Shown: piece by piece, positions 1 to 64,000 of the stretch
How the letters are laid out: each line of letters opens with the position of its first letter
Position numbering within the stretch: position 1 is the stretch's first letter
Translations under genes and position numbers: made by a program
Assembly (NCBI RefSeq): GCF_034350045.1
Contig: NZ_CP133781.1
Coordinates: 1,704,001-1,768,000 of the forward strand
Source of the DNA: Pseudomonas sp. CCI4.2
Lineage (GTDB): Bacteria; Pseudomonadota; Gammaproteobacteria; Pseudomonadales; Pseudomonadaceae
Length of the DNA stretch: 64,000 nt
Direction of reading: 5' to 3'
Notes under the pieces: model-generated
The model's input: the letters and a program-made list of their open reading frames with translations, nothing else
Database searches by the model: none
What the model was told of the DNA's origin: nothing

Positions 1-111
1 ATGCCGCTGTTCACCAAACTCAAAGCGCGGGGGATCAAGGGATTTGCGGCGCTGGAAAATTACCCTTATGCGCAGGTACGGGAGTGGACGCGGGGCGCAA
101 TGATTGAATAA
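1..111 (+). CDS. C-terminal end of an unidentified protein (partial)
   Basis: The frame is open from the first base and stops with TAA at 109-111, giving 37 visible residues that end in REWTRGAMIE. The first codon happens to be ATG, but no ribosome site can be seen because the window starts there, so this is most likely the tail of a longer gene. It lies 31 bases upstream of the thioesterase on the same strand and may share its transcript. The family is not recognised. Confidence 0.5.
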   Translation: MPLFTKLKARGIKGFAALENYPYAQVREWTRGAMIE

Positions 112-142
112 GGCTGCATTCTTCCATCACTAGAGTCTGCTT

Positions 143-574
143 ATGACCGAGCAAAACCCGCAACGCGCTGATTATCGTCATTTCCAGCCGATCACCACCC
201 GCTGGCACGATAACGACATCTACGGGCATGTGAATAACGTGACCTATTACAGCTATTTCGACACGGCGGTGAATAGCTATTTGATCGAGCGTGGCGGTCT
301 GACTATTCATGACGGTGACGTGGTGGGTTTTGTGGTCAGTTCGTCGTGTGATTATTTCGCGTCGATAGCTTTCCCGGACTTGATCGACGTCGGCCTGCGC
401 GTTGGCAAGCTGGGTAATAGCTCGGTTCAGTATGAATTGGCGGTGTTCAAGGCAGGGGAAGACGAAGCCTGCGCGGCAGGGCGTTTCGTCCATGTGTTTG
501 TGGATCGGGCATCGAATCGCCCGGTGCCGATCCCAGATAAGCTGCGCGAGGCGTTGGAGCAATTAGTCCTGTAG
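143..574 (+). CDS. Acyl-CoA thioesterase, 4HBT hotdog family
   Basis: This 143-residue protein has the length of a single hotdog domain. Residues 20-32 read [13 protein letters not shown], the 4-hydroxybenzoyl-CoA thioesterase signature, with Asp25 in the catalytic position. Such proteins are cytoplasmic and hydrolyse acyl-CoA thioesters; the acyl group cannot be told from sequence. No membrane segment or signal peptide is seen. It follows an unidentified partial gene on the same strand and is followed by a REP palindrome. Family assignment is firm; substrate is unknown. Confidence 0.85.
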
Positions 575-638
575 GAACCAACTTGTTGGCCGGGCGGCGT
601 CACGGTATACACCGCCTCGCCAACAAGTTGGCTCCTAC
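571..638. repeat. REP-type palindrome, GTAGGAGCCAAC family
   Basis: Two near-complementary arms, GTAGGAACCAACTTGTTGGC and its inverse near GCCAACAAGTTGGCTCCTAC, flank a GC-rich centre. The element sits between the thioesterase and the convergent oxidoreductase gene. The same family recurs at 11,002, 34,013 and 38,043. Confidence 0.85.
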
Positions 639-678
639 AAAGGGCGGTGTTTACAGCGCGATAGCGGGGCGTTTAATC

Positions 679-3015
679 CTACAAAATTCGGGCACTGGCG
701 CTGGCTGTTTCCAGGCGGATGGCGACGAACTTGGACGTAGGCGTACTGCTGCCATCCCCGACACTTTCCAGGGGGACCAGCGGGTTCACTTCCGGGTAGT
801 AAGCGGCGGCTTGCCCAGCTGGGATGTCGAACGCCAGCAGCGTGAAGCCTTTGACGCGACGCTCCAGGCCGTCATTCCAAATTGAAATCAGGTCAGCTTT
901 TTGTCCCGGTTTAAAGCCCAGGCGAATGATGTCGGCTTCGTTGGCGAACAACACGTCACGCTGACCTTTGACCCCGCGATAACGGTCGTCCAATCCATAA
1001 ATGGTGGTGTTGTACTGATCGTGGGAGCGCATCGATTGCATGATCAAGTCCGGAATCTGACCCGTCGCTCGAACGTTTTCATGCACCAGATCCACGGGCA
1101 GGACGTTGGCCCTGAAGTTCGCTCGGGCTGTTTTGGTGTTCCAACGTCGTTCACCTGCCGCGTTGCCAAGGTAGAAGCCGCCTGGATGCTTCACGCGCTC
1201 GTTGAAGTCTTTGAAGCCGGGAATCGTGTCGGCAATCAGGTCGCGAATTCGGCTGTAATCGGCAGTTAGCCATAACCAATCCACGGGTTTGGTACCCAGG
1301 GTTGCCGCCGCAATCCCTGCGATGATCGCGGGTTCCGAGCGCATCTGTTTCGACAGCGGCTGCAGTTGGCCATTTGACGCATGGACCATGCTGAACGAAT
1401 CTTCAACGGTCACCGCTTGCGGGCCGTCAGCCTGAATATCGATGTCGGTACGGCCGAAGCACGGCAGGATCAACGCTTGTTTGCCGTGGGTCAGGTGGCT
1501 GCGGTTGAGCTTGGTGCTGATTTGCACGGTCAGGTCGCATTTGCCCAGCGCCTTAACGGTACGCGAACTGTCCGGGGTGGCTTGGGCGAAGTTGCCGCCC
1601 AGGCCGATAAATACTTTGGAGTGCCCATCAAGCATTGCGTGAATGGCTTCAACCACGTTGTGACCATTGGTACGCGGCATTTTGAACTGAAAGCGTTTTT
1701 CCAGCGCATCAAGGAACAGCGTCGGTGGACGCTCATTGATGCCCATGGTCCGGTCGCCTTGCACGTTGCTGTGGCCACGTACTGGGCACAGGCCGGCGCC
1801 CGGTTTGCCGATGTTGCCGCGCAGCAGCATCAGGTTGGCAATTTCCTGGATGGTTGGCACTGAGTGACGGTGCTGAGTGATACCCATCGCCCAGCACATG
1901 ATGACTTTTGTGCCTTTTGCGTACATCCGGGCAGCCGTTTCGATGTCGGTTAACGGCAAGCCTGACTGCTGAACAATCTCTTCCCAGGACGTGTCATCGA
2001 TGGACGCCAGGTAATCGAGCACACCGTCGGTGTGTTCGTTGAGGAAATCATGGTCGAAGACCGGTGGCGCGTTGGCCGCCTGAGCCTCACGCTCCCATTG
2101 CAGCAGGTACTTGGCCATTCCTCGCAGCAGTGCCATGTCGCCACCCAATGCCGGGCGCAAGTACGCGGTGCTGGTCGGTTCTGAACCGTTGCTGAGCATT
2201 TCCAGTGGGTGTTGTGGATGTTGGAAGCGTTCCAGACCACGCTCTTTCAGCGGGTTAACACACACCACTTGCGCGCCACGCAGGACCGCTTCACGCAGGG
2301 GTTCGAGCATGCGCGGGTGATTAGTACCGGGATTTTGCCCTAGGATAAAAATCGCATCAGCGTGTTCGAAGTCGGCGAAGGTTACGGTGCCTTTGCCTAC
2401 GCCCACGCTCTGCGCCAAGGCGACGCCACTGGCTTCATGGCACATGTTCGAGCAGTCAGGAAAATTGTTGGTGCCGAAAGAACGTACGAACAGCTGATAC
2501 AAATAGGCCGCCTCATTGCTGGCTCGGCCCGAGGTATAAAACTCGGCCATGTCCGGGCTCGGCAGATTGCGCAGGTGATGGCTGATCAAGGCGAAGGCGT
2601 TTTCCCAACTGATCGGTTTGTAACGATCGGTCTCGGCGTCGTAGCTCATGGGCTCGGTTAAGCGGCCTTGGTATTCAAGCCAGTAATCGCTTTGCTCGCG
2701 CAGGGCACTGACGCTGTAACGGGCGAAAAAGGAGGCGTCGACACGACGTTTGGTGGCTTCCCAGTTAACCGCTTTGGCGCCGTTCTCGCAGAACTTGACC
2801 ATGCCGCTTTCCGGCGAGTCGCCCCACGCACAGCCGGGGCAGTCGAAGCCGCCGTTCTGGTTAGTCTTGAGCATCATGCGGATGTTCTTCAGCGCGTTAT
2901 CGCTGGTGAGCCATGCTTGCGTCACGCTCATGAGCGCGCCCCAACCACCGGCCGGTCCTTTGTACGGCTTGTAGCGCTTGACCGGAACTTTGTCGGCTTG
3001 GTGATGACTGCTCAC
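679..3015 (-). CDS. FdhF/YdeP-family molybdopterin oxidoreductase
   Basis: This 778-residue protein has the size and layout of the YdeP-like branch of the formate dehydrogenase/DMSO reductase superfamily. Cys59, Cys62 and Cys76 (DCPGCAW then KFCENG) form a short N-terminal cysteine cluster; molybdopterin-binding regions follow, including FILGQNPGTNHPRM and a late molydopterin dinucleotide-binding domain. No twin-arginine signal is seen, so it is probably cytoplasmic. It overlaps the upstream fdhD by four bases, so the two form an operon in which FdhD likely matures the enzyme. No FdhB-like iron-sulfur or membrane subunit lies nearby. YdeP in E. coli has been linked to acid resistance; the substrate here is unknown. 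Confidence 0.85.
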   Translation of the reverse strand: MSSHHQADKVPVKRYKPYKGPAGGWGALMSVTQAWLTSDNALKNIRMMLKTNQNGGFDCPGCAWGDSPESGMVKFCENGAKAVNWEATKRRVDASFFARYSVSALREQSDYWLEYQGRLTEPMSYDAETDRYKPISWENAFALISHHLRNLPSPDMAEFYTSGRASNEAAYLYQLFVRSFGTNNFPDCSNMCHEASGVALAQSVGVGKGTVTFADFEHADAIFILGQNPGTNHPRMLEPLREAVLRGAQVVCVNPLKERGLERFQHPQHPLEMLSNGSEPTSTAYLRPALGGDMALLRGMAKYLLQWEREAQAANAPPVFDHDFLNEHTDGVLDYLASIDDTSWEEIVQQSGLPLTDIETAARMYAKGTKVIMCWAMGITQHRHSVPTIQEIANLMLLRGNIGKPGAGLCPVRGHSNVQGDRTMGINERPPTLFLDALEKRFQFKMPRTNGHNVVEAIHAMLDGHSKVFIGLGGNFAQATPDSSRTVKALGKCDLTVQISTKLNRSHLTHGKQALILPCFGRTDIDIQADGPQAVTVEDSFSMVHASNGQLQPLSKQMRSEPAIIAGIAAATLGTKPVDWLWLTADYSRIRDLIADTIPGFKDFNERVKHPGGFYLGNAAGERRWNTKTARANFRANVLPVDLVHENVRATGQIPDLIMQSMRSHDQYNTTIYGLDDRYRGVKGQRDVLFANEADIIRLGFKPGQKADLISIWNDGLERRVKGFTLLAFDIPAGQAAAYYPEVNPLVPLESVGDGSSTPTSKFVAIRLETASASARIL

Positions 3016-3851
3016 GCTTGATTCTCCATCGCAGGGCTAAATACACGCGGCGCGCTGTGCTGCGGCAGGTGAATTAAATTGAGGTTGTGTCGACGTGCCC
3101 ATTGCACCGCGAGGCCAGTGGGCGAAGACAGGCTGACCAGCGTCTGAATGCCTGCTCGCAGCACTTTCTGGATCAACTCCAGGCTGCATCGGCTGGTGAC
3201 AATGGCGAGTCCGCCGGTCATGGAAATGTTCTGGCGGATCAACGCGCCAATCAGTTTGTCGAGAGCGTTATGCCGGCCGATGTCTTCGCGGCCCAGCAAC
3301 AGCTCGCCGTTGCTGTTCATGAACAAGGCCGCATGGACGGCGCCGCAATGCTGGCCCAAGGGTTGGAACGCGCCGATACGTTGACGCAGTCCTTCCAGCC
3401 AGACCGCCGGCGGCAAAGGCGCACCGGGCAGCACCGTGAGTTCCGGCAGGGCTTGTTCCACCGCTTCTACGCCGCACAGTCCGCAGCCACTGGTGCCGGC
3501 GAGTTGGCGTCGCTGTTGCTTGAGGTTCCAGAACGCACGGCTGGCGATTTCCACCTGCGCGTGCTGCGCTGAACCTGAACCGCTGAGCTTCACATCGTAG
3601 ATTTCGTCAGGCGAGGCAATGATGCCGCTGCCCAGGCTGAATCCCACGATGAAGTCTTCCAGATCGCTCGGTGTGACCAGCATCACGGCCTGGCTAATGC
3701 CGTTGTAGGCGATGGCCAAAGCCACTTCTTCGGCGAGTTCGGTGCGAGCGGAGTCTTCGCGCTCAAGGTTCGAGTAGCTGTAGGACTGACTGGCGGCAGG
3801 CGCAGGCGAATGCAAAGCTAGCGCCGTGCTGACCGTGCGCTTGGAAGGCAT
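3012..3851 (-). CDS. fdhD: FdhD, formate dehydrogenase sulfurtransferase
   Basis: This 279-residue protein matches FdhD in length. It carries the CxxC motif (Cys123-Gly-Leu-Cys126 in TSGCGLCG) that passes sulfur from IscS to the molybdenum cofactor of formate dehydrogenase-type enzymes. The segment GREDIGRHNALDKLIG is also typical. It is the first gene of a two-gene operon and its stop overlaps the start of the molybdopterin oxidoreductase by four bases. The ribosome site before the start is weak. Identity is firm. Confidence 0.93.
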   Translation of the reverse strand: MPSKRTVSTALALHSPAPAASQSYSYSNLEREDSARTELAEEVALAIAYNGISQAVMLVTPSDLEDFIVGFSLGSGIIASPDEIYDVKLSGSGSAQHAQVEIASRAFWNLKQQRRQLAGTSGCGLCGVEAVEQALPELTVLPGAPLPPAVWLEGLRQRIGAFQPLGQHCGAVHAALFMNSNGELLLGREDIGRHNALDKLIGALIRQNISMTGGLAIVTSRCSLELIQKVLRAGIQTLVSLSSPTGLAVQWARRHNLNLIHLPQHSAPRVFSPAMENQA

Positions 3852-3945
3852 GGGAAAGTACCGGCATATTATGTATGCCTTAGCCTATGCCCGCTGCTGA
3901 ATGGCGTCTAATCGCTACTACCAATGCGTTGATAGATGGCGTCGA

Positions 3946-4833
3946 TCAAGGCGCATCAAGAATGCTTTGATAAGTGGCAAAACACGCTTCGGCCAATGCT
4001 GACCGTGGTGCGCTGCGGCGCATGAGCAAACCCAGCCGCGCCAAGGTGTGCGCATTGGCAATCGGTTGTAGGCGTAAGTGTTGGGTCAGCGTTTCGAAGC
4101 CGCCTTCAAGGGGCATGATCGCGCAACAAAATCCGCCGTGCACCGCTTGCAGCAGTTGGTGCACTGCGTCGGTTTGCAACATCGGTAATGGGTTCAGGCC
4201 ACGGCTGTGGAAATTGTGATCAATGGACTGACGAAAATGCATACCGCTGGTTAACAGGCCCAGCGGCAATTCGATCAAGCTTTCCCAGCTCAGGGGTTCA
4301 TCGCCAAAGTTGAAATGCCGCTGGTCATACAACAGCCCCATACGGGTTTGCGCCAGAGACAAAGAATCAAAACGCTCGCTGTCCAGTCGTTCTAGGTACG
4401 ACACGCCCAAATCGAGCTGATTGTTCGCCAGTTGCTCCAGTATTTGTTCGGAACTGAGTGACGACAATTCGAAGCGCAAATTTGGATGCAAGGTGTGCAG
4501 GCGCTGCATCAACACCATCGGATCGAAACTCGACAGCGGCACCACGCCCAGCCGCAGCGTCCCGACCAGATGCCCCCGGCACGCAGCGGCTTCGGCCTGT
4601 AACCCCTCATAAGCGGCCAATACCGTTCTGGCCCACGCGAGCACTCGTTCACCCGGCGCGGTAAAACCTTCAAAGCGCTGCCCCCGATTGACCAGCGGCA
4701 AGTCCAGCTCTTCTTCCAAGCTACGCAGGCGCATGGACAGGGTCGGCTGAGTGATGTGACACCGTGCCGCCGCTTGGCCGAAATGTCGGGTCTCGTCGAG
4801 GGCGATGAGGAATTTGAGCTGTTTGATGTCCAT
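3946..4833 (-). CDS. LysR-family transcriptional regulator
   Basis: The protein (295 residues from the ATG at 4833, which has GGAG just upstream; a GTG two codons earlier is also possible) opens with a LysR winged helix-turn-helix: MDIKQLKFLIALDETRHFGQ and later ITQPTLSMRLRSLEEEL. The C-terminal substrate-binding fold begins near residue 90 (GTLRLGVVP). It ends 94 bases from the fdhD start on the same strand, so it may control the fdhD operon, but this is inference from position. The effector is unknown. Confidence 0.85.
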   Translation of the reverse strand: MDIKQLKFLIALDETRHFGQAAARCHITQPTLSMRLRSLEEELDLPLVNRGQRFEGFTAPGERVLAWARTVLAAYEGLQAEAAACRGHLVGTLRLGVVPLSSFDPMVLMQRLHTLHPNLRFELSSLSSEQILEQLANNQLDLGVSYLERLDSERFDSLSLAQTRMGLLYDQRHFNFGDEPLSWESLIELPLGLLTSGMHFRQSIDHNFHSRGLNPLPMLQTDAVHQLLQAVHGGFCCAIMPLEGGFETLTQHLRLQPIANAHTLARLGLLMRRSAPRSALAEACFATYQSILDAP

Positions 4834-4995
4834 CTTCACTCCGATGCGTTTAGCAGGCGGCTGATTCTAGCGCGCTCTGGCTATCGGATGGGTGAACCGC
4901 AATTGGTCGGAACCCTCGGCTGACCCGTCTGTTCGAACTAAAGTTATCAACGCGGACATGACGTTCGTCCTTCTAAAAACGCAAGGAGAATAAGC

Positions 4996-5442
4996 ATGAG
5001 TATTTTTAGTTTTCTGAAAGAAGCAGGAGAAAAGATTCTTGATGCAGTAACGCCAGGCAACGCGAATGCCGATGAAGTGCTAAAAAAACATATCGCTGAC
5101 GTGGGCTTGGGTAACCCCAATATCCAGACCACCGTCGATGGCAGCACGGTAACAGCAACTGGCGAGGCGGCTAGCCAAGAGGAAAAAGAGAAGATTTTGG
5201 TGACGCTGGGTAATATTCAAGGAGTAGAAAAAGTCGATGACCAGATGACCCTCGCCGCCGGAGCAGCACCTACGACAGCATCGCGCTTCGAGACCGTACA
5301 GAAAGGCGACACACTCAGTGCCATCTCGAAAAGGGTGTATGGAGATGCCAACAAGTATCAAAAGATATTCGACGCCAATAAACCCATGCTCAAAGACGTA
5401 AACAAGATTTATCCGGGGCAATCGCTACGGATTCCTGAGTAA
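4996..5442 (+). CDS. BON-LysM protein, Kbp/YgaU-like
   Basis: This 148-residue protein has a BON domain (about residues 20-87, [19 protein letters not shown]) followed by a C-terminal LysM domain (about 96-147, YTVQKGDTL-like [19 protein letters not shown]). The same two-domain layout defines the E. coli potassium-binding protein Kbp (YgaU). No signal peptide is seen, as in Kbp. AAGGAGAA lies upstream of the start. It stands alone, with the LysR gene divergent upstream and a REP element downstream. A role in potassium sensing is inferred from the family. Confidence 0.88.
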
Positions 5443-5455
5443 TCTCTAGCTAAAT

Positions 5456-5583
5456 GTAGGCGCGCGCTTGCCCGCGATGGAGCGCGAAGCGGTCCCAACC
5501 GACGACCCCATTGCAACTGAAAGAATCGAGTCGCGGGTTTACGACTGCTGCGCAGCCGATCGCTGGCAAGCGCGCTCCTACAG
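5456..5583. repeat. Long REP-type inverted repeat
   Basis: Outer arms TGTAGGCGCGCGCTTGCC and GGCAAGCGCGCTCCTACA are separated by a variable centre of about 90 bases. It fills the gap between the convergent kbp-like and yrfG genes and could also act as a transcript end. Confidence 0.75.
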
Positions 5584-5589
5584 GACTGC

Positions 5590-6252
5590 TCAAAGCCCGA
5601 CGATCAATTCCCGGTAATCCCCGACGGCGGAAAATTCTTCGGTGTCCTTCGGACCTTTATGGCTGTCGGGCTCGCTGACGGCCAGTAGGTGGGCAATGCC
5701 GAATCGCTGAGCGCTGCGCAGAATCGGCAGGGTATCGTCGATAAACAGGCTGCGGCTTGGCTCGAAGTCTATGTCGGCGTGTAGCGCGGCCCAGAACTGC
5801 GGGTTCTCTTTGGGGAAACCATAATCATGGGAGCTGATCATGCGTTCGAAGTAGGGCGCTAGCTGGACGCGCTCCATCTTTAATGACAGCGAATCGCGGT
5901 GCGCATTGGTGATCATGATCACCCGTTTGCCCGCAGCTTTGATCGCGGCCAGAAAGGTTTCAGCGTCAGGGCGCAGGGAAATCAAGTCGGCGGTTTCCAG
6001 CTTCAGGTCTCGCAGCGACAGCTTCAGCTCGGCGCTCCAGAAGTCCAGGCAGTACCAATTCAGCGTACCGGCATTCTTTTCGAACAGCGGCTGTATTTCC
6101 AGTTCGGCCATGGCTCGGCTGACCCCATGCAGGTCGGCATAGCGCTGTGGCAAGTGTTCCATCCAGAAATGGTTGTCGTAATGCAAGTCGAGCAAGGTGC
6201 CATCCATATCGAGCAGAACGGTATCAATGTCGCGCCAGGGTAAAGAAGGCAT
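5590..6252 (-). CDS. yrfG: GMP/IMP nucleotidase, HAD family
   Basis: This 220-residue HAD hydrolase has the nucleophile motif LLDMDGTLLD (Asp15, Asp17). Motif II is near VIMITNAH and the acidic motif near LFIDDTLPIL. Length, the LHYDNHFWMEHLP segment and the divergent nudE neighbour match YrfG, which dephosphorylates GMP and IMP. It is divergent from nudE across about 100 bases, as in other gammaproteobacteria. Cytoplasmic. Confidence 0.88.
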   Translation of the reverse strand: MPSLPWRDIDTVLLDMDGTLLDLHYDNHFWMEHLPQRYADLHGVSRAMAELEIQPLFEKNAGTLNWYCLDFWSAELKLSLRDLKLETADLISLRPDAETFLAAIKAAGKRVIMITNAHRDSLSLKMERVQLAPYFERMISSHDYGFPKENPQFWAALHADIDFEPSRSLFIDDTLPILRSAQRFGIAHLLAVSEPDSHKGPKDTEEFSAVGDYRELIVGL

Positions 6253-6351
6253 TTGAGATTCTCGTGCAGTGAATGAATAGCGTTGTCATTTCCGACACAG
6301 ACAATCGGAAAAGCCACGGTATAGTACCCCGTCCACGCCAAGGAGCCCGTC

Positions 6352-6918
6352 ATGCGCCAGAAACCCACCGTCCTCGCCCGCGAAATCGTCGCCAGTAGCC
6401 GTTTGTTCTGCGTTGAAGAGCTGCAACTGCGCTTTTCCAACGGGGTCGAGCGCACTTACGAGCGTCTGGTTAGCCGGGGCCCCGGATATGGCGCCGTGAT
6501 GATCGTTGCGATGCTCGATTCCGACCACGCGGTGTTGATCGAGGAGTACTGCGGCGGGATCGACGAATACGAGCTTTCCCTGCCTAAAGGTCTGATCGAA
6601 CCGGGTGAAGACATTTTGGCTGCCGCCAATCGCGAGCTAAAGGAAGAGGCGGGCTATGGCGCTCGCCAGCTTGAGCACTTGACCGAGCTGTCGTTGTCGC
6701 CCGGCTATATGAGTCAGAAAATTCAAGTGGTATTGGCCACTGACCTTTATGAAGAATCCTTGCCGGGAGACGAACCCGAGCCGATGCGGGTTGATCGCGT
6801 CAACTTGCGCGAGCTGTCCAGCTTGATCCAACACCCGCAATTCAGCGAAGGACGTGCCTTGGCCGCGCTGTACCTGGTGCGGGACTTGTTGACCCAGCGC
6901 GGGGACTTTCAGCCGTGA
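6352..6918 (+). CDS. nudE: ADP compounds hydrolase NudE (Nudix)
   Basis: This 188-residue protein contains a complete Nudix box from Gly80 to Tyr102 (G-x5-E86-x7-R94-E95-L-x-E98-E99-x-G101). NudE hydrolyses ADP-ribose, NADH and Ap3A-type compounds. The stop overlaps the GTG start of cysQ by four bases, so the two genes are translationally coupled. It is divergent from yrfG. Family and name are well supported by length and context. Confidence 0.9.
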   Translation: MRQKPTVLAREIVASSRLFCVEELQLRFSNGVERTYERLVSRGPGYGAVMIVAMLDSDHAVLIEEYCGGIDEYELSLPKGLIEPGEDILAAANRELKEEAGYGARQLEHLTELSLSPGYMSQKIQVVLATDLYEESLPGDEPEPMRVDRVNLRELSSLIQHPQFSEGRALAALYLVRDLLTQRGDFQP

Positions 6919-7763
6919 CTAACGTGTTTTCTAACTTGCCCCATCCGTTGTTGGCGCCCGTTATAGAGATGGTGCGACGTGCCGGTGAAGTGATCCTGCC
7001 GCATTGGCGCGCGGACGTTGCAGTGGTCACCAAAGCTGATGAGTCACCGGTGACGGCGGCGGATTTGGCCGCTCATCACCTATTGGTCGCTGGCTTGCAG
7101 GCATTGGCGCCGGACATCCATGTGTTGTCCGAAGAAGACGCCGACATTCCTTTGAGCGAGCGTGCCACCTGGGAGCGTTGGTGGCTGGTCGATCCGTTGG
7201 ATGGGACCAAGGAATTCATTTCTGGCAGCGAAGAGTTCACGGTCAATATCGCCCTGATTGAACGCGGCCGTGTGGTGTTTGGCGTAGTGTCGATGCCCAC
7301 CAATAACCGCTGCTATTTTGGCGGTGCGGGTTTGGGAGCATGGCGCAGTGATGATGAACACCATCTGATGCCGATCAAGGTGCGTGAGGTACTGGCGGCA
7401 GACGAAGCGTTCACCGTTGTCGCCAGCCGTCGCCATACCAGCCCGGAGCAGGAGCGTTTGTTGGCCGGGTTGTCGCAAAGCCTGGGCGAGTTGCAACTGA
7501 CGAATATCGGCAGCTCGTTGAAGTTTTGTTTGTTGGCCGAAGGCGCCGCCGATTGCTACCCGCGACTGGCGCCCACCTCGCAATGGGACACTGCGGCCGC
7601 TCAAGGGGTGCTTGAAGGCGCGGGCGGCGAAGTGCTCGACCTGTCCGGTGAAGTGTTCAGCTACCCGCCACGTGAATCGCTGCTGAACCCGTTTTTTCTG
7701 GCCTTGCCTGCTAAAGCAGCATGGCGCGGGAAACTGTTGGAGCTGGCCAAACAAAATCTGTAG
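6915..7763 (+). CDS. cysQ: 3'(2'),5'-bisphosphate nucleotidase CysQ
   Basis: This 282-residue member of the inositol monophosphatase family starts with GTG inside the nudE stop. Metal-binding residues are visible as Glu73-Glu74 (SEEDADIP) and Asp93-Pro-Leu-Asp96-Gly-Thr; a third, QWDTAAAQG, lies near the C-terminus. CysQ removes the toxic 3'-phosphoadenosine 5'-phosphate made during sulfate assimilation. Coupling to nudE puts two nucleotide-cleaning enzymes in one operon. Confidence 0.92.
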   Translation: MTNVFSNLPHPLLAPVIEMVRRAGEVILPHWRADVAVVTKADESPVTAADLAAHHLLVAGLQALAPDIHVLSEEDADIPLSERATWERWWLVDPLDGTKEFISGSEEFTVNIALIERGRVVFGVVSMPTNNRCYFGGAGLGAWRSDDEHHLMPIKVREVLAADEAFTVVASRRHTSPEQERLLAGLSQSLGELQLTNIGSSLKFCLLAEGAADCYPRLAPTSQWDTAAAQGVLEGAGGEVLDLSGEVFSYPPRESLLNPFFLALPAKAAWRGKLLELAKQNL

Positions 7764-7818
7764 ATACCGTCTTGTTGGTGAAAGGCAGACTGTACAGTTT
7801 CTTTGGAGGCGCCGGCTA

Positions 7819-8982
7819 TCAAACACCCACCGCCTGGGCATGACGCCGTTGCAGGTAGATGTAGAACAGCGCGGTCAGCACGGTCAGTACGGCGAGGGCA
7901 GCGCCGGTCCACGGCAAGTCGGCCAGGTTCGAGCCGCTGCCGACCACCAGGCCGCCGACCCAGGCGCCCGCCGCATTGCCGAGGTTAAAAGCACTTTGGT
8001 TGAGCGTCGACCCCAAGTTCGGGGCGTCACTGGCCTGATCGATAATCAGCAGCTGCAAGATCGGACACAGCGCGAACGCTACCACACCCCATATCAATAG
8101 AGTGATCGCGGCCGGAATCACCGAATGCGCGGTCTGGCTGAACAGCGCCACGACCAACACTACCGCCACTGACATTCCCACCAGCGAGGGCAACAAACGG
8201 CTATCAGCCAGCTTGCCGCCGAGCATGCTACCGCCGGTCAGCCCCAATCCAAACAGCAGCAGCATGAGGGTCACGCCGCGGGGGCCGACACCGGTCACGT
8301 CGTGCAGAATCGGCGCGATATAAGTGAAAACGCTGAACAGACTGGTCGACGCCAGCACGCTCATCGCCAATGCCAGCAACACAGTGGGTTTGCCCAGGAC
8401 GCGAAACTCGATGGCTAGGTTGGTTTCTTCCATGGCGATGTGGTTCGGCAGCCAGATCATCTGCGCCACGACCGCCACCATGCCAATCGCCGAGACCGCC
8501 CAAAACGTTGATCGCCAGCCCGCGTATTGACCAAGTGCCGTGCCCAGCGGTACGCCCAAGACGTTAGCCAAGGTCAAGCCGGTGAACATCAGCGCAATGG
8601 CCTGCGCCCGTTTGTTCGGCGCGACCAAGCCGGCGGCCACTACCGAGCCGATGCCGAAAAAGGCACCGTGGCACAAGGCGGTAATGACCCGCGCAGCCAT
8701 TAGCGCAGCGTAGGTCGGCGCCAGCGCACACAAAATATTGCCGAGGATGAACATCAGCGTCATGCCGAGCAAGGTGGCTTTGCGCGGCATGTTGGCAGTA
8801 GCGACCGCAAGGATCGGCCCGCCAAACACCACGCCAAGCGCGTAGCCGGTGATCAGCAATCCAGCGCGGGGAATGCTGACGTGCAGGTCGCCGGCGACAT
8901 CGGGCAGCAATCCCATGATCACAAATTCAGTGGTGCCAATGCCGAATGCGGCAACGGCCAGTGCAAGCAAGGCGAGTGGCAT
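7819..8982 (-). CDS. MFS drug/sugar efflux transporter, DHA1 type
   Basis: This 387-residue protein, from the ATG at 8982 with GGGA upstream, has about 12 hydrophobic segments. The first, MPLALLALAVAAFGIGTTEF, followed by VIMGLLPDVA, is typical of AraJ/Bcr-like major facilitator efflux pumps. The A-loop region is recognisable near GGPILAVATANMPRKATL. A longer reading to 9030 adds 16 polar residues and is less likely. It is convergent with cysQ. The substrate is unknown. Confidence 0.85.
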   Translation of the reverse strand: MPLALLALAVAAFGIGTTEFVIMGLLPDVAGDLHVSIPRAGLLITGYALGVVFGGPILAVATANMPRKATLLGMTLMFILGNILCALAPTYAALMAARVITALCHGAFFGIGSVVAAGLVAPNKRAQAIALMFTGLTLANVLGVPLGTALGQYAGWRSTFWAVSAIGMVAVVAQMIWLPNHIAMEETNLAIEFRVLGKPTVLLALAMSVLASTSLFSVFTYIAPILHDVTGVGPRGVTLMLLLFGLGLTGGSMLGGKLADSRLLPSLVGMSVAVVLVVALFSQTAHSVIPAAITLLIWGVVAFALCPILQLLIIDQASDAPNLGSTLNQSAFNLGNAAGAWVGGLVVGSGSNLADLPWTGAALAVLTVLTALFYIYLQRRHAQAVGV

Positions 8983-9207
8983 GTGTCTATTTCCCGTGTG
9001 TAACCTTGACGCCTGAGCAAGCACACGCATGCGACCGGCTCACTCGATCAGGTGATCGACGAGTGCATAAACGCAGGCTTATTAGAATAGTTTGAGTGCG
9101 CAACTGGGTACGGCGTAATAGTGGTTAGTATATGCAGCAACTGAAATATGGCGAATCGAATCCTCAGCGGACGCTTTTCTATAACCCTGTTTAACAAGGA
9201 AGCCCCA

Positions 9208-10047
9208 GTGCTGGCAACGGCTCTAGTGTTAATTGCGGCAGTGCTGCATGCCACCTGGAATACCTTGATCAAGTTCAGCGGCGAGCGCCTTCTGGTCATC
9301 GCCAGCATGGACGCTGTGGGGCTGGTGTTCGCTGTGTTGATGGTGGCTTTTGTTACCCCACCCCCCCTTGAGGTCTGGCCGTGGCTGCTGGCCTCAGCGG
9401 CGTTCGAGCTGGTTTATCGGGCTCTGTTAATCAGGGCGTACCGGGTCGGAGATTTGGGCTTGGTCTATCCGTTGATGCGCGGGCTGTCGCCGTTGGTGGT
9501 GTTGGGGTTAACGCTGCTCTTTGCGGGGGAGCAACTGAGCGCCCAACAAATCCTCGGCATCTTGCTGATTCCGTGCGGCATGGTTTGCTTGCTGTGGCAC
9601 GGTGGCGGTGGCGAACGGTTGCCTTGGTCGATGCTGCCGGTGGTTGGCTTGATTGGTCTGTGCATCGGTTGCTACACCTGGATCGATGGCCAAGCACTCA
9701 AGCGCGGCGCCGGTGCGCTGGATTATCTGGTGTGGTTGACGTTGATCAGTGCTTGGCCTTTTCCAGTGCTGGCGGTGTGCAACAAGCGCTCTGCGTTTAC
9801 TGCGTTTTGGCGTGAGCAATGGCGGTTGGGGTTAAGCGTCGGGTTGTGCGTGTTGTTCAGTTACGCCCTGGTGCTATGGGCCATGCAAATTGGTTCGGTG
9901 GCGGAGGCGGCAGCCCTGCGCGAAGTCAGCGTGGTGTTGGTGGTGCTGTTAGGCATGCGTTACCTGAAAGAACCTTTTGGTCGGCCCCGACTCATAGCCT
10001 GTGGGCTAGTGTTGTCTGGGATGCTTTTAATGAAATTAAAACTATAA
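9208..10047 (+). CDS. EamA/DMT-family inner-membrane transporter
   Basis: The protein is 279 residues with about ten membrane segments and two EamA repeats, the usual drug/metabolite transporter layout. The GTG at 9208 is preferred because AAGGAAG lies just before it and the next residues open the first membrane helix (VLATALVLIAAVLHATWNTL). A run of eight or more C at 9359-9366 is a place where sequencing errors could shift the frame, but the frame stays open. The substrate is unknown. Confidence 0.83.
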   Translation: MLATALVLIAAVLHATWNTLIKFSGERLLVIASMDAVGLVFAVLMVAFVTPPPLEVWPWLLASAAFELVYRALLIRAYRVGDLGLVYPLMRGLSPLVVLGLTLLFAGEQLSAQQILGILLIPCGMVCLLWHGGGGERLPWSMLPVVGLIGLCIGCYTWIDGQALKRGAGALDYLVWLTLISAWPFPVLAVCNKRSAFTAFWREQWRLGLSVGLCVLFSYALVLWAMQIGSVAEAAALREVSVVLVVLLGMRYLKEPFGRPRLIACGLVLSGMLLMKLKL

Positions 10048-10057
10048 GGATGGACTC

Positions 10058-10444
10058 ATGACCGTTGCTTTCTGGTGCGTATTTATCGCGATATTCCTGC
10101 CGTATTTATGCACAGGCGTCGCCAAATTCAGCGGCGGCCAATTTGGCGCTCGGCAGAACCACGACCCGCGCGCATTTTTAGAGAACTTACAAGGTTTCGC
10201 CAAGCGTGCGGATTCTGCGCAACGAAACAGCTTTGAAGTTACGCCAGCGTTTGCGGCAGCAGTGATCATTTCGCAGTACGTCGGGCACGCGCAGATGGTG
10301 ACGATCAATGTGCTGGCGGTGTTATTCATCACCAGTCGTCTGCTGTACATCATTTGTTATCTGGCTGATTGGGCGCCCTTGCGGTCATTGTTCTGGGCCA
10401 TCGGCATGGGAATCGTTGCTGCGCTTTTCTTTATTTCAGCCTAA
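10058..10444 (+). CDS. MAPEG-family membrane protein
   Basis: This 128-residue protein has four hydrophobic segments and the MAPEG-type signature around ARQNHDPRAFLENLQGFAKRA, followed by NSFEVTPAFAAAV. MAPEG proteins are trimeric membrane proteins; many are glutathione-linked, but activity in bacterial members is mostly untested. It starts 10 bases after the EamA transporter with AAGGATGGACTC upstream, so the two are probably cotranscribed. Confidence 0.82.
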   Translation: MTVAFWCVFIAIFLPYLCTGVAKFSGGQFGARQNHDPRAFLENLQGFAKRADSAQRNSFEVTPAFAAAVIISQYVGHAQMVTINVLAVLFITSRLLYIICYLADWAPLRSLFWAIGMGIVAALFFISA

Positions 10445-10536
10445 ATGACGAGCCGACTGCGGCAACGGTGCGCTTGGCCTTTGGCGATGAGCCGAGGATA
10501 CTGGCGACCGTTTCCCTAGCTGAAGCCGTCATAACC

Positions 10537-10983
10537 TTGAAAAGACTTTCCGTAGTATTGCTGGCCTGCCTGACATTGAGCGCTTGCGGTGGTGTTGATC
10601 CGAACTCACCGTTGGGCCAGCGCAAGGCGATCTTCAAACAGATGTTGAAGACCAGCGAAAACCTGAGTGGCATGCTCAAAGGACGCGTCGTATTTGATGG
10701 TCAGCTGTTCACCGACGGCGCGATCAAGCTCGACAGTCTGTCCCATGAGCCATGGAAGCATTTCCCTTCGGTCAAGGAAGAGTCGTCGCACAGCAGCGCC
10801 AAGAATGACGTTTGGGAGAAACAGGCACGCTTTCAACAATTGGCTCGCTCGCTTGAATCAGCAACCGGTGAGTTGGTAATCGCCACCAATGCCAAGCCCT
10901 TCAGCGCCAGCAACCTCAATCCTGCGGTGCAGAAAGTGCAGGACGCCTGCGAGGCGTGCCATAAAGAGTTTCGCGATCACTAA
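10537..10983 (+). CDS. c-type cytochrome lipoprotein, cytochrome c'-like
   Basis: From the TTG at 10537 the product is 148 residues with a lipoprotein signal (KRLSVVLLACLTLSAC, lipidated Cys17) and a single C-terminal haem motif Cys138-Glu-Ala-Cys141-His142. A haem site at the extreme C-terminus of a mostly helical protein is the cytochrome c' pattern. The frame is open upstream to 10369, but residues there are not signal-like, so the TTG start is inferred. It follows the MAPEG gene closely. Confidence 0.75.
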   Translation: MKRLSVVLLACLTLSACGGVDPNSPLGQRKAIFKQMLKTSENLSGMLKGRVVFDGQLFTDGAIKLDSLSHEPWKHFPSVKEESSHSSAKNDVWEKQARFQQLARSLESATGELVIATNAKPFSASNLNPAVQKVQDACEACHKEFRDH

Positions 10984-11001
10984 GATCCACATCAATCCCC
11001 T

Positions 11002-11073
11002 TAGAACCAACATGTTGGCGGGCAAACCCGCGGTGTGACGGGTACGCCGCTTCGCCAACACGTTGGCTCCTAC
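11002..11073. repeat. REP-type palindrome, GTAGGAGCCAAC family
   Basis: Arms TAGAACCAACATGTTGGCG and CGCCAACACGTTGGCTCCTA flank a GC-rich centre. It separates the cytochrome gene from the convergent DUF1090 gene. Confidence 0.8.
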
Positions 11074-11094
11074 AGATGGTTGCGGCAAACGGGA

Positions 11095-11505
11095 TCAATC
11101 GTCATCCGGCTCAATCTTCTCCAGCTCCGCATGGGCGTCCTTCAATTCCTGGCGGGCTTGGGCGAGCTTGTCTTTGCGTGTATTGATTTTGTCCGGGTCG
11201 CCCTTGCTCATCGCACGGTCCAAATCTGACTGACGACGGGCCACTTCGTGTTTGGCGTCCAACACTCTTGTTTCAAGCTGTTTGAGAAGCGAGGCGTCGG
11301 TGCAGTTAGCGGTAGCTTCGCTTAATGCTTTTTCCAGCCCGGCTTGCTGAGCGCTATTGCCGTTGGCTTTGGCCTGTTCAATCTGAGTACTGATGGCCTG
11401 ACGCTTGGCGGCGCAACCGTTCAGTGGCGGCGCGTCGGCGGCCAATACGGGCACAGCCAACAAGCTGCACGCGGCGAATAGGAGCAGCGGTGACAAGCGT
11501 TTCAT
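11095..11505 (-). CDS. DUF1090 periplasmic protein
   Basis: This 136-residue protein starts with a clear signal peptide (MKRLSPLLLFAACSLLAVP, cleavage after VLAA). The mature part is a charged helical protein with two cysteines (NGCAAKR and TANCTDAS) and a heptad-rich C-terminus ending in EKIEPDDD, as in the DUF1090 (YqjC-like) family. No enzymatic function is known. It lies downstream of ligB on the same strand, about 40 bases away. Confidence 0.85.
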   Translation of the reverse strand: MKRLSPLLLFAACSLLAVPVLAADAPPLNGCAAKRQAISTQIEQAKANGNSAQQAGLEKALSEATANCTDASLLKQLETRVLDAKHEVARRQSDLDRAMSKGDPDKINTRKDKLAQARQELKDAHAELEKIEPDDD

Positions 11506-11544
11506 ATGAACTCCCTTGGAAATATCCCTAAAAAAGCAATTGGC

Positions 11545-13269
<1,725 letters not shown>

Positions 13270-13369
13270 TCAGTGGTGGGGGTTTGAGTGGTTACGGGGT
13301 TTTACGGAGAAATCTTTTGCGCACCCTAAACATCATCAGGCCACACAGATGAAGTCATGTCCCAGACAC

Positions 13370-13408
13370 AAAAAAGCCCCAGCCAACTCGCGTCGACTGG
13401 GGCTTTTT
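13370..13408. terminator. Intrinsic terminator after metK, usable both ways
   Basis: The 12-base arms AAAAAGCCCCAG and CTGGGGCTTTTT flank a 14-base loop, with T runs on both strands. It lies just beyond the metK stop and upstream of ligB, so it ends metK transcription. Confidence 0.9.
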
Positions 13409-13416
13409 ATCGAGTA

Positions 13417-14607
13417 TTACAAACCGGCAGCCGCGCGCAGGGCGTCAGCGCGGTCGGTTTTTTCCCAAGTGAACGTGGTGAACGTGTCGTTGCCCACGGT
13501 TTTGGTTTCCGGCGTGCGACCAAAGTGGCCGTACGCTGCGGTTTCCTGATACATCGGGTGCAGCAGGTCGAGCATGGTGGTGATCGCGTAAGGGCGCAGG
13601 TCGAAATGCTCGCGGACCAGTTTAACGATCTTGTCGTCGCTGATCTTGCCGGTGCCGAAGGTGTTCAACGAGATCGACGTCGGTTGAGCAACACCAATGG
13701 CGTAGGAAACCTGAATCTCGCAACGCTCGGCCAAACCACCCGCAACGATATTCTTCGCTACATAACGGCCCGCATAGGCTGCCGAACGGTCAACCTTGGA
13801 TGGGTCCTTACCGGAGAATGCGCCGCCGCCGTGACGGGCCATGCCGCCGTAGCTGTCGACGATGATCTTGCGACCGGTCAGACCGCAGTCACCCACTGGT
13901 CCGCCAATGATGAACTGGCCAGTCGGGTTGATGTGGTACTGGGTGTCTTTGTGTAGCAGGTGAGCAGGCAGCGCGTGCTTGACGATCAGTTCCATCACGC
14001 CTTCGCGCAGATCGGCGTAGGACACTTCTGGGTTGTGCTGAGTCGACAGTACTACCGCGTCAATCCCGACCACGATGCCGTTTTCATAGCGGCAGGTAAC
14101 CTGGGATTTGGCGTCCGGGCGCAGCCAAGGCAGTAGGCCAGATTTACGGGCTTCGGCCTGGCGCTTGACCAATTGGTGCGAAAACGCGATGGGCGCAGGC
14201 ATCAGCTCGTCGGTTTCGTTGCTGGCATAGCCAAACATCAGGCCCTGGTCGCCAGCGCCCTGATCTTCTGGCTTGGCACGGTCAACGCCTTGGTTGATGT
14301 CAGGAGACTGCTTGCCAATGATGTTCATCACGCCGCACGTCGCGCCGTCGAAGCCGACATCGGAGCTGTTATAGCCGATATCGAGAATCACGTTGCGGAC
14401 GATGTCTTCGAGGTCGACCCAAGCAGAAGTGGTCACTTCACCAGCAATGATCGCTACGCCGGTTTTCACCAGTGTCTCGCAGGCCACGCGGGCAAACTTG
14501 TCTTCGGCAATAATGGCGTCCAGAACCGCATCGGAGATCTGGTCAGCAATTTTGTCCGGATGCCCTTCAGACACGGATTCGGAGGTGAAAAGGGAGTATT
14601 CGCTCAT
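13417..14607 (-). CDS. metK: S-adenosylmethionine synthetase
   Basis: This 396-residue protein has all MetK landmarks: [20 protein letters not shown] at the N-terminus, [12 protein letters not shown] in the middle and the P-loop-like [19 protein letters not shown]. It makes SAM from methionine and ATP in the cytoplasm. The ATG lies inside the stop of the upstream ArsR-methyltransferase gene (four-base overlap), so the two are coupled. A strong terminator follows. Confidence 0.97.
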
Positions 14608-15623
14608 CTCGACGGATTTCCTGAATTGTACCGATTGTGAGTGTTTCCAGTCGGTCGCTGAAAGTGGCGAACCTGAATCTGGAAACCATTACGTAGGCCT
14701 ACATAGAGGCTTTCCCCGGGAACCAGTCCCGCAGCGATGGCCCAACGGGCCAGATCATCCTGTTCAAAGCCCAACCAGAGATCGCCGCAGGCCTCCTTGG
14801 CCCAACTCTGGTTGTGGCTACACAACTCTGTCACTAACAAGCTACCGCCTGGTTTCACCAGATGGGCCAATTGTTTAAGGGCTTCGGCTGGCGCGGCGAA
14901 ATGGTGAAGTACCATATTCAGTACCACGCAATCGGCGCGAACATCGGCGTTGCCCAAGGCGTCGGCCAGCTGTAACTCGACATTGCCCAGTGCCTCGCGC
15001 TCGCACACTTGACGGGCCAGCTCCAGCATCGCCGGACTGTTATCCAGTGCGGTGACATGGCGAAAACGCCGCGCCAGCTCGGGCAAGAATCCGCCGTCAC
15101 CGGGACCGACTTCAACCGCGGTGGCATCGCTGCCAAAGCTGAGTTTGTCCAACAGAGACAACAGGCTGTCGCGGTACTGAGGCAAGCCGGCAATCAAGTC
15201 CTGCTGGGCGCGAAACTTTTCTGCGACCCGGGCAAAGAAATCCTGACTGGCGGCGGCGCGTTGTCGGTGCACCAAACTGATACGCGCCTGGACTTCGCCC
15301 GGCAAGGTCAAATCGTCAGCTTCGTCGAGCAACGCCGCGTGCAACCTGCCGCCCGGGAGACCGATGTGGGGCAGGGCGCGGCGGTAGTAAATCGCATTGC
15401 CTTCGCGGCGCGTGGCCACCAGCTCCGCTTGAGACAGCACCTTTAAATGGTGGCTCATGCCGGATTGGCCGATGGCAAAAATTTGCGCCAGCTCCAGAAC
15501 ACCGAATGAATCGTTGGCCAGGGCTCGCAGCACATTGAGTCGCAGCGGATCGCCCCCGGCTTTGCACAAGGCGGCCAGGTCGTCACTGTATTCATGGCGA
15601 ATGGCAGGCACGCGTAAGTTCAT
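14604..15623 (-). CDS. ArsR-type regulator fused to SAM methyltransferase
   Basis: This 339-residue protein has an N-terminal ArsR/SmtB winged helix (about residues 10-90, [20 protein letters not shown]) and a C-terminal class I methyltransferase domain (about 150-315; motif [15 protein letters not shown], motif [14 protein letters not shown]). The recognition helix region has no obvious metal-binding CVC motif, so it may sense something other than metal. Its stop overlaps the metK start by four bases, linking it to SAM production. The family is common beside metK in pseudomonads; the regulon is not known to me. Confidence 0.85.
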
Positions 15624-15868
15624 AGGGCTGGCAGTCTAGAGAGCGACCGTTCAGCTCGCAAGTGCTATATCAAAAAGTTTTGATATTGGTCGATAGAAGG
15701 CGATTCACGACTAGCCTTTCGCCACGCCGCGCCTTTAGAGAGCCGCGAAGCCCGACAGAAGGGCTGAATTACAGGAAAAGCACGTTCTGTCATTGCCCCC
15801 AGGCAGTGCGTGAGGGAAAATGCTCACCTTTTTCCGATCCCATTCTTTTCAGCCCCAGGAGATCAGCG

Positions 15869-17866
15869 ATGCCCAGCCGTCGTGAGCGTGCCAATGCCAT
15901 TCGTGCCCTAAGCATGGATGCCGTGCAAAAAGCCAACAGCGGCCATCCCGGTGCCCCTATGGGCATGGCGGATATCGCCGAAGTGCTTTGGCGTGACTTC
16001 CTCAAGCACAACCCGAGCAACCCGTCGTTCGCCGACCGTGACCGCTTCATCATGTCCAACGGCCACGGTTCGATGCTGGTTTACTCGCTGCTGCACCTGA
16101 CCGGTTATGACCTCTCGATTGATGACCTGAAGAATTTCCGTCAACTGCACAGCCGTACACCGGGCCATCCGGAATATGGCTACACCCCTGGCGTTGAAAC
16201 CACCACCGGTCCACTGGGCCAAGGTCTGGCTAACGCCGTTGGTTTTGCCCTCGCCGAAAAAGTGCTGGCCGAACAGTTCAACCGTCCGGGCCACGACATC
16301 GTTGATCACCACACCTACGTGTTCTTGGGTGATGGCTGCATGATGGAAGGTATTTCCCACGAAGTCAGCTCGTTGGCCGGTACCTTGGGCCTGGGCAAGC
16401 TGATCGCGTTCTACGATGACAACGGCATCTCGATTGATGGCGAAGTTGAAGGCTGGTTCACCGACGACACGCCAAAGCGTTTCGAAGCCTACAACTGGCA
16501 AGTGATCCGTAACGTCGACGGTCACGATGCTGATGAAATCAAGATCGCTATCGAAACCGCTCGTAAAAGCGCTCAGCCAACGCTGATCTGCTGCAAGACC
16601 ACCATCGGTTTCGGTTCGCCAAACAAGCAAGGCAAGGAAGATTGCCACGGTGCTCCACTGGGTGCCGAAGAAATCGCCTTGACCCGCGCCGCGCTGAAAT
16701 GGAACTACGGTCCTTTCGAAATTCCGGCTGAAATCTATGCCGAATGGAGCGCCAAGGAATCCGGCTTGGCGGTTGAAGCCGAGTGGGATCAGCGGTTCGC
16801 TGCCTATGCTGGCGCCTTCCCTGAATTGGCCAATGAACTGATTCGTCGCATGAGCGGTGAGTTGCCGGCTGATTTTGCCGAGAAGTCCGCTGCTTACATC
16901 GCTGAAGTCAACGCCAAGGGCGAGACCATCGCCAGCCGTAAAGCCAGCCAGAATGCATTGAACGCGCTGGGCCCGTTGCTGCCTGAGTTCCTCGGCGGTT
17001 CGGCTGACCTGGCCGGTTCCAACCTGACCATCTGGAAAGGCTGCAAGAGCATCACCGGCGAAGACGCCAACGGTAACTACCTGCATTACGGCGTACGCGA
17101 GTTCGGCATGGGCGCCATGATGAACGGCATCGCGCTGCACGGCGGTTTCGTTCCATACGGCGCTACTTTCCTGATCTTCATGGAATACGCCCGTAACGCG
17201 GTGCGTATGTCGTCGTTAATGAAGAAGCGAGTGATCTACGTGTTCACCCACGACTCTATCGGTCTGGGCGAAGACGGCCCGACGCACCAGCCAATCGAGC
17301 AACTGACCAGCCTGCGCACCACGCCAAACCTCGACACTTGGCGCCCAGCCGATGCCGTTGAAACGGCAGTGGCCTGGAAATACGCCATTGAGCGTAACGA
17401 CGGGCCATCGGCGATGATCTTCTCCCGTCAGAATCTGACGCACCAATCCCGCGATGCAACCCAGCTTGAAGACATCAAGAAGGGCGGTTACGTGCTGCGC
17501 GATTGCGTCGGCGAGCCGGAATTGATCTTGATTGCCACCGGTTCTGAAGTGGGTCTGGCGGTGGAGGCTTACGATCAACTGTCTGCCCAAGGTCGCAACG
17601 TGCGCGTGGTTTCCATGCCGTGCACCAGCGTCTTCGAAGCTCAGGACGCCATGTACAAACAAGCCGTGCTGCCGCTGCAAGTCAGCGCGCGTATCGCCAT
17701 CGAAGCGGCTCACGCGGACTACTGGTACAAATACGTGGGCTTGGAAGGCCGTGTCATCGGCATGACCACCTTCGGCGAGTCGGCGCCCGCGCCAGCCTTG
17801 TTCGAGGAGTTCGGCTTCACCTTGGAAAACATCCTGGGCACGGCTGAAGAGCTGCTGGAAGACTAA
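15869..17866 (+). CDS. tkt: Transketolase
   Basis: The start at 15,869 is chosen because CAGGAGATC precedes it and [20 protein letters not shown] is the normal transketolase N-terminus; a longer open frame reaches back to 15,662. The 665-residue product has the thiamine diphosphate motif around [17 protein letters not shown] with DDNGISIDG, and transketolase signature [17 protein letters not shown]. It moves two-carbon units between pentose-phosphate sugars. It is divergent from the ArsR-methyltransferase gene and heads the tkt-epd-pgk-fba cluster. Confidence 0.97.
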
Positions 17867-17891
17867 ACACGGTCTTACGGCATCGCCACAC

Positions 17892-17985
17892 ACCTGTGGG
17901 AGCAGGCTTGCCTGCGAATAGCTTGATGCGATACACCCAGATTTATCGCGTCGTCTAATTCGCAGGCAAGCCTGCTCCCACAGGT
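17892..17985. repeat. REP-type palindrome, CTGTGGGAGCAGGC family
   Basis: Two perfectly complementary 28-base arms (17,892-17,919 and 17,958-17,985; core CTGTGGGAGCAGGCTTGCC) flank a 38-base centre. It lies between tkt and epd. A related copy lies at 22,935. Confidence 0.88.
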
Positions 17986-18010
17986 CCAATACCCGCCTGC
18001 GAGAATCCCC

Positions 18011-19066
18011 ATGCCTCAGCCACAACCACGCCTCTACAAAGTTGCTCTCAACGGCTACGGTCGCATCGGTCGCTGTGTCTTGCGTGCGCTGTGTGAGCGA
18101 GGGGCGAAGGCTGGGTTTCAAGTGGTTGCCATCAACGACCTGGCCGACATGGCCAGTCTCGAATACCTCACGCGCTTCGATTCCACCCACGGCCGCTTTC
18201 CAGGCGAAGTGCGGGTCGAAGGCGATCGCCTGCACATCAACGATCACCGCATCAAAGTCCTGCGCAGCGCGATTCCGGAAGGCATCGACTGGGCCGGGCT
18301 GGGCGTTGATCTGGTGCTTGAATGCTCGGGCGCGTTTCACACGCGCGCCGATGGTCAGCGTTTTCTCGATGCCGGTGCGCCCCGCGTGCTGTTCTCACAG
18401 CCGATGGCCAGCGAAGCGGATGTCGACGCCACCATCGTCTACGGCATCAATCAGCAAAAACTGACCGGCAATGAATTGCTGGTGTCTGCGGCCTCCTGCA
18501 CCACCAATTGCAGCGTGCCCTTGCTGCGCTTACTGGATGAGGCCCTCGGGCTGGAATACATCACGATCACCACGATTCATTCGGCGATGAATGACCAGCC
18601 AGTGATCGACGCCTATCACCACGAAGACCTGCGGCGCACGCGGTCGGCGTTTCAGTCGATTATCCCGGTGTCCACTGGTCTGGCGCGCGGCATCGAACGG
18701 CTGCTGCCGGAACTTGCCGGGCGAATTCAGGCCAAAGCTGTGCGTGTGCCGACCGTTAACGTCTCGTGCCTCGATATAACGATGCAAGTCGCGCGTGATA
18801 CCGATGCCACCGAGATCAACCGGATCCTGCGCGAGGCCGCTACCAGCGGCCCGCTTAAAGGGCTGGTGGCGTACACCGAACTGCCGCATGCCAGTTGTGA
18901 TTTTAACCATGACCCCCATTCGGCCATTGTCGATGCCAGCCAGACCCGCGTTTCCGGCCCCCGGCTGGTGAATTTGCTGGCTTGGTTCGATAACGAATGG
19001 GGTTTTGCCAATCGAATGCTCGACGTTGCGGATCACTATCTGAGCGCTGTGCATCACCCACAATAA
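18011..19066 (+). CDS. epd: Erythrose-4-phosphate dehydrogenase
   Basis: This 351-residue member of the GAPDH family has the NAD fold NGYGRIGRCVLRAL at the N-terminus and the catalytic cysteine in ASCTTNCSVPLLR. Position between tkt and pgk and the DEALGLEYITITTIHSAMNDQ region match Epd rather than Gap. It makes 4-phosphoerythronate for pyridoxal phosphate synthesis. pgk follows 15 bases later, so they are cotranscribed. Confidence 0.92.
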   Translation: MPQPQPRLYKVALNGYGRIGRCVLRALCERGAKAGFQVVAINDLADMASLEYLTRFDSTHGRFPGEVRVEGDRLHINDHRIKVLRSAIPEGIDWAGLGVDLVLECSGAFHTRADGQRFLDAGAPRVLFSQPMASEADVDATIVYGINQQKLTGNELLVSAASCTTNCSVPLLRLLDEALGLEYITITTIHSAMNDQPVIDAYHHEDLRRTRSAFQSIIPVSTGLARGIERLLPELAGRIQAKAVRVPTVNVSCLDITMQVARDTDATEINRILREAATSGPLKGLVAYTELPHASCDFNHDPHSAIVDASQTRVSGPRLVNLLAWFDNEWGFANRMLDVADHYLSAVHHPQ

Positions 19067-19081
19067 AACAGGGATTGCCTC

Positions 19082-20245
19082 ATGACCGTGTTGAAAATGA
19101 CCGACCTCGACCTGCAAGGTAAGCGTGTACTGATCCGCGAAGACCTCAATGTCCCGGTGAAAGACGGCGCGGTAACCAGTGACGCGCGAATCGTGGCTTC
19201 TCTGCCGACCATCAAGTTGGCGCTGGAGAAGGGCGCCGCCGTCATGGTCTGCTCGCACCTGGGTCGTCCAACCGAAGGCGAATTTTCGGCTGAAAACAGT
19301 CTTAAGCCTGTCGCTGATTACCTGAGCAAAGCCTTGGGCCGTGAAGTACCGTTGGTGGCTGACTATCTGGACGGTTTCGAGATCAAGGCCGGCGACATCG
19401 TGCTGTTCGAAAACGTGCGCTTTAACAAGGGTGAGAAGAAAAACACCGACGAGCTGGCGCGCAAATACGCGGCCTTGTGCGATGTGTTCGTGATGGACGC
19501 TTTTGGCACCGCGCACCGCGCCGAAGGTTCGACCCACGGCGTCGCGAAGTTTGCCAAAGTGGCAGCGGCCGGTCCGTTGTTGGCCGCCGAGCTGGATGCC
19601 TTGGGCAAAGCCCTGAGCGCCCCGGCCCAACCAATGGCGGCCATTGTTGCCGGCTCCAAAGTCTCCACCAAGCTTGATGTGCTCAACAGCCTCAGCGCGA
19701 TCTGCAATCAGCTGATCGTCGGTGGCGGGATTGCTAACACCTTCCTTGCGGCTGCCGGTTACAACGTGGGCAAATCGCTGTACGAGCCCGACTTGTTGGA
19801 CACTGCGCGTGCCATTGCTGCCAAGGTCAGCGTGCCGTTGCCCACCGATGTAGTGGTCGCCAAGCAGTTCGCAGAAAGCGCAGTGGCAACGGTGAAACCG
19901 GTGGGCGAAGTCGCCGATGACGACATGATTCTCGACATTGGGCCGCAAACTGCCGCGCACTTTGCCGAGCTGTTGAAGACATCCAAGACTATTCTGTGGA
20001 ACGGCCCAGTGGGCGTGTTCGAGTTCGATCAGTTCGGTGAAGGCACCAAAACCCTGGCCAAGGCCATTGCTGAAAGTTCGGCATTCTCCATCGCTGGCGG
20101 CGGTGACACGTTGGCGGCCATCGATAAATACGGCATAGCAGATCAAATCTCCTACATTTCTACCGGTGGTGGCGCGTTCCTTGAGTTTGTAGAAGGTAAA
20201 GTGCTGCCCGCCGTTGAAATGTTGGAGCAACGTGCCAAGGGCTGA
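19082..20245 (+). CDS. pgk: Phosphoglycerate kinase
   Basis: This 387-residue protein has the N-terminal signature [16 protein letters not shown], the substrate segment [12 protein letters not shown] and the nucleotide-binding [13 protein letters not shown] near the C-terminus. It carries out the ATP-forming step of glycolysis. It lies directly downstream of epd and upstream of three small lipoproteins and fba. Confidence 0.97.
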
Positions 20246-20274
20246 AAAAATCAGCGTTGGTAGAGGGGAGCAAC

Positions 20275-20499
20275 ATGGTCAGGGGTTTACCGCTGTTTAT
20301 CATCACCGGCCTAATGGTCGGCTGTGCCAGCGCACCGGAGGCCGATGAGGTTCCTGTTGCGCCTAAAGTGTTGCACATGAGTTGTTACCAGGCTGGCTGG
20401 CAAGCGGAAACGGTGCCGATCATTTACACACGTGGCGGTCAGGAAGCGCTGGACAAATACGACGCTGCGCCTAGAGGAACGGAGACAGGATGTCGTTAA
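20275..20499 (+). CDS. Small lipoprotein, unknown function
   Basis: From the ATG at 20,275, preceded by GAGGGGAG, the product is 74 residues with a lipoprotein signal MVRGLPLFIITGLMVGC (lipobox MVGC). The mature part has two further cysteines and a segment HMSCYQAGWQAETVPIIY. It lies between pgk and fba. No family is recognised. A short hairpin ACCCG-TTTTT-ACGGGT at about 20,503-20,519 follows and could attenuate transcription. Confidence 0.7.
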   Translation: MVRGLPLFIITGLMVGCASAPEADEVPVAPKVLHMSCYQAGWQAETVPIIYTRGGQEALDKYDAAPRGTETGCR

Positions 20500-20597
20500 A
20501 GACCCGTTTTTACGGGTTTGACGGCGGGGTTAGCAACGTTGGTGATTGGCGGTGGTCTTTGTAGGAGTGATTGCTTTTTAGAAGAAGGAGTTTCGCC

Positions 20598-20795
20598 ATG
20601 AAAGTTGCTGTCATCACGCTGTTCGGTTGTATGGTATTGGCCGGTTGTAGCGGTTCGGGCTCGCACTCACGGGCCTGCGAGGTCTTAGTGCCCGCGCAGG
20701 TTACCGTCCCCACGACCCAAAATGATCAGCGGGTCGAGGAGCAAGCCACGGGTGAGCCGACCGATGATCGCAATCAAGAACAGAATTGCCCCTGA
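20598..20795 (+). CDS. Small lipoprotein, unknown function
   Basis: The start at 20,598 has AAGAAGGAG seven bases upstream. The 65-residue product has a clear lipoprotein signal (MKVAVITLFGCMVLAGC) and a short polar tail with many Gln, Glu and Asp. It overlaps nothing and is followed by an MliC-like lipoprotein gene. The function is unknown; length suggests a small outer-membrane lipoprotein. Confidence 0.65.
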   Translation: MKVAVITLFGCMVLAGCSGSGSHSRACEVLVPAQVTVPTTQNDQRVEEQATGEPTDDRNQEQNCP

Positions 20796-20848
20796 TCGAC
20801 CGAAGTGACTGGCATTTGTCAGGCTTCATGGGGCGACCAGGAGATGGA

Positions 20849-21175
20849 ATGAAAGGCCTTATCGCCCTCGCGACACTTGCAGCACTTGGCGGTTGCGCCA
20901 GCATGAACCCGAAAGCGCCTGAATCGGACACCTGGACCAATTGGGTGTGTGACAGCAAGGCTGCGTTGCTCTGGCATTATGCCGACAGTGCAAAAAGTGA
21001 GATTGATCTTCGCCTGCTGGGCAGTGACAAGGTCTATCGTTTAAAGCCTGAGCCGGGCTCTTCAGGTGAGCTATACAGCGATGGAGTGCTGGCGTTTCAC
21101 ATTAAGGGTGATGAAGGCCTGGTTTACTGGGTTGCCACCAATGATTTGATCGGTCGCGGTTGCAAGGCGCTTTAA
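20849..21175 (+). CDS. MliC-like lysozyme inhibitor lipoprotein
   Basis: From the ATG at 20,849 (AGGAG at 20,839-20,843) the product is 108 residues with the lipobox in MKGLIALATLAALGGC. The mature domain starts WTNWVCDSKAALLWHYAD and has the beta-rich pattern and conserved Trp-x-Cys of MliC/PliC c-type lysozyme inhibitors, closing with GRGCKAL. It would be outer-membrane bound in the periplasm. The call is by pattern and moderate. It is the last of three small lipoproteins between pgk and fba. Confidence 0.7.
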   Translation: MKGLIALATLAALGGCASMNPKAPESDTWTNWVCDSKAALLWHYADSAKSEIDLRLLGSDKVYRLKPEPGSSGELYSDGVLAFHIKGDEGLVYWVATNDLIGRGCKAL

Positions 21176-21300
21176 AGCGCGCCAGTTGCTTGAGGACCGA
21201 GTAAGTGCGCTTACGTGTAACATGCGCAAAAAATTGAACCGCAGCCGCCGATCAGGCAGGCCCGCACGAATTAACGACCCTACCGGGAGAGAGACCTAAA

Positions 21301-22365
21301 ATGGCACTTATCAGCATGCGCCAGATGTTGGACCACGCGGCCGAATTCGGCTACGGCGTCCCCGCCTTCAACGTCAACAACCTGGAACAGATGCGCGCCA
21401 TTATGGAAGCGGCTGACAAGACCAATTCCCCGGTGATCGTTCAGGCTTCGGCCGGCGCGCGTAAATACGCAGGCGCTCCGTTCCTGCGTCATTTGATCCT
21501 CGCGGCAATCGAAGAATTCCCGCACATCCCGGTGGTCATGCACCAGGACCACGGCACCAGCCCTGACATCTGCCAACGCTCCATCCAACTGGGCTTCAGC
21601 TCGGTAATGATGGACGGCTCACTGGCCGAAGACGGCAAGACCCCGACGGACTATGAGTACAACGTGCGCGTGACTCAGCAAACCGTGGCCATGGCTCACG
21701 CCTGTGGTGTTTCGGTTGAAGGCGAGTTGGGTTGCCTGGGTTCTCTGGAAACCGGCATGGCGGGCGAAGAAGACGGCGTTGGCGCAGAAGGCGTGCTTGA
21801 TCACAGCCAACTGCTGACCGACCCGGAAGAAGCGGCTGACTTCGTGAAGAAGACCCAGGTCGATGCCCTGGCCATCGCCATCGGTACCAGCCACGGCGCA
21901 TACAAGTTCACCAAACCGCCTACCGGCGACACCTTGGCGATTGATCGGATCAAGGCGATTCACGCGCGTATTCCGAACACTCACCTGGTCATGCACGGTT
22001 CGTCTTCAGTGCCGCAAGAGTGGCTGAAAATCATCAACGAATACGGCGGCGACATCAAAGAGACCTACGGCGTACCGGTTGAAGAAATCGTCGAAGGCAT
22101 CAAATACGGCGTGCGCAAGGTCAACATCGACACCGACCTGCGTTTGGCCTCCACCGGCGCGATCCGTCGTTTGATGGCCACCAACCCGAGCGAATTTGAC
22201 CCGCGTAAATTCTTCGGCGCGACCATCATTGCCATGCGCGACATCTGCATCGCCCGTTACGAAGCGTTCGGCACCGCTGGCAACGCCTCGAAAATCAAGC
22301 CCATCTCGCTGGAAAAGATGTACCAGCGTTACGCGGCTGGTGAGTTGAAGGCCAAGGTCAACTGA
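21301..22365 (+). CDS. fba: Fructose-bisphosphate aldolase, class II
   Basis: This 354-residue protein has the zinc-binding motif [15 protein letters not shown] and later [10 protein letters not shown] and the class II phosphate loop [15 protein letters not shown]. It cleaves fructose 1,6-bisphosphate in glycolysis and runs in reverse in gluconeogenesis. GGGAGAGAGACC precedes the ATG. An intrinsic terminator follows at 22,380. Confidence 0.97.
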
Positions 22366-22379
22366 GTTCTGGTTGATTG

Positions 22380-22410
22380 AAAAAAAACCCGCAGCGATGC
22401 GGGTTTTTTT
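22380..22410. terminator. Intrinsic terminator after fba
   Basis: The hairpin AAAAAAACCCGC-AGCGAT-GCGGGTTTTTTT lies 14 bases past the fba stop. It is nearly symmetric and could also stop the convergent carnitine operon. Confidence 0.92.
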
Positions 22411-22428
22411 ATGGCTCTTACAGGGCAA

Positions 22429-22899
22429 TTAAGCGGGAAGGGCGATGACCCGGCCGATCCAGATCGGCGTTGGCAAGTCCTTCTGTTCTTCGGCCATGGC
22501 GTGCAGGGTCTTGAGCGCTGATTCGCTGAAAGGCGCCGAACGTGGCCCCGCCAATTCCACGTGCAATAGCATTTGTTCGTTGGCGGCCAACGCATCGTCA
22601 CTGCCGGGTTTGTGCAGGCTGTGATAAAGGTGCACGCGCTTACGGTCGTGACCGACGATTTGCGTGCGGACTTCGACCTCTTCCCCGAGCTTTACCTCGT
22701 GCAGATAATTCAGATGGCACTCAAGCGTGAATAACGAGTGGCCGCTGTTTGCTCGGTTATCGCTGTCCAGACCCAAATGATCCATGAAGGCATCGGTGGC
22801 GTAGCTGAAGATCAACAGATAAAACGCATCACGCAGATGCCCGTTGTAATCGACCCAATCGGCGAGGATCGGGGTTTTGTAGGTGGTGAGTGTCGGCAT
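22429..22899 (-). CDS. cdhB: Betainyl-CoA thioesterase CdhB
   Basis: This 156-residue hotdog thioesterase has the motif WVDYNGHLRDAFY with Asp17 in the catalytic position. It is the last gene of a caiX-cdhC-cdhA-cdhB set matching the Pseudomonas aeruginosa carnitine operon, where the thioesterase releases glycine betaine from betainyl-CoA. The specific role is inferred from this context. A REP element separates it from cdhA. Confidence 0.85.
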   Translation of the reverse strand: MPTLTTYKTPILADWVDYNGHLRDAFYLLIFSYATDAFMDHLGLDSDNRANSGHSLFTLECHLNYLHEVKLGEEVEVRTQIVGHDRKRVHLYHSLHKPGSDDALAANEQMLLHVELAGPRSAPFSESALKTLHAMAEEQKDLPTPIWIGRVIALPA

Positions 22900-22934
22900 G
22901 GTTCAAATCCCATCAGTCTGGAACAGGACACAAA

Positions 22935-23018
22935 ACCTGTGGGAGCAGGCTTGCCTGCGACGGCTGACTCGATGGAGCCTGATCCACCGCCTTCGTCGGC
23001 AAGCCGACTCCCACAGGG
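22935..23018. repeat. REP-type palindrome, CTGTGGGAGCAGGC family
   Basis: The left arm begins ACCTGTGGGAGCAGGCTTGC and the right arm ends GGCAAGCCGACTCCCACAGG, so the two arms match imperfectly. It lies in the cdhA-cdhB gap inside the carnitine operon. Confidence 0.82.
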
Positions 23019-23053
23019 TTAGTGCAATGTCGGATGATTTATCCCGGTCTGCA

Positions 23054-24019
23054 TTAGTCGCTGAACGCCATCCCGTGCTTGGCTTTGGTGGCTTTCACCG
23101 CTTCTAGCACCGCCATTAGGCAATCATCGCGGTAGCGTTCAAGGGCTGCGATGCTGTGGTCGCCAAGCTGTTCGGTGGTGCCGTCGACCACATCGTCGAT
23201 CAGCTTGTCGGTCAGTTCCGGTGCGGGCAAATAGGTCCACGGCAGTTTCAACGCCGGACCGAATTGAGCCATGAAGTGCCGCATCCCTGCATCGCCGCCT
23301 GCGAGTGTGTAGGTCAGGAACGTACCCATGAACGACCAGCGCAGACCGGCTCCAAACCGGATTGCATCATCGATCTCGCCAGTGGTGGCGACGCCATCGT
23401 TAACCAGGTGCAAGGCTTCACGCCACAGCGCTTCCAATAAACGGTCGGCAATGAAGCCGGGCACTTCTTTGCGCACGTGCAGCGGGCGCATGCCCAAGGA
23501 TTTATAAACCGTGATGGCAGCTTGCACTGCTTCAGGCGACGTATGTTTGCCGCCGACTACTTCAACCAACGGTAGCAGGTAAACCGGGTTGAACGGATGA
23601 CCGACGACGCAGCGCTCGGGGTGAGTAGCGCCTTCGTAGAAATCGCTCGGCAGCAGGCCGGAGGTACTAGAGCCGATCAAGGCGTTGGGTTTGGCTGCGG
23701 CACTGATTTTGGCGTGCAGCTCAAGTTTCAGGTCCAGACGTTCAGGCGCGCTTTCTTGAATGAAGTCGGCATCACGAACGCACGCTTCGATGGTCGCGAC
23801 AAAGCGCAGACGGTCTTGCGAAGCGCCTTGTGCCAAGCCATTTTTCTCCAACGCGGGCCAGGCATTGGCCACGCGCTTACGCAATGCGGCTTCTGCGCCC
23901 GGCGCCGGGTCCCAAGCCACAACGTCCAAGCCGTGGGCCAATGCCCGGGAAACCCAGCCGCTGCCGATAACGCCACTGCCAAGGGCGGCAAAGGTTTTGA
24001 TGTCGGTGATAAAAGTCAT
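23054..24019 (-). CDS. cdhA: L-carnitine dehydrogenase CdhA
   Basis: From the ATG at 24,019 (CAGGA eight bases before) the product is 321 residues. It opens with an NAD-binding Rossmann fold ([21 protein letters not shown]) and has the 3-hydroxyacyl-CoA dehydrogenase-like catalytic stretch [16 protein letters not shown]. It oxidises L-carnitine to 3-dehydrocarnitine, the substrate of the next enzyme. The neighbours on both sides belong to the same pathway, which supports the name over a plain 3-hydroxybutyryl-CoA dehydrogenase. Confidence 0.92.
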
Positions 24020-24065
24020 CGTCATGTTCCTGAAAGAATTCTGTATTCGAATGGTGAACATCCTG

Positions 24066-24155
24066 TGGGACCGAATTCATTCGGGAATCGGTTTTGCGGC
24101 ACTGAAGATGCTGAACGTGCCGACCTATTCGCGAATGAATTCGCTCCCGCAGTGG
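24066..24155. repeat. REP-like inverted repeat in the cdhC-cdhA gap
   Basis: Imperfect arms around GGGACCGAATTCATTCGGGA and TCGCGAATGAATTCGCTCCC lie in the 158-base gap between cdhC and cdhA. Its outer bases (CTGTGGGA, TCCCGCAG) resemble the other REP families. Confidence 0.65.
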
Positions 24156-24177
24156 GTCTGAGTCGTTATCGAAATAA

Positions 24178-25065
24178 TCAGCCGCGCTTGGTCAGGCCCA
24201 TTTTGACGCGGCCTTGCGCCGGGGTCATGACCCGGGCGCCCAGGCGGCTGAGGATTTCGGATGCGCGCTCAACCAATGCGCCGTTGCTGGCCAGTACGCC
24301 GCGATCCAACCAGATATTGTCTTCCAGGCCGACCCGTACGTTGCCGCCGAGCAACACCGCTTGGGCCGCCATCGGCATTTGCATGCGGCCAATCCCAAAG
24401 CCTGCCCACACGGCGTTTTCCGGCAAGTTATCGACCATGGCTTTCATGGTGGTGGTGTCGGCCGGTGCGCCCCATGGGATGCCTAGGCACAGCTGGAACA
24501 GCGGGTTATCCAGCAGACCTTCCTTGATCATCTGCTTGGCGAACCACAGGTGACCGGTGTCGAAAATTTCCAGCTCGGCTTTCACGCCCAGCTCTTGAAT
24601 GCGTTTGGCGCCAGCGCGTAATTGGGCTGGGGTGGAGACGTAAATCGTGTCGCCATCGCCGAAGTTAAGGGTGCCGCAATCGAGGGTGCAAATTTCCGGT
24701 AGCAGCGCTTCAACGTGCGCCAGACGGGCTAGGGGACCAATCAAATCGGTGTTCGGGCCAAACTCCATCGGGTTTTCGCCAGCGCCGATTTCCAGGTCGC
24801 CGCCCATGCCCGCCGTGAGGTTGACGATGATGTCGATGTCGGCTTCGCGAATGCGCTCCATCACTTCGCGGTACAGCGCTACGTCGCGGCTGAACTTGCC
24901 GGTTTCCGGGTCGCGCACATGGCAATGAACCACGGTTGCACCGGCTTTGGCGGCTTCAACTGCAGCGGCAGCGATTTGTTTCGGGGTGATCGGGACAAGG
25001 TGGCTTCTCCCGGTCGTGTCGCCAGCACCGGTGAGTGCGCAGGTGATGATGACGTCATGGTTCAT
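24178..25065 (-). CDS. cdhC: 3-dehydrocarnitine cleavage enzyme CdhC (BKACE)
   Basis: This 295-residue protein has the BKACE (beta-keto acid cleavage enzyme) landmarks: [13 protein letters not shown] at the N-terminus, zinc-binding [17 protein letters not shown], and [20 protein letters not shown] near the end. It transfers the betainyl group of 3-dehydrocarnitine to CoA from acetyl-CoA, giving betainyl-CoA and acetoacetate. Gene context (between caiX and cdhA) fixes the substrate more firmly than the family alone. Confidence 0.92.
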
Positions 25066-25161
25066 CTGAGAGTTCCTTACAGGCGGTTTTAAAAGTTTGA
25101 GGATGTTATTGCCCGATCCGCAGCCACCAAGGCGGCTGCGGTTCGGTAAAACAGGATCAGA

Positions 25162-26109
25162 TCAAGGGTTGCTGGTCAGTTGCACATTGGCGGCAGCGTC
25201 TTTGCCGTCAAAAGTGGTCACCCCGGCGAGCCAGCGTTGCAGGTCTTGTGGGTGATCTTTGAGCCACTGTTTGGCCGACGCTGTGGCGTCTTTGTGGTCG
25301 AGTAGCGGTTGCATCATCCGGCTCTCGTCTTCGGCGGTGAACGTCAGATTAGTCAGCAGTTTGTTGACGTTCGGGCAGCGTTGGGCGTAGTCCGGCGCGG
25401 TCACGGTCCAGACCTTGGCTTCGCCTTCGTTCGGGCCTAATGCGTTTTCGCTACCGGTCAGGTAGGTCATCTTCTGGTTAACGTTCATTGGGTGCGGCGC
25501 CCAGCCGAAGAAGACAATAGCTTCGTTGCGGTTCACCGCGCGGGTGACCGCTGACAGCATTCCCGCTTCGCCTGATTCAACCAGCTGGAAGTCACCAAGC
25601 CCGAATTGGTTCTTGGCGATCATTTCCTTGATCTGGGTGTTGGCGCCTGAACCGGGCTCAATCCCGTAGATTTTTCCGCCCAGCTCTTTCTTGAATTTAG
25701 CGATGTCGGCGAAGGTTTTCAGGCCCTTGTCGGCCAAATAAGTCGGCACCGCCAATGTAGCGCGGGCGTCTTTAAGGCTCGGTGAAGGCAGTACGCGGAT
25801 TTGATTAGCTTTCACAAACGGGCTAATGGTCTGGTTCATTATCGGGTCCCAGTAGCCCAGGAACATGTCCAGACGCTGGTCGCGGATACCGGCAAAAATG
25901 ATTTGTTGTGAGGCGCTGGTCTGCTTGGTCTTGTAGCCCAGGCCGTCGAGCAACACTTGGGTCATGTTGCTGGTGGCCATGACGTCGGTCCAGTTAACCA
26001 CCCCAAGACGTACGTTTTGGCATTCGGGCGCATCTGCTGCAAGGGCACTGCCGGCGATGAAGGTGCTGCTAGTGAGCGCCAGCAAACAGGTGCTGATCAG
26101 TCGTTTCAT
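25162..26109 (-). CDS. caiX: Carnitine-binding periplasmic protein CaiX
   Basis: From the ATG at 26,109 the product is 315 residues with a signal peptide (MKRLISTCLLALTSSTFIAG, cleavage after SALAA). The mature part matches the OpuAC/ProX glycine-betaine-type binding proteins, with Trp-rich ligand segments such as FLGYWDPIMNQ and FFGWAPHPMN. As in P. aeruginosa it heads the carnitine operon and would deliver carnitine to the Cbc ABC transporter, which is encoded elsewhere. A 185-base divergent promoter region separates it from cdhR. Confidence 0.92.
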   Translation of the reverse strand: MKRLISTCLLALTSSTFIAGSALAADAPECQNVRLGVVNWTDVMATSNMTQVLLDGLGYKTKQTSASQQIIFAGIRDQRLDMFLGYWDPIMNQTISPFVKANQIRVLPSPSLKDARATLAVPTYLADKGLKTFADIAKFKKELGGKIYGIEPGSGANTQIKEMIAKNQFGLGDFQLVESGEAGMLSAVTRAVNRNEAIVFFGWAPHPMNVNQKMTYLTGSENALGPNEGEAKVWTVTAPDYAQRCPNVNKLLTNLTFTAEDESRMMQPLLDHKDATASAKQWLKDHPQDLQRWLAGVTTFDGKDAAANVQLTSNP

Positions 26110-26303
26110 TGTGGTTTTCCTCGGCAGATTGTTGTTATAGGGATGGCCCGGCGTCTTTGCGCGCAGTGAGGCCACGTTACGCAGCCATGGCCCCGCAAAA
26201 ACGCACAGCAGCGACTCACTCTTGCACAGCAGCGACCTGTCCTCTTGCTGTCCTGAGCCAACGGGCGTATGTGGTATTTACGCTGCCCCGATGAGTGCGC
26301 CCG
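26110..26303. promoter_or_regulatory. Divergent caiX/cdhR control region
   Basis: About 190 bases separate the divergent caiX and cdhR starts. Related regulators bind such regions, so a CdhR site is expected here, but no clear operator repeat is identified by eye. A CACAGCAGCGAC half repeat occurs twice (about 26,203 and 26,224) and is the only repeated element noticed. Confidence 0.5.
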
Positions 26304-27248
26304 ATGTCACAGGATTACTACTTTTTGCTCATGCCCGGATTCTCGATCATGGGCTTTGTTTCGGCCGTTGAACCGCTGCGGGTGGCCAATCGTTTTGGTG
26401 GCGAGTTGTACCGCTGGCATGTGCTGAGCATCGATGGCGGAGCGGTGATCGCAAGCAACGGCATGTCGGTCAACGCCGACGCTGCGCTTGAACCGCTGAA
26501 AAAGGGCGCAACGCTCTGGGTGGTCGCAGGGTTCGAACCGCTGCAGTGTTGTACGCCCGCGTTGGAACACTGGCTGCGCCGACTCGATCACGACGGCGTG
26601 AGTTTGGGCGCCATCGACACCGGCAGTTTTGTCCTGGCCCAAGCGGGGCTGCTTGACGGCCATCGCCTGACCCTGCATTGGGAGGCGTTGGACGCGTTCA
26701 AAGAATCGTATCCACAGCTGGTGGTGACTCAGGAATTGTTCGAAGTCGACCGGCGCCGCATTACTTCGGCGGGCGGCACAGCGTCCATCGACATGATGCT
26801 CGACCTCATTGGCCAAGCCCACGGGCCGGAGCTGGCGATCAAAGTGTCAGAACAATTCGTGCTCGGCCGCATTCGCCCGCGCAAAGACCACCAACGCATG
26901 CAGATCGCGACGCGCTTCGGCGTCAATAACAAGAAGCTGGTGCAGGTCATCGGTGAAATGGAAACTCACACTGAACCGCCGCTCAGCACCTTGCAGTTGG
27001 CCGAAGGGATTCAAGTCACCCGTCGGCAGTTGGAGCGGTTGTTCCGGCTGCATTTGAACGACACGCCAAGCAACTTCTACCTCGGCCTGCGCCTGGAAAA
27101 AGCCCGCCAACTGCTACGCCAGACCAACATGAGCGTGCTAGAAATCAGCATCGCCTGCGGCTTCGAATCGCCGTCTTATTTTACCCGCAGCTATAAAGGG
27201 CGGTTTGTAAGGTGTCCGCGAGAGGATCGGCAGCGGTTGAAGGCTTAG
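26304..27248 (+). CDS. cdhR: Carnitine operon regulator CdhR (GATase1-AraC)
   Basis: The 314-residue protein has an N-terminal DJ-1/PfpI-like domain (residues 1-190; FLLMPGFSIMGFVSAVEPLR, GAIDTGSFVLAQAGLL) and a C-terminal AraC helix-turn-helix (about 215-314; SPSYFTRSYKGRF). This domain pair is shared by GbdR, CdhR and ArgR-type regulators of pseudomonads. Divergence from caiX supports CdhR, an activator responding to carnitine. A GTG at 26,295 is an alternative start. Confidence 0.9.
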   Translation: MSQDYYFLLMPGFSIMGFVSAVEPLRVANRFGGELYRWHVLSIDGGAVIASNGMSVNADAALEPLKKGATLWVVAGFEPLQCCTPALEHWLRRLDHDGVSLGAIDTGSFVLAQAGLLDGHRLTLHWEALDAFKESYPQLVVTQELFEVDRRRITSAGGTASIDMMLDLIGQAHGPELAIKVSEQFVLGRIRPRKDHQRMQIATRFGVNNKKLVQVIGEMETHTEPPLSTLQLAEGIQVTRRQLERLFRLHLNDTPSNFYLGLRLEKARQLLRQTNMSVLEISIACGFESPSYFTRSYKGRFVRCPREDRQRLKA

Positions 27249-27372
27249 CGAAAAATTAGAAGCGGTTGGACAGCGATTTATAATCAATCACAGGTTTAAC
27301 TATAAATTACAGTCGTAAGATAATCGGATTTAGGCAGTGAACCCATCCATCGGCTTCAGGTTTCGTCGCCTC

Positions 27373-27396
27373 GCCTTATTTGCCTTATTTGCCTTA
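27373..27396. repeat. Short tandem repeat at the rfbD 3' end
   Basis: The unit GCCTTATTT occurs twice in a row and a third GCCTTA follows, running into the rfbD stop codon. It is small and likely of no consequence, but it puts a simple repeat at a gene end where slippage would only change the C-terminus. Confidence 0.6.
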
Positions 27397-28287
27397 GCGT
27401 TGGCCCGCTAAGCACTCCAGCATCGCGCCGTGCCAATCGGGCATCGATACCTGCCATTCACGCTGTAAAAGGCTGCAATCGAGGCGAGAGTTTTGGGGGC
27501 GCTGGGCGGGGGTTGGATACGCGCTAGTGGGAATCGGTTCCAGCGTTGCGCACGGTTTGCCTTGCGCGATTAACTGCTCGCCAATCGCTTGGGCAAACCC
27601 GAACCAAGACGTTTCGCCAGCCGCTGTCAGGTGATAGGTGCCCCAAGCGCCGGCGTTTCCATCACGCCAACGATCAATCAACAACCGTGTGCTGTGGGCG
27701 ATGGTGCCCGCCCAAGTCGGTGCACCGATCTGATCGGCCACAACGCGCAGCTCCGCACGCTCTTGCATCAGGCGTTGCATGGTCAGCAGGAAGTTACGTC
27801 CGTGCAGCGAATACACCCAGCTGGTGCGCAGGATCAGATGCTCACCACCGACGGCTGCGATGGCGCGCTCACCGACCAGCTTGCTTTTGCCGTAAACGCC
27901 CAGCGGATCGGGCACATCCTGTTCGGTATAGGGCGAGGCTTTTTTGCCGTCGAACACGTAGTCAGTGGAGTAGTGAATCAGCGGTATGCCGAGCTTTTTC
28001 GCTTCTTCAGCGAAAACGCCGGGGGCGGTGCCGTTGATGGCGAATGCCAGCTCCGGCTCGCTTTCAGCCTGATCGACTGCCGTATGGGCGGCGGCGTTAA
28101 TGATCAGGTCTGGACGCCAAGCGTTTACCTGCGCGCGGATGGTTTCGGGATGGCCCAAGTCCAACTGATCGCGACCCAAGATCCGCAATTCGCCAAGACC
28201 GGCGAGGCTTTTTTGCAATTCACTTGAGACTTGGCCGTGCTGACCACTGATTAGAATTCTTAACGGTTCTAACGAAGACGTATTCAT
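27394..28287 (-). CDS. rfbD: dTDP-4-dehydrorhamnose reductase
   Basis: The start at 28,287 overlaps the rfbC stop by four bases and gives 297 residues; a longer reading to 28,365 runs into rfbC. The N-terminus LRILISGQHGQVSSELQKSL is the RmlD NAD(P) fold with the usual GxxGQV, and the YxxxK pair is in YGKSKLVGERA. It makes dTDP-L-rhamnose, used for surface polysaccharide and rhamnolipid. It is last in rfbBACD. Confidence 0.93.
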   Translation of the reverse strand: MNTSSLEPLRILISGQHGQVSSELQKSLAGLGELRILGRDQLDLGHPETIRAQVNAWRPDLIINAAAHTAVDQAESEPELAFAINGTAPGVFAEEAKKLGIPLIHYSTDYVFDGKKASPYTEQDVPDPLGVYGKSKLVGERAIAAVGGEHLILRTSWVYSLHGRNFLLTMQRLMQERAELRVVADQIGAPTWAGTIAHSTRLLIDRWRDGNAGAWGTYHLTAAGETSWFGFAQAIGEQLIAQGKPCATLEPIPTSAYPTPAQRPQNSRLDCSLLQREWQVSMPDWHGAMLECLAGQR

Positions 28288-28829
28288 GGGAATACGTCCG
28301 CGTCTTTCAGGCTCTTGCCCAATTGATCCTTGGCCGACAAGGTTGGGGCGCTGGAGAGCTTCCAATCAATCCCTAAGTCAGGATCATCCCAACGGATACA
28401 CCGCTCGCTGCTCGGTTGGTAATAATCAGTGGTTTTGTAAAGGAACTCGGCGTGATCACTTAGCACCACAAACCCATGGGCAAAGCCTTCGGGAATCCAG
28501 AGCTGGCGGTTGTTCTCTGCTGAAAGCAGAACCGTCGCCCAGCGTCCGAAGTTAGGCGAGCTGCGGCGTATGTCCACTGCAACGTCGAGCACTTCCCCAG
28601 CAGTTACTCGCACCAGTTTTCCTTGGGTGTGCTCTAACTGATAGTGCAGCCCTCGCAGCACGCCTTTTTGCGAGCGTGAATGATTGTCCTGAACGAACTC
28701 GGCTTTTACACCCGTGTCTTCTTCGAACGCTCGTGCGTTGAAGCTTTCATAGAAAAAACCGCGCTCGTCACCAAATACCTTTGGTTCAAGAATCAGGACG
28801 CCGGGTAACTCAGTGGCGACTACATTCAT
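28284..28829 (-). CDS. rfbC: dTDP-4-dehydrorhamnose 3,5-epimerase
   Basis: This 181-residue cupin-fold protein has the RmlC hallmarks [31 protein letters not shown] (catalytic His) and [20 protein letters not shown]. It acts in the third step of dTDP-L-rhamnose synthesis. Four-base overlaps join it to rfbA upstream and rfbD downstream. Confidence 0.95.
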
Positions 28830-29701
28830 TGCGGTTCCTCAGCAAGCTTGAACAAGTATTGGCCGTAGCCGGTTTTGCCAAAAGCGTCGGCACGTTCAAG
28901 CAAATGTTCGCGGTCTATCCAGCCGTTCTGGTAAGCAATTTCTTCCAGGCAGGCAACCTTGAGACCTTGGCGGTGCTCAATGGTTTGAACATATTGCGAG
29001 GCTTCCAGCAGGCTGTCATGGGTGCCGGTATCCAGCCACGCAAAGCCCCGGCCGAAACGCTTGACGCGCAAGTCGCCACGTTCGAGGTAAGCGTTGTTGA
29101 TGTCGGTGATTTCCAGCTCGCCGCGTGGCGACGGTTTTACCGCTTTGGCAATCTTGATGACGCTGTTGTCATAAAAATACAGACCCGTAACCGCGTAGGC
29201 GGATTTAGGGTGTTTCGGTTTCTCTTCGATGGACAGCGCGCGGCCCTGTTCATCGAAATCGACCACACCGAAACGCTCGGGATCTTTGACCCAATAACCG
29301 AAGACTGTCGCGCCTTCAGGGTGCTCGGCGGCGCTCTGCAATTGCTCGCTGAAATGCGCGCCGTGGAAGATATTGTCGCCCAAGATCAGGCAAACCGGAT
29401 CTGTGCCAATGAATTCTTCGCCGATCAAGAAGGCTTGGGCCAAGCCCTCAGGCTTAGGCTGTTCAGCGTAGTGAAAATGCACGCCAAACTGGCTGCCATC
29501 ACCCAGCAAGTTGCGATACTGCGGTAAGTCCGCCGGGGTAGAAATGACCAGAATTTCGCGGATGCCAGCCAGCATCAGCACCGAAATCGGATAATAGATC
29601 ATGGGTTTGTCATAAACCGGCAACAGCTGTTTGGATACGCCGAGGGTGATGGGGTGCAGGCGCGTGCCTGAACCTCCTGCCAGTACGATGCCCTTCATCA
29701 T
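28826..29701 (-). CDS. rfbA: Glucose-1-phosphate thymidylyltransferase
   Basis: This 291-residue protein has the nucleotidyltransferase signature [17 protein letters not shown] and the family segments [12 protein letters not shown] and [11 protein letters not shown]. It activates glucose 1-phosphate with dTTP as the first step to dTDP-L-rhamnose. The start overlaps the rfbB stop by four bases. Confidence 0.95.
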
Positions 29702-30780
29702 GCGATTAGATCCTTGAGGTCAGTGAAGCCCAGTCGTTCACCTTGATAGCTGCCGTCTTGAACTCTGCGGCACCATTCTAGGTTATCCAAATACCATTGC
29801 ACGGTTTTACGCAGACCTGATTCGAAGCTTTCTTCCGGGGTCCAGCCTAGCTCGCGCTCAATCTTTCCGGCGTCGATGGCGTAGCGCATGTCGTGGCCCG
29901 GACGGTCGGTCACGTACGTGATCAAGTCAGCGAAATGGGCCACGCCAGCAGGGCGCTCCGGCGCGAGCTCTTCCAGCAGTGCGCAGATGCCACGCACCAC
30001 ATCGATATTTTTCTGCTCATTGTGACCACCAATGTTGTAGGTCTCGCCAACCGCACCTTCGGTCACCACTTTGAACAGTGCACGGGCGTGGTCTTCAACG
30101 AACAACCAGTCACGCACTTGCAGGCCATTGCCGTACACCGGCAGCGGTTTTCCGGCCAAGGCGTTGAGGATGACCAGTGGAATCAGCTTTTCTGGAAAAT
30201 GGAACGGGCCATAGTTGTTGGAGCAGTTGGTAATTACCACTGGCAAGCCATAGGTGCGGTGCCAGGCTCGAACCAAGTGGTCGGACGCCGCTTTACTGGC
30301 CGAATAGGGCGAGCTGGGTGCGTAGGGCGTGGTTTCGGTGAACAGATCGTCGACACCGTGCAGGTCGCCGTACACTTCATCGGTGGAAATATGATGGAAG
30401 CGAAACGCTGCACGTTCGGCTTCAGATAGTTTGCTCCAGTAAGACCGAGTGGCCTCAAGCAGGCTGTAGGTGCCGACGATGTTGGTCTGAATGAACTCCG
30501 ACGGACCATCAATAGAACGGTCGACGTGGGATTCAGCTGCCAAATGCATGATTGCATCCGGTTTAAAGCGATTCAGTACAGACAGCACTTTGACTTGGTC
30601 AATGATGTCGGCCTGAACGAATTCGTAGCGGGTGTTGGTAACGATGCTTTGCAGCGATTCAAGATTGCCCGCGTAGGTCAGCTTGTCAAAATTGAGCACG
30701 TCATGATCAGTGTTCTCGATGAGGTGTCGGATGAGGGCGGAGCCGATGAAGCCGGCGCCTCCGGTAACAAGTATCTTCAT
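29698..30780 (-). CDS. rfbB: dTDP-glucose 4,6-dehydratase
   Basis: This 360-residue short-chain dehydrogenase fold opens [20 protein letters not shown] and has the catalytic pattern [11 protein letters not shown] with YxxxK in [13 protein letters not shown]. It heads the rfbBACD operon, whose four genes overlap each other by four bases, so their products are made together. The gap upstream is shared with the divergent 31,092 gene. Confidence 0.95.
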
Positions 30781-31091
30781 GGAATTGCCTTCTTCCTTGG
30801 GTAGACGTTAAGCGGATGAAACACAGCTTGTAGACAGCGGGCGGCGTGTGCAAGTGCGATTGATCGAGAAACGCGGGGAAAGTGATGAATATAAATGATG
30901 AGGGTGGGCAAATGCGTCATAAAACCGCCGCGTCACGGGCTGTTATTCCTAACATTCTGATTTATCTGGTATGAATTTTATATTCTTCTATCGTGCGCAT
31001 CGCCCAAGCATTGGGTCAAAAACCTCCCTCTTGCGCATTACCGCTTCAGCAGGCGATATAAGCAGCAAACAAAGCCCATGGATATTTCTGT
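30781..31091. other. Divergent intergenic region, no gene seen
   Basis: This 311-base gap lies between rfbB and the fusion gene at 31,092. It is AT-rich around 30,880-30,990 and presumably carries both promoters. No repeat or small gene is convincing. Confidence 0.5.
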
Positions 31092-34004
31092 ATGCCGCTC
31101 GCCGCGCTTATTCGCCGATCCAGTCTGCCGTGCCCCGAGGTCAGTGCCGAACAGGCGGGACACTTGCTTGCTCGGCACTACGGATTGAGCGGAACCCTCA
31201 AAGAGCTGGGCAGCCAGCAAGACCGTAACTACCTACTCGACTGCGATACGGGGCGTTATGTCCTGAAAATTTGCCACGGTGACTATTTGCCGTTGGAGCT
31301 TCAGGCGCAGCATGCGGCGCTGGCCCATTTGGCTGCGGCGTCCGGGATTCGAGTGCCCCACGTGATCCCTGCGCGTGACGGCAACGAGTTATTGTCGGTT
31401 GAGGTCGGGGGCCAAGCGGTACATGTCCGCGTGCTTGAATTCATCGACGGCCAGTCCTTGGGGCACGTCTCACACTTGAGCAGCGATGTGGTGGTGGGTC
31501 TCGGTGAGCTGTGCGCCCGCGTCGATCGGGCGCTGGCAAACTTTCAGCATCCGGGGCTGGAGCGCACGCTGCAGTGGGACCCGCGACATGCCCAGGCCCT
31601 GATCAAGCATCTATTGCCGGTGATTAAAAACCCTGAAGAGCGGGATTTAATCGATCAGGTAACGAGGCAGGCACAGCGACGATTGCGACCGTTGTTGGTG
31701 AAGCTGCCGGTGCAGGCGGTTCATCTCGATATCACTGAATACAACGTGGTCTGGAAACGCGATGGGCAGCGTCAGTGGCAGCTAAAGGGGCTGATCGATT
31801 TTGGCGATGTGGTCACGACGTGGCGAGTGGCGGATTTGTCGGTGACCTGTGCGGCACTGTTGCAGCATGCCGACGGTGATCCGCTGTACATCCTCCCTGC
31901 GATTGAGGCTTATCAGGCAGTCAATCCGCTGCAATCAGAAGAGTTGCAGGCGCTGTGGCCATTGATCGTTTGCCGTGCTGCGATTCTGGTGTTGAGCAGT
32001 GAACAGCAAGCCAGCGTTGAACCGGGCAATAGCTATATACAGGCCAATCTCCACAGTGAGTGGGCCATTTTCGATCTGGCGACCTCGGTACCGCTTGAGT
32101 TGATGGAAGCGGCCATTTTGGAGGCTGTCGGCGTTGAGTTGCTTAACGCCGATATGCCGACGTTCCAGCCATTGCTGCCGAGTTTGAACGGGCGCGAATT
32201 CGCGAGAATCGATTTGGGCGTGCTCAGTCCGCATTTCGACGCCGGTAACTGGGAGCAGAGCGGCATCGATGAGCGACTGCTGACAGACTTAGGGATTAAG
32301 ACCGGTTTGGCGGCCACTCGCTACGGCGAGTACCGGCTATCACGTACCAAGATTAATGCCTCCAAAGCTCCCGACACATTCGCTTTGCATGTCCAATTGC
32401 ACTTACCGGTGGGGACTTCGGTGCATGCGCCGTTCGCCGGAACCGTGCGCTTGGCCGCCGACGCCGGTTTTTGGCTAGTAAACGACGAGATGACGGTGCG
32501 GCTGTGGGGGTTGGCCTCATCGATGGTTTCAGGCGCGACCGTGTGTGCAGGTCAGGCATTGGGCGAGGGCGGCGGTTCGTTGATGGTCCAACTGTGCCGT
32601 AGTGCCGAACTTAGCCCGCCGCTGTTTTGCGCTCCTGCCTGGGTTCCGGCATGGCGAGCGATGTGCCCTTCGCCCGCAGCACTGCTGGGTTTTGAGTGCG
32701 ATGCGCCGCCGATTCCAGACGCCAGGGGACTGTTGGCGCGACGTGACGCCAGTTTCGCGCGCTCACAAAAGCACTATTACCAAGCGCCGCCACAGATCGA
32801 ACGCGGCTGGCGCAATCACCTGATCGACATGCAGGGTCGGTCTTATCTGGACATGCTTAATAACGTTGCGGTGCTGGGCCACGGTCATCCGCGCATGGCT
32901 GCCGAGGCCGCTAAACAATGGTCATTACTGAACACTAATTCGCGTTTTCATTATGCCGCCATCGCTGAGTTTTCCGAGCGCTTGCTTGAGCTGGCGCCGG
33001 ACGCCATGGACCGGGTATTTCTGGTTAACAGCGGCACTGAAGCGAATGATTTGGCGATTCGTCTGGCCTGGGCCTACAGCGGCGGACGCGACATGCTCAG
33101 CGTATTGGAGGCGTATCACGGTTGGTCGGTGGCGACGGATGCAATTTCCACCTCGATTGCCGACAACCCGCAAGCGCTGAGCACGCGGCCTGATTGGGTG
33201 CATCCGGTCACGGCGCCAAATACCTATCGGGGTGAGTTTCGAGGTGACGACAGCGCGTCGGACTACGTGCGCAGCGTTGAGCTCACCCTGGCCAAACTCG
33301 CCGAGCAAACACGTCAGGTCGCGGGCTTCATCTGCGAACCGGTGTACGGCAATGCGGGCGCAATCTCGCTGCCTCCGGGTTACTTGCAGCAGGTCTACGC
33401 CAAGGTTCGCGCGCAAGGCGGCGTGTGCATCGCTGACGAGGTACAGGTTGGGTACGGCCGTTTGGGTGATTTTTTTTGGGGTTTTGAAGAGCAGGGCGTG
33501 ATCCCGGACATCATTACCATGGCCAAAGGCATGGGCAACGGTCATCCGTTAGGCGCGGTGATTACGCGCCGAGAGATCGCTGAAGCGCTGGAGGCTGAGG
33601 GTTATTTCTTTTCCTCTTCGGGCGGTAGCCCGGTCAGCTGTCGTATCGGGTTGGCTGTTCTCGACGTGATGGACAAGGAACAGCTGTGGGAGAACGCCAA
33701 GGTCGTCGGCGATCATTTTAAAAGCCGCCTCACAGCATTGATCGATAAACATCCATTGGTGGGGGCGGTGCACGGATCGGGGTTTTATTTGGGGGTAGAG
33801 TTGGTCCGCAATCGTGACACCCTCGAACCTGCCACCGAAGAAACGACTTACCTGTGTGAGCGGCTGCGTGAATTGGGGATATTCATGCAGCCTACGGGGG
33901 ATTATTTGAACATCCTCAAGATCAAGCCGCCGATGTGTACCACTCGGGACAGCGTGGAATTCTTTGTTGAGACCGTGTCCAAGGTGTTGGATGAGCTGGG
34001 CTGA
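31092..34004 (+). CDS. Kinase-like / M23-like / class III aminotransferase fusion
   Basis: This 970-residue protein joins three parts. Residues 15-290 form an aminoglycoside/hydroxylysine-kinase-like fold with the catalytic loop HLDITEYNV (about 210) and metal-binding IDFGDV (about 236). Residues 420-520 look like a lipoyl/M23-type beta domain (HLPVGTSVHAPFAGTVRLAA) without the usual M23 zinc ligands. Residues 570-970 are a class III PLP aminotransferase with the lysine in TMAKGMGNGHPLGA (about 813). Kinase plus PLP lyase fits phosphorylation then phospho-elimination, as for hydroxylysine or ethanolamine phosphate in animals. The true substrate is unknown. It lies upstream of aguBA. Confidence 0.82.
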   Translation: MPLAALIRRSSLPCPEVSAEQAGHLLARHYGLSGTLKELGSQQDRNYLLDCDTGRYVLKICHGDYLPLELQAQHAALAHLAAASGIRVPHVIPARDGNELLSVEVGGQAVHVRVLEFIDGQSLGHVSHLSSDVVVGLGELCARVDRALANFQHPGLERTLQWDPRHAQALIKHLLPVIKNPEERDLIDQVTRQAQRRLRPLLVKLPVQAVHLDITEYNVVWKRDGQRQWQLKGLIDFGDVVTTWRVADLSVTCAALLQHADGDPLYILPAIEAYQAVNPLQSEELQALWPLIVCRAAILVLSSEQQASVEPGNSYIQANLHSEWAIFDLATSVPLELMEAAILEAVGVELLNADMPTFQPLLPSLNGREFARIDLGVLSPHFDAGNWEQSGIDERLLTDLGIKTGLAATRYGEYRLSRTKINASKAPDTFALHVQLHLPVGTSVHAPFAGTVRLAADAGFWLVNDEMTVRLWGLASSMVSGATVCAGQALGEGGGSLMVQLCRSAELSPPLFCAPAWVPAWRAMCPSPAALLGFECDAPPIPDARGLLARRDASFARSQKHYYQAPPQIERGWRNHLIDMQGRSYLDMLNNVAVLGHGHPRMAAEAAKQWSLLNTNSRFHYAAIAEFSERLLELAPDAMDRVFLVNSGTEANDLAIRLAWAYSGGRDMLSVLEAYHGWSVATDAISTSIADNPQALSTRPDWVHPVTAPNTYRGEFRGDDSASDYVRSVELTLAKLAEQTRQVAGFICEPVYGNAGAISLPPGYLQQVYAKVRAQGGVCIADEVQVGYGRLGDFFWGFEEQGVIPDIITMAKGMGNGHPLGAVITRREIAEALEAEGYFFSSSGGSPVSCRIGLAVLDVMDKEQLWENAKVVGDHFKSRLTALIDKHPLVGAVHGSGFYLGVELVRNRDTLEPATEETTYLCERLRELGIFMQPTGDYLNILKIKPPMCTTRDSVEFFVETVSKVLDELG

Positions 34005-34012
34005 CGCACTAT

Positions 34013-34042
34013 CTGTAGGGGCCAGCAAGTTGGCTCCTACAG
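34013..34042. repeat. Short REP-type palindrome
   Basis: CTGTAGGGGCCAGC and its partner ending GGCTCCTACAG form a compact single-arm copy of the GTAGGAGCCAAC family, eight bases past the fusion gene stop. Confidence 0.75.
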
Positions 34043-34045
34043 ATG

Positions 34046-34061
34046 ACAGATTTTTATCTGT
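34046..34061. terminator. Possible short terminator hairpin
   Basis: ACAGAT-TTTT-ATCTGT forms a six-base-pair hairpin followed by an AT-rich run. It lies just after the REP element and may finish the transcript of the fusion gene, but the stem is weak. Confidence 0.4.
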
Positions 34062-34097
34062 TAAAAATGTGTTTTATTGTCGATTCACGATATTTAT

Positions 34098-34132
34098 GAC
34101 TTTATATGCCGATTTTTATCGGCTATAAAGTC
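34098..34132. promoter_or_regulatory. Palindrome upstream of aguB, candidate operator
   Basis: The left arm GACTTTATA-T-GCCGAT pairs with the right arm ATCGGC-TATAAAGTC, with one unpaired T and a four-base centre. It lies about 70 bases upstream of the aguB start. P. aeruginosa aguBA is repressed by AguR, so this could be such an operator, or a transcript hairpin. No aguR lies in the window. Confidence 0.55.
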
Positions 34133-34200
34133 TTCCATATTGTCACGGGCTGTTTGCTAAGGTGATGATCCCGTCATATTTTGCCCAGGAGGAATGTTCC

Positions 34201-35079
34201 ATGAGCCGTATCGTTACCGTCGCCGCCACCCAGATGGCTTGTTCCTGGGACCTGGAAGCCAACATCGAGACCGCCGAAAAACTGGTACGCGACGCTGCGG
34301 CCAAGGGCGCGCAGATCATCCTGATTCAGGAGCTGTTCGAAGCCCCGTATTTTTGTCAGAAGCCGAACCCGGACTACTTGCAGCTGGCGACGCCGATGGA
34401 AGACAACGTCGCGATCAAGCACTTCCAGAAAATCGCCAAAGAATTGCAGGTCGTTTTGCCGATCAGCTTCTTTGAACTGGCTGGCCGCGCACGTTTTAAC
34501 AGCGTCGTAATTCTCGACGCCGACGGCACCAACCTCGGGATTTACCGCAAAAGCCATATCCCGGACGGTCCTGGCTATCACGAAAAGTATTACTTCAATC
34601 CGGGCGACACTGGCTTCAAGGTCTGGCAGACCCGCTACGCGAAAATTGGCGTCGGTATTTGCTGGGATCAGTGGTTCCCGGAAACCGCCCGGTGCATGGC
34701 ATTGCTTGGCGCCGACATTCTGTTTTACCCCACGGCCATCGGCAGCGAACCCCACGACAAAACCATCACGTCCCGGGATCACTGGCAGCGTGTGCAGCAG
34801 GGCCATGCCGGCGCGAACTTGATGCCGCTGGTCGCCAGCAACCGTATCGGCAATGAAGAGCAAGACGGCTACGACATCACCTTTTATGGCTCGTCGTTTA
34901 TTGCCAACCAGTTCGGTGAGAAAGTCGCGGAACTCAATGAAACCGAAGAAGGGGTGATTGTTCACAGCTTCGATCTAGACGAGCTTGAACACATCCGCAG
35001 CGCATGGGGCACGTTCCGTGATCGTCGTCCTAACCTGTACGGCGCGATAAAAACCCTCGACGGTTCTTTGGAGTCCTGA
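34201..35079 (+). CDS. aguB: N-carbamoylputrescine amidase
   Basis: The ATG at 34,201 has AGGAGGAATG upstream and gives 292 residues; an earlier in-frame start at 34,162 lacks a ribosome site. The nitrilase triad is Glu44 (LIQELFEAP), Lys117 (YRKSHIPDG) and Cys154 ([11 protein letters not shown]). It hydrolyses N-carbamoylputrescine to putrescine, CO2 and ammonia. aguA follows five bases later. Confidence 0.94.
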
Positions 35080-35084
35080 TCGCC

Positions 35085-36191
35085 ATGACGACGCTGAAAA
35101 GTACCCCGCGCGCTGATGGCTTCTATATGCCCGCCGAATGGGCGCAGCAAACCCAGACCTGGATGATCTGGCCTGAGCGGCCGGACAACTGGCGTTTGGG
35201 CGGCAAGGCTGTCCAGCACGCGCACGTGGCCGTGGCCAAAGCCATCGCTCGTTTCGAGCCGGTGACCGTGGGCGTTTCAGCGGCGCAATACGACAACGCT
35301 CGTGCGCACCTCGATATGCCGAACATCCGCGTGGTGGAAATCAGCAACAACGATGCCTGGGTGCGCGACACCGGCCCCACCTTCGTCATCAACAACAAAG
35401 GTGAAGTGCGCGGCGTTGATTGGGATTTCAATGCTTGGGGCGGTTTTGATGGTGGGTTGTATGCGCCGTGGAACCTTGATGAGCAAGTCGCCACCAAGAT
35501 TCTGGAAATCGAACGGTGTCCGCGTTACGAAACAGAGGGTTTCGTGCTTGAGGGTGGCTCGATCCATGTGGATGGAGAAGGCACGCTGATCACCACTGAG
35601 GAGTGCCTGCTCAACCGCAACCGTAATCCACACCTGTCTCGCGAACAGATCGAGAGCGTGCTGCAGGATCAGCTGTCGGTTGAGAAAATCATCTGGCTGC
35701 CAGAAGGTTTATACAACGACGAAACCGACGGTCATGTGGATAACTTCTGTTGCTTCGTGCAGCCTGGCGAAGTGTTACTTGCTTGGACGGATGACCCGAA
35801 AGATCTTAACTTCCTACGTTGCCAAGCGGCCATGGGCGTCCTGGAAAACAGCCGTGATGCGAAAGGCCGACCGTTGATCGTGCACAAAATGCCGATTCCC
35901 GGTCCGCTGTTTGCAACCGAGGAAGAATGCGCGGGTGTCGATCAGGTGCACGGTAGTCAGGAGCGCAACCCTTTGGTGCGTCTGGCCGGTTCATACGTCA
36001 ACTTTCTAATCGTCAATGGCGGCCTGATTGCGCCACGGTTCGACGACCCGCTCGATGAAGTCGCGCGTGAAATCCTTCAGCAGTTGTTCCCCGAACATGA
36101 GGTGGTCATGGTGCCAGGCCGCGAACTGTTACTGGGCGGTGGCAATATCCACTGCTTGACCCAGCAGCAACCGGCGCCGCACAAAGTTTGA
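35085..36191 (+). CDS. aguA: Agmatine deiminase
   Basis: This 368-residue member of the peptidyl-arginine deiminase fold has the acidic motif [24 protein letters not shown] and the catalytic Cys357 in [14 protein letters not shown]. It converts agmatine to N-carbamoylputrescine, the substrate of AguB. The five-base gap to aguB shows an operon. A terminator-like hairpin follows. Confidence 0.95.
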
Positions 36192-36211
36192 GTTGGTCTT
36201 GTTCTTGCTAT

Positions 36212-36239
36212 CTAAAGCTCATCCGATGGTGGGCTTTTT
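36212..36239. terminator. Terminator after aguA
   Basis: AAGCTCATC-CGAT-GGTGGGCTT followed by a T run forms a nine-base stem with two G-U pairs, 21 bases past the aguA stop. Confidence 0.7.
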
Positions 36240-36333
36240 TATTGGCGCCATTTTGATGGCTTGTATGGCCTTTAGCAGGGCTGTCACAAAGCACGGGTAA
36301 ATTAGCTGCTCAAGGCTCAAGAGGTTGTCCAAC

Positions 36334-36537
36334 ATGAACGCAGGTATCGGGCAGCAGTCAGCTCGCAGTGTGTCTGCAAGTAGCGAATCGCCCCAGATGA
36401 TGGCGGACTGGTTAAGGACAACCCAATCACCGCTGGTTCCAAAAATCGACTCTCGACAACTGCTCATGGCGCGCTATCCCATCGGGCTGATCAGCGACGC
36501 AGAGCTTGAGGCATTGATCCGGATTCTGGATCGCTAA
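36334..36537 (+). CDS. Small protein of unknown function
   Basis: The ATG at 36,334 with AGAGG nearby gives 67 residues. The second half, LLMARYPIGLISDAELEALI, looks like a folded helical segment; the first is Ser- and Gln-rich. No signal peptide or membrane segment is seen. It lies between aguA and oprD. It may be real or chance, since it is short. Confidence 0.45.
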   Translation: MNAGIGQQSARSVSASSESPQMMADWLRTTQSPLVPKIDSRQLLMARYPIGLISDAELEALIRILDR

Positions 36538-36549
36538 AGGCTGCAAAAA

Positions 36550-36579
36550 TTGACACCCTGGGCGACCCACCGCTAGGAT
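36550..36579 (+). promoter_or_regulatory. Sigma-70-like promoter upstream of the OprD porin
   Basis: TTGACA (36,550-36,555) and TAGGAT (36,574-36,579) are separated by 18 bases. They lie about 165 bases upstream of the porin start, so the transcript would have a long leader. The match to the consensus is good, but this is not tested. Confidence 0.5.
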
Positions 36580-36745
36580 TCGTCCCCCGCCTGTGGCCAG
36601 CCGCCATGTACGTAGCATCAGTAGTCCACTGCGATGATTTCGTGCGGGCCTTCCGAGTCTGTCTTTTTTGACTCGATGTAAAGGCCGCAAACTCCTGTTT
36701 GGCCTTGGCCACAGCGCGTGATCAACTCGTAATAAGGAAAACAAG

Positions 36746-38017
36746 ATGTTGAAGCTACGTATTGGCATGGTCGCGTTTAGCGTCATGTGCGCCACTCAGG
36801 CAATGGCCAGTGGGCAAGATGACTCCAAGGGCTTTGTCGACGACAGCAGCCTGAACCTGGCGTTGCGCAACGCCTATATCAACCGTGATTACAAAGACGG
36901 CCAGCAAGACAAATCCGAGTGGGGCCAAGCGGCAACCGCTAACTTCGCGTCGGGTTTCACTCAAGGCACCATCGGCTTTGGTGTCGATGCTTTCGCTGAG
37001 TACGCCTTACGCCTTGACGGCGGAAAAGGCAGCAGCGGCGCGGGCGGTATCGACTTCTTCAAGAAAGACAGCAACGGCAATGCCGCTGACGATTTGTCTA
37101 AAGCTGGCGGCGCAATCAAGGCCCGCTTCTCTAACACCGTGATCAAGTACGGCGACCAGATGCCGGAACTGCCGGTGCTGAGTTACGACAACTCGCGTCT
37201 GCTGTCCGAGAGCTACACCGGCACGTTCATTACCTCCAAAGAAATCAACGGACTTGAGTTGAACGCGGGTCACTTCACGGCTGAGTCGCGTAAAAGCGCC
37301 GAAGGTCGTGACAGCGGTGACCTGAAGTCGATCAATGTCTATGGCGGTAGTTATAAGTTCACTGACGCGTTCAGCGCTGCGTTTTACGGCTCGAACGACG
37401 AAGACGTGTTGAAGAAGCAGTACATCAACCTGAACTACGTGTTTGCCATTGAGAAAGACCAGTCGCTGACGTTCGATTTCAACGGCTACAAAACCAAGCT
37501 GGACAAAGATTTCGCCGTCGATGACGCACGCGACAACAAAATCTGGAGCTTGGCCGCGACTTACGCTCGGGGCATCCACTCGTTCACCATCGCCCATCAG
37601 CGCAGCACGGGCGATACCGGTTACACGTACGGCGGCTATCGCAACGCGGGCGGCACGGGTGACGGTGGCAACTCCATCTACCTCGCTAACTCGTACTGGT
37701 CCGACTTCAACGGCAAAGACGAGCGCTCTTGGCAGTTGGGCTACGGCATCGACCTCGGTGGCCTTTTGCTGCCCGGCCTGACGTACCACACGGCCTATGT
37801 TCGCGGCACCAACATCGACGACGGCACCGGCCGAGGCAACGGCGAAGAGCGCGAAATCTACAGCCAATTGAAATACGTCGTGCAAAGCGGCCCGGCGAAA
37901 AACCTGTCAGTACGTTTGCGGAACTCGTTCTTGCGCGTCTCTGACAACGCCAGTGCCTACAACAGCGAAGGTAACGAAACCCGTGTCTTCGTGGACTATC
38001 CGATCAGCATTTTTTGA
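36746..38017 (+). CDS. OprD-family outer membrane porin
   Basis: This 423-residue protein has a signal peptide (MLKLRIGMVAFSVMCATQ, cleavage near AMA-S) and the OprD landmarks RNAYINRDYKD, EWGQAATANFASGFTQGTIGFG-type strands and a closing aromatic strand VFVDYPISIF. AAGGAAAAC lies before the start. OprD-family porins take up amino acids, peptides or organic acids; the substrate cannot be told here. It sits next to agmatine genes, which only hints at a cationic substrate. Confidence 0.92.
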   Translation: MLKLRIGMVAFSVMCATQAMASGQDDSKGFVDDSSLNLALRNAYINRDYKDGQQDKSEWGQAATANFASGFTQGTIGFGVDAFAEYALRLDGGKGSSGAGGIDFFKKDSNGNAADDLSKAGGAIKARFSNTVIKYGDQMPELPVLSYDNSRLLSESYTGTFITSKEINGLELNAGHFTAESRKSAEGRDSGDLKSINVYGGSYKFTDAFSAAFYGSNDEDVLKKQYINLNYVFAIEKDQSLTFDFNGYKTKLDKDFAVDDARDNKIWSLAATYARGIHSFTIAHQRSTGDTGYTYGGYRNAGGTGDGGNSIYLANSYWSDFNGKDERSWQLGYGIDLGGLLLPGLTYHTAYVRGTNIDDGTGRGNGEEREIYSQLKYVVQSGPAKNLSVRLRNSFLRVSDNASAYNSEGNETRVFVDYPISIF

Positions 38018-38042
38018 TGTGTGAGTGAGTTAAACCAATCCC

Positions 38043-38101
38043 TGTAGGAGCCAACTTGTTGGCGAGGCAATGTCAGTCTCGCCAACAAGTTGGCTACTAC
38101 A
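38043..38101. repeat. REP-type palindrome, GTAGGAGCCAAC family
   Basis: The arms GTAGGAGCCAACTTGTTGGC and GCCAACAAGTTGGCTACTAC are nearly perfect inverses around a short centre. It lies between the porin and the AraC gene. Confidence 0.88.
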
Positions 38102-38182
38102 GTTGTTTGGCGTACGCCCCGCATTGGCTTCTCTGCCTGCCATCGCTACCATGCGCTGACCTCTCATTCGCCAGTCACCGCA

Positions 38183-38965
38183 ATGGCCCTTGCTACGCCC
38201 CCTGATCTCAGTGACATCGCCGTGCCGGTGCAGCCGTTGGCGCGGACGTATCCGCGTGGTCTTTACATCGAGCCGCATGAGCATGTTTGGGGACAGGTGT
38301 TGTACGCGATGTCCGGGGTGATGTGGGTCGAAACTCCCAACGAAGCCTTGGTGGTGCCGCCGCAGCGCGCGGTCTGGTTGCCGCCGGGGGTGGTGCATGG
38401 AATTCGTGTGGTGTCGGACCTTGAGATGCGCAACATCTACCTGCGCCCAGCGATTGCCGCGACGCTGGAGAATACCGTGCAGGTCATCGAAGTCGGACGG
38501 CTGTTGCGTGAGCTGATCCTCAATTTGGTGGAGCAAGGCCCTGACCAACAAGGCCTTGATTACTACGAAGCCGTGGTTGGCCTTGCGCTGCTGGAGTTGC
38601 AGCGCGCCAAGCGGACGTTGCTGAAAATTCCCCTGCCGGACAGCTCTGATCGGCGCTTGATCAACCTGTGCCAGGCGGTCATGAGTTCACCATCGCTGGA
38701 CGTCCCTTTCGAGCAACATGCTGAAAATGCTGGCGCCAGCGTGCGCACATTGGCTCGGTTGTTTCAGAGCGCGCTAGGCATGGGTTTCGCTGAATGGCGG
38801 CGACAGGTGCAACTGGCAACTGCGGTGGCCGAGCTGATTCAAGGCGTGCCGATTAGCGTGATTGCGCGTCAGCTAGGGTATTCGCCCAGTAGCTTTAGCG
38901 ACATGTTTCGACGTGAACTCGGGGTCAGCCCATCTCAGTACCCAATCGGCGAGCGCATGGCATAG
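38183..38965 (+). CDS. AraC-family regulator with N-terminal cupin
   Basis: The ATG at 38,183 gives 260 residues: an AraC_binding cupin (about 20-110, LYIEPHEHVWGQVLYAMSG, VVPPQRAVWLPPG) and a C-terminal double helix-turn-helix (about 160-258, SVRTLARLFQSALGM, SPSSFSDMFRRELGVSP). It is 128 bases upstream of an oxidoreductase gene in the same direction, which it may control. The effector is unknown. Confidence 0.85.
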   Translation: MALATPPDLSDIAVPVQPLARTYPRGLYIEPHEHVWGQVLYAMSGVMWVETPNEALVVPPQRAVWLPPGVVHGIRVVSDLEMRNIYLRPAIAATLENTVQVIEVGRLLRELILNLVEQGPDQQGLDYYEAVVGLALLELQRAKRTLLKIPLPDSSDRRLINLCQAVMSSPSLDVPFEQHAENAGASVRTLARLFQSALGMGFAEWRRQVQLATAVAELIQGVPISVIARQLGYSPSSFSDMFRRELGVSPSQYPIGERMA

Positions 38966-39093
38966 CGCCGGGCCGGCGCCTTTTTGGCAGAGATTCGAAA
39001 GCACTTGGCCGACAGGCTTTCAAGGCAATACCTACACTCTGGGATTCTCACCACAGTGGCGTCCTTTACGGGCGCTTGGTCCCCGGAGTCATC

Positions 39094-40053
39094 ATGAAAG
39101 CCCTGCAATTTGCCAAGACCGGCGACCTTTCCGCCTTGCAGTACATAGATGTTCCCCAGCCCGTGCCTGCTGAAAACGAAGTGTTGGTCCAGGTAAAGGC
39201 TGCCGGGCTCAATCCCAGTGATGTGAAAAACGTCCTCGGTCGTTTTCCCTACACCACGATGCCGCGCATTCCCGGCCGTGACTTTGCGGGCGTCGTTATC
39301 GAAGGCCCGCAGGAAATGCTCGGCCAGGAAGTTTGGGGCACCGGCAAAGAACCGGGCTTCTTTCGCGACGGCTCCCACGCTGAATACCTGACCCTACCGG
39401 CCAAAGGCGTTGCGCCAAAACCTAAAGCCCTGAGTTTCGTTCAGGCCGCCAGCCTCGGCGTGCCATTGACCACTGCGTGGAACGCCCTAGAGCGCAGCCT
39501 CGTCGAGACTGGCACTCGGCTGTTAGTGATTGGTGCCAATGGCGCAGTAGGCAGCGCCGCCCTGGCGTTGGGTAAAGTTCTCGGCGCTCAAGTACTCGGT
39601 GCGGTGCGTCGACCTGAGCAGATCTGCGTACTGAAAGCCGACGGTTTCGACGCCATCCTCTTGGACAAACCTGAAGACCTCGGCGCCCAAGTCAACGCGG
39701 TCTTCCCCGGCGGTGCCGACGTCATCTTCGACACCACGGGTTTTTGGCTTCCTGCTGCCGTTGCTGCCTTGGCCACTTTAGGCCGTATAGCCATCATCGC
39801 GGCCCCGGTGGACGGTCAGGTGCAGATGCCGACCCTGGCGCTGTATCGCAAAGGTGGTTCAGTAGTGGGGATCAACACGCTGCTCTACGGAACTGAAGCC
39901 TGCGCCGGGATGCTCAATCAGTTCGGGCGGTTCTTTGATGAGGGCTTAATGCCGTTGCCTACCGGGATTTTTGAGTCGTCGTTGAGCGAAGGATTGGCAC
40001 GGTATGAGGAAGTGAATAAGGGCGGTGCGGATAAGGTGGTGTTTGTGTTTTGA
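39094..40053 (+). CDS. Zinc-independent quinone oxidoreductase-like dehydrogenase
   Basis: This 319-residue medium-chain dehydrogenase starts MKALQFAKTGDLSALQYIDV. It has the GroES-like N-terminal domain with IPGRDFAGVVIEG and the NADPH fold VIGANGAVGSAALALGK. The zinc cysteines of alcohol dehydrogenases are absent, which is the quinone oxidoreductase pattern. The substrate is unknown. It follows the AraC gene. Confidence 0.85.
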   Translation: MKALQFAKTGDLSALQYIDVPQPVPAENEVLVQVKAAGLNPSDVKNVLGRFPYTTMPRIPGRDFAGVVIEGPQEMLGQEVWGTGKEPGFFRDGSHAEYLTLPAKGVAPKPKALSFVQAASLGVPLTTAWNALERSLVETGTRLLVIGANGAVGSAALALGKVLGAQVLGAVRRPEQICVLKADGFDAILLDKPEDLGAQVNAVFPGGADVIFDTTGFWLPAAVAALATLGRIAIIAAPVDGQVQMPTLALYRKGGSVVGINTLLYGTEACAGMLNQFGRFFDEGLMPLPTGIFESSLSEGLARYEEVNKGGADKVVFVF

Positions 40054-40118
40054 AGTAACTGAGCCAGAAACAAGGCCCCGTAGTTGGTGGGCCTTGTTCA
40101 GGTGTTTCGGGCTAAAGG

Positions 40119-40592
40119 TCAGGCAACCATCTTGCGACCTGGACCGAATCGATTGTTTTCCGGGTGTCCCGCCAACGCCAGGAAGACGATATTGACGAAA
40201 GGCAGAAGAATCCACCAGCCGCTTCGATCCGTGTCGTGAAGTCGGCGGACGGCAATTGCCAAACCGGGAATAAACAAGGCGAGGTCATAGAGGGTCGCCA
40301 ATAACGGGGCATGTAAAAAACGTGCGACGACCATTACTGCGATGCTGATGATGATGTTCACCAAAATGAACATCCAATACTCTTGGCGAGTTGCTCGGCC
40401 GCTGAATACTGCGTATTGCTTTAGGCAGTCCAGATACCAATCAAAGAAGCCGCGTTTTCTGTCCGCAGCACTTATTTCAAGATTGGCTGTGCCAATGCTG
40501 TATGGATTCGCCTGCTGGGCGCCACAGTTTGGGCAGGCCAGTGCCGACGTGTGAATTTCCTTATTGCAGCCATGACAGCGCACCATGCTCAT
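40119..40592 (-). CDS. Zinc-ribbon DUF805 membrane protein
   Basis: The start at 40,592 with AAAGGAGTTG upstream gives 157 residues. Two CxxC pairs (VRCHGCNKE and LACPNCGAQ) form an N-terminal zinc ribbon, followed by a DUF805 domain with three or four membrane helices (SGRATRQEYWMFILVN and RRLHDTDRSGWW are typical). The function of DUF805 proteins is unknown. It is convergent with the oxidoreductase. Confidence 0.85.
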   Translation of the reverse strand: MSMVRCHGCNKEIHTSALACPNCGAQQANPYSIGTANLEISAADRKRGFFDWYLDCLKQYAVFSGRATRQEYWMFILVNIIISIAVMVVARFLHAPLLATLYDLALFIPGLAIAVRRLHDTDRSGWWILLPFVNIVFLALAGHPENNRFGPGRKMVA

Positions 40593-40712
40593 ATACAACT
40601 CCTTTGTTGTTGACTGGCTAAAACAGGCCGCCACGATAGTGGCATATCAGCACATTCGCAATCGCGTGTTGCTCAATTCGATAATTTTCCTGATAACTGA
40701 GACGCCTACTAT

Positions 40713-41765
40713 TTACCGAACCCCACCCAACACATGCCCACGTCCGACAACCCTAATCTCAACCGTGCTCCCCACCATCGGCGCATGAACGCTCAAGCTG
40801 CGAACTAACAATTCACGGGCGGGCGATGCCGTTTTCAGCCGGACCGTCAGCAGGCACGCATTGCCGCCAAAATCACTCTCGGTAACAACACCCAAACACC
40901 CTTCGCCTGATTCATGTGACGCCGACAGTTCAATCTGTTCCGGGCGCAGCATGATGCGCCCGGCACCTCGAAACGCGCTGTTCGCCACTGAAACCTGACC
41001 CAGTTCACACGTCGCCCATCCCCCTTCAACCGTGGCGGGCAATACCACCGCGTCGCCGAGAAAATGCGCGGTTTCTTCGTCGCGAGGGCGTAGGTAAAGG
41101 TCCATGGGTGCGCCGACCTGGATCAGCTTGCCTTGGCGCATGACCGCCAACTGGTTGGCGAAAGAGAGGGCTTCGGCCTGGTCGTGGGTCACGAGGATGG
41201 TGGTCACGCCTGCGTCCGACAGCAGCTTGGCGACGGCCTTGCGCATGGAGGCGCGCAGGCCCGTGTCGAGGGCGGAAAATGGTTCGTCCAGCAGCATCAA
41301 TTTTGGTCGTTGGGCCAAGGCGCGAGCGAGGGCGACGCGTTGCTGTTGACCGCCGGATAATTCGTGGGGCCAGCGCGGCAGCATGCGGGTGTCGAGGGCA
41401 ACCATGTGCATCAACTCGTGAATGCGCTGCTGTTTCGACGCGGCGTTACCGGGCAATCCGAAGCCGATGTTGGCGGCGACCGTCATGTGCGGAAACAGCG
41501 CGCCGTCCTGTGGGACGTAGCCGATCAAACGCTGATGAGCCGGCACTTCAATCGGGCCGTCCACCAGCGGAGTGCCGTTCAGCGTGATGCTGCCAGAGTC
41601 GGGAAACTCAAAGCCTGCAATCATCCTGAGCAGCGTGGTTTTACCGGAGCCGGAAGGGCCGACAATGGCGGTGCGGCTGCCTTCGGGCACCGACAAGCTG
41701 ACGTTATCCACAGCCGGCAGCGAGCCAAAGGATTTGCTGACAGCGTTTAATTCAAGAGAGCTCAT
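40713..41765 (-). CDS. Iron(III)-type ABC transporter, ATP-binding protein
   Basis: The start at 41,765 overlaps the permease stop by four bases, giving 350 residues. Walker A is GPSGSGKTT (36-44), the signature is LSGGQQQR and Walker B is [14 protein letters not shown]-terminal TOBE-like region (LRPEQIELS) follows, as in FbpC and PotA. Partners upstream in the operon are the permease and an Fbp-type binding protein, so the system likely imports ferric iron. Confidence 0.9.
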
Positions 41766-43390
41766 CGGCCTGCCGTGCGTTTGGATTGATAGTAAAGAAG
41801 CGCCGTCAACGGAAGCGACAGCAGGACCATGATCAGTGCGTACGGCGCCGCCGCCGCGTAGTCGATTTCGCTGGTCATGGCCCAAAAACCGGTCGCCAGT
41901 GTGCGCGTGCCGTTTGGTGCGAGCAGCAGGGTGGCGGTCAGTTCATTGGTGATGGCGAGAAACACCAGCGCGACGCCGGCGGCGGCACCGGGTGAGGCAA
42001 GGCGCAGGGTAATCACCCACAGCGCTTGAAGCGGTGAGCGGCCAAGACTGCGGGCCATGTTTTCCAACTCCACCGGTGCTTGCGCGATACCCGCGCGCAG
42101 GTTGACCAACGCCCTTGGCAAGAACATCAGCACGTAGGCCAGCAGTACGGTGATTGCCGTTTGATAAATCGGTCGGGCGAACTTGATGGTAACGGTCACC
42201 AACGCCAAGGCGACGACAATGCCGGGCAACGAACTGGTGATGTAATTGCAGCTTTCCAGCAGACGATGCAAGCGTCCCGGAGAGCGAACCGACAGCCATG
42301 CAATGGGGATTGCCGCGCAGGTGGTAAGGATCGCGCCGGTACTGGCCAGCACCAACGTTTGCTCCAGCGCCGGAAGAAGAGTGTCCATCCGCCATACGCC
42401 AGCGCCGCCAGCGATCAGCCATTTACCCAGCGTAATCAGTGGCACGCCCAGCGCTAGCGCAGTCGCCGCAATCGGCAACAGCAGCGCCAAGGCAGTGGTT
42501 TTGCGGTTCAGGGTGCAGATCCGTTGCGGACGCGCGCTGCCCGAGCCGACCCGCGCATAACGGGCCTTGCCACGGGTTGCCGATTCAAAAGTCAGCATCG
42601 CGAGGCAACACAGCGCTAACACGCCGGCCAGCATGTTTGCGGCAGGGCCGTTAAAGGATGACTGGAACTGATCGAAAATCGCCGTGGTGAAGGTGTCAAA
42701 ACGCACCATGGCGTACAGACCGTATTCGGCCAGCAAGTGCAGCCCGACCAGTAATGACCCGCCCCAAATCGCCAGGCGTAGTTGCGGCAGTACGACGCGC
42801 AAGAACACCGCCCAGGGTTTTAAGCCCAGCGATTGCGCAACGTCCTCGATACCTGGATCCAGGCGTCGTAACGCCGCAGCAGCTGGCAGGTAAAGGAAAG
42901 GAAAATAGGCGATGACCGAAACCAATACCCCGGCAAACAGCCCGTGAATCGATGGCACGAGACTGACCCATGCGTAACTGTGTACAAACGCTGGCACGGC
43001 GAGGGGGGCGACCGCGAGTAAAGACCATGCGCGTCGAAAAGGCAGGTCGCTGCGCTCGGTCAACCACGCCAGCGCCACACCGAGCGCAACGCATAACGGC
43101 ACCGTGAGCACGACCAGCAACACGGTATTAACCAGCAATTCACCGACTTTGGGTCGAAAGACCAGCTCCACGACAGTGGCCCAGCCGGTCTGGAAGGAAA
43201 TGCCAACAACGAATCCGAGAGGCAACAAGGCCAACAATGAAACCAGAACAGACGCCACAACAATCCATGTAGCAGGACGGCCGACGGGTGAGCGGGGCCG
43301 TCCTTTATGGGCGCAGGCCGGAATGACGTTGAGAGTCACTCCGGCAACTTCCGACGCCTCGACTGCGACACTTGAAATGTGCTCCGCCAT
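41762..43390 (-). CDS. Iron(III)-type ABC transporter, fused permease
   Basis: This 542-residue protein has about 12 membrane helices and two copies of the binding-protein-dependent permease domain, the FbpB layout. EAA-loop segments are visible (for example [20 protein letters not shown] and [19 protein letters not shown]). The start lies four bases after the binding-protein stop, and the stop overlaps the ATP-binding gene. Confidence 0.9.
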
Positions 43391-43394
43391 AACG

Positions 43395-44411
43395 TTACAG
43401 CAGCCCGGCTTTAGTCATCAGTTCAACCACTTTTTTGCTGTCGAGTTTGGACGCGTCAATGACGGGTGCATCCAGTTCGGCGAGCGGGGTCAGTTTGGCA
43501 TTGGATTCTGCGCCTTTGCCCACGGCGTATTCAAACGACTTACCGTTTTTCAAAATGGCCTGACCGTCTTTGCCGGTGACCCACTTCAAGAAAGCCTGGG
43601 CTTCTTCTTTGTGTTTACTGGACGCCAGAACACCGCCGCCCGAGATGCTGACGAACGCGCCTGGGTCTTTGTGTTTGAAGTAGTACAGGCCGACTTTATT
43701 GCTGTTCTCACCGGTTTTCGATTGGTCCACCAGTGGGTAGTAGTGATAGATCAAGCCGCTGTCGACTTGACCGGCGTTCACTGCTTTCAGCACCGAGCCA
43801 TTTCCACGGTACGCGGTGAAGTTGGTTTTCATCGCTTTCAACCAATCCAGCGTCGCTGCTTCGCCTTTCTGCTCAAGCAGGGCGCTGACGATGGCTTGGA
43901 AGTCTGCACCAGAAGGCGATGCCGCCCAACGGCCCTTCCAGCTTGGGTTTGCCAAATCAAGCAGCGACTTAGGCATGTCAGCTGCGGTCATTTTGTCTTT
44001 GTTGTACACGAAAACAGTCGAGCGAGCGGCGATGCCAATCCACTTGCCATGAGCTGGGCGGTAGGCCGAGTCCACTTGAGACAACGTGGTCGGCGCGATC
44101 GGCGCGAATAAGCCGGCGTTATCAACCATCACAATGGCCGGTGAGTTTTCGGTCAAGAACACATCAGCCGGGGAGACCGCACCTTCTTGAATAATCTGGT
44201 TGCCCAATTCACTGTCGTCGCCGTTGCGCACGGTCACTTTGATGCCGGTGTCGTGGGTGAAACCGTCAACCCACGCTTGGGTCAGGCTTTCGTGCTGGGC
44301 GTTGTAAACCGTGATGCCGTCAGCGCTTGGCGCGGCAAACACACTGCCGGCGGCCATTAAGGACGTCACCAGCAAGGCCAATTTGGCAAAAGAAGGGGTA
44401 CGGGAATTCAT
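43395..44411 (-). CDS. Iron(III)-type ABC transporter, periplasmic binding protein
   Basis: From the ATG at 44,411 the product is 338 residues with a signal peptide ([18 protein letters not shown]). The mature protein starts [17 protein letters not shown], as in FbpA/SfuA. The tyrosine pair in [12 protein letters not shown] fits the iron site of ferric-binding proteins. It heads the three-gene operon. Upstream codons to 44,585 are open but lack a signal peptide-like start. Confidence 0.9.
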
Positions 44412-44840
44412 CGTGAGGCAGCTCCGCAAAATTAGAAAAGCGCCTGTCGGGAGTTCCCTGTTTTCAGGCATGCTGATCATACAGCAATAAGAATTGCTTG
44501 CATTAACATCAGCGCTTGCATCTGAACACAGGTTTAGTGAAATTCGTGTTGGCCGGAACGCCATTGCGCCCTTGGCAATGTCCATTCAATTCTCGAGAGA
44601 ACTTCTGCGGCCTGCATGTACAGACCATTCACGACGCCGGTCGCAATGGCGCAGATACCCCGGTAGAGGGCGGCTGGACTCAGGTTTGAGTCGTGTCTGC
44701 TTCCACGTCATACAGAGGTGACGAAAGTCAGATGAGCAAAACTCTGATAATGGGTGCGACCTGCCTGCTGGTTGAAGATCATGCCGACCGTATTGCAGCC
44801 CTAGGCATCTCATGCACAATGAGCATCCCAGGCCGGACAT
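44412..44840. other. Intergenic region, no gene supported
   Basis: About 430 bases lie between the iron transport operon and the small gene at 44,841. Short open frames exist on both strands (about 44,586-44,840 minus; 44,731 onward plus) but have no family pattern or good ribosome site. The operon promoter should lie near its left edge; no Fur box was recognised. Confidence 0.5.
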
Positions 44841-45113
44841 CTACCCCCGCGCAACCACCAGCGAAAACTCCCGCCCATCCACACATCGCACGTTCTTCCC
44901 TTCGATAAACGCCAGATCGCGACCATCGTGATCAACCAAGCGCCGGGGCAAGCACAGCACTAAAATTCCGATATCACCGCTCCAGTCCCGCCGCGGATCA
45001 TGCTCAAGGTACGCGTAAACCTTTCGATCCTGAATGCGCCATATCGGATGCGCGTCGTCAGGGTTTTTAACGTCATAAACGGCATTCGGGTCGAACACAA
45101 AAGCGGCAGTCAT
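44841..45113 (-). CDS. Small conserved-looking protein, unknown
   Basis: The ATG at 45,113, with GGAGC before it, gives 90 residues starting MTAAFVFDPNAVYDVKN. The content is balanced and acidic at first (HPIWRIQDRKVYAYLEHDP), with no signal peptide or membrane segment. No family is recognised. The strong starting context makes it likely to be real. Confidence 0.6.
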   Translation of the reverse strand: MTAAFVFDPNAVYDVKNPDDAHPIWRIQDRKVYAYLEHDPRRDWSGDIGILVLCLPRRLVDHDGRDLAFIEGKNVRCVDGREFSLVVARG

Positions 45114-45407
45114 AAAAAGCTCCATTCACAGTAATCAGCCTACTGCCGGAAGAAGCTGCCAACTGAAGTTTTCAATATGGAAATTCATTTAAAACGATCC
45201 GTACACAGGTTCAAATTAGTACAAAACCGTTCACTCATACTGCCGTTCGTCCTAACCCGTTACACATCTGTGCGCCGCTGAAACGGTTAGTCACGACCGT
45301 CGGTTTATCCGGGTTACAGTTCGTCCATCATCCGTTGACCATGACGAAAATCGGGCGCCAATATTTAGCTTAAAAATTCTCTGTCTGACTGCAGGAGAGA
45401 TATAAAT

Positions 45408-45788
45408 ATGGCCAAGATCAAAGTTCTGGCAGGCGACTTCCTCCAAGGTGAGGGCGAGTACCAAGCCGGCGTCATCACCGTCGAAACCTCCCTCCATCCC
45501 TGGCCCGGAATCACGATTCCGATTTCATCCGTAAAATCCCTGGAAATCGCCACCACCGGATCAAACAAAAAGATAGAAGACGCCATTAGCCTCGGGCTGG
45601 CTGGCGCATTAGTGCTAGGCCCTTTCGGCGCAGCGGCGGGGGTAATTCTGGCAGGTGAGGAGACCGAGATTACGTTTTGGGTAACATTGAAGGATGGCAG
45701 AAAGTTGCTGGGGGCTACGGATGACAAGACTTATAGAGTGATTTCGCAGACGGCGAAGCGGCCCGATTATTTTGTCGGGGCGGAGTGA
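45408..45788 (+). CDS. Glycine-rich-zipper-like protein, unknown
   Basis: This 126-residue protein follows CAGGAGAG. Two beta-like regions flank a small-residue stretch, LGLAGALVLGPFGAAAGVIL, that could enter a membrane or form a glycine zipper. The second half, TFWVTLKDGRKLLGATDDKTY, looks soluble. No known domain is recognised. A terminator follows at 45,899. Confidence 0.65.
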   Translation: MAKIKVLAGDFLQGEGEYQAGVITVETSLHPWPGITIPISSVKSLEIATTGSNKKIEDAISLGLAGALVLGPFGAAAGVILAGEETEITFWVTLKDGRKLLGATDDKTYRVISQTAKRPDYFVGAE

Positions 45789-45898
45789 CGGGGAGCAACC
45801 GGTCGGCGATGCCGTCTGAGGTTCACGTTGACAATGATGGGCAAAAGGGCGAGGTTATCCCGCGCCATCTGCCCTGTACGCATCTAGGGTATTCAGCA

Positions 45899-45928
45899 AA
45901 AAGCCCGGCCACTGAGTCGGGTTTTTTA
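45899..45928. terminator. Intrinsic terminator
   Basis: AAGCCCG pairs with CGGGTTT across a short loop and is followed by a T run. It lies about 110 bases past the gene ending at 45,788. Confidence 0.7.
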
Positions 45929-46006
45929 TTGTCGGAGTCATCCGTACGGGCGATGGCCAAATCTTAAGGTGGTGCTAAAACGCCTTCATCTGCGAGAGGG
46001 TAGCAA

Positions 46007-46348
46007 ATGAGAGTGATATTCCTGTTGGCAGCCTTGTCGATTTCATTCGCCGTGCACGCAAGCGAAGTCAAAAACACTGATCCATGCAGCAGAAACAACA
46101 AGCTTATGACTGGCTTCATGAGGGCTAGGCAAGCCGGAATGCCCAAAGCCCGCGTTTACCAAGTCGTGGACAGTCAAGCGCAGGATCAGAAACTGAGACT
46201 TGAAACAAAAAAGATCGTGGACCTTGCTTACCGGCATCCGATTTATCCGACTCGCGAAGAGAAGCAAAATGCTCTTCGGGACGCTGTTGGACCCGTTATT
46301 TGCAGCGAACGCCTGCGTAATGACCGTCTACTTAAGTTGATTTTGTAA
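46007..46348 (+). CDS. Small secreted protein, unknown
   Basis: This 113-residue protein has a signal peptide (MRVIFLLAALSISFAVHAS) and follows GAGAGGG. The mature part is charged, with two cysteines (NTDPCSRNN and GPVICSERL) that could form a disulfide. No family is recognised. It is the last gene before the accessory region. Confidence 0.68.
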   Translation: MRVIFLLAALSISFAVHASEVKNTDPCSRNNKLMTGFMRARQAGMPKARVYQVVDSQAQDQKLRLETKKIVDLAYRHPIYPTREEKQNALRDAVGPVICSERLRNDRLLKLIL

Positions 46349-46615
46349 CCTTCATAGATTGGCAATAACGTTCACCAATTGCGTCGGCATAAGCATATTA
46401 GGGAAATAGATCCCCAGGGTATCCCTCCATCCAAGAGCCTCGCCAAGTCGCGAGTCGCGGGTCGGGTTTTTGGTATCTGCCAAGTGCCGCCATTAAGATT
46501 GAAGGCTCTCCAGCGGGCGAAGCGCGGTTCGCTGGGGCGCGCGAATACATGCAGGGAAAAGCGATGCACACAAAAAAGGCCCACCTTGCGGTGAGCCATT
46601 CTAGTTACTGCGTAT

Positions 46616-46733
46616 GATGCGGTACCAGACGAACGGTAGCTTGCGGCGAGGCTAGGTTTTCTGCGGATCTGGAATTCGCTGGAAAATTCGGCGTACCCCA
46701 ACTAGTAACTATAAATAAATCAGCTAGTTATGG
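46616..46733. repeat. Imperfect direct repeat, copy A
   Basis: This 118-base block matches copy B at 47,531-47,649 at roughly 80 percent by eye. Shared segments include ACCAGACGAACGGTA, GGCTAGGTTTT, GGCGTACCCCAA and the closing ATAAATAAATCAGCTAGTTA. The two copies flank relBE in the same orientation. Confidence 0.85.
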
Positions 46734-46872
46734 CTTTCAGTGGAATCGAATCGGGGACTGGTAAGCTGTGAGCATGTGCTGTGCTCGGTACGTAGAGCTG
46801 CGAGCGACACACGTAACCCTGTGAGTTGTGTAAAAACCAACCGTTTGTAGGCTTGCCCAAATGAGGTTTTTA

Positions 46873-46906
46873 CCTCACTGTAAAGACTAATGTCATTACA
46901 GTGAGG
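46873..46906. promoter_or_regulatory. relBE operator palindrome
   Basis: Perfect 11-base arms CCTCACTGTAA (46,873-46,883) and TTACAGTGAGG (46,896-46,906) are separated by 12 bases. The right arm holds the GAGG that would be the relB ribosome site. Such a palindrome is the expected binding site for the RelB-RelE complex, so autoregulation is likely. Confidence 0.75.
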
Positions 46907-46914
46907 GCCATCCC

Positions 46915-47154
46915 ATGGCGTCCATCAATGTCCGTATCGACGACGACCTCAAAGCGCGTGCTTACCACGAGCTGGAAAAACTCGGCGTCACCCCTTCTGA
47001 GCTGATGCGCCAAGCCTTGCAGTACGTAGCAGAGCGCGGTCAGCTACCGTTCAAGCCCATCTTGATGACCGAGGACGATGAAGCCTTGATCGCAACGGTT
47101 CGCGAGCGGCTGGCTAATCCCCAGCGGGTTAAGGTTTCACTAGATGACCTATAG
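46915..47154 (+). CDS. RelB/DinJ-family antitoxin
   Basis: This 79-residue protein begins MASINVRIDDDLKARAYHEL, the ribbon-helix-helix DNA-binding form of RelB/DinJ antitoxins, with a C-terminal acidic arm (VRERLANPQRVKVSLDDL) that would wrap the toxin. It overlaps the toxin start by 11 bases. The pair is autoregulated by family precedent through the palindrome just upstream. Confidence 0.9.
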   Translation: MASINVRIDDDLKARAYHELEKLGVTPSELMRQALQYVAERGQLPFKPILMTEDDEALIATVRERLANPQRVKVSLDDL

Positions 47155-47431
47155 CCTCGAATTCGATGCGCGGGCGTTAAAGGAGTGGCACAAATTGGGG
47201 GATACCGTTCGCCAGCAACTCAAGAAGAAGCTGGCCACGATTCTGGTCAATCCGCGCATTGAATCCAACTGTCTACATGCCTTGCCTGACTGCTACAAGA
47301 TCAAGCTGCGCAGCAGCGGCTATCGGCTGGTTTATCAAGTAATCGACCAAGAGGTCATGGTGTTCGTGGTGGCCGTCGATAAGCGCGAGCGTGAGCAGGT
47401 TTATCGCAAAGCGGCTGAGCGGTTAAGTTAG
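47144..47431 (+). CDS. RelE-family mRNA interferase toxin
   Basis: This 95-residue protein has the RelE fold signature MTYSLEFDARALKEWHKL, the basic patch KIKLRSSGYRLVYQV, and the closing VVAVDKREREQVY. RelE toxins cut mRNA in the ribosome A site. The gene appears intact, unlike the defence remnants to its right. Confidence 0.92.
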   Translation: MTYSLEFDARALKEWHKLGDTVRQQLKKKLATILVNPRIESNCLHALPDCYKIKLRSSGYRLVYQVIDQEVMVFVVAVDKREREQVYRKAAERLS

Positions 47432-48006
47432 CGAGTACGCAACGTATAAGTGAAAAGCCCGCCGAGTCAGGCTGTGTGAAAATGCGAGCATGATTACGGG
47501 AGTGGGGCTCCGTAGCATTCAGTGGAACGCGATGGCGGCACCAGACGAACGGTAATTAGGTGCGGGGCTAGGTTTTCCGCGGGACTGGAATTCAATGGAA
47601 AATTTGGCGTACCCCAATCCGTAACCATAAATAAATCAGCTAGTTATGGACTTAAACGGATTCAAACTCGGGAGTTCCTTCCTGTGATGTGGATCCTTGA
47701 TTCCTATCTCGAACGCAGATTTACAAGCTTAGGGTACGCGTATGCTGCTGTGCCAGGTGGAATCCTTACGGTAGATAGGTGTAATGGCATAATGATAACT
47801 TTTCGACTACTGGTGAGCTAATCAGTAGGCGGTGCTTTGTGGTTGGAGCCGAAAAAGGTCCAGCTCATCTAATAAAAATTTCAGCTTACTGGCCAGTAAT
47901 ATTGTTCGCATGTCGGAGTCATCAAAAGATATGTAACTGGCCGATGGAATGCGCTAGCCAAACTTGAGAAAGATATTTCAGCTGAGAAGGGACTCGTAGA
48001 TACTTC
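47432..48006. other. Gene-poor stretch after relBE
   Basis: About 575 bases hold direct repeat B (47,531-47,649) and otherwise nothing convincing. An open frame on the plus strand across the repeat (about 47,522-47,821) has no family pattern and is treated as chance. Confidence 0.5.
47531..47649. repeat. Imperfect direct repeat, copy B
   Basis: This is the partner of copy A. The last 22 bases before the end (ATAAATAAATCAGCTAGTTA then TGG) are identical in both. The spacing puts relBE exactly between the copies. Confidence 0.85.
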
Positions 48007-48216
48007 ATGAAAAGTACTGAAGATTTTTACTCAACAAAGCCTCGCGAACAAGTTGGTAGAGATACCTTCTTAAGATATAGGGCTCAGATACGAGCTGCCG
48101 CGCTCGCCGCCTTAGAGATTTTGGAGGGCGGTGAGGTTGATAGAATTTTTTGCGATTACCATGACGATTTCGTGATTGGAAAGAAGGTCTCTGGTAAGTC
48201 TAGGGTACCCAAGTAA
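48007..48216 (+). pseudogene. N-terminal remnant of a DUF4297-type nuclease
   Basis: The 69-residue frame opens DFYSTKPREQVGRDTFLRYR, followed by ALEILEGGEVDRIFCDYHDD, a layout I associate with the N-terminus of DUF4297 (dsDNA nuclease) proteins, the effector of some ABC-three-component systems and of Cap4. The nuclease proper (the later D-ExK part) is missing. The sequence then runs into the ATPase below in another frame within about 48,190-48,205. An internal deletion is the simplest cause. Family call is moderate because only the first part survives. Confidence 0.6.
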
Positions 48217-49816
48217 GTTTCGAGATGACATACTCGAGAACTGTCTGTGTGCAGAGTTAGAATTTGAAATCAATAATTTTAACTATGTTGTGCGTCGTAA
48301 TTTTAAACCGGGACTAGATGTTGTTTTAACCGATTTTGCAGGAGTTAAGCACGAATTTTCAAATGAGCTTGACTACTCTAAATATCTTTTTGAGTTGTTA
48401 GGGTTCGATATACCTACATTGGTCTCTAGTGATGAAAAAAAAGCAGCACAGCCGTACTTCTCCGCTTTGCTCCCTATCTATTATTTAGATCAGGAGGAGG
48501 GATATCGTAAGTATTATAGCCCTAGTGCTTCCTTTATAAAGGATCAGCTTTCCGAGTCTATTCGAATTATTTTGGGCGTGGCGCCGAAGAACGCATTTGA
48601 TGCGAAGAAGAAACTGATTGACGCCAAGCGTGAACTCGAACAGCGCGATAAGCAAGTATATGCACTAAAAAAAGAATATGAGTCAGCAAAAGATGTCTAC
48701 GGATCTATGGATCCGTTAGGAATAGATGTGGAACTCAAGTCTTTGTACCAAAGGCTTGAAGAGCTAAAAAGCGGTACTGCAGATAAAACTGCCTCCACAG
48801 ACGCTATTGATGAACTGATTGGGTCGAATAACGAAACCATCCGGTCTCTAGATCGGGAGCTAGGAGATATCTCAAAGCGTGACCGCAGCTTTCAAAGAAT
48901 TCATGCAGAGATTCAAACCGAAATCAATACATTGAGCCTGAATGAAGAAGCGAAAAGAGTATTTTCTTCTTTTGAGGAGATCTGCAACTCTGCTGGCTGT
49001 CAATTGTTTTCATTCAGCTCTGACTCTTACGGGAAAAATTTACTTTATTTAAAGGATCAGTTAAAAGATCTGGAGCGCAATGTTGACATCGGGCGTGGGA
49101 GGAGTGAGCAATTAAATCTGCGCCGGGGTGAGTTAGTAGCTCAGACTCAAAGCCTTACTGAACGACGAAATTCTTTGGTTAATACTTCAGATATAAAAGC
49201 GCTGGTTGAGGCTATTACCCAAATTACGTCGAGGATATTTGGTCTGGAGCAGGATAAAAAATCTTTAGAGTCGATCGAAGATATTTCAAATCGTTATGTT
49301 AGAGCTTTATCAGCTCAAGATGAAGCTATTAACCGAAGGGAAGAGCTCGAAAAAACTGGGCAAGGTAGTCCTCTCATCATCAGGTTTAGAAGTGTGCTGA
49401 GAGAGAATATGCTTAAGTGGATGGATATCCTAGATACAAATAATGTTTCTAGCGATATAAAATTTGAGGGGGATTTCGTACCAATTTTAGGCAACGAGAG
49501 ATTAGCTCAGTTAGGTGGGAGTACTCGGCTCCGTGTGATTCTTGCGTATCATGCGGCGCTTCTGGAGTGTTTTGAGCTTTCTAAAAGAAGGAAAGTATCG
49601 TTCATCATCTTCGATACTCCAAAGCAACATGAAATGCATGGGGTTGATCTAGGACGCTATATTGATGCGCTTAAAGTGTTTTCACGTGCAACAGGTGTTC
49701 AGATTATAATATCCGGGACGGAATATCACTATGTTGGAGATGCTAGAGATAAAGATTGGGAACCTAAATTTCCTGGTTCTAAGCAGAAGATGTTCTTGAC
49801 GACAGGGAGGGTGTGA
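48176..49816 (+). pseudogene. SMC/Rad50-like ATPase lacking Walker A
   Basis: About 535 residues remain from the segment LGYPSKFRDDILENCLCAEL onward; the first codons are not native. A long coiled coil fills residues 130-420. The C-terminal part carries the ABC signature-like LGGSTRLRVILAYHAALL and Walker B FIIFDTPKQHEMHG. The Walker A segment expected before LGYPSK is gone, so the protein should not bind ATP normally. The order nuclease-ATPase fits an ABC-three-component defence locus whose middle component has been deleted with the flanks. Confidence 0.65.
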
Positions 49817-49930
49817 TACTTACAGGTGTTCGTGAATTTAAGAGTCTCGAAGTATTTATTGGATCTTAATATTGATGTATGGAGTGGATGTATTGGTATG
49901 CTGTATCTAATAGTATTTATGCTTGCCAGT

Positions 49931-50922
49931 TCATCCATACTTTTTCAACCATTCCTTCAGTTGTATGAAGTCTACCAAGCCTAGTTGGTGTTGAAATATT
50001 TTTGAAAATTTGATGGCGTCAGGAGAGAAATAGGATGATGTGATCATTATTCCAGCCGTGGCTCTATCGGCAGACATGGCGCCAACTAGTTCGCGTACAA
50101 GATTTACACCAACTGGATTGGTCGGTGCATATTTTTTGCACTCAACATAGTACATCAAATTTCTACGTCCATGTGGTTGGCAATAATTAGATCTTTTCCC
50201 CCATCTCTTGTTTTTTTTGTCAGCTTAACCTCGAAGCCTCGTTTGATCATTAGTTCGGCAACCATTTCTTCGAATTCTCGAGAGGTGCGTTTGTACATAC
50301 CCTCCGGATTTTGCCTAACTCTCTCAAGTATCGTTTTGTTTACAAGCCGGATATCAGTAGACAGCTGAATGAGTTTTTCTGAATTGGTAGGAACTGCTAA
50401 TTCAGAATCACTAAATCCACTCTTGTAGCTTATTCCTTGGTTTATAACTTCTGAGATCTCGCTCGAGTTATAGGCGTTGCTGTTTAAATATTGAGCGACT
50501 AATCTAAGTAGAAAGAGGTTTCCTTGAGTGAAAGCTGTGATTTTCGTTAATTCATTTTTTGGCATTCTCTCTGATAGGAACTCCAAGATAAACAAAATAG
50601 ATTCGTTGGCGTGCAAAGATTCTAAATGTATATGCTCTCTCGGGGAGAAGCTCTCCAAAAAATCTTTGTATGCACCTACTGGTAAAAATTGCTTTTGGGG
50701 GTATTTTTGTATGAGCTGATTTATTTTTTCTTTTGAGCTTATAGTGTGGTCTAGACTAAGATCCTCAAGGATTACTAATGTGACGTTATTTTCTATGTCG
50801 GGAAATTTTTCATGGTGCAGAACAGTATAAATTATTTTAGTGTTTTTTATTATGTTTTCGTCAAGCCTTAGTAGCATAGCTTTCCACAGACTAGTTTTGC
50901 CGATGGAGTTGTTTCCTGAAAG
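49931..50922 (-). pseudogene. P-loop NTPase-Mrr nuclease fusion, frameshifted and cut
   Basis: On the minus strand the frame enters at about 50,922 with a P-loop (GNNSIGKTS at 50,916-50,890), then Walker B-like VTLVILEDLSL, a helical region, and an Mrr-type nuclease core (FEEMVAELMIKRGFEV, RDGGKDLI). The frame is lost at 50,155 (EI stop) and resumes in the next frame with MYYVECKKYAPTNPVG, the ExK half of the active site. Adding one T in the AAATTTG run would join the two halves. The start of the gene is missing at the junction with the AlbA_2 gene. Confidence 0.72.
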
Positions 50923-51848
50923 GTGGTACCAGCGATTGCCGGAACAGGCTAATGCACCAAATGTTTCTTCTTATCGGTCTTGGCGAGCGTGGTGGTTCTG
51001 GGGTTCCAAAAATCTACAGCGGGTGGCGCAGCCAGCATTGGCGACCGCCAGCCCTTTATGAAAAGCCCGAGCCCGAGCAAACCCTTCTTGAGCTTCGCAT
51101 GTTGGACTTGCTTCCTGAAGGGGTGGTGGAGCAGTTACGAGAGCGATTTGGGGTTCGTTTCGAGAGCTTGGAACATACTGCCAGGTTGATTTTGGCCACG
51201 GCCGCGATTGAGCGGGTGGTCAGCCATAATCGTCTCCTTGAGATTTGTGATACTCATGCTCATGACTTGAGCCAACTGCTTACGCGGTTGGTACGCGAGG
51301 GATTCCTTGTGCCCGACGGGCGCTCACGGGGCATGATTTATCACCTGCCAGGTGAGCAACTGCCTACGCCGGAGCAAGTGTTCGCAGGTCCGCTACAGAG
51401 CTCCGAACATTACGCCGGCAGCTCCGAACATAACAGGGCTAGCTCCGAACATAACGCAGGTAGCTCCGAACATAAGGTCGAGCTGGATATGCAGCGAAAC
51501 GATGATGGCTGCTTGTTGAGCGATCATATTGACGCGCCGCTGATCGATGCTTTGGACAGGCTTGATGCAGGGTTTCGAGAAAAGCTCGAAATACTGGCTG
51601 AGGAGCCGCGCAATCGAGAGCGCATGCAAAAGGATCGTATGCAACAGGTGATTATCACCCTATGCAAGGAGCACTATCTGACGTTCAACGTGTTGGCTAA
51701 TTTGGTAAAGCGCAGTCCAGATGCCCTCCGTCAGCAGTACCTGAATGGAATGGTGAAAAGTAGGCAGATTCAGTTGGCATTTCCGTCCAAGCCGACTCAT
51801 GAAAGGCAGGCGTACAAAGCGTACGTTGGTGGGCAGGACGAGGAGTAG
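50922..51848 (+). pseudogene. AlbA_2-type ATP-binding protein, 5' truncated
   Basis: The frame runs from about 50,922 and opens GGTSDCRNRLMHQMFLLIGL, the internal motif that in AlbA_2/RecG-related ATP-binding proteins follows the nucleotide-binding domain, so the N-terminal half is lost. About 308 residues remain, with a winged-helix-like region (LSQLLTRLVREGFLVPDGRS) and a Ser-Glu-His repeat linker. The last 299 residues are open from an ATG at 50,952. The break coincides with the missing start of the NTPase-Mrr gene on the other strand. Confidence 0.68.
51399..51482 (+). repeat. Four-unit 21-base tandem repeat inside the AlbA_2 gene
   Basis: Units of 21 bases begin AGCTCCGAACAT and encode SSEHxxx four times (SSEHYAG, SSEHNRA, SSEHNAG, SSEHKVE). 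The frame is preserved, so the array acts as a flexible linker in the protein. Confidence 0.88.
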
Positions 51849-51857
51849 GCTAACGGC

Positions 51858-52283
51858 CTACTCCCTCAAGCGGCTTTTCGCCTTGAGCCGCGTGACGTTC
51901 GTCCCGGTCTGGTTTGCAAACTCGTGTGGAGTGACATGCTCCTGCCGGTTGGCCTCCAGATACCGGCTCCACCAGTTCATGATCAGCCTGCGCTCCTCGA
52001 TGAACTCAGCCTTGTGAATGTAGGCGGCGCGGACGTTGTTGCGTTCCTTGTGACTCATCTGCCGTTCGATAGCTGTCTCGGACCACAGTCCTGATTCAAT
52101 CAGCGCACTACAGGCCATCGAATGAAACCCATGCCCGCAGATTTCGGTTTTGGTGTCATAGCCCATTTTTCTGAGTGCGCTGTTCACCGGGTTTTCAGGC
52201 ATGGGCTTCCAGGGCTTGGCATCGCCTGCAAACACCAGGTCGAATTTACCGGTGAGGACGTGGATCTGTTCAAGCAGGGCCAC
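51858..52283 (-). pseudogene. P4-type integrase C-terminal fragment
   Basis: The fragment opens ALLEQIHVLTGKFDLVF and continues through ICGHGFHSMACSALIES and QMSHKERNNVRAAYIHK, the catalytic C-terminal domain of a P4-like tyrosine integrase. The HxxR box normally reads HGFR, but here the arginine is a histidine (HGFH), so the catalytic arginine is lost. The N-terminal half is absent beyond 52,283. Confidence 0.75.
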
Positions 52284-52289
52284 GGCTTT

Positions 52290-52440
52290 GAGTCCCGGTA
52301 GCGCTGCACATAGTCCCGGTATTTGGGCAGCAGCTCGTCCCGTTTCAGTCGCTGACGCGCCTCCATGGAGTTCAGGCCCGACAGGCGAGCGCAGTCCTCG
52401 GCGAGTGCCGAGATCATCAACGCCAAGTGTTTTTGTGCGT
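52290..52440 (-). pseudogene. Small gene fragment, phage- or ICE-like
   Basis: A stretch of about 50 residues ([38 protein letters not shown]) is open on the minus strand and joins the P4 integrase fragment in another frame at about 52,285. The pattern weakly recalls the P2 terminase endonuclease gpM. This is a guess from pattern only. Confidence 0.3.
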
Positions 52441-52664
52441 TAGCGGGACCAGACAGCGCGGTGTCAGGGGTGGCACACGTGTTGCGACATACCTTCGCAA
52501 GCCATTACCTGATGAATGGCGGAGACATCTTGACCCTACAGCGCGTCCTGGGGCACGCATCGTTGACCATGACGATGAAGTACGCACATTTCAGCCCTGG
52601 GCATTTGGCGGATGTTGTTTTGCTGAATCCACTCGCGATATCTAAAACTTCGCAGAAAGAATAA
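52427..52664 (+). pseudogene. P2-type integrase C-terminal fragment
   Basis: About 75 residues from near 52,440 carry the integrase core box [18 protein letters not shown] and the tyrosine box [15 protein letters not shown], so Arg-His-Tyr catalytic parts are visible but the N-terminal two-thirds is absent. It points rightward toward the repeat at 52,853. It is from a different integrase family from the 51,858 fragment. Confidence 0.7.
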
Positions 52665-52824
52665 TGGCGGATGGTCGGAATCGGACACAGGTCTGAAAGA
52701 GGTTATGGGGATCGGCCAGGCATTGATCAACCGACGCCTCTAATCTGGGGCGTCTACCAAGTGTGGACACTTTGTGGACGGTTAAGCGGAAACAAGCGTG
52801 GGTTTCTTAAACCCCAGAAACCAA

Positions 52825-52847
52825 AAAGCCCCGCGTAGCGGGGCTTT
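52825..52847. terminator. Intrinsic terminator left of the island
   Basis: AAAGCCCCGC-GTA-GCGGGGCTTT is a perfect ten-base-pair hairpin flanked by A and T runs, just six bases before the att repeat. It could end transcription from either side. Confidence 0.85.
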
Positions 52848-52852
52848 GAGAT

Positions 52853-52881
52853 ATGGTGCCGGCACCAAGAGTCGAACTCGG
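52853..52881. repeat. Island att site, left copy
   Basis: The 29 bases (ATGGTGCCGGCACCAAGA then GTCGAACTCGG) are identical to 61,094-61,122 at the tRNA-Thr 3' end. The match stops here because the next bases differ (CACC against GACC). This marks the far boundary of the element inserted at the tRNA. Confidence 0.88.
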
Positions 52882-53219
52882 CACCAGCAGTCACGTAAAT
52901 CATTGTTTTGGATGGGATTAGCCTGCTCATCGTAGCAGGTGTTTGTAGGAGCTGCGGAGCTCTGTTTTGAGTGCGAGATTTGCCCGTTGAATGGGTTCCC
53001 CAAACGACGACCTCCTAGGTTTGTATGGGCACGTTGGAGGCATTGGAGTCATCGTTCGGCGCACAATTCTGTGAATCCTTAGACTAAGGCGCCAGCGCCG
53101 CTCCAGGCGTTCAAATATTCAGATCCAACCACCAGCCGCACGAAAACTGCCACAGTCGAGCCACTTGAAGTCTTCGCACGATCTTTTATGCTCGACCAAT
53201 CCTACTCTGAGCTTGCCCT

Positions 53220-54164
53220 ATGAACTCGTCACCTCTCCCACTGGGCTTGCTAGACCTCAGTCTTTATCAAATTTCGCCGAGCATCGACTTCATGAAATTT
53301 TCCTGCGCGTTCATGAATTTTGAGCTGCCCTCCGGTCGACTCAAAAGAACTCTGGATTCGCAGGGGAAGCACATCTTTACGCTGCATGATCCCCGGCCGG
53401 AGGAGGTCCGCATCATTGCAGAAATGGCTCCAAACGCGGTTCTCGAAGAGCTGGAAGTGAGTCTGGATTTCCTTCCAAAAAACGGCCGCTCACTTGCCCT
53501 AGACGACCGGCATGGACGCTTGGAGCAAGTGCGCCAATGGTTGATAGGTCAGCTTTACCCGTGGGATGCGCCGGGAATTCAGGTTTCCAGCCGCGCATCC
53601 CAAGCCGCCAATAAGGTCGAGGCTCTATTCAACGGCGACGTTGAGCGCCGTCCTCATCCGCGAGAAACTCTTTATCTTGGGCACAAGGACGCCAAGTATG
53701 GCTCTATAGATCAACCGAATTTCGCGTTCATGCGGGTCTATCGAAAGGTCACAGATAACCGCCGAGCCCTTCCACCAAACAAGCATTGCTGTCGGATCGA
53801 GGTCAATCTTAACCAGCTAGGCTGTGCCTACTTTCAGATCCACCGTCCCGCAGACTTGCTGAATTTTAACTACCGCAAGCTCGGAAGCTATTTTCGGTTG
53901 ATTCGCCCGCAGGCTAGGCCCGTCCTGTTGAGGAAGTTGAGGCGTTTACAGCCCAAGACGGCTGAGGTTCTGGAAGCAGCAAAGAACAAATTATTGCTCG
54001 AAAGGGTGGAGTCGGTGGGGGCCTATGTCGCTGGTTTTAATAGGTCGCTATTCATCACCAGTGACCGGGCAGCCAAACCTAATGAGCGCATTCAGCATGC
54101 GTTGAAAAGCTTGACCCGCACTTGGGGTCGCGCTTCCGTTGAAACCGGGACAATCGAAAAATAG
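53220..54164 (+). CDS. Replication-initiator-like island protein
   Basis: This 314-residue protein has an acidic beta/alpha pattern with ETLYLGHKDAKYGSIDQ, FAFMRVYRKVTDNR and CCRIEVNLNQLGCAYF, which recalls the replication-initiation-factor (Rep_trans/RstA-like) fold of small phages and plasmids. No clear tyrosine or metal site is sure. It is the first gene after the left att repeat. If it is a Rep protein, the island may replicate after excision. The call is tentative; the conserved blocks themselves look real. Confidence 0.5.
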   Translation: MNSSPLPLGLLDLSLYQISPSIDFMKFSCAFMNFELPSGRLKRTLDSQGKHIFTLHDPRPEEVRIIAEMAPNAVLEELEVSLDFLPKNGRSLALDDRHGRLEQVRQWLIGQLYPWDAPGIQVSSRASQAANKVEALFNGDVERRPHPRETLYLGHKDAKYGSIDQPNFAFMRVYRKVTDNRRALPPNKHCCRIEVNLNQLGCAYFQIHRPADLLNFNYRKLGSYFRLIRPQARPVLLRKLRRLQPKTAEVLEAAKNKLLLERVESVGAYVAGFNRSLFITSDRAAKPNERIQHALKSLTRTWGRASVETGTIEK

Positions 54165-54453
54165 ATCATTGGGGAATAGCCCTTATGTTCAAGGGCTTTG
54201 TGGGGGCAGGTGCGCACCCGTATAACTGTTGCTTATTCATGCTCTTTTCAGTCATACCTCTACTCAGAATCGACATTGAAAGCGGCAGCCATTCTCCATG
54301 GGGAAAATCCCTGAATACCTCCCACGCTTGGAGTGAGTCGGGTTCAGATAAAATCGTCGAACCGCGACTCGTTCCCTTTCCGGGTGTGACCTTCGCTAGG
54401 GGCAGCAGGCGACCATCAGCAGCATGCCGCTAAACAAAGGATGTTAATAAAAT

Positions 54454-54813
54454 ATGAGAATGGATATGCCTATGAGATTCGCTGTTGTTTGCATGGCCAT
54501 GCTTGCCCTCACTGGGTGCACAGATACCGGACCGATAAAAGTCGGCCCAGACACTTACACGATTTCCACCCGAGTTCCCTTTGGTGGACCTGCTTCCGCA
54601 AAGGGGCAAGCTCTACAAGAAGCAAACACGTTCTGTGAATCAAAGGGGAGAGAAATACTCCTCGACCATGTTCAAGCTAGCGAATGTGCATTACATGGCG
54701 GTTGCGGCGAAGCGGAGATTTTCTTCTACTGTCTAGCCGCCAATGATCCACAACTCAAGCGCCCAAGGTTCAGCACCGAACCGAACCAGAAAGTCGAGAT
54801 TGACCAAAGATAG
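54454..54813 (+). CDS. Small lipoprotein, unknown
   Basis: The 119-residue reading starts MRMDMPMRFAVVCMAMLALTGC; the lipobox LTGC makes it a lipoprotein. Several ATG codons in the first 24 bases leave the exact start open; AAAGGATG is upstream. The mature part has cysteine pairs (NTFCESKGR, SECALHGGCGE, FFYCLAAN) and could be a disulfide-linked periplasmic or outer-membrane protein. Confidence 0.7.
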   Translation: MRMDMPMRFAVVCMAMLALTGCTDTGPIKVGPDTYTISTRVPFGGPASAKGQALQEANTFCESKGREILLDHVQASECALHGGCGEAEIFFYCLAANDPQLKRPRFSTEPNQKVEIDQR

Positions 54814-55209
54814 GGGATGGTGCCGCTGGAATTTATTGCCCCGGACGTTGGCGATATCTCTGACTTGAATCAGCGCTTAAAGGTGGGCATGCGCGCTGCT
54901 ACAGCCCGTCATTAAGCGGGCTTGAAGGCTGCCGGTAGAGGTAGGGCTCAGCTCGCAGGGATCGTCCCGCCAGCGAGCTCAGGCGAAATCGCAGGTTGCG
55001 GCAGAATTCTGGAAGTAAACGAGAGGGGGCGTGCAAGGTTTTGGTAGTTGGGTCGAGCTAACGCTAGACCGGCTGTAGCCCGCATGGCACGGGGCATGTA
55101 GGGTTTCGAGTGAAACGTAACGCACTTTTTCGCTACACTAACGCGCCCTAAAAACGGCTATTTGAAAACTTACACATGCTGGTTAAACCTAGTCGAGCCG
55201 CTCCGGCTG
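54814..55209. other. Intergenic stretch, no gene supported
   Basis: About 400 bases between the lipoprotein and the XRE regulator. Nothing convincing is seen apart from short G/C-rich blocks such as CTGTAGCCCGCATGGC. Confidence 0.5.
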
Positions 55210-55692
55210 CTATTTGTGTTTAGATGCGTGCGCCCAGCGCACCGCCGACACTATTCCAAGATTCCCTGCGTCGTTTGGTCGACGCCATTTGGCAATTGGC
55301 ATTCTCTCGAGATACGCCAGCGCTTCCTCAAATGAGCCAAGACGAATTTCCGCGCCCTTATCTCCTACCCGGAATGTGCCATCTCTCGGGCTGGCTAGTC
55401 CTCGGTGGAAGAACGACCCATCTGATGCGTATGGCACGAGCTCTGAGGGTTCGCCTGAGCTTGCTGGCTGGACGATCTCGAAGAGAACTTGCGGATCTAC
55501 GTCGAGAGCTTCAGCAAGCCCCTCAATCGCGTCAAGAGATGGGTTTCCTAGACCTCTCTCAAGTCGACTCATGTAACTGCGTGCGATCCCAGCATGATCT
55601 GCGAACGCTTCCTGGCTGAGGCCTGAGGCGACCCGGAGCTGTTTGATACGAAGCCCAAATCGTTGGCGTAGAGAAATAGTCATGATGGCCAT
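55210..55692 (-). CDS. XRE-family transcriptional regulator
   Basis: The 160-residue protein has a classic Cro/CI helix-turn-helix at about residues 8-62 (GLRIKQLRVASGLSQEAFAD, GIARSYMSRLERGLGNPS). The rest is a short acidic-to-basic tail with no known domain (KGAEIRLGSFEEALAYLER). It is divergent from the secreted-protein gene at 55,761 and could control it or the island genes. Two ATGs precede the stated start region; the exact start is uncertain. Confidence 0.82.
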   Translation of the reverse strand: MAIMTISLRQRFGLRIKQLRVASGLSQEAFADHAGIARSYMSRLERGLGNPSLDAIEGLAEALDVDPQVLFEIVQPASSGEPSELVPYASDGSFFHRGLASPRDGTFRVGDKGAEIRLGSFEEALAYLERMPIAKWRRPNDAGNLGIVSAVRWAHASKHK

Positions 55693-55760
55693 TTGGCCTA
55701 CTTGGTATACTCATCGGCCACGCTCCAGTCGTGCCATTTCAAACCTATCAAGGAGTAATC

Positions 55761-56153
55761 ATGATCAGATCGGTTCAGGCTTTCCGATTGAAAGGACTCC
55801 AGTGCTTCTGCGCTATTACAATTTGGACAGCCGCGTCAGGTGTATGTTTTGCAGCAGATAAATTCCCTGTCCCAGAAGCGAGAGCTGAGCAGGCCAAGAA
55901 TGCCGTCAAGGCCACTCTAAAAGACCCGGAAAGCGCACAGTTTCGCAATCTCTACACTAAAAGTTTCACCGGTAATCCACCACGTCCCAACCTTGCTGCA
56001 TTGGTATCTGTATGTGGCGAGGTGAATGCCAAAAATAGCTATGGCGGCTATACAGGTTTCACCCGGTTCTATCAGGTAGCCCCCGGTGATGCTCCTGTCA
56101 AATGGGGGGCTGAGGATTGGGAGAACTCGTCGTTCGGCTTCGTTTGCGACTGA
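55761..56153 (+). CDS. Small secreted protein
   Basis: The ATG at 55,761 is preceded by AAGGAG, giving 130 residues with a signal peptide (FCAITIWTAASGVCFAAD). The mature part, VKATLKDPESAQFRNLYTK, resembles a widespread small secreted domain whose later SVCGEVNAKNSYGGYTGF is shared by many phage or island proteins. The function is unknown. It is divergent from the XRE regulator. Confidence 0.72.
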   Translation: MIRSVQAFRLKGLQCFCAITIWTAASGVCFAADKFPVPEARAEQAKNAVKATLKDPESAQFRNLYTKSFTGNPPRPNLAALVSVCGEVNAKNSYGGYTGFTRFYQVAPGDAPVKWGAEDWENSSFGFVCD

Positions 56154-56343
56154 TGCATCATCTTTCCCGCGGGCGGGCTATTGTCGTTTTCGAGGCATTG
56201 TGAGCCATCGCCGACATAGCCGTTTTCGAGAAAAAACGAAGCGGTAGGTAGAGCGCCAAACCACACGTCATGATCTAAGCAAATATGGTTACCATCATTA
56301 GCCATCTATGAATCATGGCGATTGCTTTATGGAAGGGAATACT

Positions 56344-56847
56344 ATGGCAATGACAAAGTGTGCAGAATGCGGTAAAGAAGTAAGCAATCAAGCAAAGTTG
56401 TGCCCTAACTGCGGCGTGGAGATTAAAAAGAAAGCCTCTCCACTTAAAGTGATTGGTGTGATTTCTTTTTGCTTTTTTGTTGTAAGTTTGGTGGTGCAAA
56501 AATCGGGTCTCTCCGTTCCTAGCGTAGCCTATCCCACGGCGAGCTATACGCCGTCTACATCCTCCGCAGCTTCTAGCTACTCGTCGGAGCTCACAGCTAG
56601 CAATGAGAAGTTTAAGAGAGGGCAATACGGGGTATTGACCTACACCGGAGAAATTATTAATACCACGGGCAAGAAGTTATCGTATGTCCAAGTGGAGATT
56701 AATCTCTACGATAAAAACAAAGGGCAGATTGGAAGCACCTTAGCTAACGTCAACAACCTTGAACCGGGTGTCACTTGGTCATTTGAGGCGCCCGTAATTG
56801 AGGAGCGCACAAAGACAGCAAAGGTTGCCGGTATTACGTTTTTCTAA
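56344..56847 (+). CDS. Zinc-ribbon membrane protein with FxLYD domain
   Basis: The start at 56,344 (GAAGGGA upstream; longer frame back to 56,308 possible) gives 167 residues. Two CxxC pairs (TKCAECGKE and KLCPNCGVE) form a zinc ribbon, followed by one membrane helix (VIGVISFCFFVVSLVVQ) and an FxLYD-like domain (GEIINTTGKKLSYVQVEIN and LYDKNKGQIGST). It would hang on the membrane with a zinc-ribbon on one side. The function is unknown. Confidence 0.78.
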   Translation: MAMTKCAECGKEVSNQAKLCPNCGVEIKKKASPLKVIGVISFCFFVVSLVVQKSGLSVPSVAYPTASYTPSTSSAASSYSSELTASNEKFKRGQYGVLTYTGEIINTTGKKLSYVQVEINLYDKNKGQIGSTLANVNNLEPGVTWSFEAPVIEERTKTAKVAGITFF

Positions 56848-56919
56848 TGTGTTTTGCCCGTAAATCGGGAAGCGCCTCATACGAGGCGTTTCCCTGCTGC
56901 TCATTTGATGCAGCGCTAC

Positions 56920-57489
56920 TCACGTTGAGCTGTCACGTATCGCGCTGATTGTAGCTCTTGAAACCTTGTGGGTTCGCGCTAGGGAGCTGACGCTCGCGCC
57001 CTCTGATACGGCCTTTAAAATTTCAGATCGTTGCGCCTGTGCGAGCTTGGGCGGCCTGCCAAGTATCTTCCCTTCTGCCTTAGCGCGGGCCAATCCGGCT
57101 TGAGTCCTCTCGATCAAAAGATCCCTTTCCATTTCTGCCACAGCCGCCAGCATCGACAACAAAAGCTTGCCAGCCGGTGAGGTTAGGTCGGTTGAACCGA
57201 GCTGGTGGACGACTACCTTGATGTCTCTTTTCCCAAGATCCCGAACCGTCTGAAGCACATCGATAGCATCCCGACCCAGTCGGTCGAGTTTGGAAACCAA
57301 CAAGGTTTCACCGTGACGAATCTTGGTCAGCAACTCCTTGAACGCAGGGCGCTGCGCAGATGCTGATTTGCCGCTGATGATGTCTGCGAACCAATAGTCG
57401 ATTGCCCATCCAGCATTAGCGAGCTCCAGCCGCTGATTTTCCGTTTCCTGAAGGGAAGTTGATACGCGTCCGTATGCGAAGGTGGCCAT
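56920..57489 (-). CDS. Serine recombinase, resolvase/invertase family
   Basis: This 189-residue protein has the serine-recombinase core: Arg8 and Ser10 in AYGRVSTS, LLVSKLDRLGRD, and the C-terminal helix-turn-helix KVSRATISAIRDS. The size fits a resolvase or invertase. It is convergent with the zinc-ribbon gene and divergent from the HNH gene; candidate res sites lie in the gap toward the HNH gene. Confidence 0.9.
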   Translation of the reverse strand: MATFAYGRVSTSLQETENQRLELANAGWAIDYWFADIISGKSASAQRPAFKELLTKIRHGETLLVSKLDRLGRDAIDVLQTVRDLGKRDIKVVVHQLGSTDLTSPAGKLLLSMLAAVAEMERDLLIERTQAGLARAKAEGKILGRPPKLAQAQRSEILKAVSEGASVSSLARTHKVSRATISAIRDSST

Positions 57490-57492
57490 CTG

Positions 57493-57600
57493 CTATTTTC
57501 TCCTGTAGGAATACGGTGTCGAAAATAGGATGGCCTGTCAGAAAAGCCAAGGCTATTTTCCTGACAGTTCGCCAGACTGCTTTTGAGGGCTGCCAGAAAA
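57493..57600. promoter_or_regulatory. Candidate res site of the serine recombinase
   Basis: Inverted pairs CTATTTTC (57,493-57,500) with GAAAATAG (57,521-57,528), and CTGTCAGAAAAG with TTTTCCTGACAG (57,535-57,567), lie directly upstream of the recombinase. Related copies of TGCCAGAAAA extend to 57,600. This spacing of short inverted subsites is typical of Tn3-type res, but subsite boundaries are by eye. Confidence 0.55.
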
Positions 57601-57675
57601 CGGTCGTTTTATGGCATGTGAAATAATGATTTTTCTTCGTTTGGATTTTATCGGACGGCAGGATGGGTAGGACGA

Positions 57676-58794
57676 ATGGCTCTATGTGCTCTTTGCGATG
57701 TGGAAATCACCGAAGAAAATGATTCAAGAGAACACATCATTCCAAACAGTATTGGCGGGCGAAAGAAAGTTAAAGGGTTTATATGTAACCCATGCAATAA
57801 CCAAAGTGGCGGTCAATGGGATACAGAACTGGCCAGACAGCTAAACCCACTAAGCCTGATATTTCACATAAAAAGAGAACGTGGTCAACCGCCCTCTCAG
57901 ACATTTGACACTACCAGTGGAGAGAAGCTCACCCTACATCATCAAGGTGGAATGTCTCCATCAAAACCAGAGTTTAAGGAGGAAATGCGGGATAACAAAA
58001 CTGCTATTAGTATTATTGCAAGGGATGCAGAGGAGGCGAAAAGAATGCTGAGGGGTGTTAAGAAAAAGTATCCATCGGCAGACACGGATAAATTTTTGAA
58101 TGACGCAGCAGTGGAATACCGATATTTAGATGGTATGTTGAAAATGAACTTAGAGTTCGGCGGACCTGAAGCAGGTAGGTCGGTGGTCAAAACGGTCCTT
58201 GCGTTAGCCTCTCATTCCGGGATTTCGCCCGGCATCTGCGAGCATGCGATTAGCTACCTAAGACATGACGGCGTGCCATGCTTCGGTTACTACTATGAAC
58301 GTGATTTGTTAATTAATAGGCCTCCTAATGTGCCGTTACATTGCGTGGCAATATCAGGAGATCCTGAAACAGGATTGTTGTTAGGCTATCTGGAGTATTA
58401 CGGAATTCGAAAAATGGTAGTTTGCCTTTCGGAAAAATACTCAGGCTCTAAAATTGCGGCTAGTTATTCATTCGATCCCACAACCGGCACAGAGCAAAAA
58501 ACCGACGTAGATATCTCGCTAACTATTGAGGAGATTGCCGCTGCTTATAATTATGAGAAATGTGACTCCGGCTCAGTTGTAAACTGCTTCCACCAAGTGA
58601 TGCCTCGCGCTTTAAAAGCATCTTTTGAGAGAGAACAAAACCGTGTGATTTCAGATGCTGTTAACTTTGCATTCAAAAACTGCGGAGCTGAAGAAGGCCA
58701 GGTCTTGACTGACGAGCAAGTGCGAGTGTTAACAGGTAAGCTTGCAGAGAAAATGGTTCCATATATTTTGAGTCAAATCAAAATAAATAAATGA
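57676..58794 (+). CDS. HNH-motif protein with uncharacterised C-terminal part
   Basis: The 372-residue protein opens with a zinc-ribbon-backed HNH motif: Cys4-x2-Cys7, then SREHIIPNSIGG and FICNPCNNQSGG (CxxC). The remaining 300 residues have no domain I recognise; segments such as LYLEYYGIRKMVVCL and QVRVLTGKLAEKM give no clue. The codon use is AT-rich compared with the chromosome. Single-gene HNH proteins beside recombinases are frequent in defence regions, but a defence role is inference. Confidence 0.75.
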   Translation: MALCALCDVEITEENDSREHIIPNSIGGRKKVKGFICNPCNNQSGGQWDTELARQLNPLSLIFHIKRERGQPPSQTFDTTSGEKLTLHHQGGMSPSKPEFKEEMRDNKTAISIIARDAEEAKRMLRGVKKKYPSADTDKFLNDAAVEYRYLDGMLKMNLEFGGPEAGRSVVKTVLALASHSGISPGICEHAISYLRHDGVPCFGYYYERDLLINRPPNVPLHCVAISGDPETGLLLGYLEYYGIRKMVVCLSEKYSGSKIAASYSFDPTTGTEQKTDVDISLTIEEIAAAYNYEKCDSGSVVNCFHQVMPRALKASFEREQNRVISDAVNFAFKNCGAEEGQVLTDEQVRVLTGKLAEKMVPYILSQIKINK

Positions 58795-59052
58795 TCGGTA
58801 TTCATGGGGCTGTAGTGGACGGTTCTAAATTTCATGTCTTGGTAGAAGATCAGTCAACGAGGCGGATGGATCCGTTGACTGCGCGTCGTCGTAGGCGTCT
58901 AGCGGCCAATTGTTGGTAGGTGGACTTCTCAGTCACCTTTAATCACAGAGAGCTTCAGCGAGCCTAGCCCGCCCCATTGCTATTGGCAGTAGTATCTTGC
59001 CGTCTAGGAGCGCAGAGTTCTTCTGCGCGGAGCATGCTTGATTACCAGTTAC
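58795..59052. other. Short intergenic stretch before the integrase stop
   Basis: About 260 bases lie between the HNH gene and the convergent integrase. No gene or repeat is convincing here. Confidence 0.5.
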
Positions 59053-61011
59053 CTAAACTCTGGTTTGTTGTATAGCGATTTTCTCTTTTTGAAACAATGC
59101 ATCGCGAATAGCATCAAGGCCATCCGCGACCATAAATCGTTTGATCGAAGGAAGCGCAAAGTCCAGCGGATCTACATATTGTTTTAATTTATCTGCGTCT
59201 CGATCTTTTCGATAGCGGTTCGCAGTTTCCGTGCTTCCTCTGACGTGGCCAGCGAGCTGAGCCTGAATCGCCGGCGGGGTATCGAGTTCGTCTAGTGCAG
59301 TAATAAATCCATGGCGGAACGAATGGAAGCTAAGCTTCCCATCGCGGGGTATCTTAAGTTTTTGTCCAAGAAAGCGTCCGTTGAACCAAGTTCCAGCCGG
59401 TTTTCCATAGCCTTTGATGGCGTCGTGGGCGAGTTCGGGAAATAGCCGGTCATAACCAGCGCTTACAAGAGCGGTTACATATTCGGGCAACCCGAGTTCA
59501 ACTAAGTGTGGGTGCATGGGAACGGTCCGCTTGGAGTTTTTATTCTTGAGCGATTTCTCTGGAGCCTGCGTATTACCATTGGCGACGATTTTTTCTCCGG
59601 AAGCCTCTAATGTGATGTCGAAATAGTAAACTCCGGTATCGCTTATTTTAATGTCTTCCAAGTTCAGCTGTGCGATTTCGTTAAGCCGAGCTCCAGTATA
59701 GAGCCCAAGCAAAGGTAGCCAATAATGATGCGGCCTAAAGTGATGAAACCGCTCCTGCTTGTTCCGCTCACCGGTCCCTGTTGTGAACCAACTGACCGAA
59801 AAGATTTGTGTTAGATGTTCCCTCTCAAACCGTGAACGTTGGTCTTGGTCTCGTATTTCACTCCTCGGTCGCTCTAATATTTTCTTCGCGGGATTATGGG
59901 TGAGGATCATCTCATCCACAGCCCACGTAAACATGCTTGACAGCGCCTTCATGTAGTCGTCTACGCTAGTCGGTGATAGTCGGACCTCGTTGTTCTGCTC
60001 TGCCAATATTAGTAATTGGTTTGTGTCTTTTGTTCCGTGGCGCAGGCTGGCGGCATTCCGATCAGCGGGCATATTGTTTAGCTTCAGCGTGTATTCCCGA
60101 ATCAACTCTCGGCTCAGCGTGCCGAGTAGTGGGTCGCTCATTAGCTCTACGAAAGTTCGGCAGTGACCCGCCATCTTCTTTTGTTGTCCCGGCCCCCAAC
60201 GGACCTTCTTGCTATCGAGGAACATTTCCATCAATGACGACGTTACTTGCTTTGCCCTTTCTGGTCGGCAGCATTCAGGAGGTAGGGTTGCAGTGAAAGA
60301 CGACGGCGACGGTTCCAAGACGCGAGGAAGAGCGGCTGCCGAGCTTAGGGCGGCTGACACCGGTCCACTTATCAGTCTCTCGGCCTGCACCTTTGATATC
60401 AATATTGTGCTTGCCGTGAGGCGGATGCCGGGTAGATCGAAAAAGGCAGTCGCTCGATTCAGGCCCGATACCCGAAAGACTGTTTCATCGCAAAAGCCGA
60501 TATCTATGATGCTTAGAATTATTCTGCGGGTAGAGAACGGCTTTAAGAGGCGGTCAAAGGTATGCGGCTCTCCAACCTCCATCGCACTGTTGAGGATAAA
60601 CTCGCTGGTCCCGCTTTCGCGTTCGACCTCGAAGAAATCGTGGACCAGAAAACCGGGTTGTGAGCTTGCCTCATAGACGAACAAAAGTTTGTTGATCAGC
60701 ATTTCACGAAGCAAGAATCCGACATCTAGCCCGGATCCATTACTCAATTCGTTGATGCTGATAAGTCCCTTTCCGGTCAGCAGGGGGCCGATTTCAACAA
60801 GCTTTTTATTGTCCACTTCCAACTCGCTAAGACAAGAGTGCCAATGACACTGAAACCGGCATGCTACAGCCTTCGCTGTGCTCCGATCAGTGGTGCGGGT
60901 GGAAATATGGATTTCACGTTGCCCGATCTGATCGCGGTGGCGAGTCGGGACGATGATGCGAAGGACATAGATACCGCTTTGCCTGCGGTAGAGGTTGTCA
61001 CGTTGAGACAC
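59053..61011 (-). CDS. Tyrosine integrase of the tRNA-Thr island
   Basis: The GTG at 61,011 is preferred: AAAGGG sits seven bases upstream and MSQRDNLYRRQSGIYVLR follows; the frame is open to 61,050. The 652-residue protein has an N-terminal DNA-binding region of the DUF6538 type (YVLRIIVPTRHRDQIGQ) and a C-terminal integrase domain. Catalytic parts are LYTGARLNEIAQL (Arg), HSFRHGFITAL (His-x-x-Arg), LAGHVRGSTETANRYRK (His and Tyr). It stands directly beside the tRNA-Thr 3' end, so it most likely made the insertion. Confidence 0.92.
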   Translation of the reverse strand: MSQRDNLYRRQSGIYVLRIIVPTRHRDQIGQREIHISTRTTDRSTAKAVACRFQCHWHSCLSELEVDNKKLVEIGPLLTGKGLISINELSNGSGLDVGFLLREMLINKLLFVYEASSQPGFLVHDFFEVERESGTSEFILNSAMEVGEPHTFDRLLKPFSTRRIILSIIDIGFCDETVFRVSGLNRATAFFDLPGIRLTASTILISKVQAERLISGPVSAALSSAAALPRVLEPSPSSFTATLPPECCRPERAKQVTSSLMEMFLDSKKVRWGPGQQKKMAGHCRTFVELMSDPLLGTLSRELIREYTLKLNNMPADRNAASLRHGTKDTNQLLILAEQNNEVRLSPTSVDDYMKALSSMFTWAVDEMILTHNPAKKILERPRSEIRDQDQRSRFEREHLTQIFSVSWFTTGTGERNKQERFHHFRPHHYWLPLLGLYTGARLNEIAQLNLEDIKISDTGVYYFDITLEASGEKIVANGNTQAPEKSLKNKNSKRTVPMHPHLVELGLPEYVTALVSAGYDRLFPELAHDAIKGYGKPAGTWFNGRFLGQKLKIPRDGKLSFHSFRHGFITALDELDTPPAIQAQLAGHVRGSTETANRYRKDRDADKLKQYVDPLDFALPSIKRFMVADGLDAIRDALFQKEKIAIQQTRV

Positions 61012-61094
61012 GTTGTAGCCCTTTGTAGGACCTACGTGACCTATAAACAAAAAATCACCGAAATCCGTAAGGAAATCAGTGATTTATGTAGTAA

Positions 61095-61170
<76 letters not shown>

Positions 61171-61600
61171 GTGATGGGCGCAGAGTATATCCAGTTTTTT
61201 AGGGTTGTAAACCCCTAGCTGACTGATTCGCATAGAAAAATACAGGATCGGCATTTTGCGTTTGGTTTTCACCCTGGATGTCCTGCGCGACGCCCATTCT
61301 TAAGCCCGTGGGGACCGAAATGGCTAGCGGCGAAGCGTCCGCTTTGTTCAAGCACGTCAGCACGAGGGCGCTATTCGGTTTAGCTCCAATCTTTATGCAC
61401 AAGCGAAGTAAGAATTGACGCCAAAAACGGGTTATTTCCCCAGCCGGATTGGAACAGCCGCAACCTGCTGTTTTTGCGCGAATTTATTCGGCGGTCAAAA
61501 TGTGGGCAGCAAAAAAATTAGCGAGCTAGCTATGTTTTTTTTCCAAAGGTCAAATTTTCATCAACAGAGTTATCCACAGGATGATGTGTTTAATTTCACC
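61171..61600. other. Intergenic region, no gene supported
   Basis: This 430-base stretch between the tRNA and the methyltransferase has an AT-rich part near 61,500-61,590. A single DnaA-box match TTATCCACA lies at 61,570-61,578. A minus-strand frame at about 61,199-61,402 has no family pattern. Confidence 0.55.
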
Positions 61601-62812
61601 CTAGTGGCGTTCGGCGAGAAGCATCAGGTTGCGGGGGGTGATGCGGGTCTCGCAGAAAGTCCCAAGCTGCACAGCGTAGTCGCGATCTTGCAAATAGCCA
61701 GCGCGGTCGAGCACTAACCACAACTCCAGCGGTCGGCGAAACAATCCGCGAACCAGTTCAAGGTTGCGCACGTTGGCCAAGCGTTGCCATCCAGCCGCTT
61801 CCAACGCTGCCCAATCGTGCTGACCCACTGCCGGTAAATGCCTCAGTGCAGCCAGCTCGCGGCAGTAGTCGGAGAACGGCTTATCCAGCCACGCGACCGG
61901 CAGTGATGGCGTCGACAGGTAAGCATCGATGCCGCGCAGCTTTCGTTGAAGCAGGTCAAAGGCTAGGCGGCGGGCCATTGATGTGTCGCGCTGTCGGCGT
62001 ACGCGCGCACCGGCGGTGACAGTTTCGCTGAGCGGAAGGCTCAGGTCCGCAAGGGAAAGACGCAACGCCGACGCCTTGCCCTGGGCTGACAGCGCTTGAT
62101 ATTCAGGGGTGCTGATGCGGTTGTAACAGCACGGCGCAATGGCGAGTTGCCCGCAACCGGCGTCGGCGGCGAGGCGCATCAGTTGCACGTGCAGGTCGCC
62201 ACACGCGTGCAGGGCCACGGGCGTATGCCGACGGTGAACATGATCAGCGGCATCGGCGGCCAGGACGTTTTGTTGCCGATGCTCGGCATCGATCCCCAGC
62301 CGCTGGCTGAGTTGATGGCCAGCGTCCACCAGCAGCGGATCGTGTTCCAGGCAGGTCAACGCTTGGCCGCGATGTGCCAAGTGCCGTCCGAGATGGCCTT
62401 TGCCCGCGCACCAGTCGAGCCAATGCTCCGGGGCGTTTCGAAAACTCAGGGCGTCGGCGAACGCCTGGATCTGCTGCCACTTACGCCCCGGCACGTCGGC
62501 GCCGCTATGCGCTGGAACCGGAACCAGCGCGGTGGTCGGCAATTCGCCAATGTCGCCCAGCGCAATGGATTGAGCGGCCAGTTGTGCGAACGGGGCCGGG
62601 GCGAGGAGACGTTGTGGATGGTTGTGAGCGGCTTCGGCGTCTTCCAGTGAGCGCGAACGCAGCCATGCCGCCAACTCGGCGTGCTCAGACTCCCACGGCA
62701 GCTCGCGGTGAGTAAACGGACGTGGCCGCCAGAGGGTTTGATGGGCCACCAGAAAATCGTCAAGTTCGCGAAACCGCTTACGAATCTGGTCGCCCTGAAG
62801 TACGCCGATCAA
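61601..62812 (-). CDS. SAM-dependent methyltransferase
   Basis: The 403-residue protein has a class I methyltransferase fold with motif I LDWCAGKGHLGRHLA (residues about 132-146), as in METTL25/GSTCD-like proteins, and the downstream LHACGDLHVQLM and APCCYNRISTPEY. These suggest an RNA or small-molecule methyltransferase; the substrate is unknown. Its start overlaps the stop of the upstream binding-protein gene by four bases. Confidence 0.8.
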   Translation of the reverse strand: MIGVLQGDQIRKRFRELDDFLVAHQTLWRPRPFTHRELPWESEHAELAAWLRSRSLEDAEAAHNHPQRLLAPAPFAQLAAQSIALGDIGELPTTALVPVPAHSGADVPGRKWQQIQAFADALSFRNAPEHWLDWCAGKGHLGRHLAHRGQALTCLEHDPLLVDAGHQLSQRLGIDAEHRQQNVLAADAADHVHRRHTPVALHACGDLHVQLMRLAADAGCGQLAIAPCCYNRISTPEYQALSAQGKASALRLSLADLSLPLSETVTAGARVRRQRDTSMARRLAFDLLQRKLRGIDAYLSTPSLPVAWLDKPFSDYCRELAALRHLPAVGQHDWAALEAAGWQRLANVRNLELVRGLFRRPLELWLVLDRAGYLQDRDYAVQLGTFCETRITPRNLMLLAERH

Positions 62813-63573
62813 AGAATGCTAAAGGGGAAATAGCGGTCGTTGATTTTCTTGTAGGTGCCGTCGTTGATGATGTCTTTCAGCGCGGCGTTCAATTGTTCGC
62901 GTAGCGGGTCGCCTTTGCGCACGGCAATGCCAATCTTGTCGTTATCGACGACGGGCGCGCCTTTGAACTCATAGGATGCCCCCGCTTCGCTTTTGAGCCA
63001 TTCATAGCTGACGAATTTGTCCGCAAGCACGGCGTCCAGGTTGCCGGCACTCAGGTCGGCGTAGGCGTCTGCCTGGGTGTCATACAACGTGATGGTGGCA
63101 CCAACGCCGAGGTTGTCGTTTAGCCAGACCGCCGCCACCGTACCGCGTGCGGCGCCGATGGTTTTGCCGTTCAGGGTGTCTTTGAGGGTGGTTTTTTCGA
63201 TGTTCAATTCAGCGGCCTTGGGGCCGATGAATTGCAGCTTGTTGGAGTAATACGGGTCGGTGAAATCGACGAGTTGCTTGCGCTCCTCGGTGATCGACAT
63301 CGACGACACCAAGAAATTGAACTGATCAGCGTTCAGAGCCGGAATGATGGCGTCCCAATCGGAAGTCACCACGTCGCACTCGACTTTCATTTTTGCGCAC
63401 AGGGCATTGCCGATATCGACGTCAAAGCCCACGACCTGGCCGCTGGCGTCTTTGCTGTTGAAGGGTGGGTAGGCGGCCTGTACGCCCATTTTCATTTTGT
63501 CCGCAGCAACCGCACCGGTCGCGAACGCCAGCGTGGCGATGGCGGCCAGGAGGAACTTTTTGCAGGTCTTCAT
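62809..63573 (-). CDS. Amino-acid ABC transporter binding protein
   Basis: This 254-residue protein has a signal peptide (KKFLLAAIATLAFATGAVAA) and the SBP_bac_3 core: KMKMGVQAAYPPFNSKD, VVGFDVDIGNALCAKM and DWDAIIPALNADQFNFLVSS. It is related to the lysine/arginine/ornithine or glutamine binding proteins. No permease or ATPase gene lies beside it; it is coupled to a methyltransferase instead. Confidence 0.92.
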   Translation of the reverse strand: MKTCKKFLLAAIATLAFATGAVAADKMKMGVQAAYPPFNSKDASGQVVGFDVDIGNALCAKMKVECDVVTSDWDAIIPALNADQFNFLVSSMSITEERKQLVDFTDPYYSNKLQFIGPKAAELNIEKTTLKDTLNGKTIGAARGTVAAVWLNDNLGVGATITLYDTQADAYADLSAGNLDAVLADKFVSYEWLKSEAGASYEFKGAPVVDNDKIGIAVRKGDPLREQLNAALKDIINDGTYKKINDRYFPFSIL

Positions 63574-64000
63574 TCGGTTGCTCCGTGAGCGGTGGCCGGC
63601 GTTGGAATAGGCGCAACATTATCGTAAATGCGGGTTAGAGCGGCGTTATTGTTGATGGAAACCCCGTGTAAAAGTTGCGCAGGCGAGGGTTGCCTGCAAA
63701 ACAACGGTCGGTATGGAAATACTTGCCCACAATCTCTGTTGGCGCTTCTGTGGATAACATGTTCACGGTCCTCTCTAGGCCACGTCCCATGTGGCTTAGC
63801 GTCGCATGATCAAAAAATGACCAATAGTGTTCCCTAACTATACTTTTGGATAAGTCACGGTTTTTCTTGAGTTTTTCCACAGGCAAAATCCTACTTGCCC
63901 ACAATTGCTGTGGGTGGGTCTGTGGATAAGTTGTTGGCTAAAGGCTGCGGAGGGCGGCGGGGTTGGTGTTGGCGGGCAGTGGTTGATCTTTGATCAATAC
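63574..64000. promoter_or_regulatory. Gene-free end with several DnaA-box-like sites
   Basis: No gene is seen in the last 427 bases. TGTGGATAA (inverse DnaA box) is at 63,749-63,757 and 63,921-63,929, and TTTTCCACA at 63,873-63,881. GATC sites cluster near the end. The binding-protein promoter must lie near 63,580-63,640. Confidence 0.6.

Follow-up and report, generated by a model that had tools for sequence, protein, structure and literature searches.

A stand-alone HNH_5 nuclease with a conserved C-terminal region, carried by a tRNA-Thr island of Pseudomonas sp. CCI4.2: a candidate defence gene

The open reading frame at positions 57676–58794 of the analyzed stretch of Pseudomonas sp. CCI4.2 DNA (64,000 nucleotides, here called the window) encodes a predicted 372 amino acid protein with an N-terminal HNH_5 domain and a conserved C-terminal region of about 300 residues. 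The protein appears to be a stand-alone HNH nuclease which travels as mobile cargo and needs no partner to destroy phage DNA or other foreign DNA that enters the cell, a reading to which we give somewhat better than an even chance. Its patchy spread and its neighbours suggest protection against phages or other invading DNA, and it is a plausible new defence candidate rather than an established system. The positions of the features are given in Table 1.

Table 1. Features of the HNH gene and its surroundings, in window coordinates.
Feature	Position	Strand	Basis or remarks
HNH nuclease gene	57676..58794	+	whole ORF including stop, 372 aa; ~60 full-length homologues; dN/dS 0.08–0.14
HNH_5 domain, residues 4–56	57685..57843	+	PF14279, E 8.6e-13
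Middle module, residues 72–145	57889..58110	+	beta-rich, then two helices; model secondary structure
Core C-terminal module, residues 146–286	58111..58533	+	helices and antiparallel strands; model and conservation
C-terminal helical module, residues 284–372	58525..58791	+	model secondary structure
Serine recombinase (resolvase family), divergent neighbour	56920..57489	-	PF00239, E 1.2e-36
Repeats between resolvase and HNH gene	57532..57600		inverted and direct repeats
Tyrosine integrase of island	59053..61050	-	PHROG integrase E 8.1e-32; PF00589 E 1.6e-6; DUF6538 E 2.3e-9
tRNA-Thr(TGT), integration site	61095..61170	-	ARAGORN
Attachment repeat at tRNA end	61094..61126		33-nt direct repeat
Distal attachment repeat	52853..52885		97% identical; bounds 8.24-kb island
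LmuB of Lamassu, adjoining left island	48176..49816	+	PADLOC LmuB E 3.5e-209; outside 8.24-kb island

The HNH gene and its family

The gene lies exactly where the original prediction placed it, on the plus strand, and is a genuine gene, beyond a chance open reading frame. About 60 full-length homologues spread over several phyla form one conserved family. The best identities are about 60% elsewhere in the genus, 51–52% in Martelella alba and 40–50% in many Proteobacteria, with further members in Bacillota, Bacteroidota, Chloroflexota, Nitrospinota and other phyla. Classes and phyla are intermixed in the family tree. Close pairs within the family display dN/dS values of 0.08–0.14, thus the protein is kept by purifying selection. 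The gene was also predicted to be AT-rich, and its GC content is indeed 43.5% (40.3% at third codon positions) compared with about 52%–63% in the part of the window to the left of 45 kb and about 57% over most of the window.

Damaged copies are present in the family, i.e. an interrupted one in P. savastanoi and one with a stop codon near its start (locus L184). Broken copies are usual for accessory genes. In an Oscillospiraceae MAG (L077, positions 8636–11107) the HNH protein forms the in-frame end of an 823 aa open reading frame for a RumA-like rRNA methyltransferase. The fusion is probably an accident of read-through, and could stem from an insertion at the rumA 3′ end or from an assembly effect. 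At positions 766–2190 of L186 a distant homologue follows the first part of a resolvase in the same frame, and here again the family is found beside resolvase genes.

The HNH_5 domain

Residues 4–56 match Pfam HNH_5 with a score of 48.5 bits, the gathering cut-off of PF14279 being 27.5, which bears out the HNH ribbon recognized in the original prediction. The domain displays the zinc cysteines C4, C7, C37 and C40, the E19-H20 pair, N41 and D49; the E-H pair and the two CxxC zinc knuckles are present as in the Pfam model. E19, H20, G27, G28, C37, C40 and N41 are invariant in all 61 aligned sequences, and C4 and C7 are found in 60 of them. Many other proteins contain PF14279 domains as well, with matches over the cut-off in 97 of 398 genomes, and the family is among the common integron-cassette endonucleases listed in PMC7370490.

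Architecture and searches of the C-terminal region

The whole protein was modelled with very high confidence (pLDDT 94.2, pTM 0.89). The model displays the HNH domain with a long helix at residues 38–62, a middle module at 72–145, a core at 146–286 and a helical tail at 284–372. The core modelled alone has a pLDDT of 91.7. Outside the HNH domain, the positions conserved in about 90% or more of the 61-sequence alignment are R67, R69, G70, G162, G163, S169, K172, D210, R215, Y238, E240, F242, Y255, G257, Y264 and P268; those from GG162–163 onward, leaving aside F242, are the conserved residues of the core.

Two short homologues, L081 and L082, lack the middle module and match the profile at positions 3–92 and 159–281 only. 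Since these two sequences retain just the HNH domain and positions 159–281, the core seems to be the part that the HNH domain cannot do without. Across 369 genomes of the class, the core profile matched at four places, and all four read into HNH sequence upstream.

The C-terminal region of about 300 residues exceeds no curated cut-off in Pfam or NCBIfam and has no PHROGs or PADLOC match at E ≤ 0.001. Foldseek comparison with the PDB, using the whole model and the core alone, gave no match at E ≤ 0.001, and neither did comparison of the whole model with viral models. In profile searches of the PDB, profile A1 found HNH domains together with chance-level matches, and the 142-position profile A6 found no credible match. 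VIA-align gave weak matches, with a best Z of 5.2 that fell almost entirely on the long helices at 284–372, and 3.9 for the core. Homology of the C-terminal region to solved proteins was thus rejected, as profile searches, Foldseek and VIA-align yielded no credible PDB match. The missing PDB relatives do not prove a new fold, and none is claimed for the core. The earlier description of this region as unrecognized therefore holds for the libraries searched, with the refinement that it is a conserved family which is unmatched in those libraries only.

Full-length profile-profile comparison with other HNH_5 proteins gives a probability of 91%–96% for two groups, which is largely driven by the HNH domain. 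When the HNH domain is removed, one HNH_5 group scores 20.7, the best of 100 column-permuted nulls being 18.7, and the scores of three other groups are within their nulls. These scores hint, with weak statistical support, that a remote form of the core may be present in some other HNH_5 proteins. The architecture was not found described in the open literature on PF14279 and on HNH single-gene defence.

The island at tRNA-Thr

The tyrosine integrase abuts tRNA-Thr. The 22-nt core of the attachment repeat is found at its two places only, with 0.01 occurrences expected, and the outer flank at positions 52811–52852 lies directly against tRNA-Thr in two relatives, which is consistent with an empty site. 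The integrase, the pair of repeats at the tRNA and the relatives resembling an empty site show that the HNH gene is cargo of an 8.24-kb island. The original prediction had placed the gene in an island beside a serine recombinase. Both the island and the recombinase (56920–57489, minus strand) are present; the island is defined by the tyrosine integrase and the tRNA-Thr repeat and not by the serine recombinase.

An inverted repeat (CTGTCAGAAAA/TTTCCTGACAG) at positions 57535–57567 and a direct repeat (GGCCTGTCAGAAAA/GGGCTGCCAGAAAA) lie between the resolvase and the HNH gene; from their sequence these repeats are a possible res site. The island also contains a Cro/C1-type regulator (55210–55692) and small proteins. 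A 314 aa island protein at positions 53220–54164 has no Pfam or NCBIfam match and, on the impression given by its sequence, may be a replication or mobilisation protein.

The adjoining left island, which contains LmuB about 8 kb from the HNH gene, is older than the 8.24-kb island. LmuB lacks about the first 47 residues of its model, and a short frame before it is possibly the beginning of a further Lamassu gene. A Mrr-type endonuclease is split over two frames on the minus strand (49931–50158 and 50155–50877), and the Lamassu remnant at 48008–50877 looks degenerate. At the left end of this neighbouring foreign stretch there are two 139-nt repeats of 81% identity (46619–46757 and 47535–47673), both of which contain short stretches resembling a tRNA end. 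Positions 46570–46628 match the sequence beside tRNA-Thr in three relatives. The repeats are possibly the remains of an older attachment site, i.e. of tandem islands at one tRNA. A 21-nt short tandem repeat (AGCTCCGAACATAA...) is found at positions 51399–51475, inside an open reading frame (50952–51848) that has a weak Fic-like C-terminal match at its end.

Distribution and mobility

The family is present in 16 of 398 congeneric genomes, in two of 293 of the order and, by the core profile, in four of 369 of the class. In bacterial genomes at large 64 loci were found, and homologues are present on 17 plasmids and, with an alignment as query, on 13 provirus contigs; a single-protein query of the viral contigs gave no match. 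None of 50,697 GenBank phage records has a homologue. The carriers are proviruses, plasmids (conjugative ones included) and integrative islands. The presence is sporadic, and wide occurrence outside of mobile regions was not found. Likewise, no match of the C-terminal region to a housekeeping enzyme was found in Pfam, NCBIfam, PHROGs, PADLOC or the PDB.

Neighbouring genes

Comparison of the neighbours at about 80 loci shows no conserved partner gene. The commonest neighbour is a resolvase, which is present at seven loci. An operon partner was rejected on this ground, and a model of insertion linked to a res site was dropped since the side and the distance of the resolvase vary between loci. 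In five Pseudomonas provirus loci (L066, L067, L093, L098 and L099) the gene is near UmuC/UmuD-like and SOS-peptidase-like genes. This position at the UmuC/UmuD side is a possible accessory-gene slot for defence cargo.

The immediate neighbours (±1 and ±2 genes), in two halves of 105 and 101 proteins, show 378 and 96 matching PADLOC families, compared with 91 families for genes seven to eight places away in the same loci. For 104 genes at random places in ten congeneric genomes there were eight families (best E 7e-12), a control that comes from one genus while the neighbours come from many, and in which nine of the ten genomes carry the family, complete or in part, and the tenth has a weak HNH match only. 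Since ATPases match many models at once and so raise the family counts, the number of strong distinct systems is the fairer measure. At E ≤ 1e-40, one half of the ±1–2 neighbours gives at least eight of these: PDC-S06, SduA, a CBASS effector (of the 4TM type), a CBASS cyclase, SoFic, HsdS, LmuB and PDC-M24A. The other half gives at least six, i.e. PDC-S28, AbiO/Nhi, SduA, PDC-S06, DpdH and PDC-S15. Dsr1 is also among the immediate neighbours. About three strong systems (under 1e-45) are found at seven to eight genes, versus none among the random genes. On the named plasmids, type I restriction-modification, MazEF, RelBE, Abi and toxin-antitoxin genes are nearby, and ATPase genes of AAA_21/AriA/PtuA type are also among the neighbours.

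The co-occurrence with defence genes that had been proposed as a check is therefore positive, strong PADLOC matches being common at the neighbours, scarcer seven to eight genes away and absent at random places. The larger number at immediate neighbours than at seven to eight genes indicates that the gene is associated with defence genes beyond the average of its islands. An association of this kind can also be due to hitch-hiking. The HNH protein itself matches no model of PADLOC 2.0.0 at E ≤ 0.001; the best, an oligonucleotide-cyclase model, has a chance-level E-value of 0.015.

Proposed function and alternatives

The protein is predicted to be a zinc-stabilised beta-beta-alpha metal HNH nuclease carried by integrative islands, proviruses and plasmids. 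The N-terminal HNH_5 domain would cut DNA; its general base is probably H20, and E19, N41 and D49 probably belong to the active site. The C-terminal region, comprising the middle module, the core and the helical tail, would recognize the target and restrain the nuclease, the core presumably selecting foreign DNA, and the C-terminal helices may dimerise the protein. A nuclease travelling alone would have to spare each new host immediately. Because of this need, and because there is no conserved partner gene, a type IV-like mode appears the most likely, in which the protein would sense modified DNA or some other property of foreign DNA. This mode stays an analogy, since no known reader domain was detected and the domain order is opposite to that of McrA and TagI; that recognition depends on modification is a tentative suggestion with clearly less than an even chance. 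It is also doubtful, if possible, that the homologues in several phyla represent a new family of single-gene anti-phage nucleases in which the core is a new sensor fold that detects some feature of invading DNA and unleashes the N-terminal HNH_5 nuclease.

The original prediction, which left the choice between single-gene defence and a mobile endonuclease, is partly supported. Co-occurrence with defence genes and sporadic spread agree with the former, and the latter, read as a homing endonuclease, fits less well. The gene could be a selfish, free-standing homing-type HNH endonuclease that spreads itself by cutting a target in DNA without the gene, and the C-terminal region would be its DNA-binding module. 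The HNH domain, the single gene, the mobile contexts and the recurrent resolvase neighbour fit such an enzyme, and the repeats next to the resolvase gene may represent a preferred site. However, neither a fixed insertion site nor conserved flanks are found across about 80 loci, an intron or intein context was not found, and the Pfam search gave no match to a known homing-type DNA-binding repeat. Lytic phages commonly carry HNH homing enzymes, whereas the GenBank phage records contain no homologue. Homing is thus the less likely explanation, and we consider it improbable.

The frequent location on mobile DNA, with a resolvase as the commonest neighbour, would also be expected of a protein that serves the mobile element by exclusion of competitors or by stabilisation or processing of element DNA, possibly together with neighbouring recombinases. 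Competitor exclusion shades into defence. The resolvase varies in position and orientation, however, and is missing from most loci, and the host elements (conjugative plasmids, proviruses and integrative islands) are unrelated and share no common transfer step, so that we regard service to the element as rather unlikely. The chances are similarly low for a cargo nuclease of repair, RNA processing or stress that is unrelated to phages and lies near defence genes only since islands collect both. PF14279 domains are present in many other proteins, as described above, and genes seven to eight places away likewise show more defence matches than random genes do. Nevertheless strong matches are commoner at immediate neighbours, and the presence of the gene is sporadic and strongly transferred, both of which argue against such a role. 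If phage restriction by the stand-alone nuclease is true, it would be a compact, widely transferable one-gene defence that is absent from PADLOC 2.0.0, and it would offer a tractable test of what the unmatched C-terminal module senses. The A6 profile, the conserved candidate residues and the named homologues make sensing directly testable.

Comparison with known systems

The protein shares with Pfam HNH_5 (PF14279) an N-terminal domain over the cut-off, with the four-cysteine zinc site and the E-H pair. The Pfam model is 56 residues only, however, and the conserved C-terminal region is not described there. Thus the HNH domain is known, and its combination with this C-terminal region is undescribed in the libraries and open papers searched.

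Similar to the type IV HNH enzymes EcoK McrA, TagI and VcaMI, it is a single-gene HNH nuclease without a cognate methyltransferase. Type IV enzymes attack modified DNA only and need no methyltransferase, and McrA is located on a mobile prophage-like element (PMC12707154). No paired methyltransferase was found for the present gene: the resolvase at seven loci is the nearest to a conserved neighbour, the Pfam tallies of neighbours covering the 25 commonest families, and none of eight proteins of the island region matches a methyltransferase. Unlike McrA, TagI and VcaMI, which have an N-terminal reader and a C-terminal HNH domain, the present protein has the reverse order. The HNH protein has no Pfam match to a modified-DNA reader (SRA, EVE, winged helix, McrA N-domain or DUF262), and the Foldseek comparison, which can miss weak fold matches, gave nothing at E ≤ 0.001.

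GmrSD/BrxU (DUF262-DUF1524) has an HNH-fold nuclease that restricts modified phage DNA, with proposed residues DH-N-N-D (PMC12707154). These are similar to EH-N-D of the present protein, which however lacks the DUF262 NTPase domain. Septu PtuAB and other two-gene HNH systems also have an HNH protein, and ATPase genes of the PtuA type are among the neighbours here; unlike in Septu, there is no conserved ATPase partner and no PADLOC match to PtuB. Free-standing HNH homing endonucleases are likewise one-gene HNH nucleases on mobile DNA, but the present family has no fixed site, no copies in GenBank phages and no recognized homing DNA-binding repeats. The protein is thus best called a stand-alone HNH nuclease and a candidate for defence.
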